Assembly (NCBI GenBank): GCA_937899835.1
Contig: CALCCE010000091.1
Coordinates: 1 to 54,090 of the forward strand
DNA: 54,090 nucleotides
Source: an uncultured Flavobacteriales bacterium
Lineage (GTDB): Bacteria; Bacteroidota; Bacteroidia; Flavobacteriales_G; Salibacteraceae
Direction: 5' to 3'
Positions 1-54,090 of the stretch are shown one piece after another (position 1 is the first letter of the stretch; each line of letters begins with the position of its first letter). Both the position numbers and the translations under genes were made by a program. The notes under the pieces were generated by a model, which was given only the letters and a program-made list of their open reading frames with translations, made no database searches and was not told the DNA's origin.

Positions 1-136
1 CCGGGCTTTTGGTGCCAATAATCTAATAGTCCTTGACCAATAGGGTCTTGTGTGGGGGACAGAATGGGCATGGGCTAAAAGTAAAGGAATTGGCCGGTAG
101 CACAAAAAATACCATACCGTTGAGTATCGATAACAA

Positions 137-170
137 AAAAAGCCGCTTTCCTGATGGAAAGCGGCTTTTT
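137..170. terminator. Strong bidirectional intrinsic terminator
   Basis: A perfect 15-bp inverted repeat (137-151 and 156-170) with a TGAT loop has A-rich and T-rich outer ends, so it can terminate from either side. It lies just beyond the stop of the minus-strand gene ending at 200 and most likely ends that transcript. Confidence 0.9.
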
Positions 171-199
171 AAAAAGTTGTATAAAGTAGCTTACAGTAC

Positions 200-2833
200 T
201 TATTTCACACTGATGCGGGTAACCGATTGGCGGTCTCCTACTTCTACTTTGAGGGTATAAATACCTTTTGCCTGATCGCTCAAGTCCAGTTGCAACACAT
301 CATCGTTGCTACCTACCATCATTTGACGGTCGAGGATCAAACGGCCTTGCAGGTCGCTTACGGTGAGACGTACTTGTTCGTTGCTCACGCCTTCCATCTG
401 TACTTGTACCTTGCCATTTCCTGGATTCGGGAATACAGATACCTGCATGTTGTTGTTTAACTCAGCTACGTTTACTGGCCATGGCACAGTGACGTTGATC
501 GAATCAGTATTGGAACAACCGTTAGAATCAGTAACCGTTACCCAGTAAGTACCTGTAGAGGTAGCTGCATAGGTTGGGTTAGTTGTCAGGTTGAACCAAA
601 CATAGCTGGTAAATACGCCAGGTGAGAGAATTGCAAACTCATCTTTGTTGGTCGTGATGTCAGGACCAAGGTTTGGTTGTGGCAATGGATTGATGGCAGA
701 CAGGGTTACCATGGTGGTTTCTGTACATCCATTGTCGTCAGTGACCACTACATTGTAAGGTCCGGCAGCGAGGTTGCTGGCAGTAGTAGTCGTCTGTCCC
801 AGAGGATCATTCCACAATACAGCGTAAGGAGGGGTACCACCAGTAGCAGCTACTGTAGCATCACCATCGGTTCCACCTGTACAGTTGACATCAGTGGATC
901 CGGCAATGGAGGCAACCAATACTGGAGGCTCACTAAAGGTGATGTTGCTCAATACGATGGTATCGCAACCAAATGTGTCTGAAACAGCAACACTTAATAC
1001 CGTAGAGGCATCATTGTTCATATTGCTCATCATCGTGGTAGAATCACTCCACAAGTAATTATAAGGCATGGTACCACCAGTTGTAGTTACCGTAGCAGAA
1101 GCATCGGAAAGACCGTTGCAACTTACATCAACCGTAGAAACAGAAGCTGCCAAAGGAGCAGGCTCGTTAACGATAACACTTGCGGTTACTTCACAACCGT
1201 TGGCATCACCTACAGTTACATCATAAGTACCTACCCCCAGGTTCATCAATGGGTTCATGGTACCACTACCAGAGCCACCCCAAGAATAGCTGTAAGGCTC
1301 CAGTGGAATGAAGGCAGTAACATCGTTGGTAACTGTATCCCAGGTTTGGCTGTTGCGTGAGGGATGCCAGTAAGCTTCCGTTCCACCCACATTCTCAATA
1401 CCCATAGTCGCATTGTTGAAACCAGTGAAAGTCGTGCTGGTGGTATGGATTTCAATCCGATTGCTTCCTTCGTGCAGGTGCAACTGCATGGTTACCGTTG
1501 GGTTGGTAGCAGTACAGCACAAGTGAACATCGGCAAACGAGAGTACCCACACCCGGTTGGGAGCTGAACCCACTGTGAAATGCTCAATGGTGCTGCTTCC
1601 CAGGTTTGGATTCAAATCTTCCCAAGCAAAAGCAATCAAGTTGTTGGGTGCATTGGTGTTGGGAAGGTTTTGCCCGGTACAGCATCCAGAGCCCGAACCT
1701 GGATCAAAGGTTGCGAAACCGTTGGAAGAGACATAAATCTCCGTGTAGTCGGTATTGAAAAAGTTAAAAGTAAACGGTAGGGTAATGGCTGGGGATACCT
1801 GATCATCCCCCAGAGAAAGCGGAGTGCCAATACCATTTAAAGGTCCAAACTGGCCATTGGTGTCAACCAGGTATCCTCCAAACTGAGTTCCTCCGCTGGC
1901 CATTGCCATGGCCACGCCATTGGTGTCTCCAAAACAGTTCAGATCAAAATCTTCAGTGGTAACTACAAGTTCGGGGAAGGCTAATACCGTATCCATTGCC
2001 ATTGCTGTATCACCTATAGAGTCGATTACCATTACGCTGACGGGGCCGGCTGGTAGATCGCATACGGTGTCAGTAGTATCACCAGTAGACCATAGAATGG
2101 AATATGGAGCGGTACCAAAGGCGATGCTTACGGCAGCTTTACCAGTAGAATCACCGAAACAGGTGTTCTCAAATGGATCCACTACAGCAGTAAGAACCGT
2201 TTCATAAATATTGACATCATCGATAGCAATATCGTGCGTAAAGGAAGTCACGTTGTTAGAACCTCTCCACCGCAACTGAATGGTATCACCACTAAAAGCA
2301 GAAAGGTTGACGGAACGTAAAGTCCAGTTAGGACCAATTATACCAATCGAATCCACTCCCAGGTTCCAAACCTGGTTGGTTTGTGACCAAACGTCTAACA
2401 GCACTTTATTGCCATTGGCAGAAGTGGTTTGGCTGTGTGCCCAATATTCCAACACGATGCCGGTACCTAAACCGGTGAAATCGAAAAACGGAGAAATGAA
2501 GTTGATATCGGTGTTGTTACCGAAACCGTCTTCCAAAAAGATGTAAACACCCGAACCAGAGGTGTGGTCAGCGGTAGGACCAGTGTTGCTTGATCCAGTA
2601 GCGGAAGAACGTCCGTACCAGTCCTGAGGACCATCTCCGGTTTGATCATTGGACCATCCGTTGGGAAAAAGTCCATTTGGAGCAGGAAATGGCTCAGCAC
2701 CTGGGCCAAAAGTGGTATTGTCAGTTTGAAACGTGTCGAAAGTTTCAAGATACGGGTAAGAGGTTACCGTAACCTGGGCAGAAAGCCAGGAAACCATAGT
2801 AATACCCACAAGAAGAGTAAAAAGTCGCTTCAT
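200..2833 (-). CDS. T9SS type A cargo protein with MAM-like, SprB-like and nested domains
   Basis: An 877-residue secreted protein. Residues 1-20 form a signal peptide ending in SAQ. Residues about 25-211 resemble a MAM/jelly-roll adhesion domain ending in an AIDDV motif. SprB-like beta repeats follow, marked by CFGD or CNG starts, a GGT-PY-Y-LW core and a TVxDxxGC end (about 225-285, 300-555, 570-630, 648-710). The second is interrupted at about 317-511 by a separate globular segment with CC pairs. An Ig-like unit (about 720-785) precedes a type A sorting domain (about 796-877) with the FPNPGNGKV, LTVSDLQGRL and KGIYTLKV signatures. By family knowledge such proteins cross the outer membrane through T9SS and are attached or released; adhesion is inferred. 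It is a single-gene unit with a terminator at 137-170. The ATG at 2833 precedes a good signal peptide. Confidence 0.9.
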   Translation of the reverse strand: MKRLFTLLVGITMVSWLSAQVTVTSYPYLETFDTFQTDNTTFGPGAEPFPAPNGLFPNGWSNDQTGDGPQDWYGRSSATGSSNTGPTADHTSGSGVYIFLEDGFGNNTDINFISPFFDFTGLGTGIVLEYWAHSQTTSANGNKVLLDVWSQTNQVWNLGVDSIGIIGPNWTLRSVNLSAFSGDTIQLRWRGSNNVTSFTHDIAIDDVNIYETVLTAVVDPFENTCFGDSTGKAAVSIAFGTAPYSILWSTGDTTDTVCDLPAGPVSVMVIDSIGDTAMAMDTVLAFPELVVTTEDFDLNCFGDTNGVAMAMASGGTQFGGYLVDTNGQFGPLNGIGTPLSLGDDQVSPAITLPFTFNFFNTDYTEIYVSSNGFATFDPGSGSGCCTGQNLPNTNAPNNLIAFAWEDLNPNLGSSTIEHFTVGSAPNRVWVLSFADVHLCCTATNPTVTMQLHLHEGSNRIEIHTTSTTFTGFNNATMGIENVGGTEAYWHPSRNSQTWDTVTNDVTAFIPLEPYSYSWGGSGSGTMNPLMNLGVGTYDVTVGDANGCEVTASVIVNEPAPLAASVSTVDVSCNGLSDASATVTTTGGTMPYNYLWSDSTTMMSNMNNDASTVLSVAVSDTFGCDTIVLSNITFSEPPVLVASIAGSTDVNCTGGTDGDATVAATGGTPPYAVLWNDPLGQTTTTASNLAAGPYNVVVTDDNGCTETTMVTLSAINPLPQPNLGPDITTNKDEFAILSPGVFTSYVWFNLTTNPTYAATSTGTYWVTVTDSNGCSNTDSINVTVPWPVNVAELNNNMQVSVFPNPGNGKVQVQMEGVSNEQVRLTVSDLQGRLILDRQMMVGSNDDVLQLDLSDQAKGIYTLKVEVGDRQSVTRISVK

Positions 2834-3292
2834 AAGCAGTCTAAGATTGGTTTTTACAAGGCAGATAATTAATTAGGCAGTCGATTGAACACCTTTTTCA
2901 TATGATGAGATACAAAAAAGTGTCGATCGGTTGTTTATCGATCGCAAATTACCCAAATAAACGAATCATGCTACCAAGTAATCTTTTATTTCGTCCACAT
3001 TAGTGGAAGGTTAAGAAAGTTGTTTGAGGGGGGATAAGGGCGTGATTTTACGGATTTTCATAGGGGATTATACGTTTTTTTGCATCCTCGAAACAAAAAT
3101 TGATTTTGGTATAACTTAATGAAATTGAAGGTTTTGTAATGATTTTGTCCCCTCGATACGGTACAAAGAATGCTCTTTGCAAGGGTTTTAATTGGCTTTC
3201 CAATTGCTCACCTTTATATACCCTTAAATCACAAATCAAACAGGGAGACCTATCATTAGGGAGACCTACCATCAATTGCCCGAAAAGTAGCA
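2834..3292. other. Divergent intergenic region with a short direct repeat
   Basis: This 459-bp stretch separates the minus-strand T9SS gene from the plus-strand GIY-YIG-like gene and should hold both promoters. I see no convincing ORF. A 14-bp direct repeat, GGGAGACCTAYCAT, occurs at 3243-3256 and 3259-3272, 21 bp before the downstream ATG, where it could bind a regulator. A small palindrome of the ATCGAT type lies near 2925-2943. Confidence 0.5.
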
Positions 3293-3835
3293 ATGAGTCA
3301 ACCGAAGTATGCTTTTTCGTTGGGTGGGGAACATTTCAAGGCCACCTATCTTATTTACATCCTACAACTCCGATATCAGGAAGAGAATTACTACTACGTT
3401 GGGCAAACCGGGGATAACAATCATTTGACTGCTCGTTCGGCCTTTCGGCGGTTGGCCGGTCACTTTGAGGATAGCAATACCTCTACTCAAAACAAGTTTT
3501 ACCGTTATATGGTGAAGGAGTGGTTAGCACCAAAAGGAGAAGCCAAACCGATTACCCGAGAGGTAAAAGCCCAAATGGAAGGCATCCTCACAGAGTCGGA
3601 GGTGACGGTATTCGTTTATCCATTAATGGATTTCAATCACCAGCAAATACTACCCCGCATACACAAGGAAAAGGTGAAAATGGTGAAGGAATTCGAAAAA
3701 TATGTGATTCATTGGTTTAGCGACAGCGGCTATAATCTAATTAATGGATTGCGCGCCCACATCGTTTTTCCGATGGAAAAGCTCTTTCCAGATCGGTACG
3801 ATGAAATTTGTAAGGACTTTCCTGCGTTGAATTGA
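3293..3835 (+). CDS. GIY-YIG-like protein, 180 aa
   Basis: Residues 20-45 carry an IYIL...YYYVGQTGD pattern, which matches the GIY...YVGQT core of the GIY-YIG nuclease superfamily (here IYI then YVG). A downstream segment with R, H and F residues (AFRRLAGHF) resembles the region that supplies the second catalytic Arg. The rest (about 60-180) is charged and unrecognised. There is no signal peptide, so a cytoplasmic role is expected. The gene stands alone, with over 450 bp of non-coding DNA on each side. The fold call is by motif only. The catalytic Glu is not obvious, so it could be an inactive or divergent member. A restriction, repair or mobile-element role cannot be chosen from sequence alone. 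Confidence 0.65.
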   Translation: MSQPKYAFSLGGEHFKATYLIYILQLRYQEENYYYVGQTGDNNHLTARSAFRRLAGHFEDSNTSTQNKFYRYMVKEWLAPKGEAKPITREVKAQMEGILTESEVTVFVYPLMDFNHQQILPRIHKEKVKMVKEFEKYVIHWFSDSGYNLINGLRAHIVFPMEKLFPDRYDEICKDFPALN

Positions 3836-4341
3836 TATATCTCAGAAAACGCCTTAAATACAAGGGTTTTCGAGTACATTATCTTTCGTTTCTGAACGGA
3901 TTTGCCTATTTTTAATCTTCTCAACCAGGAAAGTGTGCCCCTACCATGAATTTTATTGCTCCTATTCTTTATAAAGTACTCCGTAATCCTGTCATGTTGG
4001 ATGGAGTAGGAGAAAGTCTTGTGATGTGGCCGCCCGAACGGCCAAGCCCCAAAGGTTGGGAGGATACAGGTTTTACCGGTTCTCGAACCGCTTGCCTGGA
4101 TTACATGCGGAAACGTTGGCGGACTCCCAACTCTCACTTTCCGATCATTCGGGAAACGTTTTCCTTTTCCACTTAAGCTGATCAATTTTATACCGCTTTT
4201 CATACATGAAAAGTGCCTCCTTGTGCTGTAGGATAGATTTTTCATGGCATTTCATAGCTGCTTTCGTTGCAGGGCTTTGGGGATTTAACTACCTTTCCAA
4301 CAGTTCCAATAGGAGCTTTTGATTCCAAATTCCACCAATTC
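3836..4341. other. Gene-poor interval before the DUF2589 cluster
   Basis: About 500 bp without a convincing gene; open frames on both strands show no family features and overlap each other. A small hairpin (GGCCG / CGGCC) lies near 4028-4043, and a GGTT-CTCG-AACC hairpin near 4080-4091 is not part of a tRNA cloverleaf. A promoter for the downstream cluster is expected here; no clear TAnnTTTG element was identified. Confidence 0.4.
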
Positions 4342-5199
4342 ATGGCCAAAACAAATACGGGCAGTAGTGCCTCTGGTGCTAACACAGATTACAGCGGAAA
4401 GTGGCAAGAGGGGCCAGCAGCTAAATCGGTTGTTTCACTTAGCCAGGTATTACTCGCCCCCCTGGATGCTATTTTCAAGGCTCAGGTACATGCCGCCCGA
4501 TCCTTTCTTTCCCTGGTGCTTCAATTGGGTTATCCCCACGTGCCTGTAAACGAAAAAGGCGAGCCGGTAGACGGAGGTACCCAGGTGTATACACAGGAAT
4601 TTGTATTCAATGAACGAGAGGAAAACGGCAAAACCATTGTATCGAAAGCCAAACTTCCGGTTTTGAGCATGGTACCCGTTGCTCCTTTGGCGGTAGAACA
4701 TGCCGAGTTCGATTTAGAGTTTAGTGTGAGTCATGTGTTTCGCCATACTCAATTGCAAGATGCTGAAAAAGAAAATGTTGCCGCGGAAAAAGACAAAAGT
4801 GGCAAACGTTTTAATGAACACCGCAGACCATGGTTTTTGGTAAAAGATCCGGTGAGTCTGCGGGGAGTAGTGGCGCCTAAATCAGAGGCCGGGGGAACTG
4901 CTGAATCTTCCAATAACACCGCCATCAAAATTCGGGTAAAAGTCGGCAAGCAGCCGGTTCCGGCTGCACTGGATAAATTGTTGACTTCAATGACCCAAAT
5001 GGTGAATGTAGAGGAGAAAGAACAACCCAATGGCAACCCGCCCCCAACCGATGATAGCGGTACAAACAACGTAGGACCTGCGGCTCCAGCCCCAACTCAA
5101 CCGACAACTCCGCCAAGTGCTTCTACTCCATCTTCGCAATCCGGAACGGGTAGTGGAGGCACTTTGCTAACCGACGATACCGATCTACCTCAACAATAA
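4342..5199 (+). CDS. DUF2589 family protein with proline-rich tail
   Basis: 285 residues from the ATG at 4342, preferred over an in-frame TTG at 4267 whose product would add a featureless leader. Three parts are visible: an N-terminal Ser/Gly segment; a long amphipathic helix (from VSLSQVLLAPLDAIFKAQ on) followed by a beta-rich core containing KLPVLSMVPVAPL, the P-LL-VPVP-like hallmark of DUF2589; and a Pro/Thr/Ser-rich disordered tail (about residues 235-285). There is no signal peptide. The second DUF2589 gene follows after 48 bp. The family has no established function as far as I know. The paired paralogs and the downstream cell-wall enzyme suggest a structural or membrane-associated role in a multi-protein assembly, which is inference. 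Confidence 0.8.
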   Translation: MAKTNTGSSASGANTDYSGKWQEGPAAKSVVSLSQVLLAPLDAIFKAQVHAARSFLSLVLQLGYPHVPVNEKGEPVDGGTQVYTQEFVFNEREENGKTIVSKAKLPVLSMVPVAPLAVEHAEFDLEFSVSHVFRHTQLQDAEKENVAAEKDKSGKRFNEHRRPWFLVKDPVSLRGVVAPKSEAGGTAESSNNTAIKIRVKVGKQPVPAALDKLLTSMTQMVNVEEKEQPNGNPPPTDDSGTNNVGPAAPAPTQPTTPPSASTPSSQSGTGSGGTLLTDDTDLPQQ

Positions 5200-5247
5200 A
5201 TAATCGAATAACCTCATTTTTAAATCCATATCTAAATCCTATCACCC

Positions 5248-5811
5248 ATGGCAGAAGAAATGCTACCGGCCGCTGAATTTCAGGCCCTTCCTCTCGAATA
5301 CGTGATCTCAGCTCCTTTAACCGGAGTGATCAATGCGCAAAAAGTAGCCGCCGATACCACCAAGAATTTCATTGATTCTATGTTGAACGATGATAAAACC
5401 CCGGTGACGGTTGACTTTGAAACCGCAGTAAATCAAACCGCTGCAGATGGCTCTACCTCTTCCTCGAACGTGAAGGTAAGTGCTCCTTTGCTTTCCATAG
5501 TTCCGGTGCCACACATCCGAATTGATTCCTTCACCTCTTCGTTCAACTATCAAATTACGCAGGTAGCCAAAGCAGCCACTTCCAACGAAAAAGCCTTGTC
5601 TGGGTCTGCTGAAGTTGGCGGAAATCCTTGGGTGAAGGCTTCTTTTAAAGGTAGTATCAGCAGCAATGCGTCCAAAGAATCGACCACCAACCGCAGCGGT
5701 TCTATTGATATCACAGTACACGCTAGTGAATCACCTATTCCTGAGGGCCTGGCTAAGATTCTCAGCTTGATGTCAAATGCTGTTACGGTAACGCCTTCTT
5801 CCTCTTCGTGA
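5248..5811 (+). CDS. DUF2589 family protein, compact paralog
   Basis: 187 residues. The N-terminus has the family's helix, here APLTGVINAQKVAADTTKNF, and the core has APLLSIVPVPHIRIDSF, the most recognisable DUF2589 motif, followed by alternating beta strands and a Ser-rich end. It is shorter than its neighbour and lacks the proline-rich tail. No signal peptide or transmembrane helix is visible; the N-terminal helix is amphipathic and could touch a membrane. The next gene starts 32 bp downstream, so the four genes from 4342 to 7545 probably form one transcript. Two unequal DUF2589 copies in tandem suggest hetero-oligomerisation, which is inference. Confidence 0.85.
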   Translation: MAEEMLPAAEFQALPLEYVISAPLTGVINAQKVAADTTKNFIDSMLNDDKTPVTVDFETAVNQTAADGSTSSSNVKVSAPLLSIVPVPHIRIDSFTSSFNYQITQVAKAATSNEKALSGSAEVGGNPWVKASFKGSISSNASKESTTNRSGSIDITVHASESPIPEGLAKILSLMSNAVTVTPSSSS

Positions 5812-5843
5812 AGCCCAAGGCGGTAACATCGTATTAAATCCTT

Positions 5844-6287
5844 ATGCCTAAAGGCGAGCCCATCACGCTTCAGCAACTAAGTACCCATTTGTTGAACGAG
5901 GTGATCCGGGCCGATGCGCAAATGCAGCTCAACCAGCGTCAAACCTGGAAAGAGCTCATTGACATGAACACCCAATTGGTGGACAGCATCGGAATGGGTC
6001 CTGCACCCTTTTTAGGGGTGGATGAAATGCGCTTTGATTTGTCTTTAACTCCAGCGAAACCTTCGCGTTGGCAACGCTTTAAGGTACGATTAGGCATTGG
6101 AGCTGATCCTTATCAGGCATTGAAAAATCATTTTGTGTTGCACCGCAGTACAGCTACCGAACAAGCCATTGCGGTAAGCATTGTGGTGAAGCGCGACAAC
6201 CAAGGTCGTTGGAAAGCTGCGCAGGAAAGTTCGGCCGAAGCAGACCTTATACCCGAGGAAAGCCATGTCATTGGAATCTCTGGATAA
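5844..6287 (+). CDS. Unrecognised 147-aa partner of the DUF2589 cluster
   Basis: I do not recognise a family. The N-terminal half is helical (LQQLSTHLLNEVIRADAQMQ), and the middle contains a strand pattern (MRFDLSLTPAKPSRWQRFKVRLG) and an AVSIVVKRDNQG strand. That resembles the beta core of the two upstream DUF2589 proteins in rhythm but lacks the VPVP motif. It has no signal peptide or membrane segment. Its 3' end overlaps the start of the transglycosylase-like gene by 23 bp, which argues for translational coupling and a shared job. It could be a highly diverged DUF2589-like subunit or a chaperone. Confidence 0.75.
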   Translation: MPKGEPITLQQLSTHLLNEVIRADAQMQLNQRQTWKELIDMNTQLVDSIGMGPAPFLGVDEMRFDLSLTPAKPSRWQRFKVRLGIGADPYQALKNHFVLHRSTATEQAIAVSIVVKRDNQGRWKAAQESSAEADLIPEESHVIGISG

Positions 6288-7545
6288 TGGCTGGAAGCGC
6301 TTCCATGGAGGACGCATCTGGCGGTTACATCCGCAACACAAGGTGTTGGAGACGGATGAGGCAGGTCATGTGCCCAGTTATACCACTAAGTATCCTTACC
6401 TGCTGCCCAAGTTGGCCCGTATTCGACAATTCTATTCCGGAAAAGTCAATATGGGTGCCGTCGATCGCCATGGTACTGGTCTGGATATATTGGTAGCCAA
6501 TGCCATGGCCGAGTCTTATGGTTCGGTGCCCACTCCCTTTTCTTACCGGCAGCTGAAAAATGATTTCGATCAAGCGGCCGGTCAAACCGCTGGAGTGCGT
6601 CTGGATGAAGTATTGAATCGGGTAAAAGCGCGCTCCAAATGGTTGGTACGCAAGGAGCCTGGATACATCGATCCGCTCAGTACTCCACATCGGGTTTCGG
6701 TGGGGGCGCATCACATGTTGCTTTCCACCGCGCGATGGCTCAAGGGTTCGAAAACACAAAAAGGAACAGCTGCCTACGAACACGAGGTGGCCGATTTGAT
6801 CTTTCGATTTATTTCTTCCTCGCCTTTTGCTGCTCAAATGGCGGTACACTATTTCAACCGCTATACGCACCGGCACCAGAATGAAATTCCGCTGATGGCG
6901 GCTACTTACAATGCCGGCTCTCCGAGGGCCAGTTCTCGCAACCCTTGGCACTTGGTGCAATACGGCGATCACATCGATCGCTGGGTGAGCTTTTTCAACA
7001 CCTCGCGGCAATTGGTCAACAAGAATGCAACGCCGGCCAAGCCCAAACCGAGCAATGGACGCGGTATCCCACCAGGGTTGGTAGCACCCACCACCACACT
7101 CAAAGTGGCTAAAGCTTCGGAACAACGGTTGAAACTGACCCATTTGAAAGTGGTACGCGAGGTGTATACGGAAACCACAACCATAGGTCGCCTCTATATC
7201 AATGAGCAATTTCACTGTTATACCTTAGAAGACCGCTATCGGTCCGATGGTAAAAAAGTGTATGGAGAAACCGCCATTGCCGAAGGGCGTTACCAAGTGA
7301 TTGTCAACATGAGCAACCGCTTCAAACGCCGGATGCCACTGCTTTTGAACGTGCCTCAATTCGCAGGGATCCGTATTCACAAAGGCAATACCGCTAAAGA
7401 TACTTTGGGGTGTATTCTGGTGGGCAAAAACAAGGGGCCTGATCGCATCTGGGATTGTAGTGGTGTGTACAACAGCCTGTTAGCTGTGCTTGAAAAAGCT
7501 ACTGCTGAAGGTAAAGTGTGGATTACGATACGGAGAGGGCGATAG
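6265..7545 (+). CDS. Lytic transglycosylase-like protein with C-terminal DUF5675 domain
   Basis: 426 residues with two domains. Residues about 55-245 look like a lysozyme/SLT-type transglycosylase: LVANAMAESYG (probable catalytic Glu83), VGAHHMLLSTARW and MAATYNAGSPRA, the family's E / GLMQ-like / A-YNAG order. A Pro-rich linker (about 255-285) leads to a DUF5675 domain (about 291-424) with RIHKGNTAKDTLGCILVGK. That His...Gly-Cys layout resembles the active site of L,D-transpeptidases (YkuD), so a second peptidoglycan activity is possible. No signal peptide is seen, as in phage endolysins and injection-system lysozymes. It is the last gene of the DUF2589 cluster and overlaps the preceding gene, so the cluster probably acts at the cell wall. 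A prophage-remnant origin is an alternative, but no tail or capsid genes are nearby. Confidence 0.8.
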   Translation: MSLESLDNGWKRFHGGRIWRLHPQHKVLETDEAGHVPSYTTKYPYLLPKLARIRQFYSGKVNMGAVDRHGTGLDILVANAMAESYGSVPTPFSYRQLKNDFDQAAGQTAGVRLDEVLNRVKARSKWLVRKEPGYIDPLSTPHRVSVGAHHMLLSTARWLKGSKTQKGTAAYEHEVADLIFRFISSSPFAAQMAVHYFNRYTHRHQNEIPLMAATYNAGSPRASSRNPWHLVQYGDHIDRWVSFFNTSRQLVNKNATPAKPKPSNGRGIPPGLVAPTTTLKVAKASEQRLKLTHLKVVREVYTETTTIGRLYINEQFHCYTLEDRYRSDGKKVYGETAIAEGRYQVIVNMSNRFKRRMPLLLNVPQFAGIRIHKGNTAKDTLGCILVGKNKGPDRIWDCSGVYNSLLAVLEKATAEGKVWITIRRGR

Positions 7546-7620
7546 AGGGAGAACGGGAGAACGGGAGAGCGAGATAAGAGATACGAGAACGGGAGAGCGA
7601 GAGCGAGACTTAGATCGAGG
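7546..7620 (+). repeat. Purine-rich degenerate 6-7-nt repeat tract (copy 1)
   Basis: The tract between two convergent genes is built from words such as GAGAACG, GAGAGCG and AGATACG. It is almost pure purine apart from the recurring C/T positions. The same vocabulary recurs at 9227-9400 and, on the other strand, at 15417-15620, so this is a dispersed family and not chance low complexity. Unit lengths vary between 5 and 7, so no open frame is maintained. Confidence 0.75.
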
Positions 7621-7645
7621 AAGTTGGTGTTCTTTAGTGGGGTCG

Positions 7646-7979
7646 CTATTGGTAGGTGCCGATTAGTTGAATCTTTCCTTTGATGTTGGCATTGAATTCT
7701 TTTAGGTTTTCGGCGGGAATCCAAAGTTCGTCGTGTATGGGGCCTCCCACGTTTTTTACTTCAAATTGAGCGAGGTACTCCGCACTGACCTCAAACTTTA
7801 CTACGTGTCCCACACCGTAGGCAGGTACGTTCCATTTGGTGCAGATTTCCATGGCGTAGTCCTCATTCAGTACAGGATAAAAAATAGGCTGCTCGGGTAG
7901 TCTCGGGGGAAAACTCTAGGGATTCAATCAATGCCAGCTCTGCTTGATTTACGGGTCGAAATAAGGTAGTCGTGTTCAT
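7646..7979 (-). pseudogene. Frameshifted small protein of the family often labelled ADP-ribosylation/crystallin J1
   Basis: From an ATG at 7979 the minus strand reads a start (LFRPVNQAELALIE) that I recognise from a conserved ~110-aa family. After about 22 codons the frame is lost. The expected continuation (FPPRLPEQPIFYPVLNEDYA, then the body ending in IWIPAEN-like and GKIQLIGTY) is present in another frame, reached by a shift of one nucleotide. The break lies in the GGGGGAAAA homopolymer junction at 7905-7913. The total length is 334 bp, one more than a multiple of three, consistent with a single inserted base. Either this is a recent pseudogene or an assembly/sequencing error; the intact downstream frame favours a very recent event. 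The biochemical function of the family is unclear to me and the family name is from memory. Confidence 0.7.
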
Positions 7980-8000
7980 GTTGCGGTAAAGGTAATTACT

Positions 8001-8645
8001 TCAAACGTCTACCTTGAGTTGTTGCTTTAACTGCCAATATCTGTAGAGCACTCCGAAGGCCAATATGGACATCAGGTTTATACCTACCAATGTTCCTGGT
8101 TCAGGGGATAAAGATCCGAATAATGCTGCAGCTCCTGCTTCGGCGAATAGCGCAAATAAGGATGCTTTAAACTCGATTCCAAGGTGTATGCCGGTGTAGT
8201 ACTTAAATTTAAAACCTGCATTCAATTGAAAGAAAAACAGTTGCAATAGGAAATTCAAACCCGACATGAGGATCGCAACAAGAGCTCGCTTTATGAGTAG
8301 AATGCCACAAACCATGGAAAATAGGAAGAATGGAAAGCCTAACAGCAGCTGTAAGGGTGCTGAGTAGTTGATGAACGTCAATCCAAAGAACCCACCAACG
8401 ATTTGGTTGGCCACTAAAACCCAAATAAGGAGGTGCAGGATCTGAAATTTATCCGAGGATGGCGTATCGGTAGAGGATAAATCAATCTCTTTTTTGAACT
8501 GTTCGACCTCAATTCCTCGCTGCTCTAACAAAATCAGGGCGGCCTTCACAGAATCACGATGATAGCTCGACCAGTTTTCAAGTACTTTGATCAGTTCAGC
8601 ATCGTGGAAACCCTTCATTTTTCGAAGCTGGGGATTAACTGCCAT
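8001..8645 (-). CDS. Predicted membrane protein, about four TM helices
   Basis: 214 residues. The first ~65 are soluble and charged, with a helical pattern (DAELIKVLENWSSYHRDSVKAALILLEQRGI) often seen before membrane regions in uncharacterised Bacteroidota proteins. About four hydrophobic helices follow (near 70-90, 100-125, 155-175 and 185-205), and the protein ends in a short charged tail. I do not recognise a named family. It lies 31 bp downstream of the DinB-like gene on the same strand, so the two may be cotranscribed. The ATG at 8645 is the first good start. Confidence 0.7.
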   Translation of the reverse strand: MAVNPQLRKMKGFHDAELIKVLENWSSYHRDSVKAALILLEQRGIEVEQFKKEIDLSSTDTPSSDKFQILHLLIWVLVANQIVGGFFGLTFINYSAPLQLLLGFPFFLFSMVCGILLIKRALVAILMSGLNFLLQLFFFQLNAGFKFKYYTGIHLGIEFKASLFALFAEAGAAALFGSLSPEPGTLVGINLMSILAFGVLYRYWQLKQQLKVDV

Positions 8646-8676
8646 TGCCTCAATTTTGGGGAATTACCAATTCTAT

Positions 8677-9186
8677 TTAATTGTATGGGCCATTCCTGAG
8701 GATCCTTTTGATCATGGCCATTTGGCCGGCGTGCCACATTTGGTGTTTGAACACAAAGGTCAACGCTCCAAATTTGTTTTTAGCAGCAGGGTTGGGAGTA
8801 GAGGTGTGTTGGTCTAATTCGGCTTCGGGTAATTTTTGCACAGCATCCGAAACCATTTGGGTCATCATTGCACGGTCTTCCTTCAAGCGCTCAGTCGAAA
8901 ATCTATCTGGCCAATCAGCACCAGGATTGCTTTTGATGAAGTAGTGTTTTTGCAATTCTTGCAATGGAAAATGCGCTCTAAAAGGAACATGAATCTCGTG
9001 TTCAGCGGGAAAAATCGACATCACGCCATGGAAATATTTGGACAAAATTAAGTGACCAATTTGCCAATTGATGCTGGAATTAACCGCTGTTACTAATTCC
9101 CACTCCTCAGGTTTTAGGTCAGAAAGCACATAGTCGATCCAGCGGTCGCTCGAGCGAATTTGAGATTGGATAAAATCAATTTTCAT
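8677..9186 (-). CDS. DinB-like four-helix-bundle protein
   Basis: 169 residues in one domain. The metal-binding His pattern of DinB/YfiT-like proteins is visible: INWQIGHLILSKYFH in helix 2 and FVFKHQMWHAGQMAMIKRI in the last helix. The length is typical of the family. Members bind a divalent metal, and some are thiol S-transferases (BshC-linked bacillithiol or mycothiol enzymes), but the substrate here is unknown. There is no signal peptide, so it is cytoplasmic. The membrane-protein gene ending at 8001 follows on the same strand. The gene is divergent from the plus-strand gene at 9517, with a purine-rich repeat tract in between. Confidence 0.8.
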   Translation of the reverse strand: MKIDFIQSQIRSSDRWIDYVLSDLKPEEWELVTAVNSSINWQIGHLILSKYFHGVMSIFPAEHEIHVPFRAHFPLQELQKHYFIKSNPGADWPDRFSTERLKEDRAMMTQMVSDAVQKLPEAELDQHTSTPNPAAKNKFGALTFVFKHQMWHAGQMAMIKRILRNGPYN

Positions 9187-9226
9187 ACGCCTGGATTTTT
9201 AACGAAGATGAAAAAATTTGAACTTT

Positions 9227-9400
9227 TGAGAAACGAGAAACGAGAAACGAGAGATGAGAAACGAGATACGAGATACGAGATACGAGAGCGAGATACGAGA
9301 GCGAGGACGAGAGCGAGGACGAGAGCGGAGGATGAAAATGAAAGTGGAGAATGAAAATGAGAGTGGAGAATGAGAATGAGAACGGAGGGTGGTTGTTTTG
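9227..9400 (+). repeat. Purine-rich degenerate 6-7-nt repeat tract (copy 2)
   Basis: The longest purine-rich run on the plus strand. It begins with repeats of AGAAACG, changes to AGATACG (three in a row), then AGAGCG/AGGACG alternation, and ends with GAGAATG/GAAAATG words. This gradient of unit variants is typical of local slippage. It lies in the promoter-side gap between the divergent genes at 9186 and 9517. Open frames through it encode only low-complexity Arg/Glu or Ser/Arg peptides and are not genes. Confidence 0.8.
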
Positions 9401-9516
9401 TTGATGTTTGTTGGTAGGATTGAAGGCGCTTTGGTGATGTTCTGCATTGGATTGAAACATTTTTAGAGTTTGTGTGCTTACATGGTACTGATTTGATTGT
9501 TTAAGCTGGTTTTTTG

Positions 9517-10170
9517 ATGACACCCAATTTTCAGTATTTGATGGAGGCAATTCAGATTGTCTTGGTAGTGGTTGTTGGTCTGGTGGTTTTTATGTTGGTG
9601 CGGCCTACTCGTTTTGGGAGGTTAAAGAAGCGGGTGGGAAACCCAAACCTTGAAGTTGTACAAGCCACCTCGATTTTTTACCACCAAGATGACTACCGGC
9701 AAGTAGAGTTGGTACCTCAGGAAAATCTCCCTTTTTTCAAGCAAGAAATGGCGGCTTTTGCCTACAAATCCTCCCAAGGTGATGTCGACATCCATCAGCA
9801 GGTGGACGATGGGATTCCACTGCACGATCGGGGAATTGATCCTGATGATTTAAATAAGCAATTGTTGCGCTTAGGCTTGCCGCGTTTTAATCGGGTTTCC
9901 ACCGGCGTTCGTCCGGGGGAGATGAAAAGTGAACGGACCTTTGGCTATGGAGACGACAACAATGCTATTTTTTTCGATGAAGAAATAAGCCGTGTAAAAA
10001 ACATCTGGTTCGTTGGTCAACCGAAGGTGGAATTGAAGTTGTTGTCCAATATCCTCTATGAGTTAGGGCAAGACCATCAATTGGTGCTGATGGACTGGAA
10101 TCGGCTAAAAGCGATTGAATTGAACGATCGTGAGCAAATAGACAATTACCTGAGCAGGCGGTTACGATAA
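9517..10170 (+). CDS. Hypothetical single-pass membrane-anchored protein
   Basis: 217 residues from the ATG at 9517; an in-frame TTG lies one codon upstream. Residues about 10-30 form one strong hydrophobic helix (IQIVLVVVVGLVVFMLV) with positive residues after it, suggesting N-out/C-in or a signal anchor. The remaining ~185 residues are soluble, acidic in the middle (DDGIPLHDRGIDPDDLNKQL), with no family motif that I recognise. About 170 bp of non-repeat and repeat DNA separate it from the DinB-like gene, and it has no close downstream partner. Its real-gene status rests on length, the membrane anchor and an ordinary residue composition. Confidence 0.65.
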   Translation: MTPNFQYLMEAIQIVLVVVVGLVVFMLVRPTRFGRLKKRVGNPNLEVVQATSIFYHQDDYRQVELVPQENLPFFKQEMAAFAYKSSQGDVDIHQQVDDGIPLHDRGIDPDDLNKQLLRLGLPRFNRVSTGVRPGEMKSERTFGYGDDNNAIFFDEEISRVKNIWFVGQPKVELKLLSNILYELGQDHQLVLMDWNRLKAIELNDREQIDNYLSRRLR

Positions 10171-10469
10171 GGACAATGCCATGTTCATAAAAGTACCCCC
10201 TGTAGAATTGTCGGTTTCTATCTAAATCTTTTCCTTTGCAGCGTAAATTAACGGCCTCTTCCGGTGAGGATGCTATTAGTGGTTTGGAAGCAGGATTTTC
10301 CAAGTAAACAAACTGGTAGTAAAGGCTGTTTTTAGTATGGAAATCATTAACAAATTTGGTTCATTTTGCGAATGGTGAAGATGGGCTGCATTGAAGATAA
10401 ATGGAGCGAGTTAGTGCGATGATAGAAGTGAAAGAATACCTTATATTAGGTATTGGCAGTTAGAAGACA
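10171..10469. other. Intergenic stretch, no gene seen
   Basis: About 300 bp with no supported gene. A minus-strand frame across 9965-10303 has a coherent-looking start but runs antisense into the upstream CDS, and I could not connect it to a family. A regulatory role is undetermined. Confidence 0.35.
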
Positions 10470-10874
10470 ATGCCAGTACTTTCGCTATTTAGAAAGAGTC
10501 TAAATAACATTCGATCATTGCGTTTGAAAACTGTATTAGTCTTCGAAGAGTGGACCATTACCATCGGCGATAATTGGAATGTCTACTGTGACAATCTTTG
10601 CATTGCTCGAAATAAGAAAGAATTTCTTCTGCTCCGAAGGTGTGTTTCAAGGCATATCATGCATCAAAATTGTCATTCCCCTCGTTGTATGGTTATCCTG
10701 GATCCACGCACCAAAAATCGGGTAACAGTTGACAGGCACAAGGTGATCGGATTCCTCAACTTTCTCGCAAACGCCAACATTTATTATAGGTACCTCACAG
10801 CCAATAGTGAAGCGGGAGGATCTTTGGTCACCCAATACGATTGGCAGTCAACATCAGGCATACATCTAAACTAA
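10470..10874 (+). CDS. Hypothetical 134-aa basic protein
   Basis: I do not recognise this protein. It is basic and rich in Arg, Asn and Cys (four Cys between residues 39 and 73), with no signal peptide or membrane helix. It ends 9 bp before the ferredoxin-NADP reductase gene on the same strand, which would suit a cotranscribed gene. The unusual composition leaves room for it being a chance frame, so confidence is limited. Confidence 0.4.
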   Translation: MPVLSLFRKSLNNIRSLRLKTVLVFEEWTITIGDNWNVYCDNLCIARNKKEFLLLRRCVSRHIMHQNCHSPRCMVILDPRTKNRVTVDRHKVIGFLNFLANANIYYRYLTANSEAGGSLVTQYDWQSTSGIHLN

Positions 10875-10883
10875 AACATTTTC

Positions 10884-11894
10884 ATGATCGAAACAGATCT
10901 TTTAATCATTGGTGCAGGTCCATGTGGACTTTTTACTGTTTTTGAGGCAGGACTTTTAAAATTGCGCTGTCACCTGATAGATGTTCTTCCTATTCCAGGA
11001 GGGCAATGCGCTGAAATCTATCCCAAAAAGCCGATTTACGACATCCCTGGTTACCCATCGATCCTGGCGGGAGATTTGGTTGATAACCTGATGGATCAGA
11101 TCAAGCCGTTTGACCCAGGATTCACTCTTGGTGAACGGGTAGAAAAAGTTGAAAAGGACGAAGACGGTAAATTCATTGTTACCACGAGTCACAACACCGT
11201 TCATAAAGCACCGGTAGTTGCAATTGCTGGTGGATTAGGTTGTTTTGAGCCTCGTAAACCTCCGATCTCCAACATCGAAGACTTTGAACGAAAAGGTATC
11301 GACTACATCGTAAAGGATCCTGAAAAATTTCGCGACAAACGCGTAGTTATTTCCGGTGGTGGCGATTCGGCTCTCGACTGGGCGCTCTTTTTAGCGGATG
11401 ACGTGGCCAGTGAGGTGAGCTTGGTCCACCGGAGAAGTTCTTTCCGAGGGCATCCGGATTCGGTAGACAAAGTGATGCAAATGGCTGAGAGCGGCAAGAT
11501 CAACCTTATCACTGATTCTGAGGTAGTGAAGGTGAGTGGCAACGGCCACTTAGAAGCATTAGAGATTAAAAGCAAAAAAGGAGGTGTCATTCAACAAGGA
11601 TTGGACTACTGGCTCCCCTTGTTTGGCCTTTCGCCAGCTTTAGGACCCATTGCAGATTGGGGCCTGAACATTACCAAAAATAGCATTGAGGTTGATACCT
11701 TTGATTATAGTACCAATGTTCCGGGCATTTATGCCATTGGAGATATTAATCACTATCCGGGTAAATTGAAATTAATCTTGTGCGGATTTCATGAGGCTAC
11801 GCTCATGGTACAGAGTGCTTTCAAAACGGTTTATCCGGATAAGAAACTATCGTTCAAATACACGACCGTGATGGGAGGTATTAGCGGTTTCTAA
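10884..11894 (+). CDS. Ferredoxin/flavodoxin-NADP+ reductase, thioredoxin-reductase-like type
   Basis: 336 residues. The FAD-binding motif GAGPCG is at residues 10-15, followed by PGGQCAEIYPKKPIYDIPGYP, a signature of the TrxR-like FNR (YumC) family. The NADPH-binding GGGDSALDWA motif is near residue 159, and a C-terminal FAD motif GDINHYPGKLKLI is near 292. The redox CxxC of true thioredoxin reductases is absent from the NADPH domain, which supports FNR over TrxR. It transfers electrons between NADPH and ferredoxin or flavodoxin in the cytoplasm. The ferredoxin gene starts 3 bp after its stop, and flavodoxin follows, giving an internally consistent operon. The ATG at 10884 is adjacent to the FAD fold. 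Confidence 0.9.
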   Translation: MIETDLLIIGAGPCGLFTVFEAGLLKLRCHLIDVLPIPGGQCAEIYPKKPIYDIPGYPSILAGDLVDNLMDQIKPFDPGFTLGERVEKVEKDEDGKFIVTTSHNTVHKAPVVAIAGGLGCFEPRKPPISNIEDFERKGIDYIVKDPEKFRDKRVVISGGGDSALDWALFLADDVASEVSLVHRRSSFRGHPDSVDKVMQMAESGKINLITDSEVVKVSGNGHLEALEIKSKKGGVIQQGLDYWLPLFGLSPALGPIADWGLNITKNSIEVDTFDYSTNVPGIYAIGDINHYPGKLKLILCGFHEATLMVQSAFKTVYPDKKLSFKYTTVMGGISGF

Positions 11895-11897
11895 ATC

Positions 11898-12218
11898 ATG
11901 AGCATAATAAAGGTTACTGTCATAGATCGGGAGGAAGTAGAGCATGAGTTAGAGGCTCCCACCGACATGAATATGAACCTTATGGAGCTCTGTAAAGCAT
12001 ACGAGCTTCCGGTGAAAGGAACTTGTGGAGGCATGGCCATGTGTGCAAGTTGCCATTGTTATATTGAATCTACGCACGAACTGAAAGAAGCATCCGACGA
12101 CGAAGAAGACATGTTAGATCAAGCCTTTTTTGTTCAAGACAACAGTCGCTTAGGATGTCAGGTATTTCTTGAAGAAGAATTAGAAGGTCTTATTATACGA
12201 TTAGCATCAGAAGGTTAG
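11898..12218 (+). CDS. 2Fe-2S ferredoxin, adrenodoxin type
   Basis: 106 residues, the usual length for this class. The cluster ligands are C43, C49, C52 and C87 in a CX5CX2C...C pattern (GTCGGMAMCASC and LGCQV). Two further Cys (C32 and C54) are not expected ligands. Asp/Glu-rich segments between 58 and 75 resemble the acidic partner-docking helix of adrenodoxin-like proteins. Its 3-bp spacing to the reductase gene and 2-bp spacing to the flavodoxin gene imply coexpression, and the reductase is its obvious electron donor. Confidence 0.92.
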   Translation: MSIIKVTVIDREEVEHELEAPTDMNMNLMELCKAYELPVKGTCGGMAMCASCHCYIESTHELKEASDDEEDMLDQAFFVQDNSRLGCQVFLEEELEGLIIRLASEG

Positions 12219-12220
12219 TT

Positions 12221-12769
12221 ATGGAAAATACACCAACTATTGGACTGTTCTGGGGCTCCGATACGGGTGCCACCGACGGAATTGCTGAAGAATTGCAAAA
12301 CTTATTAGGGGCAGAGCTTAAAATTGAAGCCCACGAAGTACATCAGGTAAAACCAGAGGACTTTGCGCCTTACGATTATTACATCCTCGGACTCTCCACC
12401 TGGTATGATGGTGAGCTCCAAAGTGATTGGGATCAATTCTTCGAAAAGTTTTGTGAGATTGACTTCACCGGCAAAACGGTGGCCATCTTTGGTCTTGGAG
12501 ATCAGGAAGGCTACGCGCATTGGTTTGTAGACGGCATGGGCATCATTGCCGATCAGGTAGTGAAAGCCGGTGGAAAGATGATTGGAGAGTGGTCGGCCGA
12601 AACCTATGAATATGTAGAGTCGAAAGCCGAGGTGCGGAAAGGAATTTTTTACGGACTCGCTATTGACGAAGATTGCCAACCTGAGCTTACTACCGGACGT
12701 GTGCAAGAATGGAGTGAGCAAATTATTGGCGAATTCAAAGCTGCATTTGAAACAGTAAGCCCTGCTTAA
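12221..12769 (+). CDS. fldA: Flavodoxin, long-chain
   Basis: 182 residues. The FMN phosphate loop is IGLFWGSDTGATDGIAEEL near the N-terminus. The isoalloxazine loops are visible as LSTWYDGELQSDWDQF and FGLGDQEGYAHWFVDGMG. The length fits long-chain flavodoxins of the FldA/NifF kind. It carries single electrons between an NADPH reductase and acceptors and commonly replaces ferredoxin when iron is short. Having ferredoxin and flavodoxin next to the same reductase suggests interchangeable carriers, but no Fur-like site was identified, so iron regulation is conjecture. The start overlaps no gene and lies 2 bp after the ferredoxin stop. Confidence 0.93.
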   Translation: MENTPTIGLFWGSDTGATDGIAEELQNLLGAELKIEAHEVHQVKPEDFAPYDYYILGLSTWYDGELQSDWDQFFEKFCEIDFTGKTVAIFGLGDQEGYAHWFVDGMGIIADQVVKAGGKMIGEWSAETYEYVESKAEVRKGIFYGLAIDEDCQPELTTGRVQEWSEQIIGEFKAAFETVSPA

Positions 12770-12850
12770 TCAGGGAGCTACTGATTACCATTTGCCCTCC
12801 ATTTAGCGTTAGGTTTTTAACCTGACGGTACTTATTACGCCCACTGATCA

Positions 12851-13534
12851 ATGGAAAAGGTCGAAATTTTTGAAGGTGATCGAGCCACCAATTACGATAA
12901 CTTTGTGCATCAGTGGATTCCCGGCTACGACTACGTTATGGAAACGTTGCCCCGGTTGTTGCACAATCTTGGGGCAGACTCGAGTAGTGGACTGTTAGTA
13001 GCAGGTTGCGGTACCGGTGGAGAAATCATCGCACTGCGTGATGCAGGTTACGATGGCCCCATTACTGGTGTCGATCCTTCCCCGCAAATGATGGAACTGG
13101 CCCATCAAAAAATAGAACATCTAACAAATATCAAATTGGTGAGTGGAGAAGTCAAGGACTTGCCTTTGGCCAATTCTTATGGAGCCGCTACCCTCATTTT
13201 GGTGCTTCATTTTTTAGCCGACAACGGCACCAAACAAGCATTGCTCAACGACCTGGCGGAGCGCATGAAACCCGGTGCTCCACTGGTTATGGTAGATATT
13301 TTCGGTACCCCTGAAGAATTGCAAGATAATCTGCAGGTATTGAAACACCTGTTGCCCAAAGCCATCACTGAAGAACAAGCCAACGAGCGCTTAGAGCGCA
13401 TCAAAGAAAAAATAAACTACATCTCTGAAAGTAGACTAAGCGAGCTGCTTGTAAACGCTGGCTTTAAACCTCCCACACGTTTTATCCACACATCGATTTA
13501 CGGCGGCTGGTACACTATAAAAGCCACAGCATAG
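12851..13534 (+). CDS. Class I SAM-dependent methyltransferase
   Basis: 227 residues with a Rossmann-like core. Motif I reads LLVAGCGTGGEIIAL (residues 48-62), followed by the acidic post-motif residue in ITGVDPSPQMMELA, and ATLILVLHFLAD matches motif IV. A C-terminal helical region (about 165-210) would cover substrate binding. The substrate cannot be told. It follows the flavodoxin gene by 81 bp and may be in the same transcript or start from its own promoter. A bidirectional terminator lies about 280 bp downstream. Confidence 0.85.
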   Translation: MEKVEIFEGDRATNYDNFVHQWIPGYDYVMETLPRLLHNLGADSSSGLLVAGCGTGGEIIALRDAGYDGPITGVDPSPQMMELAHQKIEHLTNIKLVSGEVKDLPLANSYGAATLILVLHFLADNGTKQALLNDLAERMKPGAPLVMVDIFGTPEELQDNLQVLKHLLPKAITEEQANERLERIKEKINYISESRLSELLVNAGFKPPTRFIHTSIYGGWYTIKATA

Positions 13535-14064
13535 ACTCTGGAGAAGTCCAAAGCGTTGAATCACGTATATCTATAGCATTGCTTTAGTTTCCTTTCCTTT
13601 CCTGAAAGGTTATATGCTTTTGTCAGAGTAGCTCCACATGAAACTTATTTTAAGCATTTATAGCTTAATTAGATTTTTTTTTCAGTTCACTCTTTCTTGT
13701 TTGTTTCCCCAATAAATAGCTTTATTTCTTTTTTTTAGAAAAACGAATTTTGGAAACAAGCTGACTTATTTAGAGCCTTAAATAGGTTACCCCTCGCAAC
13801 TGCGTCTCGTAAAAAAAGATCCTTCGCTAGCTAAGGATCTTTTTGAGTAACTCATCAATACTATTCCTGTCGCATGCAAGCAGAAAAGAAGAATTTCCGT
13901 TTGTTGCATCAGGCGTTGCTGGTGAATAGGAAATAAGGGGGAGAGTTAATTACCAATAGCATTCCATTTCTTCATTAACAGTCTACGATGCAGAATTGCC
14001 GGCAGGTCTGTAAGTGGAATTGATGATAACTCCGGTACTGGTGCAGGTGAAGGGGAAAAGGTAA
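13535..14064. other. Convergent intergenic region with AT-rich segment
   Basis: 530 bp between convergent genes with no supported ORF. The first half is AT-rich with long T and TTCTTT runs (about 13660-13740). A terminator sits at 13813-13844. The remainder up to 14064 shows no further structure that I can support. Confidence 0.5.
13813..13844. terminator. Bidirectional intrinsic terminator
   Basis: AAAAAGATCCTT (13813-13824) and AAGGATCTTTTT (13833-13844) form a perfect 12-bp inverted repeat around an 8-nt loop, with A/T tracts on both ends. It separates the methyltransferase from the convergent secreted-protein gene at 14065. Confidence 0.88.
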
Positions 14065-14445
14065 TTATTGAACGATCAGCCGGCAATGACCGCTTCCTCC
14101 ACCTATGTCCCAGGTAAAAAAGTAGGGACCTGCATAGGCGAAGTCACAAGGCAAACCTGCCCAATCTGGTGCTATAATTGACCCTGTTCCGAGGATGGAC
14201 ATTGCTCCAATCCGATGAAACTGTTTTCCGGGGGAGGCAGCCATCACCGACATTCCTCCCGAAGGAATACCGAAATCCAGTATAGCCTCTGGATCGCCGT
14301 CTGGGGGACAAAATATTGGAAAAACGGCTTCTCCTCCAAGGTCTATTGTTACAGCAGTATAGTTGAGAACTGTTACTGAATTGCACTGAGCTACAGCCCA
14401 AGTACTAAAACAGGTCAATACCACTAACATTAAAAAGTTTCTCAT
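14065..14445 (-). CDS. Small secreted protein, paralog A
   Basis: 126 residues from the ATG at 14445; a start further upstream would put 14 residues before an obvious signal peptide (MRNFLMLVVLTCFSTWAVAQ). The mature part has six Cys-containing stretches in a fixed pattern, including VFPIFCPPDGDPEA, an IGAMSILGTGS segment and APDWAGLPCDF. It ends in strands with GGGSGHCRL. I do not recognise a family. It has no T9SS sorting domain, so periplasmic or outer-membrane-associated localisation is expected. It is over 60% alike by eye to the next upstream gene, and the DNA is also similar, so this is a recent tandem duplication. Confidence 0.8.
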   Translation of the reverse strand: MRNFLMLVVLTCFSTWAVAQCNSVTVLNYTAVTIDLGGEAVFPIFCPPDGDPEAILDFGIPSGGMSVMAASPGKQFHRIGAMSILGTGSIIAPDWAGLPCDFAYAGPYFFTWDIGGGSGHCRLIVQ

Positions 14446-14576
14446 GATTTTAGAATTAAAGGTGGATAAATAAGTGAGCTGAAACACACGCTAAGAAAGC
14501 GCCAGAAAATCCAATGGAATAGATCAACTCATATTTAAAACTGTTTTTGAGCCTTGAAAAACGATTTCGTCAATGA

Positions 14577-14954
14577 TTAATAAATTTCCATCTTACAAAA
14601 ACCACCTGATCCTACATCCCATATAATAAAATAGGGACCAGGAGGGGCAAAGTCACAAGGCGATCCTACCCAATCTGGTGCTATACTTGAGCCTGTTCCA
14701 AGGACAGACATGGCTCCAATCCGGTAAAATTGCTTTCCCATTGAGGCGGATAGCAATGTTGTTTCTCCTGGAGCAACACCGAATTCTACAGCGGCCTCCG
14801 GGTCGCCATCAGGTGGACAAAACACAGGAAAAACGGCTTCGCCTCCAACGTCTATCGTTACAGCAGTATAATTGGTTATTCCCACTTTTTCGCATTGGGC
14901 CATCCCCCAGGTACTACAGCCGACCAAGGCCATCAACATTAAAATTTTTCTCAT
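14577..14954 (-). CDS. Small secreted protein, paralog B
   Basis: 125 residues with signal peptide MRKILMLMALVGCSTWGMAQ. It shares with paralog A the TNYTAVTID-GGEAVFP block, FCPPDGDPEA, a GKQF-RIGAMS-LGTGS block, APDW-G-PCDF, and the GPYF-WD end. The two differ mainly around residues 70-80 and at the tip. The genes are separated by 131 bp and probably cotranscribed or expressed from similar promoters. The function is unknown. Conserved Cys positions suggest disulfides formed after export. Confidence 0.8.
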   Translation of the reverse strand: MRKILMLMALVGCSTWGMAQCEKVGITNYTAVTIDVGGEAVFPVFCPPDGDPEAAVEFGVAPGETTLLSASMGKQFYRIGAMSVLGTGSSIAPDWVGSPCDFAPPGPYFIIWDVGSGGFCKMEIY

Positions 14955-15416
14955 AAATCATAGAATTAATAAGTGAATAAATAAATGCGCTGAATTACGC
15001 TTCACTAAAGTACCAGGAGCTCTATCGAATCATGTCAACCCACGTTTCGAGTTTGTCAACCCATGTTTTATTTTAATCTAAATTGGGCTCTAAGTGTTGA
15101 TTTTGACCCCAAGGTGTAAAAACATCCCGTTGACTCTTATCATTGTTTGTCCGGCAAACAGCTATTAAAAATCACCTATTTGTTTTTGAATTATCCGTAA
15201 AAAATCTCCTTTTTTCATTGCTTTATGTAAGCACTTTAGTCCCTCCAACCTAAAGCCTCATCAAACCACCAATGCGTTAAGACAAACCGTTTTATCGGGT
15301 CCCGATTTTGTTTGCCGTTCACCCGATCACCGCCTAAGGGCAATGCTCATTGAAGCCTTCAACATATACAATCCTAATCCTACATGTCTTCTATAATTTC
15401 GCTTTTCGAAAAACAG

Positions 15417-15620
15417 CATAGCCTCTCGCTCTCCATCCTCGTTCTCGCTTTCCATCCTCGAATCTCGTTCTCGTATCTCGCTCATCAGTCTCGCTCCCCG
15501 TTCTCATTTTCGTATCTCGCTCTCCATTCCCGCTCCCCTTCTCAGTCTCGCTCCCCGTTCTCCTTCTCGTATCTTGTTCTCGTTCTCGTTCTCGTATCTC
15601 GTTCTCCGTTCTCTCCCATC
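15417..15620 (-). repeat. Degenerate 6-7-nt repeat tract (copy 3, inverted)
   Basis: The plus strand is pyrimidine-rich. Its reverse complement has the same words as the tracts at 7546 and 9227: AGAACG, AGATACG, GAGCG, AGACTG and AGGATG. It is over 200 bp long and the most degenerate of the three. It lies in the divergent region before the RNA-repair operon. Any open frame through it encodes a Ser/Arg/Leu low-complexity peptide and is not a gene. Confidence 0.8.
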
Positions 15621-15754
15621 GTCCTTATAAAGCAAAATTTATTTGCAGCAAAAAAAGCTCCCAGTTACCTTTGCCTCGCAACTTCCTCGAAGTAGAATCT
15701 CAATTACGGAGGATTGCCTATGCGTAATTATACCAGCATATCGACCACGCAGCA

Positions 15755-15771
15755 CTGGAGTTAGACTCCAG
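15755..15771. promoter_or_regulatory. Small perfect hairpin upstream of rtcB
   Basis: CTGGAGT (15755-15761) and ACTCCAG (15765-15771) pair around a TAG loop, about 140 bp before the rtcB start. It could be an operator or a leader-RNA stem; nothing distinguishes these. Confidence 0.4.
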
Positions 15772-15908
15772 GATTTTCTTCGCTGCCTCCTTCTGGAAAC
15801 CCGTCACGGGTAGGGCCAGAATACCCTTTCTTTTTTCTTTTACCTGATTCGAACCGTACCGGCCCTTGGTGTCTGGTTTGCTTTCCGAATCGTTTCAAAA
15901 CACGAGCT

Positions 15909-17315
15909 ATGGGCTCTAACAAACTGCACGGGAAAGACCTGCGCAAAATCGGATACCGATCGCCCAAGATCATCAGCCTTGCGCTGGACGTCATTCGGCG
16001 ACACTACAAATTCCACAGCCGCCAAGAGCGCTTGGAAATATTACATTACGTTCTTACCGATCCTGAATCTTACCAACTAAAAGCTCCCTGGGAAGCTGTA
16101 GCCAAGCGGCTGATCCCGGCTGAGGAAAGTCCAAAAGTACCGGAACAAAAGCTGGAAACGGAACCGGCTCCTTATCGGGTATATGGCCGCAAAGGCATTA
16201 GCCGGCAAGCCATTGAGCAATTGGAAATAGCCATGCGTTTGCCGGTGGCCCGAAAAGGGGCCCTCATGCCCGACGGACATCCCGGTTATGGCTTGCCCAT
16301 TGGTGGCGTGTTGGCTACGGAAAATGCGGTGATTCCCTATGCAGTAGGACTCGATATCGGCTGCCGAATGAGCCTCAGCGTATTGGATGCGCCTCCGAGC
16401 TACCTGACCCGATACCGCCATGCGGTGAAAACCAGCCTGAAACAACACACCTTTTTTGGACAAAAAGGCATTCAGGTCGAGGCACAGGAAGCCGAAGTGC
16501 TCGACCGGCCGGAATTCCGGGAAACTGAACTGTTGCGGAAGTTGCAACCCAAAGCCGCACGGCAATTGGGCACCAGCGGTTCAGGAAACCACTTTGTGGA
16601 ATTTGGTACGCTGCACATCGGAGCGAATAGCACTTGGGACCTCCCTGCCGGAGAATACCTCGCGCTCTTATCGCATTCCGGGTCGCGTGGGCTGGGGGCA
16701 ACCGTTGCCGGGTACTACACCCAATTGGCGATGGCAAGCTGCCCGCTGCCCAAAGCAGCCAAAAATCTGGCGTGGTTGTCACTCAGTTGCGAAGCAGGGC
16801 AAGAGTATTGGCGGGCTATGCACTTGGCCGGTGATTTTGCCAAAGCGTGTCACGATCACATTCACCGCAAGCTGGCGGCTGTGTTGGGCCTCAAAACCCT
16901 GGCAACGGTGGAGAACCACCACAATTTTGCTTGGGAAGAGCCCAACCCGGAAGGTGGCAGTTGGATCGTTCATCGAAAAGGAGCTACACCGGCGGCAACA
17001 GGAGTTTGGGGAATCATTCCCGCTTCCATGTCGGCACCAGGCTATGTAGTGAGAGGCAAAGGGCAAGCCGAAGCTTTGCATTCGGCGGCCCATGGAGCCG
17101 GTAGAAAAATGTCGCGCTCCAAAGCCAAAAACAGCTTCACGGGCAGCGAGATGAAAAAAATGCTGGCCCACACCGGAGTCACCCTCATGGGGGGAGGAAC
17201 CGATGAAGCGCCCCTGGCCTACAAAGACCTGGAAGAAGTGATGGCCAGCCAACAAGATCTGGTTTCCATTGAAGGAACCTTTTATCCCAAAATCGTCCGC
17301 ATGGACAAAGCATAG
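15909..17315 (+). CDS. rtcB: RNA-splicing ligase RtcB, release-factor-linked type
   Basis: 468 residues; joins RNA 2',3'-cyclic phosphate and 5'-OH ends using GTP and Mn2+. The RtcB core starts near residue 118 (MPDGHPGYGLPIGG). It contains D148 and C152 (GLDIGC), H228 in GSGNHF, H256 in SHSGSRG, the ENHHNF block at 335-340 and the guanylylated His395 in SAAHGAGRKMSRS. All metal and nucleotide ligands seem intact. An N-terminal extension of about 70 residues precedes the core compared with E. coli RtcB, as seen in PrfH-linked forms. prfH starts 6 bp after the stop. By published work on RtcB2-PrfH pairs, the module repairs 16S rRNA cleaved at the decoding centre by ribotoxins, and that role is the likeliest here. 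Confidence 0.94.
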   Translation: MGSNKLHGKDLRKIGYRSPKIISLALDVIRRHYKFHSRQERLEILHYVLTDPESYQLKAPWEAVAKRLIPAEESPKVPEQKLETEPAPYRVYGRKGISRQAIEQLEIAMRLPVARKGALMPDGHPGYGLPIGGVLATENAVIPYAVGLDIGCRMSLSVLDAPPSYLTRYRHAVKTSLKQHTFFGQKGIQVEAQEAEVLDRPEFRETELLRKLQPKAARQLGTSGSGNHFVEFGTLHIGANSTWDLPAGEYLALLSHSGSRGLGATVAGYYTQLAMASCPLPKAAKNLAWLSLSCEAGQEYWRAMHLAGDFAKACHDHIHRKLAAVLGLKTLATVENHHNFAWEEPNPEGGSWIVHRKGATPAATGVWGIIPASMSAPGYVVRGKGQAEALHSAAHGAGRKMSRSKAKNSFTGSEMKKMLAHTGVTLMGGGTDEAPLAYKDLEEVMASQQDLVSIEGTFYPKIVRMDKA

Positions 17316-17321
17316 AACAAA

Positions 17322-17969
17322 ATGAAACAACATACAACCACCGAAATCCTGCAAATCTCCGCTGGAAAGGGACCCGCAGAATGCGCCTGGGTAGTGCCTC
17401 GGTTGGCCCGCTACATGGCCGAAGAGGCCAATAGCCAAGGCTTGGTTTGGAAACAGATCGCGGCCGTTGCCGGGCCAGAGCATGGCACCTTCGATTCCAT
17501 CACCGCCGAGGTGTCCGGACCAAAGTTGGAGGCGTGGCTCGGGAGCTGGTGTGGCACCATTCAGTGGGTGGGCAAAAGTGTTTTTCGGCCCATGCACCGG
17601 CGGAAAAATTGGTTCGTTGGCGTGAGCCGGCACCAGCCCTCCGGAGAGTGGACCTGGCGAGAGCAGGACATTGAATGGCAGACCTTACGGGCTTCCGGCC
17701 CGGGTGGGCAGCACGTGAACAAAACCGAAACGGCGGTAAGGGCCATTCATAGGCCCAGCGGTTTGTCGGTGCTGGCCTCTGATTCGCGCTCCCAAGGTCA
17801 AAACCGCAAACTGGCGCGGGAGCGCCTGCAACTTTTGCTGGCCAACCAGCACCAGCAAGCCCTGGTAGAGCAATCTACCGAGCGGTGGCTCAACCACCAT
17901 CAACTGGAACGTGGCAACCCGGTTCGCCGGTTCAGCGGTCCAAAGTTTAAACCCCTAAAAATGAAATGA
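17322..17969 (+). CDS. prfH: Peptide chain release factor homolog PrfH
   Basis: 215 residues, a short class I release factor-like protein. The GGQ motif lies at residues 128-130 in ASGPGGQHVNKTETAVRAIH, the peptidyl-tRNA hydrolysis signature. A basic tail (RRFSGPKFKPLKMK) resembles that of ribosome-rescue factors. The N-terminal ~110 residues replace the usual codon-recognition domains and match the PrfH layout. It is 6 bp downstream of rtcB and 1 bp upstream of the TPR gene. In described systems PrfH releases peptides from ribosomes with damaged 16S rRNA so that RtcB can re-ligate the RNA. Confidence 0.93.
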   Translation: MKQHTTTEILQISAGKGPAECAWVVPRLARYMAEEANSQGLVWKQIAAVAGPEHGTFDSITAEVSGPKLEAWLGSWCGTIQWVGKSVFRPMHRRKNWFVGVSRHQPSGEWTWREQDIEWQTLRASGPGGQHVNKTETAVRAIHRPSGLSVLASDSRSQGQNRKLARERLQLLLANQHQQALVEQSTERWLNHHQLERGNPVRRFSGPKFKPLKMK

Positions 17970-17970
17970 C

Positions 17971-18522
17971 ATGACTACTACAATGGCCGATCAATACTTT
18001 TTGAAAGCGAAGGAAGGGTTGTTCTGTCAGGCCGACGAGAGCCTGGAAAACCTGCACTACGCGTTGAGTTATGATGCTGAACACGCACCGGCCAACCTCT
18101 TGATGGGGCAAATCATCGCAGGACAACTGGGTGATTGGAATCAAGCCGCAGCATTTGTCAACCAGGCGCTGGCCACCCGTCCCGATGATTTCGGTACCTG
18201 CCTGCAAGCTGCCTGGTTTTGGATGGGCCGCTTAGACCTGGATCGAGTGGATGGACTGGTGCAACACCTCAAAACCTTGGACTACGCTTTTTGGGAAGAG
18301 ATTCATTTTCTCGAATCCCGGGTAGCGGAACGCAAGGGGGATTTGAAAGCCGCCCGCAAGGCGGTGAAACAAGCCCGATTGCAGGTGGCCGTACAGGGCG
18401 GAGCTCAATTTTTAGAAAGTGAAGACAACCGCCTCAAGGCAAAGCAAAAGCTTCTTAACCCCAAGCGCAAAAAAGGCAAAGGCAAAAGCAAGAAAGCCAA
18501 AAAGCGTAAGAAGTCGGATTGA
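17971..18522 (+). CDS. TPR-like protein with Lys-rich tail, linked to rtcB-prfH
   Basis: 183 residues. Residues about 1-140 are all helical with TPR-like spacing (ANLLMGQIIAGQLGDWNQAAAFVNQALATRPDDF, then DLKAARKAVKQARLQVA). The last ~35 residues are Lys/Arg-rich (KRKKGKGKSKKAKKRKK), a typical RNA- or ribosome-binding tail. The start lies 1 bp after the prfH stop and a strong hairpin follows the stop, so it is the third gene of the RNA-repair operon. Residues SLENLHYAL and the Lys tail would suit a scaffold that brings RtcB and PrfH to damaged ribosomes, which is inference; I do not know a characterised homolog. Confidence 0.8.
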   Translation: MTTTMADQYFLKAKEGLFCQADESLENLHYALSYDAEHAPANLLMGQIIAGQLGDWNQAAAFVNQALATRPDDFGTCLQAAWFWMGRLDLDRVDGLVQHLKTLDYAFWEEIHFLESRVAERKGDLKAARKAVKQARLQVAVQGGAQFLESEDNRLKAKQKLLNPKRKKGKGKSKKAKKRKKSD

Positions 18523-18523
18523 A

Positions 18524-18554
18524 GGCCGGCCCTGAATTTCGATTCGGGCCGGCC
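18524..18554 (+). terminator. GC-rich hairpin after the rtcB-prfH operon
   Basis: GGCCGGCCC...GAAT (18524-18537, with one bulged T) pairs with ATTCGGGCCGGCC (18542-18554) around a TTCG loop, starting 2 bp after the TPR gene stop. The T-run is weak, so it may act as an mRNA-stabilising stem or a terminator. A second, weaker stem (18617-18623 with 18636-18642) lies downstream. Confidence 0.7.
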
Positions 18555-18815
18555 TCGGCCGTTTGTATACCCCAATGAGTTGTTCTCTTGTTTCTGTTTT
18601 TATCTGAAAGAGTACAGTTGCGTAGCGTAGCGTTGACGCAACACTTTTCTATTGGCTGCGAAGTGTAACCCGGTTGGGCAACAGAGAATTGTTTCGAGAA
18701 AAAATTAACGTATTACAAGCAATCGATTGAGTGGTTAAATCCTCTTGGCTTCTTGGCTCCACCGGTCGGCAAACACTGTTCGCTCGAAGAGCGGGAGGAG
18801 ACTTTGGTAAGTCAT

Positions 18816-21800
18816 CTACCAAACGCCACAATGCAAGGCTGCTTCCAAGCGGTTGGCCTCGCTGCGGTGTTCATACAAGGTGTGAAACAGTTCTTTGTCG
18901 CGCATCCAACTGTGCAGGGCCGATTCGTCGAGGGGCCCGCCATCAGAGTCGGGGCCGGCAGCCAGATCGAGCAACTCCTGAATCCAAAGTGGGTAGGCGA
19001 CTTCAGTGTCTTTCGGGTTGCGGTCGGCAACGCGATGGATGGCTTCGTCTAAAAAGCGGGCTTTTTCCAGGCAATCGCGGCTGAGCATCAGCCGGGTTTC
19101 ATTTTCCCATTGCACCCAACGTACCAATTGTGGCCAGCGCAGCCCGATCAACAGCCAATGGGCCAGCGATTCGGTGCTGGCTTTTTGAAAATCAGCATCA
19201 CGGCCCAATTGCAATTCACGCAGGCGTTGGTGAATGTGGTAGAAGCGCAACAAGTTGGCAAAACGTTTCAGGCTGCGGGGCGAAGGATTGAGAAAAGGGG
19301 AGAAGTGCTTTACTTCTTCCCAAATTTCAGGATCGTCATTGCGGATCACCTCCATGCCTTTCTGAATAAAAGTAGTAGCCAGTTCCGGGTTTCGGGCACC
19401 GTATTCGGTCCGTAACTCTTCCAAATCTTCCGCTTTTTTGGAGCGCAGGGCCGATTGCACCCGTTGTTCCATTTCCTGTTTTTGTTCCGGGCTAACGGGC
19501 TGGAAGCGAGGAGGAGGCGCTGGGTCTTCCTCTGCTGAGGGTGCTGGAGCAAGTGACTGAAACAAGTTGGACAGGTACTCCTGCTTTAATTCTTCTTTCA
19601 TCACTGGGATGAAAAAGGGCAGCTGCACAAACTTGTCGAGAAAAAACCAGCCGATGGACCCGAATTGCCGTTCGCGTTCTTCAAACTTGCCCTCCATTTC
19701 TTTGTAGGCCACATCCAACGAAGCGGCTACCATTTCGGCGTCCATTCCTAAAATGAAATAGCAATATTGAGAAAGGTCGCTATCGTTCATCACCAGGTTG
19801 ATGGCCTCCACCACTTCGGCCACTACCTTAGGAGCGCAACGGTCGAGGTCGTCGATGAATACGATGGCCGGTTCGGTGGTTTCTCCGTTTTGCACCAGCA
19901 AGCGAAACACCTTTTTCAAATCAGCATGGATGTGGTGGTAGAGGCCCATTTCGCCTTGATAGTCGGGTTCGCGTATCCATTGATTGAATTTGCCGCCCAG
20001 TTCTTCCTCCAGCACCTTTTTGCGAGCTTTCAGGTTTTGCCACAAGGTTATTCCGGTGCCGATGATGCCCAAAAGGAAGGTGCCTCCTGATTGCTTATCT
20101 GCCAGGCTTTCAGTTGCGAGAGTAATGACAAAAACGATGAAAAAGACCAAAAAAATAAGTGCCGAGGGAATCAGCTTTTCCAGTCCTCTATAATAAATGT
20201 CTTTGCGCACCTGGTGCCGGTCGATGCGTTCCCATTGCAGGGCCAGCCAAAACTTTTCGCGTTCTACCGGCGAGAGTTTGGCCACCAGTTGGGTGATGAT
20301 GGCGTGGCCCATACCGGCCCAAATTTGATGGCTGCTTTGGTAGCGCCAGGGGTTGAACCAAACCGTGGGGTGTTTCAATTTGTCGAAACTCAACTTTGGA
20401 GCGCGCAACCATTCGGTAAATTCCTGTACCCGGGTAGGTGCCTTGGTGGTTGGATCGGTTTCGGTGGGTGGGGCATCAAAAGCCTCCTGAATGGAGCGCA
20501 TAATGCTGGTTTTGCCGTGTCCCCAGGGCGCAATGATGGCCAGGTTGAGCGGGGGCATGCTTTCCTTTCGGCGAATGATCTCTATAATGGCATCGGCAAA
20601 GGGCTTGAGTTGCAGTGTGTCGTCCTGGGTTTCGTAGCGGTCGGAAATAAGGCGGGTTTGCAAGTTGTGCAATTGCGGAGCCGTAGCATCCTCCGTTTCC
20701 CGGCGACCTAAGGAGAGCAATAACTCATAGGTAGCCTGGTCAATTTCTACCAACCGGCGGCTACGGCGGTTGACCCTTTTGTTGAACGGCAGCGTGGCTT
20801 GCAATTGTGGATGTTCCGTCAGAGAATCCCAATTGATTTTCTTAGGCAATTTCTCAATAAAATCACAGAGGTAAACCCCCGATTCCACCACCGACTTTAC
20901 CCGAAAAACGTATAAAAAATCCTCCGCTAAGAATTTGTCTGAAGGGCCTAAAAAATGGAAAGCAATGAAACGATCACCGACTATAAGTTTGGGGATATTT
21001 CTTTTGAGTCGTACTTCATCCAACTGATTGAAATCGAAGGTGATGCGCTTGCCTTCAATGGTGCGATCCAGTGAACTGTCTTTGTTCGCGAAGTGCCAGA
21101 AAAAACGTTGAGAGCCAGTATTACTTTCGTTACCGGCATTTTCTTCCGCTTCAATAGTTTCTGATTCAACACGTTCATCCTTGGTTTCTACCGCAGGGGT
21201 TTCGGGGGGATCACTTTCGGGAACTTCTTCTGAAGAAGAAATAGCGCTGTAGAGAATGCGTGGAAAACAATACCGGGTAGGAACATCTCCGGCAAGGCTG
21301 TCAGGCAGGAAATGGCTTAGCACATTTATTAAGGAGTTGGTATGGGGAAAATCATCTCCCACAGGCTTTAACCCCAAAAAACGAAAGACTACTCCTTCGT
21401 GAGCACGGTTCATTTCAAAAGCTTGCCAATTGGAGATGAAGCTGTTGACACTATAATAAACGTGGAATTCTAATTTCGGATCTTTGCTATTGAAGTACAA
21501 TTCCGCTATTTCTCTGGCTTCACTTAATGAAATGAGCTCCTTTCGTTCAACCAGCTTTTGATAGGCCGAAACAACTTGCTGAGAAAAAAAAGATTTGGGA
21601 AGCCGACCCACCAAGGGGGGGAGTGATTGATGCCCGCCAAGATCGAAATCAAGCAATCGTTTAACGAAGCTTACGTAGTTGCTCTCTGTCGTTGGGTTTT
21701 TAGTGTTGTTACGCTGAAGACGTTCTGTTGTTAACCTAAAAAAGCTACTTTCTATTCCATCGTAAAATTTTCGAAAACGGTCAATTAAAGCTTGATTCCG

Positions 21801-21875
21801 CTCAAGTAATCCATCATCCACTAACTTTCGAATGGCTTCAGCCGCTTCCGGCCGAATAGGTGGGGTTGCACTCAT
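18816..21875 (-). CDS. KAP-family P-loop NTPase with N-terminal EVE-like segment
   Basis: 1019 residues. The Walker A loop APWGHGKTS is at 449-457 and Walker B IVFIDDLDRC at 671-680, the KAP family signature (here APWG in place of GPWG). Two transmembrane helices (about 570-590 and 600-615) are inserted between them, as in membrane-anchored KAP NTPases. N-terminal to this, residues about 258-395 contain KLIVGDRFIAFHFLG, a strand block, IEKLPKKINWDSL-EHPQL and RRLVEID-ATYELL, which resembles an EVE/YTH-like modified-nucleic-acid-binding domain; this call is tentative. Residues 1-215 are unrecognised. KAP NTPases are known in phage exclusion (PifA) and defence. The gene is convergent with the rtcB-prfH operon. 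The acidic linker at 215-255 (EVPESDPPETPAVE) joins the parts. Confidence 0.8.
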   Translation of the reverse strand: MSATPPIRPEAAEAIRKLVDDGLLERNQALIDRFRKFYDGIESSFFRLTTERLQRNNTKNPTTESNYVSFVKRLLDFDLGGHQSLPPLVGRLPKSFFSQQVVSAYQKLVERKELISLSEAREIAELYFNSKDPKLEFHVYYSVNSFISNWQAFEMNRAHEGVVFRFLGLKPVGDDFPHTNSLINVLSHFLPDSLAGDVPTRYCFPRILYSAISSSEEVPESDPPETPAVETKDERVESETIEAEENAGNESNTGSQRFFWHFANKDSSLDRTIEGKRITFDFNQLDEVRLKRNIPKLIVGDRFIAFHFLGPSDKFLAEDFLYVFRVKSVVESGVYLCDFIEKLPKKINWDSLTEHPQLQATLPFNKRVNRRSRRLVEIDQATYELLLSLGRRETEDATAPQLHNLQTRLISDRYETQDDTLQLKPFADAIIEIIRRKESMPPLNLAIIAPWGHGKTSIMRSIQEAFDAPPTETDPTTKAPTRVQEFTEWLRAPKLSFDKLKHPTVWFNPWRYQSSHQIWAGMGHAIITQLVAKLSPVEREKFWLALQWERIDRHQVRKDIYYRGLEKLIPSALIFLVFFIVFVITLATESLADKQSGGTFLLGIIGTGITLWQNLKARKKVLEEELGGKFNQWIREPDYQGEMGLYHHIHADLKKVFRLLVQNGETTEPAIVFIDDLDRCAPKVVAEVVEAINLVMNDSDLSQYCYFILGMDAEMVAASLDVAYKEMEGKFEERERQFGSIGWFFLDKFVQLPFFIPVMKEELKQEYLSNLFQSLAPAPSAEEDPAPPPRFQPVSPEQKQEMEQRVQSALRSKKAEDLEELRTEYGARNPELATTFIQKGMEVIRNDDPEIWEEVKHFSPFLNPSPRSLKRFANLLRFYHIHQRLRELQLGRDADFQKASTESLAHWLLIGLRWPQLVRWVQWENETRLMLSRDCLEKARFLDEAIHRVADRNPKDTEVAYPLWIQELLDLAAGPDSDGGPLDESALHSWMRDKELFHTLYEHRSEANRLEAALHCGVW

Positions 21876-21893
21876 CGTTTAAATCTTGGTGGA

Positions 21894-21916
21894 CTTTCCG
21901 ATTGGGAGTCGGAAAG
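21894..21916. promoter_or_regulatory. Perfect hairpin between the STAS-like and KAP genes
   Basis: CTTTCCGA (21894-21901) and TCGGAAAG (21909-21916) form an 8-bp stem with a 7-nt loop in the 84-bp gap, 18 bp before the KAP start codon in the minus direction. It could be an attenuator, terminator or operator controlling KAP expression. Confidence 0.55.
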
Positions 21917-21959
21917 CGATTAAATCTAAACAAAAAGCGCGAAAAAGTAGGGGAGTGGC

Positions 21960-22388
21960 TTATCCGGTAGAACTTCCATACGACCACGACAGCCACTGTC
22001 GCGCCTCCTCAGGGTCTTCGAAGAAATGCAGGCGCTTATCCCGAATGGCCAGGATGGCCGTAGAAACCGAGAGCTTGGCATAAGCGTCTTGAGGCAAAAC
22101 CACCGCCTCTTTTTGCAGGCCATTGGCCAACATTTTGGGCATGATGGTTTCTAGCAAGTACGGAATCGAAGTGTCAAAAGACCCCTTCATGGTGCGAAGA
22201 TCGGCCATCCAACAGCTTAGATTTCGTTCAATAAAAGCCCTACAAGCAAAATCAATGACTTTTTGAAAATTGTCTTCGGTTTCGAACTTGCCCTTCCAGA
22301 TGTCTACAATGCCATTGAGTTCGTAGTCGGCCCATACTTCCGCATAAACAACGCCATCTTCCCGCTCAAATGATCTCAACTTTTCCAT
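21960..22388 (-). CDS. STAS/SpoIIAA-like small protein
   Basis: 142 residues in one alpha/beta domain. The strand-helix pattern (VYAEVWADYELNGIVDIWKGKF, then SCWMADLRTMKGSFDTSIPYL and LHFFEDPEEARQWLSW) matches the SpoIIAA-like/STAS group often found as stand-alone proteins in Bacteroidota. It has no signal peptide. Such proteins may sense stress or bind lipids, but no specific role is established for this branch. It is 84 bp upstream of the KAP gene on the same strand, with a hairpin between them, so coupling is possible but not shown. Confidence 0.7.
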   Translation of the reverse strand: MEKLRSFEREDGVVYAEVWADYELNGIVDIWKGKFETEDNFQKVIDFACRAFIERNLSCWMADLRTMKGSFDTSIPYLLETIMPKMLANGLQKEAVVLPQDAYAKLSVSTAILAIRDKRLHFFEDPEEARQWLSWSYGSSTG

Positions 22389-22771
22389 CTTACCTCGTCC
22401 GGTCTTTTGGGTCCTACGTGGAAACTAGTTGAATGTTCCTTTTCTTGCCTTTGGGGAGGGATAGCCGGTAGGTAAATTTTATTCCAGCGGACATCTTCTA
22501 AGCTCCGGCATATATTCTTTGCCAAAACCAACTTATGGTAAGTGAACAAACAACCGGAACCGAACCAGTATTGAATAAATCTGGAGTTGTGGAGTGACCA
22601 ACTAAAACTGCTGCCAGATGCCGATAATTCCTCGTCTTCGGCGAGATATTTTCATAAATAATTGGCGAATGGTTGGTTTTCGTGTATAAACGGTTGCTAC
22701 AGGTGTAGGTTGAACAATGACTTTTGTGCAAAATCAGCTACCTTTAAATCGGACAGCTAACCCAATTCTGT
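22389..22771. other. Divergent intergenic region
   Basis: 383 bp between the divergent STAS-like gene and the T9SS type B gene. No ORF, clear repeat or terminator is seen. It must hold promoters for both sides. Confidence 0.4.
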
Positions 22772-25483
22772 TTGTCTTCTGACGGTTTAATTCGCGTAAC
22801 CTTGGCGGCCTTTCGAGTATTCTGCTTATTGATGTTTCTACCCTGCTTTTGCTTGACAGGTGTAGCACAAGTACGGCATGTTTCTCCAACGGGAAATAAT
22901 GTGACAGGATGTGGAACCTCGGGCAATCCTTGCCAAACCCTCCAATATACCCTCAACAATGTGGTGGCTGATGGTGATACGGTTTATTTGCAATCGGGTA
23001 CTTATGCGCTACCGAATACCGTGCCCGGTGGCACTCCTGTGGCTTTTTTACCCCTGGGGGTGAGCCTCACCTTTCAAGGCGATACGACAGGTAGTGGTGC
23101 CATATTGGACGGAGACAACCTACGGCAGTTGTTTCGATACGATTATTTAACGATTTGCCCGGGAGCAGGCAGCCCGCCCACCACCCCCGATACTGTACAA
23201 TTCAATTTTTTTAACCTAACCCTGCAAAATGGACTTGATGAAGGAAAAACCTGCGGATCAACCACACATGCGCGGGGTGGAGCCATGCAATTTTTTAACA
23301 ATTCCGGTAGCAGCCTTCGGGTAGAAATAGAGTCCTGTGTGTTTTTGAACAATCGGGCCAACGACCTTGCCGGACCCAATATTGGTGGTCGTTCGGCCAG
23401 TGGTGGTGCGATCTACTTTTTTGGCTTACGGCGAAACAACCTCACCACTACTTCCACCGGAGCTTATCTTCAAGTAAATCAGTGCGTGTTTAGTGGCAAC
23501 GCTGGTAACCAAGGGCCCAATGGAGGTCACGGTGGAGCCATCGCCACCTCTCAAATGGATGAAGTATTGATCTTAGGCAGTACGTTTTGCAACAATTCCG
23601 TCACTGGAGTGACTACCGATGCCGGTGATATGCAGCGGGATCGAAATGCGGGGGGAGCCCTTTTGTTTTTTGAAACGGAGGTGCGGACTCCCGCCAACAA
23701 CCTCATTGTGCAGGAATGTGCGTTTTTCAACAATTCGGCTACCACCGTCAATGGAGCCACCTTGCCCGATCAAAGTGAGGGAGGCGCTATTTTTCTCCAT
23801 CGTGGCGATATCCTTACCAATACTAACAACGCCTTTTTAGGCATTTACGGCAGTCATTTTTTTAACAATACCATTGAAACAGGTATTGAGCATGTCGACA
23901 ACAACTCTGGAAATCTCTTTTTGGGGCAGGCCTTTCCCAATACCTTTAATGTCAATCCAGTTGACCTTGGCCCCGATTCTCTGATTTGCGGATCAGGCTT
24001 TTGGAAAAGTGTTTCTCCCTTGCCACAGGCCACCTACAACTGGTCCACTGGCTCTGACTCTTCTTCCATCTTGATCAACGGTCCGGGTACTTATTGGGTG
24101 GAGGTAAGCTGGGCAGGAGGTTGCGTTTTTTCTGATACTATTGAATATATTCTTGGAAATTCCATTTCTAGCAGCACCGACACCACGATCTGCCAGGCGC
24201 AATCCTTTACCCTGAGTGCTCCACCGAACATGCAAAATCCAGTGTGGAACAATGGAACACCAGGACCGGTGATTACCGCCAACGGTTCCGGTGTTTACTA
24301 CGTGAGTGGTACTCACACTTCCGGTTGTACGTGGCGCGATACCACCGTAGTGATTGCTTACCCACCAGTTGGACTTGATCTGGGACCCGATTTTACGGTA
24401 TGTGGTCAAGGAACCTCCGTTTTTCAGGCCAATGGCTACTTGAGTTATCTGTGGTCCGATGGATCTACCAACAATGCTTACGTCACTACCAGTACCGATA
24501 CCATCTGGCTCACGGTGGTAGACACCAACAACTGTGTAGGTTCAGATACGGTTATTGTAGCCTATGGAGCCGGCGGTATCGACCTGGGTCCGGATTCGAT
24601 AGGCTGTGCAGGCGATGCTCCTCCAACTTTTTCGTTTCCCTCTTCCGTATGGGACACCTTGCTTTGGAGCAATGGCTCTACAGGAACGGCTTTAACTCCG
24701 AATCCACCCTTTACCATTTGGATTGAAGCTACTGATACGGTAGGCTGCAAGTATTCCGATACCGTTTCGTGGAGTTTGATCAACCCACCAACCCTAAACT
24801 TAGGGCCGGATGTACTTTTGTGTAGCGGCCAAAGCGTTGATTTTATCGTTCCGCTTCAACCGGATTGGAGCTTGGTGTGGTCGGATGGAGATACGGCAAA
24901 TCCGCTCACGGTAAGCACTACCCAAACCCTTATTGGAGCAGTAAGCAACGTCTGCGCTACCGTTGTTGATACGGTGGATGTAGAGGTGATTGGATTAACC
25001 AGCAGTGTGTTGGGACCCGATACCAGCTATTGCCCGGATTCTGGCGCATTGGTATTGCAACCTTCATTTAGCGGCAGCAGTTACCTGTGGTCCGATGGTT
25101 CTACCAACAACTCGCTCACGGTTTCCGGCTTTGGCACTTTTGGGGTTACCGTTACGGATGCCAACGGCTGTAGTACCACCGATCAGCTCACGGCCACCGA
25201 AAATTGTCCACTTTCGGTTTACCTTCCCAATGCCTTTAGTCCCAACGGCGATGACCTCAACGATGTGTTTGTACCATTGGGACGAGGATTGGCCGAATAC
25301 CATTTTCAGGTCTTCAACCGCTGGGGAGAATTGGTCTTTGAATCGCGCAATCCGGAAGAGGGATGGAATGGCCAGTTTTTGAACCAAGAGGCACCTGTTG
25401 GGGTATATGTTTGGGTACTTACCTACAAGGGGCGCAGAGCAGCCACGGTGCGCCAAAGAGGGCATCTTACCTTGGTGCGTTGA
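22772..25483 (+). CDS. Secreted T9SS type B beta-helix cargo, gliding-motility-associated C-terminus
   Basis: 903 residues from a TTG at 22772, chosen because it gives a complete signal peptide ending in TGVAQ; an ATG at 22832 would leave only half of it. Residues about 35-400 look like a POMP-style right-handed beta-helix, with repeated GGA(I/M/L) and NN-(S/A) motifs and F-NN ladders. Six Ig-like repeats follow, each starting near LGPDSxxC and ending in TYWVxV or similar. The last ~90 residues are a type B (CHU_C) sorting domain: LPNAFSPNGDDLNDVF, FQVFNRWGELVFES, GWNG and GVYVWVLTYKG. It is exported by T9SS to the surface. It lies 277 bp upstream of the giant SprB adhesin and may share regulation. 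Confidence 0.9.
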   Translation: MSSDGLIRVTLAAFRVFCLLMFLPCFCLTGVAQVRHVSPTGNNVTGCGTSGNPCQTLQYTLNNVVADGDTVYLQSGTYALPNTVPGGTPVAFLPLGVSLTFQGDTTGSGAILDGDNLRQLFRYDYLTICPGAGSPPTTPDTVQFNFFNLTLQNGLDEGKTCGSTTHARGGAMQFFNNSGSSLRVEIESCVFLNNRANDLAGPNIGGRSASGGAIYFFGLRRNNLTTTSTGAYLQVNQCVFSGNAGNQGPNGGHGGAIATSQMDEVLILGSTFCNNSVTGVTTDAGDMQRDRNAGGALLFFETEVRTPANNLIVQECAFFNNSATTVNGATLPDQSEGGAIFLHRGDILTNTNNAFLGIYGSHFFNNTIETGIEHVDNNSGNLFLGQAFPNTFNVNPVDLGPDSLICGSGFWKSVSPLPQATYNWSTGSDSSSILINGPGTYWVEVSWAGGCVFSDTIEYILGNSISSSTDTTICQAQSFTLSAPPNMQNPVWNNGTPGPVITANGSGVYYVSGTHTSGCTWRDTTVVIAYPPVGLDLGPDFTVCGQGTSVFQANGYLSYLWSDGSTNNAYVTTSTDTIWLTVVDTNNCVGSDTVIVAYGAGGIDLGPDSIGCAGDAPPTFSFPSSVWDTLLWSNGSTGTALTPNPPFTIWIEATDTVGCKYSDTVSWSLINPPTLNLGPDVLLCSGQSVDFIVPLQPDWSLVWSDGDTANPLTVSTTQTLIGAVSNVCATVVDTVDVEVIGLTSSVLGPDTSYCPDSGALVLQPSFSGSSYLWSDGSTNNSLTVSGFGTFGVTVTDANGCSTTDQLTATENCPLSVYLPNAFSPNGDDLNDVFVPLGRGLAEYHFQVFNRWGELVFESRNPEEGWNGQFLNQEAPVGVYVWVLTYKGRRAATVRQRGHLTLVR

Positions 25484-25760
25484 TGCTGAGTCTTGTCGGG
25501 TCGGCCTATAAAAAAATAGCAAGCTCATTATCAGAGGGTTGTCCTATCCAGTGCAACTTTTACCGCTTTTTTCAGTAAAAAGTCTTTTGAAACACTAAAC
25601 CAACAAGGGGTTTAAAGTGCGCTTTAGGTCATAAAATAGTACTCCATCAAGCTATGATCTTTGGGGAATAGCAGCCGCCTCACCCTGGCTAATCCACTTA
25701 CCATCTTGCCCGGCCCTGCTATGGGGCGACCTCGTACTTCCCGAACGAAAAACCCAAACT

Positions 25761-28700
25761 GTGCGGAAATCCGCTCGTTGTTATAAAAGCTACCCACAGA
25801 AAGTTGGGGTATTGCTGGGCTTATTGGTCCTGCTGCTGCTAATAAGCCTGCCTCACTCCGTTCATGCTACACATGCCCAGGGGATGGACCTTACCTACCA
25901 GTGCCTGGGGGGAGATTCTTTTGCTTTTGAACTTCATTTTTATCGTGATTGCGATGGCGTTAATGCCCCTGGCGTAGGCGGTAGCGGATTGCCATCCGTA
26001 GACTTTAATTCAGCTTCTTGCGGGCAGAGTTTCTCGCGCACGTTTCAACTGGTTTCTTCACAAGAGATTGGAGTGATCTGCAGTTCTCTTACCACCACCT
26101 GCAACAACGGGATATACCCAGGTGTGGAAGAATACGTATACCGGGATACCCTGGTGATTCCAGCGGCTTGCACCGATTGGGTGTTTAGCTACGATTTATG
26201 CTGCCGCAACAATGCCATCAATACAATTAACCCTACCAACGTAGACATCTACGTTGAAACGACCCTCAACAATGTGGTGGCTCCCTGCAACAGCTCGCCT
26301 GAGTTTGCCGCCAATCCGGTACCTTTCCTTTGTATCGGGTCGCCCTATTGTTTCAACAATGGCGCCATTGATCCCGATGGAGATTCACTGGTATATTCTT
26401 TGGTAACGCCAACCACAGGGCCCAATGCCGGCGATACGGTAAACTATACCGGCAGCTTCTCAGCCACACAACCTTTGTCTTCTTCCACCGCCATCACCTT
26501 CGATTCTACCACCGGTGAAATTTGCCTGACCCCCACCACTTTTGAAGTAAGCGTCATGCAAATCAGGGTGGAGGAGTGGCGCAACGGTGTGCTGGTGGGG
26601 AGCCTCGACCGCGACATTCAATTGCGGGTTACCAATTGTGTGGTGCCCAACATGCTGCCCGAAGTCAACGGCATCAACGGAACTGGGGTTTTCAATGCCA
26701 GTGTTTGCGCAGGAGATAGCTTTTGCTTTACCACCGATGCGGTAGATACCAACAGTGGTCAAACGGTGCTGATGACCTGGAACAACGGGATTCCCGATGC
26801 CAGCTTCATGGTTTCGGCAGACAGCGTACCCACCGGATCGTTTTGCTGGTTGCCTGATAGCAGCGATATTTCTCCAATACCGTATTGCTTTACGGTGACC
26901 GTTGAGGACGATAACTGTCCGTTTATCGGGACGCAAACTTTTACTTTTTGCATCACCGTTACCGGGTTTATTGATGCTTCGGTTACCGGAGTCGACCCGG
27001 CCTGTCATGGAGACTGTAACGGTACCACTAATGCGGTGGTGACCAATGGCACTACGCCCTACACCTACCAGTGGAACACCGGACAAACTACCGCTGGTTT
27101 GAATGCTCTTTGTCCGGGAACTTACACTGTTACCGTCACCGACAGTGTGGGGTGCAATCCGGTGCGTAGCATCACCTTAGCAGAACCACCACTTTTAGGC
27201 GCACAAATAGGTACTCCCACCGGCATTCCTTGCTTTGGAGACTCACTGGGAAGCGCCACTGTGATAGCTACCGGAGGTACGGGAGCCTACACTTTTGATT
27301 GGGATGTGGGAACCGGCAATCAAACGGTAGCTTCTGCTGTGAACCTTTTAGCAGGGACTTACACGGTTACCGTATCTGATTTCCGGGGCTGTGATTCTGC
27401 ATTGTCCATTACCATCTCCGAGCCGCCTTTGCTTACAGCGGTTGCCGCTCAGCGGCAAGCGGTGATTTGCAGGGGCGATAGCACCGGCAGTGCCTATGTG
27501 CAGGCGAGTGGAGGAGTAGCACCTTATACCTACCAATGGGACGCCAACGCGGCTAACCAAACTACCGACACTGCCTTTAACCTGGCGGCAGGTAGCTATT
27601 TTGTTACCGTGACCGACAACAATGGTTGCGATAGTGTTGTGAGCGTTGCAGTTAGTGAACCCAGTACTTTGAACGGAAATCTGGTGACGATTACCAATGT
27701 GGCTTGTTTTGGCGACAGTAGTGGTCAACTGAGCTTTTTGGCAAGTGGCGGTACACCGCCTTATGCTTACCAATGGTCACCCAATGTTACCGGAGTTACC
27801 GTGCCCAGCGCCAGCAATTTATCGGCGGGCGCATACTCCCTCACCATAACTGATAGTGCCGGGTGCGACACCATTGTGAACGCTACCGTTCAGCAAAATC
27901 CAAAGTTGACCGTAGACACCACCTTGTTGCAAAACGTTTCTTGTTTTGATGGAATCGATGGAGCCATCAGTGTACTTGGAGGAGGAGGGCAACCCAATTA
28001 CACCTATTCCTGGAGTACTGGTGGTTCAACTTCAGGCATCTCCGGACTGAGTGCTGGAAATTACACAGTAACCGTTACCGACAACCTGAACTGTGACACC
28101 AGCCTCACCATTGCCTTGAACCAACCTGGTTTGTTAGGGCTCCTCCAGGATAGTTTGCGAAATATTTCTTGCAACGGAGGTACTGATGGCGCTATTCGTG
28201 TAGCTGCATCAGGCGGAACGCCTCCTTATGCCTACCAATGGAGTAATGGAGCGGGAAATGCTACTACTCCCTTGGTGACGGGTCTTGCGGCCGGCAATTA
28301 TGCCGTCACCGTTACCGACAGTTTGGGCTGTGATTCCGTATTGCTTTTTAGCTTGACTGAGCCTTCGACCTTACAAACTGCGACTTCTGTTGCACAGGGG
28401 ATCAGTTGTTTTGGTTTCAATGATGGGCAGGTGTGGGTACAAGCTACAGGAGGAACGTTGCCTTATACCTATAATTGGGTGACCACTGCCAACGATACAG
28501 CATTTAATCTAGCCACCGGGACGTATCGGGTTACGGTAACCGATAGCCTTGGCTGTTTTGCCATCGACTCTATTTTTCTGAGCCAGCCAGCGCTGCTCAC
28601 AATAAATGAACAAGCCAATCAGCGGGTTACTTGTTTTGGAGAAAGCAACGGGGCTTCGACTGTTGTAGCTGGTGGTGGAACAACTCCTTATACCTATTTG

Positions 28701-31700
28701 TGGGACGCAGCAACCGGAAATCAAAATACAGCTCTGGCCAATAATCTGATTGCCGGAAACTATCAGGTCACCCTTACCGATACCAATGGTTGCGACACTG
28801 CGCTCACTATTATCATATCCGAACCCGACTTGCTGATGCCACAAGTGGACAGCCTGCGAAACGTTAGCTGTTTTGGGGGCAACGATGGGCTGGCTACCGT
28901 TTTGAGTTCAGGCGGCACTGCGCCTTACACGTACCAGTGGGATGCTGCTACAGGAAACCAAACCGGCCCAACGGCAATGAGCTTGTCCACTGGAAATTAT
29001 TCGGTTACCGTTACCGATAGTGTAGGATGTGATAGTGTTTTAACCCTCACGATTACTGAACCCGCCTTACTTTTCAGCAATCTCGGACCTGTGAATGATG
29101 CGCTGTGCTTTGGCGATGCCAACGGCTCAGTAAGTGTCGTTCCGGGAGGTGGTACGGCTCCTTACAATTATTTGTGGGACAACAATGCCAACAACCAAAG
29201 CGATAGCCTTGCCGATAGTTTGGCGGCCGGTACTTATACCGTCACCATCACTGACCAACAGGGGTGTACCCTGGTAGATACGGCCACCATCCATCAACCG
29301 GCAGTACTTCAAGCCACGGTAATGCAGGTCGACTCTGTGTCGTGCTTTGGGTTGGCCGATGCTGCTGCCCTTGCCTCGGGGGCAGGAGGTACCGTGCCCT
29401 ACACCTTTTTGTGGGACACGGCAGCTAACCTTCAATCCACCGCCATTGCAAATAATTTGGCTGCGGGTAGCTACCGGGTAATGGTTACTGACAGCAATGG
29501 CTGTGAGGCACTGGATTCGATCAACATTGCTCAGCCTACCCCATTGGTGCTCAACTTGATCAATACCATAAATGTGAGTTGTTTTGGTGGAGCTGATGGT
29601 AGTGCAACGGTAAACGCCTCCGGTGGTACTGCTCCATATAATTATTTGTGGGATGCAGCCGCAGCCAATCAAACCGCGGCCTTCGCCACTACTCTTAGTG
29701 CGGGAAACTATCAGGTAACCCTCACCGATACCAACTCTTGTGACACCTCCATCACAGTAACGATTTCAGAGCCAGGCTTGTTGATTCCGCAGGTGGATAG
29801 CCTGCGCAATGTGAGTTGTTTTGGAGGCAATGATGGACAGGTCACCGTTTTGGGCACTGGTGGCACAACACCTTATACTTATCAATGGGATGCGGCCACT
29901 GGCAACCAAACTGGTCCTATGGCTATTAATCTGGCAGCAGGTACCTATGCTGTCACTGTCACTGATAGCTTGGGATGCGACAGTATCATAAGCATAACGG
30001 TTGCTGAACCCAACGCACTCACCGCAAGTATTGGCACGCTTACTCACGTCTTCTGTTTTGGAGGTAGTTCCGGATCGGCTTCCGTGTTGGCGGGAGGAGG
30101 AACTGCCCCCTATGCCTATCAATGGGATACCGCTGCAGGGCTGCAAACTGCGGCCTTGGCGGGAGGGTTGACAGTTGGAAATTATGCGGTGACAGTTACC
30201 GATAGTTTGGGATGTCAGGCAGATACCCTCGCCGTGATTCTTGAACCACCCCCGCTCGTGGTGAGCGTAGGAAATGTGGTAAACGTTGATTGTGCTTTTG
30301 GAGCCAATGGTGCGGCAACTGCGGTGGCAAGTGGTGGTACCCCGGGTTACAGCTTTACCTGGGATGCAAATACCGGTGGACAAACTACGGCTATGGCGGT
30401 GGGCTTGCTGGCGGGAACTTATCAGGTGACCTTAACCGATAGTAACGGCTGTGATGCTTTGGATTCCGTGACCATTAATGCTCCTGCACCCCTTACCGCA
30501 ACCATCACCAACCCGGTGAATGTCTCTTGCTTTGGTGGAAACGACGGACAGGCGAGTGTGATTCCCGGTGGCGGGGTACAGCCTTATACCTTTTCGTGGG
30601 GATTAAACTCGGGAAACCAAACCGGCACGTTTGCTACTGGCCTGGTGGCTGGAACTTACATCCTAACGCTGGTGGATAGTAACGGTTGCTCCACTTCGGA
30701 CTCGGTAGTGCTGACGGAGCCAAGCTTGCTCTCCGCACCTGTTACAGTGCTGAATAACGTGAGTTGTTTTGGAGGCAGCAATGGAAACGCAGCCGTCAAT
30801 CCGGTTGGCGGCACCTTGCCTTATACCTATTTGTGGAGCACGGGTACCGGTTCGCAAACTACCGATACTGCCGTAGGACTTGCCTTTGGCAGCTATTTGG
30901 TCACTGTAACCGATTCGTTGGGCTGCGATACCGTGCAACAGGTTGTCATCAGTGAGCCGCCTCTGCTCACCGTGCAGGTCACCAACTTTAACGATATCTC
31001 CTGCTTTGGGGGAAATGATGGTTCCATTACGGCGTTGGCGCAGGGCGGTACTCCTGCTTATAGTTATCAGTGGGGGAGTGGCACTGGCAATCAAACCGGT
31101 ACCCTTGCGAACAACCTTCCGATAGGCAATTATAACCTCACTGTTACCGATTCCTTAGGGTGCACCAACACGTTAAACCAACAGCTGAGCCAACCGGCCC
31201 CCTTCCAGGCCACGATTACCGGGTTCAGCAATGTATCCTGTTTTGGCGGTACAGATGGTTGGGCGGTTGTGCAAGGCTTGGGTGGTACTTTGCCTTATTC
31301 CATTTCCTGGGGAATCAATTCCGGGAATCAAAGCTCAGATACCGCCACTAATCTCGGAGTGGGAACGTACGTTGCTGTCCTTACCGACAGTTTGGGCTGC
31401 AATGCTTCAGACACGATTGCACTCACTGCTCCGAACCCCCTCAGTTCGTTGTTGGGTTCTTTACCGGTAACTTGTTTTGGGGGAAGTGATGGTCAGGTAG
31501 CGGCTTCGGTGTCGGGTGGAACTTTGCCTTATACCTATCAATGGAGTGGGGCTGCAGCTTCCAGTCCTACCGCCATCGTCAACGGACTACCCGAAGGCAC
31601 ATATACCTTGGTGGTAACGGACTCTCAGGGCTGCCAAATCACCGATTCTCTATCCATCCTTCAGGCCAGCCCTATCGACCTTAGCGTGGAGCCAGATGCT

Positions 31701-32945
31701 ATTATTTGTGTGGGTACGAATTACCAAATCACCGCAGGTGCTACCGGTGGAAATGGAGGCTATACATTTACTTGGGATCAAGGTTTGGGGGCTGGCAATA
31801 CCCACACCGTGAGCCCCAATCAAACAACTTTGTATACGGTTACCGTGGTAGCTTCCACAGGATGTTCGGGAGGGCAGGATACGGTGGAGATTCAGGTAAA
31901 AAACCTGGCCAATGATAATCTAAGTCTTGCCGTTACCGGGCCGATTTGCTTGGGCGAAACGGCAACCTTATCGGCGATACACAACGGTGCCATTGGTCCG
32001 TACACCTATACCTGGCAAGGTTTTCCGACCGTCGGGATTGGCCCGGTCGATGTGGGTCCATCCGTTTCTACCTACTATTATTTTACGGTGGAAGACGATT
32101 GTGGTCAAGCCCTGAATGATTCCATTCAAGTCATTGTAGACGCGATGGTAGTGCAGTTGCCAGATACCATTGCACAAGGTTGTCCACCACTGGTGGTAGA
32201 TTTTGAAGACAGTACCAACGTAGGGTCAATGACCTACCTCTGGACCTTTGGAGATGGGAGTTCTTCCACCAATCGGGCTCCGAGCCATGAGTTTACTTTA
32301 TCAGGAATCTACACTGTGAACGTCACTGCCATCAGTGCATCAGGCTGTAGTGCAAGTACGGCAAGTACCAATTTCGTAAAGGTCAACACGCCACCCATTG
32401 CCGATTTTCTTCCCGATCCGGCCGAAGTCTCGGTGCAGGACCCCACGGTGATTTTCTACGATCAAAGCCTTGGTGCGGTAAGCCAGCGCTCCTGGGATTT
32501 TGGAGACGGAGGCACCGATGTAAAGGCCAATCCGGTGTATGTGTTTTCCGAGGTGGGGACCTATCCGGTGACTTACCGGGTGGAAGATCGCTTCGGTTGT
32601 GCTACCGAGGTGGTGAAACCCATTACGGTAACTCCTTTCTACACCCTTGATATTCCCAATGCGTTTACCCCTAATCCCAGTGGTCCGGGCAGTGGCGCTT
32701 ACGATCCTACCGACCTGAGCAACGATGTATTTTTTCCCTTTACTCAATATGTAGAAGAATATCATTTGTTGGTATTCAACCGCTGGGGCGAGATTGTATT
32801 TGAATCTTTCGACATCGCTATTGGCTGGGATGGATATTACCGGGGCGAATTGTGCCAGCAGGATGTGTACGCTTATAAAGTCACCTTCAAATGGCTTGAC
32901 GGAGTAGAAAAAACGGTTGTAGGCGATGTTACTTTGATTCGATGA
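25761..32945 (+). CDS. Giant SprB-repeat adhesin with PKD domains and T9SS type B sorting domain
   Basis: 2394 residues from a GTG at 25761, placed before a good signal peptide (KVGVLLGLLVLLLLISL, cleavage near SVHA). Residues about 37-410 are a Cys-rich head with strands and DGDSLVY-like motifs. About residues 410-1977 hold 20 consecutive SprB repeats of ~77 residues, with consensus VSCFGGNDG, GGTxPYTYQWD, GNQT, AGTYxVTVTDSxGCDS and EPxLL. Two Ig-like modules, then two PKD domains (VDFEDST...WTFGDGSS and WDFGDGGT) precede the type B C-terminal domain (IPNAFTPNPSG, YHLLVFNRWGEIVFES, VYAYKVTFKW). SprB-type proteins move along the surface in gliding or serve as adhesins. The gene overlaps its PorP/SprF partner by 4 bp (ATGA), as sprB-sprF pairs do. 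Confidence 0.93.
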   Translation: MRKSARCYKSYPQKVGVLLGLLVLLLLISLPHSVHATHAQGMDLTYQCLGGDSFAFELHFYRDCDGVNAPGVGGSGLPSVDFNSASCGQSFSRTFQLVSSQEIGVICSSLTTTCNNGIYPGVEEYVYRDTLVIPAACTDWVFSYDLCCRNNAINTINPTNVDIYVETTLNNVVAPCNSSPEFAANPVPFLCIGSPYCFNNGAIDPDGDSLVYSLVTPTTGPNAGDTVNYTGSFSATQPLSSSTAITFDSTTGEICLTPTTFEVSVMQIRVEEWRNGVLVGSLDRDIQLRVTNCVVPNMLPEVNGINGTGVFNASVCAGDSFCFTTDAVDTNSGQTVLMTWNNGIPDASFMVSADSVPTGSFCWLPDSSDISPIPYCFTVTVEDDNCPFIGTQTFTFCITVTGFIDASVTGVDPACHGDCNGTTNAVVTNGTTPYTYQWNTGQTTAGLNALCPGTYTVTVTDSVGCNPVRSITLAEPPLLGAQIGTPTGIPCFGDSLGSATVIATGGTGAYTFDWDVGTGNQTVASAVNLLAGTYTVTVSDFRGCDSALSITISEPPLLTAVAAQRQAVICRGDSTGSAYVQASGGVAPYTYQWDANAANQTTDTAFNLAAGSYFVTVTDNNGCDSVVSVAVSEPSTLNGNLVTITNVACFGDSSGQLSFLASGGTPPYAYQWSPNVTGVTVPSASNLSAGAYSLTITDSAGCDTIVNATVQQNPKLTVDTTLLQNVSCFDGIDGAISVLGGGGQPNYTYSWSTGGSTSGISGLSAGNYTVTVTDNLNCDTSLTIALNQPGLLGLLQDSLRNISCNGGTDGAIRVAASGGTPPYAYQWSNGAGNATTPLVTGLAAGNYAVTVTDSLGCDSVLLFSLTEPSTLQTATSVAQGISCFGFNDGQVWVQATGGTLPYTYNWVTTANDTAFNLATGTYRVTVTDSLGCFAIDSIFLSQPALLTINEQANQRVTCFGESNGASTVVAGGGTTPYTYLWDAATGNQNTALANNLIAGNYQVTLTDTNGCDTALTIIISEPDLLMPQVDSLRNVSCFGGNDGLATVLSSGGTAPYTYQWDAATGNQTGPTAMSLSTGNYSVTVTDSVGCDSVLTLTITEPALLFSNLGPVNDALCFGDANGSVSVVPGGGTAPYNYLWDNNANNQSDSLADSLAAGTYTVTITDQQGCTLVDTATIHQPAVLQATVMQVDSVSCFGLADAAALASGAGGTVPYTFLWDTAANLQSTAIANNLAAGSYRVMVTDSNGCEALDSINIAQPTPLVLNLINTINVSCFGGADGSATVNASGGTAPYNYLWDAAAANQTAAFATTLSAGNYQVTLTDTNSCDTSITVTISEPGLLIPQVDSLRNVSCFGGNDGQVTVLGTGGTTPYTYQWDAATGNQTGPMAINLAAGTYAVTVTDSLGCDSIISITVAEPNALTASIGTLTHVFCFGGSSGSASVLAGGGTAPYAYQWDTAAGLQTAALAGGLTVGNYAVTVTDSLGCQADTLAVILEPPPLVVSVGNVVNVDCAFGANGAATAVASGGTPGYSFTWDANTGGQTTAMAVGLLAGTYQVTLTDSNGCDALDSVTINAPAPLTATITNPVNVSCFGGNDGQASVIPGGGVQPYTFSWGLNSGNQTGTFATGLVAGTYILTLVDSNGCSTSDSVVLTEPSLLSAPVTVLNNVSCFGGSNGNAAVNPVGGTLPYTYLWSTGTGSQTTDTAVGLAFGSYLVTVTDSLGCDTVQQVVISEPPLLTVQVTNFNDISCFGGNDGSITALAQGGTPAYSYQWGSGTGNQTGTLANNLPIGNYNLTVTDSLGCTNTLNQQLSQPAPFQATITGFSNVSCFGGTDGWAVVQGLGGTLPYSISWGINSGNQSSDTATNLGVGTYVAVLTDSLGCNASDTIALTAPNPLSSLLGSLPVTCFGGSDGQVAASVSGGTLPYTYQWSGAAASSPTAIVNGLPEGTYTLVVTDSQGCQITDSLSILQASPIDLSVEPDAIICVGTNYQITAGATGGNGGYTFTWDQGLGAGNTHTVSPNQTTLYTVTVVASTGCSGGQDTVEIQVKNLANDNLSLAVTGPICLGETATLSAIHNGAIGPYTYTWQGFPTVGIGPVDVGPSVSTYYYFTVEDDCGQALNDSIQVIVDAMVVQLPDTIAQGCPPLVVDFEDSTNVGSMTYLWTFGDGSSSTNRAPSHEFTLSGIYTVNVTAISASGCSASTASTNFVKVNTPPIADFLPDPAEVSVQDPTVIFYDQSLGAVSQRSWDFGDGGTDVKANPVYVFSEVGTYPVTYRVEDRFGCATEVVKPITVTPFYTLDIPNAFTPNPSGPGSGAYDPTDLSNDVFFPFTQYVEEYHLLVFNRWGEIVFESFDIAIGWDGYYRGELCQQDVYAYKVTFKWLDGVEKTVVGDVTLIR
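26990..31690 (+). repeat. 20 tandem SprB protein repeats (~230 bp each)
   Basis: Twenty in-frame units of about 231 bp encode one SprB repeat each. The DNA is diverged between most units, but units 8-9 and 12-13 (near 28620-29060 and 29570-30020) share long identical amino-acid runs such as PQVDSLRNVSCFGGNDG and TYQWDAATGNQTGP. This looks like a two-unit segmental duplication. The array could expand or contract by recombination. Confidence 0.85.
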
Positions 32946-33958
32946 AGTGGCGAATGAAATACCGGTGTTGGCTGGCTTTTTTGCTGGTAGTTGCGGTTTT
33001 CCAAACGGAGCTTAAAGCCCAAGACCCACAGTTCAGTCAGTTTTATGCCAATTCGCTTTTTCTCAATCCGGCTTTTGCCGGGAACACCGAGGTAGGCCGA
33101 ATGGCGCTCACCTACCGTAACCAATGGCCGTCCATTCCCGGCGGATTCATTTCCTATACTGCGGCTTATGACCACAACCTCTACAGTGCCAACAGTGGCA
33201 TAGGGGTGATGCTGGCCTACGACAAAGCGGGGAGTGGTGGCTTGCGCTACACTTCCATCAATGGAATGTATGCCTACGGTGCCCGGCTTACCCGCATGCT
33301 CACCCTGCGCTCGGGGGTGCGATTTGCCGGAGTGTTTCGCGGATTTGACCGTTCCAAATTGGTTTTTGCTGATCAGATAGCCCGTGACGGTGCGCCCATT
33401 ACCCTTGAGTCAGATTTGCAAGACAATGTCAACTATGCAGACGTTAGTGCTGGTTGGGTATTGACCCACCGCAAACATTTTTGGATAGGCATGGCCTTTG
33501 ACCACCTCAACCGTCCCGACCAGGCGTTTGCCGAGGCAGATGCCCGACTGCCCATTAAATATTCTGTCCACGGTGGTTTGAATTGGCAACTCTCGGAAGA
33601 TCAACGGGACCGCCCCGGAGCAAAGTTGACGTTTATCGGACACTACAAGGCGCAGCAAGATTGGGATCAGCTGGATTTTGGCGCTTACTGGACTTATGAT
33701 CCACTCAGCATTGGCATTTGGTACCGTGGGCTTCCAGCGGTGAAATCTTTCCGGGCAGGGTTACCCAACAACGATGCTTTTGTGGTGCTGGTGGGCTATG
33801 CATTCAATGATTTTCGGTTTGGTTACAGTTACGACCTCACCATCTCTAAATTGGTAGGACAAACCGGTGGAGCACATGAAATTAGTTTGAGCTATGAACT
33901 CCCGGCTCCTCGAAAAAAACGCCGGAGCAAGATTCTAATTCCCTGCGCCAAGTTTTAA
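32942..33958 (+). CDS. T9SS membrane protein of the PorP/SprF family
   Basis: 338 residues with a signal peptide ending in LKAQ. The mature N-terminus QDPQFSQFYANSLFLNPAFAGN is the PorP/SprF hallmark. A beta-barrel follows, with aromatic-ended strands (FRFGYSYDLTISKL, ISLSYEL). The basic C-terminal tail (APRKKRRSKILIPCAKF) is longer than I would expect for the barrel alone. Family members sit in the outer membrane and assist or anchor T9SS type B cargo encoded next to them. The ATGA overlap with the upstream adhesin implies translational coupling and a dedicated cargo-partner pair. It meets the convergent dehydrogenase gene with only 2 bp between stop codons. Confidence 0.93.
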   Translation: MKWRMKYRCWLAFLLVVAVFQTELKAQDPQFSQFYANSLFLNPAFAGNTEVGRMALTYRNQWPSIPGGFISYTAAYDHNLYSANSGIGVMLAYDKAGSGGLRYTSINGMYAYGARLTRMLTLRSGVRFAGVFRGFDRSKLVFADQIARDGAPITLESDLQDNVNYADVSAGWVLTHRKHFWIGMAFDHLNRPDQAFAEADARLPIKYSVHGGLNWQLSEDQRDRPGAKLTFIGHYKAQQDWDQLDFGAYWTYDPLSIGIWYRGLPAVKSFRAGLPNNDAFVVLVGYAFNDFRFGYSYDLTISKLVGQTGGAHEISLSYELPAPRKKRRSKILIPCAKF

Positions 33959-33960
33959 GC

Positions 33961-34821
33961 CTATGGCTGAAGGTGGTGAAAAACAGAAGAAAAGTCTTCG
34001 TCTCCCAATCCGGCTTGCTGGGCTTGTGCAAATACTTCTTTGGCCAGGTTGAGCATCGGCATGGCCAGTCCCAATTCAAAAGCAGTGTTGGCCGCAAGGT
34101 GCAGGTCTTTTTGCATCCACTTGAGTGGGAAATTGGCTTCCCGGTTGGCGTTTTCCAATTTGGGACGCAGTACCTGTAAAAAAGGTGCAGTAACCGGCAC
34201 GTTGAGCAAAACATTGAACAAGGTTTCAGAGGCCAATCCCATGGCTTGGCCTTGGGCAAAAGCTTCGCTAAAGGCCAGCATGGATTGACCCAACAATTGG
34301 TTGATGAGCAATTTCATGTTGCTGCCCATGCCATTAACGCCCAGGTGAATGGTTTTTTTGCCCATGATATCAAGTAACGGCTGTACGTATGTTACATCGG
34401 CTTCCTGGCCACCGACCAGAAAGACCAACTCTCCTTTTTCGGCGGGGCCTTTGGTACCCGCAACGGGGGCGTCTAAAAATCGAATTTGAAGGCGGTTGGC
34501 AGTTTGTGCCATTGCCCTGGAAAAATCGGGCGTTACCGTACTACAGTCCATCCATAAGCCGTTGGCTGGCATGGCGGCAAGAAATCCATCGCTACCCAGG
34601 GCCACTTCCTGAACCACTTTGGGGGAGGGCAACATGGTGATGACCACGTCTACGGCTGCAGCCAATGTAGCAGGATCGGAGGCGCGGTGGGCTCCTTGAT
34701 CGATCAGTGCCAGGTCTTTGCCCGCACTGCGGTTCCAAACCCAAAGTTCATGACCTGCTTTCAATAAGTTGGCCGCCATGCGACTGCCCATGATTCCCAT
34801 TCCTAAAACTCCGACTTTCAT
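33961..34821 (-). CDS. 3-hydroxyisobutyrate dehydrogenase-family NAD(P)-dependent oxidoreductase
   Basis: 286 residues from the ATG at 34821; an upstream start would add 35 residues without family support. The NAD(P)-binding loop is VGVLGMGIMGSRMAANLL at 3-20. The substrate segment DAPVAGTKGPAEKGELVFLVGG is near 125, and NGMGSNMKLLINQLL carries the likely catalytic Lys. The ordered domains and length match beta-hydroxyacid dehydrogenases, including the GLYR1/succinic-semialdehyde-reductase branch. The substrate is unresolved. It follows the AraC gene by 88 bp on the same strand, so that regulator may control it. Confidence 0.9.
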   Translation of the reverse strand: MKVGVLGMGIMGSRMAANLLKAGHELWVWNRSAGKDLALIDQGAHRASDPATLAAAVDVVITMLPSPKVVQEVALGSDGFLAAMPANGLWMDCSTVTPDFSRAMAQTANRLQIRFLDAPVAGTKGPAEKGELVFLVGGQEADVTYVQPLLDIMGKKTIHLGVNGMGSNMKLLINQLLGQSMLAFSEAFAQGQAMGLASETLFNVLLNVPVTAPFLQVLRPKLENANREANFPLKWMQKDLHLAANTAFELGLAMPMLNLAKEVFAQAQQAGLGDEDFSSVFHHLQP

Positions 34822-34909
34822 AGTGCTGATTTTTTTGATTGCTGATGGCAAAGGTGCGAGGTAGGCCCAACTTAAAATGCAGAAAATGCACAAAAGTGTT
34901 GTTTTTCGG

Positions 34910-35806
34910 TCAAAAAACGCCTCCACTCAAAGGAGCGCTACCGTGTTGCAAGCGGAACTGTAAGGGAGAATTTCCGAATTGTTTTCGAAAGGCCTGAATG
35001 AAGTGGGAAGTGTTGCCATAGCCCACCGAAGCCGCCATTTCGGGAATCGAAAGTTGTGATTGCAAAGCGAGTTCCCGGGCTTTGGCCATTCGTTTTTGAA
35101 TCAACCATTGCTTGGGAGAAAGGCCAAAATGACGTTTGAAATCGCGTTGAAAGGTAGAGATGCTCCGCCCGGATAGGTAGGCGTAGTCGGCAATGCTCAG
35201 TGGTTTGTTGTATTGCGCCTCCATCAATTCCCGTACGGGTCTGCGGTGGCGAGTGCTCAGTTGGCACAAGCGGTGACGCATTTCCTGGCCTTGCGGTGCT
35301 TCCAAGAGTAAATAGAACAACTCCAACAATTTAGGTCGGGTCAGAGGGGACCTGGAAGCACTGGAATGATTGTAAAGGCGGTGCAGGTTTTCCACGTAAG
35401 TGGCTACCATTTCGCTGGTGGTGAGGGTAAATAGCGCTGTAGTTGTGCCGGGGGAATGCGCCTGTAAAGTAGCGCCTAAAAATTGATCGATCAAGGCATC
35501 GTCAAAAAAGAACACCGTGGCTTTAAACGATCCTTTTGCGGGCAACACATCCGAAACGAAGTAGAGCCCTTTGGGTAACAAAACGAGATTACCCGCCGGA
35601 ATGCGCTGCACCAGCCCTTCTTCTGTTTCCACGCGCAGGGTGCCTTGGGTCACCAGGGTAATGGCGTGGGCCGATAAATACCTTTCCTGGTTTTCGCTTA
35701 CCTGATCCACCGTTTTGCCCAGAATGCAACAGGGATCGTCGACCAATATCTTTTGAATCGCAGGGTTGGTGTAGAATGCAGCAGGAACTACTTTCAAAGC
35801 TTGCAT
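34910..35806 (-). CDS. AraC-family transcriptional regulator
   Basis: 298 residues. The N-terminal half is a cupin-like sensory domain (ITLVTQGTLRVETEEGLVQRIPAGNLVLLPKGLYFVSD). The C-terminal ~100 residues hold two helix-turn-helix motifs, with LSIADYAYLSGRSISTFQRDFKRHFGLSPKQWL and SIPEMAASVGYGNTSHFIQAFRKQFGNSPLQFR, the AraC/XylS signature. The gene is on the same strand as and upstream of the dehydrogenase, so it is a plausible local activator. The ligand is unknown. Confidence 0.93.
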   Translation of the reverse strand: MQALKVVPAAFYTNPAIQKILVDDPCCILGKTVDQVSENQERYLSAHAITLVTQGTLRVETEEGLVQRIPAGNLVLLPKGLYFVSDVLPAKGSFKATVFFFDDALIDQFLGATLQAHSPGTTTALFTLTTSEMVATYVENLHRLYNHSSASRSPLTRPKLLELFYLLLEAPQGQEMRHRLCQLSTRHRRPVRELMEAQYNKPLSIADYAYLSGRSISTFQRDFKRHFGLSPKQWLIQKRMAKARELALQSQLSIPEMAASVGYGNTSHFIQAFRKQFGNSPLQFRLQHGSAPLSGGVF

Positions 35807-35915
35807 GGTACAAAGGAACGAAATGCCTTTTTATCAGTCGACCTGCCACAAAAATCGATTTTAGCCCAGTAAACCAAGGTGGGGCCTTCAAATGTTTGGG
35901 TTGTAGCCTACCGAT

Positions 35916-37106
35916 CTACTCGCCTTTCAAAATGGCTTTTGCAGCATCAATACCTGAAAACCCGGCACCGTGAACGGTTGAGGAAGCTTCTTCGTGGTAG
36001 GCTTCACCGGCAAAGTACAACTTACGGTCAACCGTTTCCCGCAACGCATTCTGCACACTGGTGAAGTTGTTGTCATAATGGCTGTAGGAGCCTTGAATGT
36101 AAGGTTGTGCCGACCAATTTTGAACGTGGGATTTTTCGAGGTTGGCAGAGGCCTTGCCGTCAAAAATTTCATCGAGCTCGTCGAGCACCCGGGTTAAGAT
36201 GCGGGAATCACTGCCCAAGGAAGTATATTGTGTCGCTTCGGTATCTACCGAAAACAGAGTCAACAAATTGTCGGAGGTATCTTTCTTGAATGCCCCATCA
36301 ATGTAGAGGTGCGATTTTGAAAAATAGCCTACCAGGTTGTGCATCATCAACATGTCGGGATAGAACCGTTCCTTCATTTTCAAAAATACCTTTAAGCCAT
36401 CGGGCATGGAAACCTCTTCGAGTGCATCCAGTTTATTGGCCGGAAGCGCAGGTGCAAAATCAATCAATCCCTTTTGCAAAATGGTTAAGGGGACCGTCAC
36501 AATCACTTTGTCCGCTTTAAAGGAAGTACCATCATCGGTGACCACCTCAATTTGATCGCCAGCGTAATCAATAGCGGTTACCGGGGTGCTGGTGCGAATG
36601 CGCGATGCAAAAGGCGGTACAATGTATTGCTCGAAAAAGTCGAACCAGGTGGTTTTTTTGAACTTGTATTCCGAATAGAGGTTCGAAACCCAATTTTGGT
36701 TGCGCAAACGGCCGTTGTGCCAGGTTTGGTAGGTCTGAGGGTCGTAGGGAATCAGTTCTATATTGCCTTCAATGTTGTCGTCTTGAATCAATTCACCGAA
36801 TACCGACGGATCGGTATGGATCCACTCGGCCCCTAAGTCGATGGGAAAGTCGGTGAAGCCTTCCAGCTTTTTCACACGGCCGCCGATAGCCGTATCGGCC
36901 TCCAAAATTTCAAAGTCGATGTTGTGCTGTTGCAATAAATGCCCGGCCATCAGGCCAGCAGCACCCGCTCCAATAATGATGACCCTACCCGAAAAGTTGA
37001 CCTCAAAACCTTCGTCTTCCTCTTTGCAGCTGGTCAGTAACGAGGGGAGAAAGGCGGTACCCAGTCCCAGTAAGGCAGTTTTTTTAATAAATTCTTCACG
37101 TGTCAT
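35916..37106 (-). CDS. Flavin monoamine oxidase-family lipoprotein
   Basis: 396 residues from the ATG at 37106. The N-terminus (TALLGLGTAFLPSLLTSC) is a signal peptide with a lipobox ending at Cys27, so it is probably lipid-anchored. The FAD motif VIIIGAGAAGLMAGHLL is at residues 42-58, IGGRVKKL near 74 is the GG motif of amine oxidases, and the C-terminal LYFAGEAYHEEASSTVHGAGFSGIDAA is the FAD-binding end of the family. It oxidises amines or amino acids with O2, giving aldehyde, ammonia and peroxide; the substrate is unknown. Its start overlaps the outer-membrane protein gene by 4 bp (ATGA), so the two are translationally coupled. Confidence 0.9.
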   Translation of the reverse strand: MTREEFIKKTALLGLGTAFLPSLLTSCKEEDEGFEVNFSGRVIIIGAGAAGLMAGHLLQQHNIDFEILEADTAIGGRVKKLEGFTDFPIDLGAEWIHTDPSVFGELIQDDNIEGNIELIPYDPQTYQTWHNGRLRNQNWVSNLYSEYKFKKTTWFDFFEQYIVPPFASRIRTSTPVTAIDYAGDQIEVVTDDGTSFKADKVIVTVPLTILQKGLIDFAPALPANKLDALEEVSMPDGLKVFLKMKERFYPDMLMMHNLVGYFSKSHLYIDGAFKKDTSDNLLTLFSVDTEATQYTSLGSDSRILTRVLDELDEIFDGKASANLEKSHVQNWSAQPYIQGSYSHYDNNFTSVQNALRETVDRKLYFAGEAYHEEASSTVHGAGFSGIDAAKAILKGE

Positions 37107-37741
37107 TCGTTTACCTCCTGCTTTTCGTTTGCCGTTTTTTGAAATGTCGCAGGCCAATAGCTTAATCCAAGGCCCACCGTTAGCCAACCCGAATGTCCCT
37201 GACCAAAGGACAGGGAAGAGCCATAGCCTACCTGGCTTTGTAAGCCCCAATGTTTCCCGATGCGCCAGCCGATCTCATACTGAAGCGATGGAATGAAAAA
37301 ATCAGAGCGTTCGCGTTCCCTTTCAAGGATTTCTCCTTGAAAATTGACCGTGACTCCGGTAACCTCATAGCGGTTTTGATAGCCCAAACCTATAGAAACT
37401 GCCGACCACCTTCGGCGGTCACTTTTTCGGCGAAGTATACCGGCAGTGCCTTGATAAAGCACCGAAGTGTAATTGTTTTGAAGGGAATGAAATCCCACTC
37501 TTGGTCCTACAAAAAGTACATGTTGCCGCTGGGGACCGGCTTCAGCGGTTGCAGTTCCCAAAGCGAGTTCCTTCAGGAAAAAGCGACCGGTAAGTTGGGC
37601 TCCCGGGCGAATGGCGTAGGCGCTAAAGTAACCTACCGAAACTTGTCCTAAACCGGGTTGAAAATCCTGGGCTTGGGAAGGTGGGGTTAAACTGATGAGC
37701 AACCAAAGGCAACAGCAGTTCCAAAAGATTCGATAGCACAT
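37103..37741 (-). CDS. Predicted outer-membrane beta-barrel protein
   Basis: 212 residues from the ATG at 37741; upstream in-frame codons add 33 residues with no signal-peptide logic. The signal peptide is MCYRIFWNCCCLWLLISL...SQAQ. The mature part alternates polar and hydrophobic strands with aromatic ends (VSVGYFSAY, LYQGTAGILRR, WSAVSIGLGYQNRYEV, LSYWPATF), which fits a small eight-stranded barrel. No known family was recognised. It is the first gene of the pair with the flavin amine oxidase and divergent from the membrane AraC regulator at 37850. An outer-membrane channel or scaffold for the enzyme is plausible. Confidence 0.75.
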   Translation of the reverse strand: MCYRIFWNCCCLWLLISLTPPSQAQDFQPGLGQVSVGYFSAYAIRPGAQLTGRFFLKELALGTATAEAGPQRQHVLFVGPRVGFHSLQNNYTSVLYQGTAGILRRKSDRRRWSAVSIGLGYQNRYEVTGVTVNFQGEILERERERSDFFIPSLQYEIGWRIGKHWGLQSQVGYGSSLSFGQGHSGWLTVGLGLSYWPATFQKTANEKQEVNE

Positions 37742-37849
37742 GAACAAATAACTTTTGATCGAAAATAACGCAATTGCGGTTCGGTGCTGATTTGTAGATT
37801 CGTACAAACACGTCCTAAATCCTGATTTGGGGCGTGCCAAAACCTGAAA

Positions 37850-38908
37850 ATGGAGTGGTCTCAGATTTATACGAGCCTGGACATCATGTCCTTAGCGGGA
37901 ACCATCGTGTTGGTGGTGTTTTTAGCCCGTTCACGGAAAATTCCCGGTAAAAAAGGGTTGTTGGGCGCTTGTTTGCTCCAGGTATTCACCATCTATTTGT
38001 TCGATTGGTATTGGTCGGAGCACATTGTCCCAGTCATTTTGCAGGAAATGTTGCAGTTGGGCTTGGGCAGTTGCCTGCTCGAATATTTACTGGATTGGCG
38101 CAGCCCACCCGCGGCTTGGCGCTGGTGGATCCATGCCGGAATTGGTATGGTCAACCTGTGTATGGTTGGTGCTTCCTTCGCTTTGGGGTGGACCCCGGAG
38201 TTTTTCTTTGCCTCTGCTTATTACTTTGCTTTAGAGTTCTTCAATTTGCTGGCCGGTTTGGGCTACACGGCTGCGTTACTGGCCACCTTCTTTACCCTGC
38301 GCGGACAAATTCCCGCCTTGCCAAAACCCAAAATGCATTGGGCCATGGTGCTTTCCATATCCTTTGGCGGCCTGTTTTTAATTCTTTTCACCTCTGAATT
38401 TGTTACCAACGTAGCGGGAGAGTCAGAGTTGCTTTGGGTGTTTCAATCGGCAGCTTCGTTTTTGTTGGTTGTATACATTCTATGGCAGAGCTATCGGTTG
38501 GGTTTCTTTGTGGGCCCCATTGCTGCAGGGCAGATCTCTGAAGTTGCCGAGGAAGATGAACGCTGGAAAAAGCTTTTCGCAAAATTGGACGACCGCATCC
38601 GCAACGAGTCGTGGTATTTGCAACCTCAACTGAAGGTAGACGATTTGGCCCAGCGCATGCAAACCAACAGCCGTTACATTTCCAAGGCCGTCAACGAAGC
38701 CTATGGCGATTCGGTGACCAACTATCTGAATGCCTTACGCATCGAACATTTCAAGCGCGAATTAGCCAAACCTACCGGCCGGCAATATGCTTTGGATGCG
38801 TTAGCACTGGATTGTGGCTTCAATTCCAAGTCTTCCTTCAACCGCTTATTCAAGCAGCACGAGGGCATGACGCCATCGGCTTACCGGGATGGGGTGGGAG
38901 GAGGATAA
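37850..38908 (+). CDS. AraC-family regulator with N-terminal transmembrane sensor
   Basis: 352 residues. Residues about 10-225 contain six to seven hydrophobic helices (for example LAGTIVLVVFLARS, VNLCMVGASFALGW, FASAYYFALEFFNLLAGLGYTAALLATFF, MVLSISFGGLFLILF). A linker follows, then an AraC DNA-binding domain (about 250-345) with KVDDLAQRMQTNSRYISKAVNEAYGDSVTNYLN and ALDALALDCGFNSKSSFNRLFKQHEGMTPSAYR. This class of inner-membrane one-component regulator is common in Bacteroidota. It is divergent from the outer-membrane protein/amine oxidase operon, separated by 108 bp, which suggests direct control of that pair. Confidence 0.9.
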   Translation: MEWSQIYTSLDIMSLAGTIVLVVFLARSRKIPGKKGLLGACLLQVFTIYLFDWYWSEHIVPVILQEMLQLGLGSCLLEYLLDWRSPPAAWRWWIHAGIGMVNLCMVGASFALGWTPEFFFASAYYFALEFFNLLAGLGYTAALLATFFTLRGQIPALPKPKMHWAMVLSISFGGLFLILFTSEFVTNVAGESELLWVFQSAASFLLVVYILWQSYRLGFFVGPIAAGQISEVAEEDERWKKLFAKLDDRIRNESWYLQPQLKVDDLAQRMQTNSRYISKAVNEAYGDSVTNYLNALRIEHFKRELAKPTGRQYALDALALDCGFNSKSSFNRLFKQHEGMTPSAYRDGVGGG

Positions 38909-38994
38909 AATGATAGGTGCTTGCTTTTCAATGGAACAGTCGGCGAACTACTACAGGTATTTTCTGAGTATGTTCATTTTCAAACTAAAATGCT

Positions 38995-39381
38995 GTGAAG
39001 TTCAATGAGAATGCAATTCTGAGTTACCTCTTTTTAGCCTTGATTCTGCTGTTGACCACCCCCGCCTTCGCAGACTATAGCATGGGGGCTACCGATGTTG
39101 TCGTGATTGTGGGTGGAGGAGGGTTGCACCTCGTAAACCTGTTGGCGTTGATTTATTTTGCAGTCATACGCCTGGCTCGGAAATCGGCTAAAGGTCGCGT
39201 TGGATTACACGTTTGCTGCTGTGGTTTGCTCCTCTTCTCCAGTTGGGCCATTCTCGCTTTGGGCGATGACATCGATCGTGGGTTTTTCACCTATTGTATT
39301 GCTATTGGGTTGTTGGGTATTTTGCTCATCGTTTGGAACTACCGAAGGAGGATACCCCAACAGGGGAAACGAATGGGCTGA
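38995..39381 (+). CDS. Small multi-pass membrane protein
   Basis: 128 residues from a GTG at 38995. Hydrophobic segments include LSYLFLALILLLTTPAFAD (which could also be a signal peptide), DVVVIVGGGGLHLVNLLALIYFAVI, GLHVCCCGLLLFSSWAILALG and FFTYCIAIGLLGILLIVWNY, so three to four helices. A basic tail ends the protein. No family was recognised. It follows the membrane AraC gene by 86 bp. Confidence 0.6.
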   Translation: MKFNENAILSYLFLALILLLTTPAFADYSMGATDVVVIVGGGGLHLVNLLALIYFAVIRLARKSAKGRVGLHVCCCGLLLFSSWAILALGDDIDRGFFTYCIAIGLLGILLIVWNYRRRIPQQGKRMG

Positions 39382-39489
39382 ACACAGTTCTTGGAGAGGC
39401 GAAGCTTTGCCGATTCAAAGTTTCCCCAAACTGCTTGCCCATTCAACGGAATAGTGGTTGAGTAATGTGTGCCTGGCGGGGATGAAAAT

Positions 39490-40137
39490 TTAGTTTGCAG
39501 TTAACTGCTTTTGCCTTCGAAGTACCGTACGGTGCAGCCCTACAATCCAAGCTAAAACGAATAGAAAAGATACTTTTTGAAGCATCGGCAATGCTTCCAG
39601 GAAATGGCCCGTGTAGTAGATAAAGTTGTTGGCGCCCAGCAAAAGAAGGCACAATATGCTGCTTATTTTATATCCCTTTAGGTCGCTTTGCCAAAGCTCC
39701 CACAAGATGCCTGAAACCGTCACCAACCCAAACATACTGGCCACAATGGTCAATAGGTCGTGGTAGTTGGTAAACAGGAACATGGTCGCCAACATGGCTA
39801 TGATGCCGTTGATAGCAATGAGGAATTTCCAACCTTTTTGTTGGGCGAAGTATACGGCGAATTGAATGAAGAAAGCGCTAAGACCGGCACACAATACCCC
39901 CATACCGAAAATGGCAAAAGGTCTTGCCGGGTTGGGGCTTCCATTCATTCCCGCTTCAAGCATCAGGTTGCACCAATAATTGTGTATCCAATCGAAACCG
40001 GTAGCGTTTAAGTCAGCCTGATTGCCTCCCGGATATAGCGTGGATGCATACAGGTAGAGGCCAAAGAACCCTGCTATCCCAATCGGTGGAAGCAATCCAA
40101 ACCAAGCGTGGAGGGTGGAAGGCTCACGGTTTGCCAT
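39490..40137 (-). CDS. Predicted six-helix integral membrane protein
   Basis: 215 residues from the ATG at 40137, preferred over a TTG three codons upstream. Hydrophobic segments lie near residues 12-32, 67-95, 104-122, 128-145, 160-180 and 185-205. Polar motifs include an aromatic-rich IHNYWCNLMLEAGMNG loop. The pattern resembles uncharacterised DUF998-like membrane proteins, but I am not certain. It has no close partner; a terminator to its right separates it from the phosphatase-like gene. Confidence 0.7.
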   Translation of the reverse strand: MANREPSTLHAWFGLLPPIGIAGFFGLYLYASTLYPGGNQADLNATGFDWIHNYWCNLMLEAGMNGSPNPARPFAIFGMGVLCAGLSAFFIQFAVYFAQQKGWKFLIAINGIIAMLATMFLFTNYHDLLTIVASMFGLVTVSGILWELWQSDLKGYKISSILCLLLLGANNFIYYTGHFLEALPMLQKVSFLFVLAWIVGLHRTVLRRQKQLTAN

Positions 40138-40210
40138 GCTGTCCAAAGATAAACAGCAAATGCACTTAGAAGCTCTTTATCCCTATTGGGCGAGCTTTTA
40201 GCGATCAACA

Positions 40211-40238
40211 AAAACGCCCGACGAAAGCCGGGCGTTTT
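40211..40238. terminator. Intrinsic terminator for the phosphatase-like gene
   Basis: AAAACGCCCG (40211-40220) and CGGGCGTTTT (40229-40238) form a perfect 10-bp stem with an 8-nt loop and T/A tracts at both ends. It lies beyond the stop of the minus-strand gene ending at 40270 and can also insulate the 5' side of the gene starting at 40137. Confidence 0.92.
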
Positions 40239-40269
40239 TTAATTAGAGCGTGTTTGCTAATACCTTGGG

Positions 40270-41547
40270 TCAGGTAGACCAAGGATAATCATCATACACA
40301 TAAGCCGGGTTCTCCTTCAGCGTATCGCCGGTCAGGGTTTTCCAACCACTGTCGCTGGACGATTTAATGCCTTTTATGTTGTAGTTATAGATGTTGACCA
40401 CAGTGGCATTGTACTTTGGCCCAATCAGCAGAATGCGCGAGTGAATCGTACTTATTTTCTTGTGGGTGGGGTCGGTGATTACCCTGCAATTCGGCTGCAA
40501 TTGTCCGGTGCCGCCCAAAAGCTTGTGTACCGTAGTACCGCGAATAAACGCTTCATTCAGCGACATGCTGGTGTACTGCCGGGCCAGGTAGGTAGAAGCG
40601 ATGATGCCGGTACGGTCGTGGCCGCTGGCACAGTGGATGTAATATACGTGAGGCAATTCACCGGTTTCGAGGTGGTTCATTTTTTCGTGCAACATCTTAG
40701 AGCACGAAGCATCAAAATTGTCAATGGTGCTGTCCACTGTCACATCCGGGTTGATGGAATAGTTGACCATGCGGCAATTCATACCTGTGACAGGGTCCGT
40801 CCAGTGGCCGGTTTGGGGATACCAGGCCTGATCGGCGAGTTGGCTTTCGTTGGTGCCCCCCATGGATTGAATTTCGTAGTTGAGAAAGCTCTTTTCGTCT
40901 CCGGGGCTCTGCAGGTTCACATCGCACCATACGTAATCGCCAATGCTGTAGAAATCATTGCCGGTTGCTTCTTTGTAGCGTGTAGCCAAGATGTCGTGGA
41001 CGACCTGAAAATCAATGGACTGAGGGCCCCAGTTGACTTTTGCGGGGGCCAGCGGGCAATTTCCCCGAAACATCACATTGCCGTTGGTGTTTTTATCTAC
41101 CATAAACACCACCTGGGTGTTCAAGGGTTGGCAGGTGGATTGCACTCCGGAAGGTACCGTACCGGTAGGTTTAGAAACCGGGATGGTCAAGGGGTGGCCG
41201 GGGATTTCCGTAAGAATATTGGCATTGTTGGCATCGTTGGGAATGTGCCAGGGCAAAGTAGCATTGTTCAAGGAGAAATCAATTTTGCAGGACGCCGAAC
41301 CGCCATTTGAACCGTACTTGATACTTACGTGGCCGTCTACATAGCCATCGCTTTGACTGATGGTGACGGCCACTCCTGAACCGGAAGTAGCACTGGTAGA
41401 GCCAATGGTTACACTGGTACCGGTTTTGGTCGTTGATGGATCGGTTGGATCAGGATAAGATAAAGATCCAGAAGTGATTTTGAGCGTAGCTTCGATATGT
41501 GGCCCAGGAGCCAAGGTGAAGGTTTTAGAGGGAACTGTTGCACTCAT
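40270..41547 (-). CDS. Cysteine-phosphatase-like protein with beta-rich N-terminal half
   Basis: 425 residues from the ATG at 41547; a TTG nine codons upstream is less likely. Residues 306-312 (CASGHDR) form the Cx5R active-site loop of tyrosine/dual-specificity phosphatases in the context YYIHCASGHDRTG, with Cys306 as nucleophile and Arg312 binding phosphate. A candidate general-acid Asp lies upstream in the 240-290 region. The N-terminal ~145 residues are Ser/Thr/Gly-rich strands (GSLSYPDPTDPSTTKTGTSV) of unknown family. There is no signal peptide, so the protein seems cytoplasmic unless exported by another route. It stands alone with a strong terminator at 40211. The substrate, protein or phosphoinositide, cannot be told. 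Confidence 0.75.
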   Translation of the reverse strand: MSATVPSKTFTLAPGPHIEATLKITSGSLSYPDPTDPSTTKTGTSVTIGSTSATSGSGVAVTISQSDGYVDGHVSIKYGSNGGSASCKIDFSLNNATLPWHIPNDANNANILTEIPGHPLTIPVSKPTGTVPSGVQSTCQPLNTQVVFMVDKNTNGNVMFRGNCPLAPAKVNWGPQSIDFQVVHDILATRYKEATGNDFYSIGDYVWCDVNLQSPGDEKSFLNYEIQSMGGTNESQLADQAWYPQTGHWTDPVTGMNCRMVNYSINPDVTVDSTIDNFDASCSKMLHEKMNHLETGELPHVYYIHCASGHDRTGIIASTYLARQYTSMSLNEAFIRGTTVHKLLGGTGQLQPNCRVITDPTHKKISTIHSRILLIGPKYNATVVNIYNYNIKGIKSSSDSGWKTLTGDTLKENPAYVYDDYPWST

Positions 41548-41752
41548 TAGAATGGGGGTGTTTTGATTTGTCAACCAAACTAATTCAACTATAGAGACTT
41601 TATGTAGAATTTGTCATCAAAGGGAAGAAAACCTGCATCAAGGGGAGATTTTGAATACCACGAGTATGGCATTGCAGTGCAGGGTTGGGCCGGCCACACT
41701 ATGAACCAATGAGCCATGTGAAGGCAACAACTGGTTGCGCGTGTTCTTTAAT

Positions 41753-42547
41753 TTAAATGTGCTGCGCCAGTAGGGCCTTTAAGGAATCGAGCTTTTTGCG
41801 GGCTGCTTCGTAGCCAATAGCATACAATTCCTCCACCGCGTCCATGGAAAAAACACCGAAATGAAAAAGCTCTGGAGGAGAAAGAAACAGGTCGGCCTGC
41901 TCGGGGGTAAAACTGCGTTGGCCGGACAACAGGAGTCGAATGGCCCGGTTAACCACTTTGCGAGACGATTGCAATTCTTCTTGTTGCACCGGTGTGCTGG
42001 GGTTGACGTCTACCGCAGCTACTACTTTGCATTTTGAGCGCAACGGTTGTATTGGGATGCTTTCCAGTATGCCTCCATCTGCGTGATAAACACCATTGAT
42101 ATTTACCGGAGCAAATACGCCGGGAAAAGCGGCAGAGGCTTGGATGCATCTATGCAGTGGACCTTCAGAAAAATGCTTCAGGGTGCCGTTTTCCAAATCG
42201 GTAGCGGTGATGATGAGGGGAATGGAGAGGGATTGAAAGTTGTTTTCTGGCAGGTAGTCCTCCAACACCTTGAAGGAGGTGATGTCCAGCAAGCCAGGTT
42301 GGCGAAAGGTAAGGTGAGAAAAGGAAAACAAGTTGGTTTCCGAAAACACCTTTAGAATATCCCTGGGAGACAGGCCGTAGCTATACAAAGCACCCACAAT
42401 TGATCCGCCACTGGTGCCGGCAATGATATCGGGCCGAATGCCCGCTTCTTGCCAGGCTTGCAGCGCACCGATTTGAGCGGCACAGCAAGCGCCACCGCCA
42501 GAGAGGGCGAGGCCAAATAGGTGCTCAGGTGCAGGGGAGTGGGACAT
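41753..42547 (-). CDS. Patatin-like phospholipase
   Basis: 264 residues. The oxyanion hole is LALSGGGACCAAQIG (residues 13-27), the nucleophile Ser46 is in GTSGGS, and the catalytic Asp157 is in ADGG, giving the Ser-Asp dyad of the patatin family. The length matches soluble bacterial patatins (RssA/YchK-like). It hydrolyses acyl ester bonds in lipids. There is no signal peptide, so it is cytoplasmic or peripheral. It stands alone, with 124 bp to the divergent small gene at 42672. Confidence 0.92.
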   Translation of the reverse strand: MSHSPAPEHLFGLALSGGGACCAAQIGALQAWQEAGIRPDIIAGTSGGSIVGALYSYGLSPRDILKVFSETNLFSFSHLTFRQPGLLDITSFKVLEDYLPENNFQSLSIPLIITATDLENGTLKHFSEGPLHRCIQASAAFPGVFAPVNINGVYHADGGILESIPIQPLRSKCKVVAAVDVNPSTPVQQEELQSSRKVVNRAIRLLLSGQRSFTPEQADLFLSPPELFHFGVFSMDAVEELYAIGYEAARKKLDSLKALLAQHI

Positions 42548-42671
42548 GTGGGAGCGAAATTTCCTGCTAAGGTAGGCTTTGGGGGAAGGTTTAGAGTCGG
42601 AGAGGAGTTGAAATATTGGGGCAATCTGCCTAAAGCATTAGTCGTTTGATAATTGTAAGTATTTTTAAAAT

Positions 42672-42881
42672 ATGATGACTATAACAATTAACGACAATGT
42701 GGATTGGGCAAGGCGTAGCTTTGAAAGTGTAGAAGATTTAAGAGAGTACCTTGCCGAATTGCAGTTAGCATCCATCCAAAACCCGGAGTTTTTTGAGGAG
42801 TTGGATCGGCGGGATACCAATGCCGAACTCAATCCAAAGTCCCTTAGGTCTTTAGCAGAGATAACCCAGCGTTTGCAATAG
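42672..42881 (+). CDS. Hypothetical 69-aa acidic protein
   Basis: 69 residues, all helical by pattern after a short N-terminal strand (MTITINDNVDWARRSFESVEDLREYLAEL). It is acidic and has no signal peptide. The first ATG is at 42672, with another at 42675. It resembles a small regulatory or antitoxin-like protein, but no toxin gene is adjacent. Its strand differs from both neighbours, so it has its own promoter. Length and sensible composition support a real gene. Confidence 0.55.
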   Translation: MMTITINDNVDWARRSFESVEDLREYLAELQLASIQNPEFFEELDRRDTNAELNPKSLRSLAEITQRLQ

Positions 42882-42951
42882 CTCAAATAGCTATCAGCTA
42901 TTCTTTACTCAAGAGGCGGAAACCGAGATTCTGAAAGGATATCCTACTGCC

Positions 42952-44007
42952 TCAATCGACCACCGGTTTTACCGACCAAATGGCTCCGTTTTTGGTATCG
43001 TGTCTGTCCAGGTTGTTCTGCGAAATTGCCGTATTCAGTAGCGCCTCACATTGGTTGCGTGGTGTGTTGGAAAGCTCGGCAAACTCTCGGGCCGTGAGGG
43101 AGTTGAAATGAAGCAACAAACTTTCCAAGCTTGGATCATAGGTGGCTTTCTGCGCTTCAGGATACAATTTCAACAGGGCTACTTCGAAGAACGAATAGGG
43201 CTTGGCCCCGTAAACCATTTCTTTCGTTCCTGATGCATTTTCAAAAAACAAAGTAGGGAAGCCCCGCACGCCAAGCTGCCTGCCCAGGTTTAGGTCTGCT
43301 TCGAAACGGGCTTTGGCAGTACCTTCGTAATCCGCCTTCAATTGTGCCACATCCAGGCCAACTTGCGCTGCAGCATCCGCCAGGTGTTCCCATTTGGTGA
43401 TGTTTTTCTTTTGCAGGAAAACCATTTCGCGAATGGCCCTTAAAAACAGCAAAGCCTTTTTGGCATCTTGCATTTCAGCGGCTTTGCAAGCGATGGAAGG
43501 AGGATAAGATGAATCCAGCGGGTCTTCGAGCCACACATCCCCATCAATGGGCATGTCGTAGTGGCCGCTCACTTCGTCCCAATGGTGGGCCACATCCGAA
43601 GGTTTACTAATACCACCACTGTTGTAGCTCCAATCGGGCAGCAAGCCCCCCATCCGATACTCGATATCCACCAGGTGCCCGTATTCCAATTTGAACTTCC
43701 GCAGTTGGGGTTCGATGCCCCAGCAGGTAGAGCAAATGGGATCCGTAAAGTAAACGATCTTCACCCGTTGGGTGGTGGAGGTGGATGGTGCAGTGGAGGA
43801 GTGAGAAGCACTGGCGACCTTCGTTCCGGGTAAAGCACAGGCTCCACTGTCGGTATCGCAGAGCAGCGGATTTTCTTCGTTCATGGTAGTGTTGGTTGGA
43901 GCATTGCAACTGATGAAGGACACAAGAAATAGCAGGAAAACAAATGGGGGTCGCAGGTGCCAGCAATTGGTGACCAAAAGTTGGCGGTGGCTGCGATTGC
44001 TGGTCAT
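42952..44007 (-). CDS. DsbA-family lipoprotein, FrnE/YjbH-like
   Basis: 351 residues from the ATG at 44007; an ATG at 43884 would give a cytosolic form without the leader. The leader PPFVFLLFLVSFISC is a lipoprotein signal with a lipobox Cys. After a Ser/Thr linker the thioredoxin fold begins (RVKIVYFTDPICSTCWGIEP) with the redox motif CSTC, then a helical insertion with YPPSIACKAAEMQDAKKALLFLRAIRE. The cis-Pro loop GVRGFPTLFFEN follows. This layout matches DsbA-like proteins of the FrnE/YjbH group. It may catalyse disulfide exchange in the periplasm if the leader is used. A C-terminal ~60 residues (SLESLLLHFNSLTAREFAEL) add a winged-helix-like end. Confidence 0.85.
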   Translation of the reverse strand: MTSNRSHRQLLVTNCWHLRPPFVFLLFLVSFISCNAPTNTTMNEENPLLCDTDSGACALPGTKVASASHSSTAPSTSTTQRVKIVYFTDPICSTCWGIEPQLRKFKLEYGHLVDIEYRMGGLLPDWSYNSGGISKPSDVAHHWDEVSGHYDMPIDGDVWLEDPLDSSYPPSIACKAAEMQDAKKALLFLRAIREMVFLQKKNITKWEHLADAAAQVGLDVAQLKADYEGTAKARFEADLNLGRQLGVRGFPTLFFENASGTKEMVYGAKPYSFFEVALLKLYPEAQKATYDPSLESLLLHFNSLTAREFAELSNTPRNQCEALLNTAISQNNLDRHDTKNGAIWSVKPVVD

Positions 44008-44124
44008 GTCCATAAGAAAACAAACCATCCGATAAAGCGATGGTTCAAGGTAGCAGAAAGAAATGACCACGGTAGGATTACGGATGGCGGTTCATCACCG
44101 AGCAGCAACCAGGAAAGGAATACC

Positions 44125-44937
44125 TTACCGCCTCTTGATTTCAATCACCACCGATGAATTGCCATAATTGAGGGTGTACTTGCCCTTGCGAAAGATCGAT
44201 AAGTCGATTTGGCTACCCGCACCTTGGACCAACATGTTTCCTTTAAAGTCTAAAATTTGATAGAGCGTAGGAGCGTTGAAAAGGACCTGTTTTTTTGTGG
44301 GATGATATTCGTAAGTGATCTCCTTTTCGGGGCGACTTATTTGCACTACTTCAGACACGCGGTACCTTCCGCTCACTTGCTTTCTTATCCGGAATTTATG
44401 CTCACCGGCAAAGAGCATAACTTTCACTTCATACTCGTGGCTTTGATCGCAGGGCAGGCCCATCGATGCTACCTTCACCTCGGGTACCCGCACCCATTGG
44501 TTCCAGCGAAAGTGTTCTACTTCATAGCTGCCCGGGAGATAATCGTTCGAGGTGGACCACCGAAGCCTACCCAAAGAGTCGATGGATACGGAGTCGAAAT
44601 GTACTCTAAGCTTGGGCGATGCTACCTCAGGACCTAAAATCCTTGGTTGGCAACTGTCCTGGTGATAGATGGTTACCAAAACACTATCCTTACAAGCAAT
44701 GTCCATCATGTCCAACTGTAGTTCAATAGTAGCTTGGTCAACTGGAACACCGATGTTGGTGCCATTGACCAAGATGCTATCAATGCAGAAGGCTTTGCCT
44801 CCACCTAAAAAGGGGTTGATAAGGAAAATGGGCTCGCCTTTGTGGATGCCTCTGAGTTCAATGCGCTGCCCTAATCCGGTGGAATGGAGTAGGAGCAAGG
44901 TTAGGGCAAGAACCAGGTATTTAAGGTGGTTGTTCAA
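44125..44937 (-). CDS. Secreted protein with degenerate T9SS-like C-terminus
   Basis: 270 residues from a TTG at 44937, which gives a compact signal peptide (NNHLKYLVLALTLLLLHS...GLGQ); a further TTG lies at 44976, and no ATG is available before the mature part. The mature region contains Cys-bearing strands (FCIDSIL, MMDIACKDSVLVTIYHQDSCQP) and a fibronectin-III-like segment (RLRWSTSNDYLPGSYEVEHFRW). The last ~40 residues (YQILDFKGNMLVQGAG...GKYTLNYG) echo the final strands of a type A sorting domain but lack its NP motif. Function unknown. Confidence 0.7.
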   Translation of the reverse strand: MNNHLKYLVLALTLLLLHSTGLGQRIELRGIHKGEPIFLINPFLGGGKAFCIDSILVNGTNIGVPVDQATIELQLDMMDIACKDSVLVTIYHQDSCQPRILGPEVASPKLRVHFDSVSIDSLGRLRWSTSNDYLPGSYEVEHFRWNQWVRVPEVKVASMGLPCDQSHEYEVKVMLFAGEHKFRIRKQVSGRYRVSEVVQISRPEKEITYEYHPTKKQVLFNAPTLYQILDFKGNMLVQGAGSQIDLSIFRKGKYTLNYGNSSVVIEIKRR

Positions 44938-45250
44938 GTAGCGATCGAATGGGAATCTTGTTGTCCTTTGAAGCAAGGTTCGAAACTAAAGATTTGGCTT
45001 GACTTGTTAGTTATCCACCTTTGTCTTCGAGCGCTATCTTCTCAGTCTTCTTAAAGTCCCACCCGATCCTCTCTGTAACCGGGAGGGGCGCCCCGAAGCC
45101 TGATCGGATTTGGCAACTGCTTTCCGGTATCCCAAGTCGGTTACTTGCTTCATGCACCAACGGCATTTTCAAAGGCACAACCATTGAAAAAAGTGAGCGA
45201 AAGATGAATTGAAACAAGATGGAAAGTGCCTTTTGGGGAAGTTGATAGCA

Positions 45251-45273
45251 GGGTGTAGTTGCAAACTACACCC
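45251..45273. repeat. REP-like hairpin 1
   Basis: GGGTGTAGTT (45251-45260) and AACTACACCC (45264-45273) form a perfect 10-bp stem with a 3-nt loop. It shares the core GTAGTT-N3-AACTAC with hairpin 2, 50 bp to its right. Confidence 0.8.
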
Positions 45274-45322
45274 AGAAAGAAGTGCAGCGCCTAACCAGGA
45301 CAGTAATGTTTCATAGAAGTCT

Positions 45323-45345
45323 GATCGTAGTTGGCAACTACGATC
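45323..45345. repeat. REP-like hairpin 2
   Basis: GATCGTAGTT (45323-45332) and AACTACGATC (45336-45345) form a perfect 10-bp stem around GGC. The inner six bases equal those of hairpin 1 while the outer four differ, which suggests members of one hairpin family and not a simple duplication. Confidence 0.8.
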
Positions 45346-45373
45346 CGTTATCCAGATCCGGTTACCAACGTCC

Positions 45374-45600
45374 TGCACCACTTGGAAAGAAATCGGATGG
45401 CACCGGTGCACTGCTTTTTAAAACCGTGCACCACTTCAAAAAAATTCAAGCTGCACCGGTGCATTGCTTTTCAAAACAATGCACCACTTCAAAAAAATCA
45501 GGTGTGCACCGGTTCACTACTTTTCAAAACTGTGCACCACTTGAAAATAAAAATCAGGTTGCACCGGTGCATGGCTTTTCAAAAACGTGCACCACTTTGA
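45374..45600. repeat. 53-bp tandem array with internal CACCGGTG palindrome
   Basis: A half unit (45374-45400) is followed by units at 45401, 45454, 45507 and 45562, spaced 53, 53 and 55 bp. Each unit opens with CACCGGTGCA (CACCGGTTCA in unit 3), then CTTTTNAAAAC, then GTGCACCACTT and an A-rich spacer. Units 2 and 4 contain the perfect palindrome TGCACCGGTGCA. The 53-bp period is not a multiple of three, so the reading frame would rotate and the array is not coding. Confidence 0.88.
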
Positions 45601-46326
45601 CGATAGAAAATAGAACAGCGTTTCCCAGTGGTCACAATGGAGCACCACGCCAGCTACACCTGTATGCGCTTATCGAATCCCTAAACTGATCTTGCTTTTT
45701 TCCACTGGTGGAATACTGTTCGGTGGCCGGCAGACTATTCGAAGTGACGGTTGGATCATTCGCTGCCGACAGGAAACGCTCAAAAAGAACGTTGAGGCGT
45801 GCGCATAGGAAACAGCAAAACAAACCCCGTGTAGCCGTAAATGATCTCGTTGGGAAACCCAGGCAGGGGAAGGGAGGATTGGAACAACTAGGAGTGAATC
45901 GCTTCGACCGCAAACCTTCCCCCAAAAAAAAGAAAGATTCAACCGGATTTCTAAGAAATAGAACCGGATATAAAAGCCTTTAGAGCTACACCCTATCCGG
46001 TGCTACATTTGAAATATCCGAAAAGTGTATTTGCCCTCGCTTTACGGAATGAAACCCCTGAAGTACTAACCCAAATAACGCCAACACGAAACGATTGAAA
46101 CACCTAACCGAACCCCAAGCCTCCTGGTTGCTGATGGTGCGTCCGTGTCCCACTTGAGACGACTCCAGCTACTAAAGGAACTTTCCATACCGCATTTGCT
46201 GTGACTGTCGCGCCTCGATCCTAAATAGGATGCACGCGCGCCTACCCCGCACCGCAATGATCTGACTCAGCCTCCAGGCTGCTCCTGGAATTGCTATACC
46301 CTAACCGAACCTTTAACCTCAGACTC

Positions 46327-46863
46327 ATGAACCGAAAAATCCTGATCGCCTCCTTGTTGAATGGCCTGCTTTTGATCGGCCTCTTTGGATGGATGCTGTG
46401 GAGCAAAAGCTCCAGCCAACACTACTTCATCACCACCGCTGAAGTGTACAACGAATTTGAACTCACCAAGCAGTTGACCGCCGAATTGGATTTGGCCGTC
46501 AGCGCCCGCCAACTGCAATTGGACAGCCTGGAAAACCTGCTTCGGGGCATGGCCACTCAAATCAATGCGGCCGAAGACCTGTCGCAGGAGGAGGTAGCCC
46601 GCTTTCAGCAGCTCGAAAAAAGCTACCAGGAAAAGAAAGTGCGCTTCGATCAGGACAACGAAGCCCTGGCTGAGCACTACACCAAAGAAATCTGGACCCA
46701 ATTGAACCAATACATCGAGGCCTATGGCGAAGAACACGATGTCAACTTTTTGTTCGGCTCGCACGGGCAGGGCAACCTCATGTATGCCCGCGATGGCAGC
46801 GACCTCACCGAAGATGTATTGGCCTATGTAAACCTGCGCTACCATGATGAAAACATCGATTAA
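46327..46863 (+). CDS. OmpH/Skp-like membrane-anchored protein
   Basis: 178 residues from the ATG at 46327; an in-frame start at 46291 adds only 12 residues. An N-terminal hydrophobic helix (ILIASLLNGLLLIGLFGWMLW) acts as a signal or anchor. The next ~110 residues are a long Gln/Glu-rich coiled coil (LTKQLTAELDLAVSARQLQLDSLEN..., VARFQQLEKSYQEKKVRF). The end, IEAYGEEHDVNFLFGSHGQGNLMYARDGSDLTEDVLAYVN, matches the closing strand and helix of OmpH/Skp-like chaperones. It probably helps fold or present outer-membrane or surface proteins. The last 20 bp overlap the lipoprotein gene, so it begins a tightly coupled operon. Confidence 0.85.
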   Translation: MNRKILIASLLNGLLLIGLFGWMLWSKSSSQHYFITTAEVYNEFELTKQLTAELDLAVSARQLQLDSLENLLRGMATQINAAEDLSQEEVARFQQLEKSYQEKKVRFDQDNEALAEHYTKEIWTQLNQYIEAYGEEHDVNFLFGSHGQGNLMYARDGSDLTEDVLAYVNLRYHDENID

Positions 46864-47479
46864 ATCCCTGTTGGGCGCGGTGCTGGTGGCGGCACTCTTC
46901 GCCGGTTTCGGATGCAGCGCCCCCGAAGAACTGTCGCCCGTAGATTACCGGGCCTGGGTAGAAAACCCGGACAATGGCTTGTTGGCCTTTCGCGAGTTGG
47001 GCAACTACCGTTTCGAGTTGCAGTACCGGCCCAAAGACTACATCCTGCTGAAAGAAAACCGCGGTGCGGTGACCGATGCCGCCACCTGGGAAGCCGAAAA
47101 GCAAAGCCTGGGCGACCTGCAATACTATTCGTTCAAAATCTCCTCCCTTTCGGGAAACGCCTCTCCGTTGGAGAACGAACTTCAGGCACCGGAGGAATAT
47201 TACCACCGCCTGGCCTACCTCAGCAATGCGGTGCAAGAAGATTTGAGCCTGGTGCAAAACGGCGACACTTTGCCTTGCCGCATGCTGCATTTGGAGCGCA
47301 CCTACCAACTCGCACCCTATTCGCAACTCATGTTGGCCTTTGAGGCCCCACCTGCCGACCAGGGCGACCGCAAACTCGTGTTTCGCGACCGCGTTTTTGG
47401 CACCGGCATCGTGCAATTCACCCTTGCTGCCGCCGATTTGGCCCGGCAACCCCAAATTCAATTAACCCCTAAGTCATGA
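46844..47479 (+). CDS. Lipoprotein, second gene of the RHS-like operon
   Basis: 211 residues. The signal peptide SIKSLLGAVLVAALFAGFGC ends in a lipobox Cys (residue 24). The mature part is a beta-rich domain (YRFELQYRPKDYILLKENRG, YYSFKISSLSGN, SQLMLAFEAPPADQGDRKLVFRDRVFGTGIVQF) with no family name that I recognise. It overlaps the OmpH-like gene by 20 bp and the giant gene by 4 bp (ATGA), so the three are translationally coupled. It likely assists in surface anchoring or export of the giant protein, by analogy with other Bacteroidota surface operons. Confidence 0.85.
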   Translation: MMKTSIKSLLGAVLVAALFAGFGCSAPEELSPVDYRAWVENPDNGLLAFRELGNYRFELQYRPKDYILLKENRGAVTDAATWEAEKQSLGDLQYYSFKISSLSGNASPLENELQAPEEYYHRLAYLSNAVQEDLSLVQNGDTLPCRMLHLERTYQLAPYSQLMLAFEAPPADQGDRKLVFRDRVFGTGIVQFTLAAADLARQPQIQLTPKS

Positions 47480-50400
47480 TTTTAACCCGTATACGAGAAA
47501 GCAAGGCCGCGCGCTATGCGGCCGCCTTGCTGAGTCTCAGTTTTCTGACCGACCTCGCTCAACCGCAGGCAGCCATGGCGCTCACCGGAGGGCCCAGCCA
47601 GCCCGAGGTAGAAAGCTTTGAGCCGGTGGGCACCACCGAAATGGTCAACCTGTTTTCTGGCGACTTCAATTACAACATTCCCCTCATCGATGTAGGGGGC
47701 TACCCCGTGAACCTCGCTTACCACGGCGGCATTGGCATGGACCAAGAAGCCAGCATGGTGGGCTTGGGTTGGAACATCAACCCTGGGGTGATCAACCGCA
47801 ACATGCGCGGCTTGCCCGATGAATTCAAAGGCGAAAAAGTCTACAAAGAGTTCAACATGCGGCCCAATGAAACCTATGGGGTAACGCTTACACCCGACTT
47901 GGAATCGTTTGGCCTTTCCGCAGAAGACCTTGGAGTCGCCCTTGAGTATTCGGTAGGCATGACCTACAATACTTATAAAGGCATTGACATCAGCCAAACT
48001 GTTGGAGCCGCCATGAAGCTACCGGTGAGTGGAACCGACAACACTTTTGACCTCGGCTTTTCCGCCACGGCCAACGGAGACGGCTTGTACCTCAAACCCA
48101 AGGTTTCTTATTCGCAAAAGGTGAAAGAGATAGAGGGCAACGATGGAAAACTAAGCGTTTCTTCCAAGGCCAGTATTGGAGCGGGCTACAGCAGCCGTTC
48201 GGGCCTTAAAAACTTGACCTTAAGCACGGCTACCACGGGAAAATATAAGGCCAACAGTGGAGAGGTATCAAAATCAACCCTAAAGTCCACTAACTATTCG
48301 CCCATTAGCCTCACACCATCCTCTTACGTGCCGTCAATCAAGATTCCGACCACAACCATGGGCTACAGTTTTGCTACCAAATTCGGCTTCACCCTTTTCG
48401 GTGTCGATGGGGTAGGTAGCATTGGGGGAAGTTACTCCCGTACTGCCCAGCGAGAAACCAGCAGTGAGAAAAAGGCATACGGCTATTTGCACAGCGAAAA
48501 GGGCAGTTCAAGTCCAAAAGCCATGCTCGATTTCAATCGCGAAAACGACAAAGGTTTTAGCCCTAAGACCCAAAACTTACCGCTTACCATTCCTACTTAC
48601 GATGTATATGCCATTTCAGGGCAAGGCACCGGTGGCATGTTTCGCCCCTTTCGCAGCGATGCCGGTTATGTGTTCGATCCTGAAGTGAAAAACACCACGC
48701 CCCATTCGGGCGACTTGAGTATAGACCTCTCGGCGGCCAACACCACTAAAGTTGGCGGAAGCATTGTATTAAACCAAGCGCACAGCAAGGTGAGCCGGTG
48801 GAATCAAAACAACAATGCTCATCAAAAACTGGAATACCAGGCCAATGTGAGCAACCCACTTTACGAGCCGGCCTATTTTAAAGTAGCTGGCGAAAAAATT
48901 GGCGAATCTGATCCCAGTTTCCGCCAAAAATTGGGCGGTAAGGACGCAGTGTATGTCCCTATCGACAAAGGTCCGGGCTTGCAGTCTACTGCTGAAGCTA
49001 AATTGGTGAACAAAGACGGAAGTGTTACCACCAACCTCAACAGTCCGGTTTTTCGCAACCAGCGCCAAAAGCGGAACCAAAACATTTCTTACCTCACCAT
49101 TGCTGAGGTGGCCGATGGGCACGGCATGGGCGATCACACCAATCTATTGCCCTTCACCAACATTTACGGAAGCCAGAGCCACCACCCAATGGAAATCACG
49201 GCTTTGCAACCGGGCGGTGCCCGCTACATTTATGGTTTGCCCGCCTACAACACCCAGCAAGAGGAAGTTTCCTTCAATGTGGCTGGCAACACCGCAGATT
49301 GTGCCACGGGTAAAGTACAATACGACCCCGACGATGCTTCGGATAAAAACGAGAAGGGCATCGACCATTACTACTCCCGCACCGTGCTGCCCGATTATGC
49401 GCACAGCTATTTGCTCACTGCAGTGGTGGCGCCCGACTATGTGGATCGGGGTACCAACGGGCCCACCCCCGACGACATTGGTGGCTACACCAAGTTTACT
49501 TACGACAAGGCCTACGACGATTACAAATGGCGGGTGCCTTACAACGATGCCAACTATAGCGAGGGCCTGAAAACTGACAAGACCGACGACAAGGGCAACT
49601 ACCTCTACGGCACCAAACAGTTGTTTTACCTAAAAACGATTGAAACCCGTACCCACATTGCCATTTTCCACACCCGCGAGCGGCAAGATGCCCGCGAAGT
49701 GGCAGGTGAGCACGGAGGAACCGGCAGCCGCTCCATGCGCTTGCTCGAAAAAATTGAACTCTTTACCAAGCCCGATTACGATGCCAACGGCAGCAGCGCT
49801 ACCCCCATCAAAGTAGTGCATTTCGAATACGACTATAGCCTGTGTGGCGGATGGAATGGAGCTACGCCCATTTTGCCCAACAATGGTGGGGACCCGGTAG
49901 ACGTAAACGGCAACGATCCGGGAACCAGCGGACTGCCCAACGTGAACCAGGATGCGGGCAAGCTAACGCTGAAAAAAGTATACTTCACCTACGGCAAATC
50001 GAACCGCGGACGCTTCAGTCCTTACGAGTTTGAATACAGCGCCAACAATCCGAACTACGACATTAAAGGCTATGACCGCTGGGGCAACTTTAAGCCCAAT
50101 GTAGGCACCTGCAATCCACAAGGAAACGGATTGTTGAACACTGAGTTTCCTTACACTCCGCAGGAGCGGATCCCCAATACTGCCCCGGAGTTTGATGCTG
50201 ATCGCCCGGATCGCACTTGGGCCGATTGGTACGCCGAAGCCTGGTCGCTCACAGCCATTCAATTACCATCAGGCGGAAGCCTGAAGGTCGACTACGAGGC
50301 CGACGACTATGCCTATGTGCAAGACAAGCGAGCCATGCAGATGTTTCAAGTGACGGGCATGGGCTCCGAGAAACCCGATGCCACCAACAGCAACAACATC

Positions 50401-51489
50401 GATCCCACCTCGGGAGATGAATTGTACGAAGCGTCCACGCCCCTCAACGGGGGTGCCGGAACGGTAGACGACGTGTTGTTTTTTGCCTTAGCCGAACCCC
50501 TGGCCAAAGCCGACTACCCAACTACGGGAGATGCAGCGCCCTTCCTGGCCAATGAATACCAATTGAAGTCGGGCAACCTGTTTTACTTCAAATTTTTGGT
50601 GGATTTGTCGAAAGAAGGCAAATACGACTACGTGCCGGGCTTTGCCACCATCGAAAGTTTTGGTGTGGTAGACAATGCCGGTACCCACTACACCCACGCT
50701 TACATTGAAATGGAAAAGGTGAAGCGCCAGAAAAACTTTGGTGTCAACCCACCTGATGTAAGCCCTATCGCAAAAGCTGCCTGGCAGTTTGCCCGCATCC
50801 ACAACCCCAAGTTAGCCTTTGGTTTGCCCGATCCTACCAGCAGTAGTGTGTCTCAAACGATTAAGGCCATGGCAAACTCGAACGTAGTGAAGCAAGCCGT
50901 AGACATGCTCAACGGACCGAATGGTACGCTTCAACGTAAAAACTACGGCCGCAAGTTTGTGCGGGGGAAATCCTGGGTACGCCTGGGGGCACCTGGTTTA
51001 GAGAAAAAAGGTGGTGGAGCCCGGGTGGCACGCATTGCAGTGAACGACGGCTGGGACCAAATGGTGCCCGGACAAAACGACTTTGAATACGGCCAGGAAT
51101 ACGACTATTCCCTATCTGACGGAAGCAGCTCGGGTGTGGCGGTTTACGAACCCCTGATTGGGGGAGACGAAAACCCCATGCGGCAACCCATCTATGGGGG
51201 CAATAAATCCAAGTTGCTGGCGCCCGATGATGAGCACTACGACCTGGCTCCGCTGGGCGAGTCCTTCTATCCTGGACCTTCGGTAGGTTATAGCAAAGTA
51301 ACCGTGCGCAACCTGAAACGCACCGACAACACTGGGGCACAAATCGTGACCCGCAACGCCACCGGTCGCACCGAGCATACCTTCTACACCGCGAAAGATT
51401 TTCCGGAGCAGGAGGCACGCACCGCCCTGAACTCCCACGCTCCGATCCGGTCAGTCAGTTGCTGGGCTTCTACGGCCACAACCACATGA
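47476..51489 (+). CDS. Giant RHS/SpvB-like surface protein, N-terminal part up to a frameshift
   Basis: 1337 codons to a stop at 51487. After an N-terminal signal-like segment (YAAALLSLSFLTDLAQPQAAMA), the block GDFNYNIPLIDVGGYPVNLAYHGG and ASMVGLGWNINPGVINRNMRG is the opening of the large Bacteroidota RHS/SpvB-like protein family. Beta-rich repeats with KYSxN and YDRWGNFKPN-type motifs continue to the end. The final ~20 residues (SHAPIRSVSCWASTATTT) are low-quality for this family, and the true continuation lies one base over from about 51429 (next entry). So the stop is premature. Such proteins usually carry C-terminal variable domains; that end is outside the window. ATGA overlap couples it to the lipoprotein gene. 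Confidence 0.85.
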   Translation: MILTRIRESKAARYAAALLSLSFLTDLAQPQAAMALTGGPSQPEVESFEPVGTTEMVNLFSGDFNYNIPLIDVGGYPVNLAYHGGIGMDQEASMVGLGWNINPGVINRNMRGLPDEFKGEKVYKEFNMRPNETYGVTLTPDLESFGLSAEDLGVALEYSVGMTYNTYKGIDISQTVGAAMKLPVSGTDNTFDLGFSATANGDGLYLKPKVSYSQKVKEIEGNDGKLSVSSKASIGAGYSSRSGLKNLTLSTATTGKYKANSGEVSKSTLKSTNYSPISLTPSSYVPSIKIPTTTMGYSFATKFGFTLFGVDGVGSIGGSYSRTAQRETSSEKKAYGYLHSEKGSSSPKAMLDFNRENDKGFSPKTQNLPLTIPTYDVYAISGQGTGGMFRPFRSDAGYVFDPEVKNTTPHSGDLSIDLSAANTTKVGGSIVLNQAHSKVSRWNQNNNAHQKLEYQANVSNPLYEPAYFKVAGEKIGESDPSFRQKLGGKDAVYVPIDKGPGLQSTAEAKLVNKDGSVTTNLNSPVFRNQRQKRNQNISYLTIAEVADGHGMGDHTNLLPFTNIYGSQSHHPMEITALQPGGARYIYGLPAYNTQQEEVSFNVAGNTADCATGKVQYDPDDASDKNEKGIDHYYSRTVLPDYAHSYLLTAVVAPDYVDRGTNGPTPDDIGGYTKFTYDKAYDDYKWRVPYNDANYSEGLKTDKTDDKGNYLYGTKQLFYLKTIETRTHIAIFHTRERQDAREVAGEHGGTGSRSMRLLEKIELFTKPDYDANGSSATPIKVVHFEYDYSLCGGWNGATPILPNNGGDPVDVNGNDPGTSGLPNVNQDAGKLTLKKVYFTYGKSNRGRFSPYEFEYSANNPNYDIKGYDRWGNFKPNVGTCNPQGNGLLNTEFPYTPQERIPNTAPEFDADRPDRTWADWYAEAWSLTAIQLPSGGSLKVDYEADDYAYVQDKRAMQMFQVTGMGSEKPDATNSNNIDPTSGDELYEASTPLNGGAGTVDDVLFFALAEPLAKADYPTTGDAAPFLANEYQLKSGNLFYFKFLVDLSKEGKYDYVPGFATIESFGVVDNAGTHYTHAYIEMEKVKRQKNFGVNPPDVSPIAKAAWQFARIHNPKLAFGLPDPTSSSVSQTIKAMANSNVVKQAVDMLNGPNGTLQRKNYGRKFVRGKSWVRLGAPGLEKKGGGARVARIAVNDGWDQMVPGQNDFEYGQEYDYSLSDGSSSGVAVYEPLIGGDENPMRQPIYGGNKSKLLAPDDEHYDLAPLGESFYPGPSVGYSKVTVRNLKRTDNTGAQIVTRNATGRTEHTFYTAKDFPEQEARTALNSHAPIRSVSCWASTATTT

Positions 51490-54090
51490 CCGCCAGCCAG
51501 GGTTTTTCGGTGATCCTCAACGACATGCATGGAAAGCCCAAGGGGCAAGCCATTTACCCGGAAAGCTTTGAGGGCAAAGAAACGGCCCTTTCCAGCCTCA
51601 CCTACACCTACCAAACCAACAGCGAACATAAGCTGGACAACGTGGTGGATGTGTTGCAAAAAGACGGCACCACCACCCAGGCCGAAGTAGGGGTAGACTT
51701 TGATTTTATCTCCGATTTCCGGCAGGAAAAATCGCACTCTGCTACCTATTCGACCAACGGTAACATTGCCCTTTTCATGATCACTATTTTTCCAGGCATT
51801 GTGCCTACGATCATTCCCAAGGTCGCCGTGCAAAAAAGCCGTTTCCGCTCGGCGGTGGTCACCAAGGTGGTGAATCAATACGGTATCCTGAAGGAAACCA
51901 CGGCTTTTGATCGTGGCTCTACCGTGAAGACTTCGAACCTGGCCTGGGATGCTGAAACCGGCGAAGTACTGGTGACTGAAACGCAAAACGATTACGACGA
52001 TCCGGTGTATTCCATGACTTTTCCGGCTCACTGGGGCTATGAGCGAATGGGAGCGGCCTACCAAAACATTGGAGCTCAGTTTTCAGTGACGGCTGCTGGC
52101 AACAATGGGCAAGTGAACAACCCCAATAACATTCTAAAGAAGGGAGATCAGTTAATCGCCTTGGCCACTACCGGTTTTCAATTCCGAGGTACGGTGTGGG
52201 ACGATGATGATTTGCAAGACAACGAAGTGCACATCATCCAACCCTTTGGGTCGGTGTTGCCCAATGGTATCTATGATGTGAAAGTGATTCGCTCGGGCTA
52301 CCGCAACCAGCAAAATGCTCCAATGGCTTCGCTCACCACTTTGGTAAACCCTCTGACGAACTTCGCCACCAACAGCTATGCCGAGGTAATTGAAGCGAGT
52401 GCCATCGAATACTCGGAAGAGTGGCAGATGGAATGCGGCTACCAAGACGTTGTAAACTTGGGCCCTTGCACCTGCAACACCACCCCGGAAGCCACGCAGT
52501 TCGAAGCTTTTCTGAATGAATTGGCCGACGAAGGCGATTTGGTAAGCCCGGAAATTACCGGACTCACCGGAGGTGCTTTCCCAACTTTTACCCCGCTCAA
52601 CACGCAGGGCGGAGCTTCGGCCACTTACCAATCGAATGCCGGAAAGTTTGTGAAATCCTTTCAGGGTTATGATTGGATCAAGTCAATGGACGCAGTGACC
52701 GATGACAATTGTGGCTACTATGTGTTGGGTGGTGCGCAAAACCCCAATTCAAGTTCTTCAGAGTTGGCAGTACTGGCCAAAGTAGATGAAGATGGCAATG
52801 TGCAATGGTCCAGAAGTTATGAGAACATCTATGCCTACGCTTTTCAAGATCACTTAAGCTTTGCGCGCAATCCCAACAACGAAATTGCCATTGTTTCCAC
52901 CAATGGAGATGGAGTACATGCCATCTTGGTAGATGGTAACAACCAGGGTGCCTTGCTTCAAGAAGTAACACTGAAGGCCAACCAATCAGCTCCTCCCGGA
53001 GTTACCGATTATTATTCTGGCAAAATTATTTATGTGCCGAATGCCTATGGCCACGCCGAAGGTTTTGCCATTGCTGGTGGAGCCGACCAGTCGAAAACTG
53101 CTTGGGTTACCAAGTTGAGTACCTCGTTTACGGAAGAGTGGAGCCACGAGCTTTCCTCTTGGGCGCAAGAAATAAGTGGTTTTGATTTAATCGAAGAATC
53201 TGTAAACCCTGCGCGGCAAGGCTTTGTATTGGCCGCACACGGCTATGAACAATACCCACAAAACAATGTAGGCAAAGGAGATTTGGGGGTTACCCAAATC
53301 TCGCCCACCGGAAACCTGCACTGGCAGCAAACCTATAGCCAACCTGTTGGCCCGCAAGGGCAACTCGGGGAAAGCAAAATTTTGAGTGTAGACAATGCTT
53401 ATGGAGCTGGTTTCATTGTGGCCTCCCCCTATAAAGACAATACCGACAATTTCCAGCTAAGCCGACTCAGCATTGATGGCAACTCGGTGTTGTGGACCCG
53501 CACCTTTAACATGCCAAATTACGAAGCGGTTCACAGGTTACACGACAACGGTGATGGAACCTTCCTGGCTTTGTTGGGACATAAAAACCCGGGTCAATTA
53601 GCTACTACCAGCAAAGTGTTGGTGCACTTTGACGGGAATGGAACCATTAACTGGACCCGTCGATACAGCTCTCAAACCAATGCATTGGCCGTGGTGAAAC
53701 AAGCAGCTAGTTGCGGATCGGGATATGCCCTCTTTGGTCGCGGTTTACCCGGTGAAAATGTATTGACTATGATTACCACTCACCCTAATGGTGTTGGTTC
53801 CGGATGTGATGAGTTCAGCCTCTTCCCCCTGGCTACTACTAATCCATTGATCACCAAAGGAGCACCAGTTCAAGGTACAAGCCTCTACCAAATCAATACT
53901 GCTTTGGGCTTACCCGGTGTTGCATTGTTCAATGGTTTGGTGAGCGATGAAAACGAATGCTGCGAGGGAGGTGACCTAATCGGACAAATCGATTACACCA
54001 CCGCGCCCACCGGAGATTGCAACTTCACGTTGTCGTCTCCTTACGCTGGCTTCTGCTTCACAGACGTAACCGGCGTGAGCAACCTGGTGC
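51429..54090 (+). CDS. Continuation of the giant RHS-like protein in the shifted frame, partial
   Basis: In the other frame the sequence reads ELPRSDPVSQLLGFYGHNHM, then TASQGFSVILNDMHGKPKGQAIYPES, a strongly conserved stretch of this family (HMTxSQGxxVxLNDMHGKPK). Every codon from 51429 to the window end is open, including long segments such as TYQSNAGKFVKSFQGYDWIK near 52625. The junction needs one extra base near 51420-51430 to restore one frame. It is either a real frameshift or a sequence error. The protein is over 2200 residues in total and its C-terminus is missing from the window. Confidence 0.85.

Follow-up and report, generated by a model that had tools for sequence, protein, structure and literature searches.

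A conserved four-gene cluster with DUF2589 proteins and a putative wall enzyme

We analyzed a 54,090-nucleotide stretch of DNA (here the window; GenBank assembly GCA_937899835.1, contig CALCCE010000091.1, positions 1 to 54,090) from an uncultured Flavobacteriales bacterium of the Salibacteraceae. Positions 4342 to 7545 carry four consecutive genes on the plus strand, referred to here as A to D. Gene A (4342 to 5199; a longer version from a TTG start at 4267 is possible) encodes a divergent DUF2589 protein of 285 aa, matching Pfam PF11655 at 46.3 bits (curated cut-off, 23 bits). Gene B (5248 to 5811) encodes a second DUF2589 protein of 187 aa (93.6 bits), for which AlphaFold2 predicts a long helix, four strands, and a C-terminal helix (pLDDT 71.5, with residues 106 to 146 mostly of low confidence). 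Gene C (5844 to 6287) encodes a 147-aa orphan protein with no Pfam, NCBIfam, or PADLOC match at E values up to 1 and a single PHROG row at E 0.29. Gene D (6265 to 7545) encodes a 426-aa protein with DUF5675 (PF18925) at residues 296 to 410 (108.4 bits). C and D overlap by 23 bp (6265 to 6287), while the other intergenic gaps measure 48 and 32 bp. By simple hydropathy no signal peptide or transmembrane stretch is visible in A to D, the most hydrophobic 19-residue stretch averaging 1.36 or less, and hence no holin-like membrane protein is found among them.

These data confirm the observation made in an earlier sequence-only reading, which had noted two unequal DUF2589 proteins, an unknown 147-aa protein, and a transglycosylase fused to DUF5675 in one tight, partly overlapping set, without obvious signal peptides or phage structural genes nearby.

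Conservation of the gene order

A short-peptide-pattern scan of genome contigs, which may have missed further copies, and subsequent locus comparisons showed that the gene order recurs in five other genomes, so this is more than chance. B-C-D is found in the same order in 6 of 6 loci (DUF2589 loci are numbered L and genomes G), with A complete in four, cut by the contig end in one (L021), and absent in one (L020). C and D overlap by 11 to 23 bp in 6 of 6. The four full-length A proteins, including that of L119, share 40 to 47% identity; the Pro/Thr/Ser-rich C-terminal tail of the window's A was not seen in the three other A proteins aligned (L021 [partial], L022, and L023). C, which belongs to a nine-member family (C1), is conserved in the module but fast evolving, with 14 to 50% identity between loci against 48 to 87% for B and 45 to 77% for D. 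B-C identities correlate between loci (Spearman 0.55, P = 0.035), but B-D and C-D identities do not (0.34 and 0.22; P = 0.22 and 0.44), and coevolution with D is therefore not shown. Three further clusters from the same genus (L070, L081, and L082) have A-B-C with no D beside them.

C could not be established as a DUF2589 relative: profile comparisons fell in the same register but with a probability under 7%, and a C2-type profile hit one DUF2589 protein at E 0.0084 only. Against the PDB, C gave two rows at E 0.18. DUF2589 itself found no convincing fold match there (Foldseek best E, 0.91; VIA-align 2 best Z, 3.4; no profile hit at E values up to 5), although this does not show that the fold is new.

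Predicted domains of protein D

The N-terminal part of D (residues 1 to 250; positions 6265 to 7014) is a lytic transglycosylase-like domain. It has no direct Pfam SLT (PF01464) match at E values up to 1, but the D profile finds a Rhizobium homologue (E 4.7e-8) that is itself Pfam SLT (61 bits). Glu83, Gly147, His149/His150, and YNAGS at 215 to 219 are invariant in 6 of 6 loci, and the Glu-Ser-x-Gly, Gly, and YNAGS motifs come in the order of SLT, the pairing with SLT residues having been read by eye. The stretch that reads GLMQ in the Rhizobium homologue, however, reads GAHH in D. There was also a weak match to phrog_600, of unknown function (E 1.6e-4). Structurally, the domain weakly matched endolysins, including the phage SPN1S-type enzyme (PDB 4ok7), at Z 4.6 to 5.1, with the model under pLDDT 50 around the active site. 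D also differs from these enzymes in its gene partners.

The C-terminal part (residues 290 to 426; positions 7132 to 7542) has a predicted L,D-transpeptidase fold, with His372 and Cys383 in an H...GC motif like that of YkuD-type enzymes. In VIA-align 2 the first 40 of the 45 rows shown were L,D-transpeptidases (such as LdtMt2), Pgp2, Csd6, or Tlde1a at Z 6.4 to 8.5 (best match, rmsd 2.9 over 105 aligned residues), whereas unrelated rows scored 2.1 to 2.6. H and C were aligned in 8 of 8 DUF5675 sequences, GC being found in 7 of 8 and AC in L099. Identity to the known L,D-transpeptidase-fold enzymes is low (7 to 15%), no Pfam YkuD row was obtained at E values up to 1, and Foldseek alone gave no match at E 0.001 for the whole chain. 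Profile searches of the PDB with D (E up to 1) and sequence searches with DUF5675 (E up to 5) also gave none.

DUF2589 clusters lie near unrelated wall enzyme families

We next examined the neighborhoods of DUF2589 genes more widely. Of 49 loci, 17 were left out as near-duplicates, module repeats, short fragments, or high-GC loci with doubtful frames, although two loci of one genus (L070 and L081) were kept. In 12 of the remaining 32, a recognized wall enzyme family lies within 2 kb: M15 (L057), CHAP (L064), PG_binding_1 (L059 and L072), N-acetylmuramidase (L090 and L116), GH25 (L066, L074, L075, and L118), and SLT with SBP_bac_3 (L086 and L088). A further muramidase lies at 2.04 kb in L089, and a DUF5675-only gene at 2.6 kb in L118. 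In 18 of 32 loci no wall enzyme was recognized nearby, other hydrolases or ordinary genes lying there instead; these 18 include L115, with an L,D-transpeptidase-like candidate identified by eye.

The 149 near genes (within 2 kb) included four GH25, three PG_binding_1, two muramidase, and two SLT members, while none of these appeared in the 25 of 145 families listed for the 147 far genes. As only 25 of 152 near families were likewise listed, wall enzymes with one member could be hidden in either set; two in the far set are known, the L118 DUF5675 and the L089 muramidase. The comparison excluded frames that ran off an end, exceeded 1,100 aa, or overlapped DUF2589 or C genes, and a further 6 of 155 near and 19 of 166 far frames were removed by hand as likely antisense frames or to keep each set within 150.

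At the genome level, the only GH25 gene found in G001, G011, and G020, one of two in G014, G726, and G379, and the only muramidase in G713 lie at the DUF2589 cluster. GH25 and muramidase genes also occur away from DUF2589, namely in the window's own genome, one each in G014, G379, and G726, and in G116 and G270. All six GH25 and both SBP-SLT proteins scanned have an N-terminal hydrophobic anchor, while none of the 13 other wall enzymes or candidates scanned has one.

Phage and defense genes

Among 31 larger window proteins scanned against PHROGs (the 2,394-aa frame was not included), none matched a family described as capsid, tail, or portal. Seven of the 17 families hit bear no description, and one large surface-type protein matched "Hoc-like head decoration." DUF5675 does occur in phages (phrog_1501 and two Vibrio phage papers), and stand-alone DUF5675 genes were found in other genomes, which could suggest a remnant of a prophage lysis region. 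However, the D domain found nothing in 50,697 phage records, nor in viral contigs at the sensitivity of a peptide-pattern scan. DUF2589 in the virus collections was limited to one 4-kb unverified fecal scaffold, one 7.4-kb contig that also carries an integrase-like gene, and two unnamed viral structure models; viral-contig scans with four DUF2589 queries (A4 and three single proteins) gave one locus. Together with the conservation of the module in other genomes, this makes a prophage origin very unlikely. As in holin-endolysin cassettes, signal-less murein enzymes here would need an exit route and the enzyme families appear interchangeable, but A to D lack a holin-like protein, no described phage capsid, tail, or portal genes were found nearby, and the core is DUF2589 instead.

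Another possibility is anti-phage defense by abortive lysis, with DUF2589 proteins sensing infection or a second messenger and unleashing the hydrolase. Effector types shared with known defense systems were seen near DUF2589: a patatin in L057 (PADLOC phospholipase effector, 203 bits), a SLATT membrane protein in L006, ThsB-TIR about 3 kb away in L073, and SIR2-HerA in L122, about 8 kb downstream of the module in genome G510. Such neighbors were seen, without a control set for defense genes, at a minority of loci. No PADLOC family matched the four window genes at E values up to 1, the gene upstream giving only a weak type I specificity match, and the window's surroundings are not an obvious defense island. 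We consider this explanation unlikely.

Interpretation of the cassette

The sequence-only reading had suggested a multiprotein assembly acting on or through the envelope, and this is partly supported. The two conditions it had set as tests both came out in its favor, in that the association with wall enzymes is conserved, and recurs with unrelated families, and no described phage capsid, tail, or portal family was matched among the window proteins scanned. Action on the envelope is well supported for D and the other enzymes by their families, but that the four proteins form one physical assembly, or act through the envelope, is not shown.

In our tentative interpretation, the four genes are one cassette in which A, B, and probably C would form a cytosolic DUF2589-based scaffold. 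The predicted long helix carries conserved Ala residues (consensus A-x3-A-Q-x3-A) that could pack subunits together. The scaffold would hold, silence, or position an exchangeable envelope-attacking enzyme, here D, a signal-less protein combining a putative glycan-strand cutter (transglycosylase-like, Glu83) and a stem-peptide module (predicted L,D-transpeptidase fold, Cys383), which on a trigger would reach the murein and break it. The target would most likely be the producer's own wall (programmed or altruistic lysis), because the GH25 and SLT versions elsewhere are membrane anchored with the enzyme predicted to face the producer's own periplasm. While the analysis demonstrates the conservation of the cassette, the C-D overlap, the wall enzyme domains, and the recurrent pairing with unrelated wall enzymes, the scaffold role, trigger, target, exit route (none is visible for D), and enzyme activity are inferred. 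The association is strong, but the mechanism remains conjectural. Several observations speak against this reading: the DUF2589-related genes of an archaeon (see below), the three A-B-C clusters with no D beside them, the 18 of 32 loci without a recognized wall enzyme nearby, the GH25 and muramidase genes that occur away from DUF2589, the lack of a holin-like membrane protein among A to D, and the lack of correlation of B-D and C-D identities between loci.

Self-lysis appears slightly likelier than killing of neighbors. In the latter view, itself doubtful, DUF2589 proteins would be adaptors loading D and other hydrolases onto a secretion or injection machine, with C as adaptor or immunity protein. 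The hydrolase diversity (murein, lipid, protein) resembles effector repertoires, C evolves fast, and the enzymes other than GH25 and SBP-SLT lack a signal. In G510, moreover, a deaminase-toxin-like protein lies 2 kb downstream of the module and a patatin 11 kb upstream. The fold group of DUF5675 also includes Tlde1a, a type VI secretion system (T6SS) effector of Salmonella (PDB 7uma, 7uo3, and 7uo8; Z 6.4 to 6.7; PMC9638812) in which an L,D-transpeptidase-type fold is used as a toxic murein enzyme. Tlde1a, however, is single domain and T6SS delivered, while in D the predicted fold is fused to a transglycosylase-like domain and coencoded with DUF2589 proteins. A contractile-sheath family was found in 9 of 27 DUF2589 genomes against 78 of 367 others, which is not a significant enrichment (Fisher P = 0.15; two samples drawn with the same settings and taken as the same 394 genomes), and in 15 of 36 of a wider set of DUF2589 genomes. 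Membrane-anchored GH25 and SLT versions fit delivery poorly. The 25 of 152 families listed for near genes, which did not come from a search aimed at T6SS genes, include no T6SS family.

A housekeeping envelope or stress complex, with DUF2589 proteins as general cytosolic scaffolds and the hydrolases as ordinary wall-remodeling enzymes, also seems unlikely. Archaeoglobus fulgidus has four adjacent DUF2589-related genes, which respond to carbon source (PMC3949148). Archaea are not known to have murein, so the core cannot be wall specific. This, and the more than half of the loci without a recognized wall enzyme nearby, would fit a general role. On the other hand, the distribution is patchy: DUF2589 was found in 27 of 394 phylum genomes, and D in 1 of 60 and 1 of 395 genomes, the window's own each time. 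Nonhomologous replacement of the enzyme is, in addition, unusual for housekeeping genes.

Pfam lists DUF2589 and DUF5675 as of unknown function. In 5.39 million papers searched, DUF2589 is named in one, PF11655 in none, and DUF5675 in two, each time in passing, and a broader literature search gave no paper. The present work gives DUF5675 a predicted fold and candidate catalytic residues, and DUF2589 a specific genomic partner class, unrelated wall enzymes. It is possible, though far from established, that DUF2589 proteins are the core of an undescribed, widespread device that stores or positions a swappable lethal hydrolase, often murein directed, in the cytosol or at the inner membrane and unleashes it on a signal, i.e., a nonphage, modular lysis machine with its own scaffold fold. 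If our reading is right, bacteria of several phyla carry a lysis or killing device that the defense and phage catalogues used here do not list.

The four-gene set and its surroundings

Four genes on the + strand, at 4342-7545 of the window, form a tight set in a genome of 6.9 Mb in 307 contigs. A and B encode DUF2589 proteins, C encodes an orphan, and D carries DUF5675 at its C-terminus. C and D overlap by 23 bp, and none of the four proteins has a signal peptide or membrane stretch detectable by simple hydropathy. Of 31 larger window proteins scanned against PHROGs, none matched a family described as capsid, tail, or portal; one matched a Hoc-like decoration family, and seven of the 17 families hit are undescribed. 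Upstream of the cassette, a 180-aa protein (3293-3835) gave a subthreshold GIY-YIG match (14.5 bits; cut-off, 22.6), and the large protein at 200-2833 ends, as read by eye, like a Por-system sorting domain. The genome itself carries a second DUF2589 cluster (locus L006, positions 1912-6106 of a 6.4-kb contig), in which three DUF2589 genes are accompanied by a ricin-type lectin-like protein and a SLATT two-helix membrane protein.

Conservation of the cassette

A pattern-based scan of 84,980 genomes with B found four further loci (L020 to L023), and a family search of the class found a fifth (L119), making six with the window. The other module-bearing records with names are Bacteroidota or Bacteroidales MAGs; from this and the Por-like end of the protein at 200-2833, the window's genome is inferred to be probably Bacteroidota. 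In all six loci the order is B-C-D, with A preceding B in the window, L022, L023, and L119, cut by the contig end in L021, and absent from L020. C and D overlap in six of six, by 23, 11, 17, 23, 17, and 20 bp. Between loci, B is 48 to 87% identical and D (first 250 residues) 45 to 77%, compared to only 14 to 50% for C. Two of the six D proteins (window and L022) carry DUF5675, while those of L020, L021, L023, and L119 end after the first domain. D is rare, being detected in 1 of 60 relatives and 1 of 395 phylum genomes, the window's own each time, and three clusters of one genus (L070, L081, and L082) have A-B-C without a D beside them. Inferentially, this points to a cassette that is gained and lost as a unit, with C and D translated together.

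Predicted domains of D

The N-terminal 250 residues of D have no direct Pfam SLT match. However, their profile finds one distant protein among the loci examined, on a Rhizobium plasmid (L120; E 4.7e-8), which is Pfam SLT at 61.3 bits and also carries PG_binding_1. This plasmid protein (L120, 7221-9560), encoded next to a large membrane-type protein, additionally has a C-terminal SAGC stretch (by eye), a parallel to the two-part make-up of D. Glu83, Ser84, Gly86, Gly147, His149, His150, and Tyr215-Ser219 are invariant in the six loci and, by position, would answer to the SLT catalytic Glu, the middle glycine stretch, and the YNAG motif, an assignment that rests on our reading of the sequences. 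The AlphaFold2 model (mean pLDDT, 67.2) is poor around this putative active site, its best N-terminal matches being phage endolysins at Z 5.1 and 4.6.

The C-terminal 137 residues are clearer. In a second structural comparison, the first 40 rows are L,D-transpeptidases, Pgp2, Csd6, or Tlde1a (Z 6.4 to 8.5, rmsd 2.7 to 3.4, 97 to 107 residues aligned), Pgp2 and Csd6 both being L,D-carboxypeptidases of that fold; after the two endolysins, unrelated chains follow at Z 2.6 and less. Foldseek alone had returned nothing at E 0.001 for the whole chain. A His and a Cys (372 and 383 in D) align in all 8 DUF5675 sequences compared. D of the window hence joins a predicted glycan-strand domain and a predicted stem-peptide domain, both murein-directed as inferred from sequence and model.

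DUF2589 and its companion proteins

The model of B, built from 50 sequences, has a long helix (residues 16-44), four strands, and a C-terminal helix (pLDDT, 71.5; residues 106-146 mostly unreliable). No convincing PDB relative was found by sequence or fold, which is not proof of a new fold. The alignment consensus shows A-x3-A-Q-x3-A in the helix, which we take as a sign of helix packing, although this is an inference. Families of companion proteins recur with DUF2589, namely, C1 (9 members, this module type) and C2 (23 members, other module types); both line up with DUF2589 in register but without statistical support. At locus L078 (2622-6818), a DUF2589-C2-helical set is followed by a 1,398-aa protein that by eye resembles an insecticidal-toxin B/SpvB-type protein. 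Similar small proteins with IAHGN...STCxH stretches, possibly caspase-like peptidases (by eye; no Pfam match), lie beside the DUF2589 clusters of two genomes (L068, 4631-4996; L071, 7597-8025).

Wall enzymes near DUF2589 clusters

We next examined the surroundings of DUF2589 clusters in 49 loci, which indicated that the enzyme changes while the core stays. Near the clusters, as confirmed by Pfam, lie an M15 peptidase and a patatin (L057), CHAP (L064), a subtilase (L055), PG_binding_1 (L059, and L072 just above cut-off), N-acetylmuramidase (L090 and L116, and L089 at 2.04 kb), GH25 (L066, L074, L075, and L118), SLT fused to SBP_bac_3 (L086 and L088), a trypsin (L058), a nuclease (L067), and, 2.6 kb off, a stand-alone DUF5675 (L118). 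L115 (inside the cluster) and L121 (about 10 kb upstream of the L119 module) hold proteins with an H...S-x-GC stretch like L,D-transpeptidases, as read by eye, for which Pfam gives no match.

Of the 32 loci kept after dropping near-duplicates, 12 have a wall enzyme by Pfam (or D) within 2 kb (window, L057, L059, L064, L066, L074, L075, L086, L088, L090, L116, and L118). L072 (E 3.6e-5) and L089 would make 14, and in 18, more than half, none was recognized. GH25 is the commonest family among the 149 near genes (4 members), and PG_binding_1 (3), Muramidase (2), and SLT (2) are also among the families seen there, whereas none of these is among the families examined for 147 far genes of the same loci, although single members could be missed in either set.

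The sharpest control is genome-wide. Of nine genomes searched, GH25 was found in seven: in G001, G011, and G020 the single GH25 gene found, and in G014, G726, and G379 one of two, sits at the DUF2589 cluster, while the window's genome has one elsewhere and G252 and G292 have none. A GH25 gene falls that near by chance in about 0.2 to 0.5% of such genomes, although four of the six share a family, three of them a genus. For muramidase, three of nine genomes have one gene each, at the cluster in G713 and elsewhere in G116 and G270.

Predicted location of the enzymes

All six GH25 proteins scanned and both SBP-SLT proteins have an N-terminal hydrophobic anchor, and five of the six GH25 proteins also have a charged tail of 26 to 29 residues before it. 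In contrast, the 13 other wall enzymes or candidates scanned, including D of the window and of L119, have none. Anchored forms should face the producer's own periplasm, with the tail in the cytosol where DUF2589 would be, an orientation inferred from the charged tail. The presumed cytosolic tails of the anchored GH25 proteins of L074 to L077 share a short pattern like L-x-[VI]-[KR]-F, loosely echoed in L118, which is a possible docking strand for DUF2589. Signal-less forms resemble endolysins and need an exit. This is why we put self-lysis slightly ahead of delivery to neighboring cells.

Other data cut the other way. More than half of the loci show no recognized wall enzyme nearby. DUF2589-related genes AF0414 to AF0417 occur in Archaeoglobus fulgidus and rise on lactate (PMC3949148). 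Archaea are not known to have murein, so the core must have a broader role. Sheath genes of contractile systems are not significantly more common in DUF2589 carriers (9 of 27 against 78 of 367, P = 0.15), and pairwise identities of B and D, and of C and D, do not correlate across loci.

Neighbors of the types found in defense systems (patatin, SLATT, ThsB-TIR, and SIR2-HerA, at 0.3 to about 8 kb) also exist, although as individual observations without a control. Two ThsB-TIR-like proteins (PADLOC, 226 and 33 bits) lie about 3 kb from a DUF2589 cluster (L073, 744-1610). The sixth module copy (genome G510; L119, with flanking regions L121 and L122 of the same contig) lies in a region with a patatin and the L,D-transpeptidase-like protein 10 to 11 kb upstream, large orphan proteins, a deaminase-toxin-like protein 2 kb downstream, and a SIR2-HerA defense pair about 8 kb downstream.

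Interpretation

Overall, the sequence-only reading was correct in its observation that two DUF2589 proteins, an unknown protein, and a wall-cutting enzyme carrying DUF5675 form a tight set. Its suggestion of a multiprotein assembly acting on or through the envelope is supported only in part. The analysis itself establishes the conserved gene set and a strong association with wall enzymes that recurs with unrelated enzyme families, while the scaffold role, the catalytic activity of D, and the orientation of the anchored enzymes are inferred.

We regard the cassette as new in kind because A to D match no model in the defense catalogue used, described phage capsid, tail, and portal genes were not found nearby among the window proteins scanned, the DUF2589 model found no convincing relative, and the literature searched names the families only in passing. 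The mechanism that best fits the data, albeit inferred, is a cytosolic scaffold with an exchangeable envelope-attacking enzyme.
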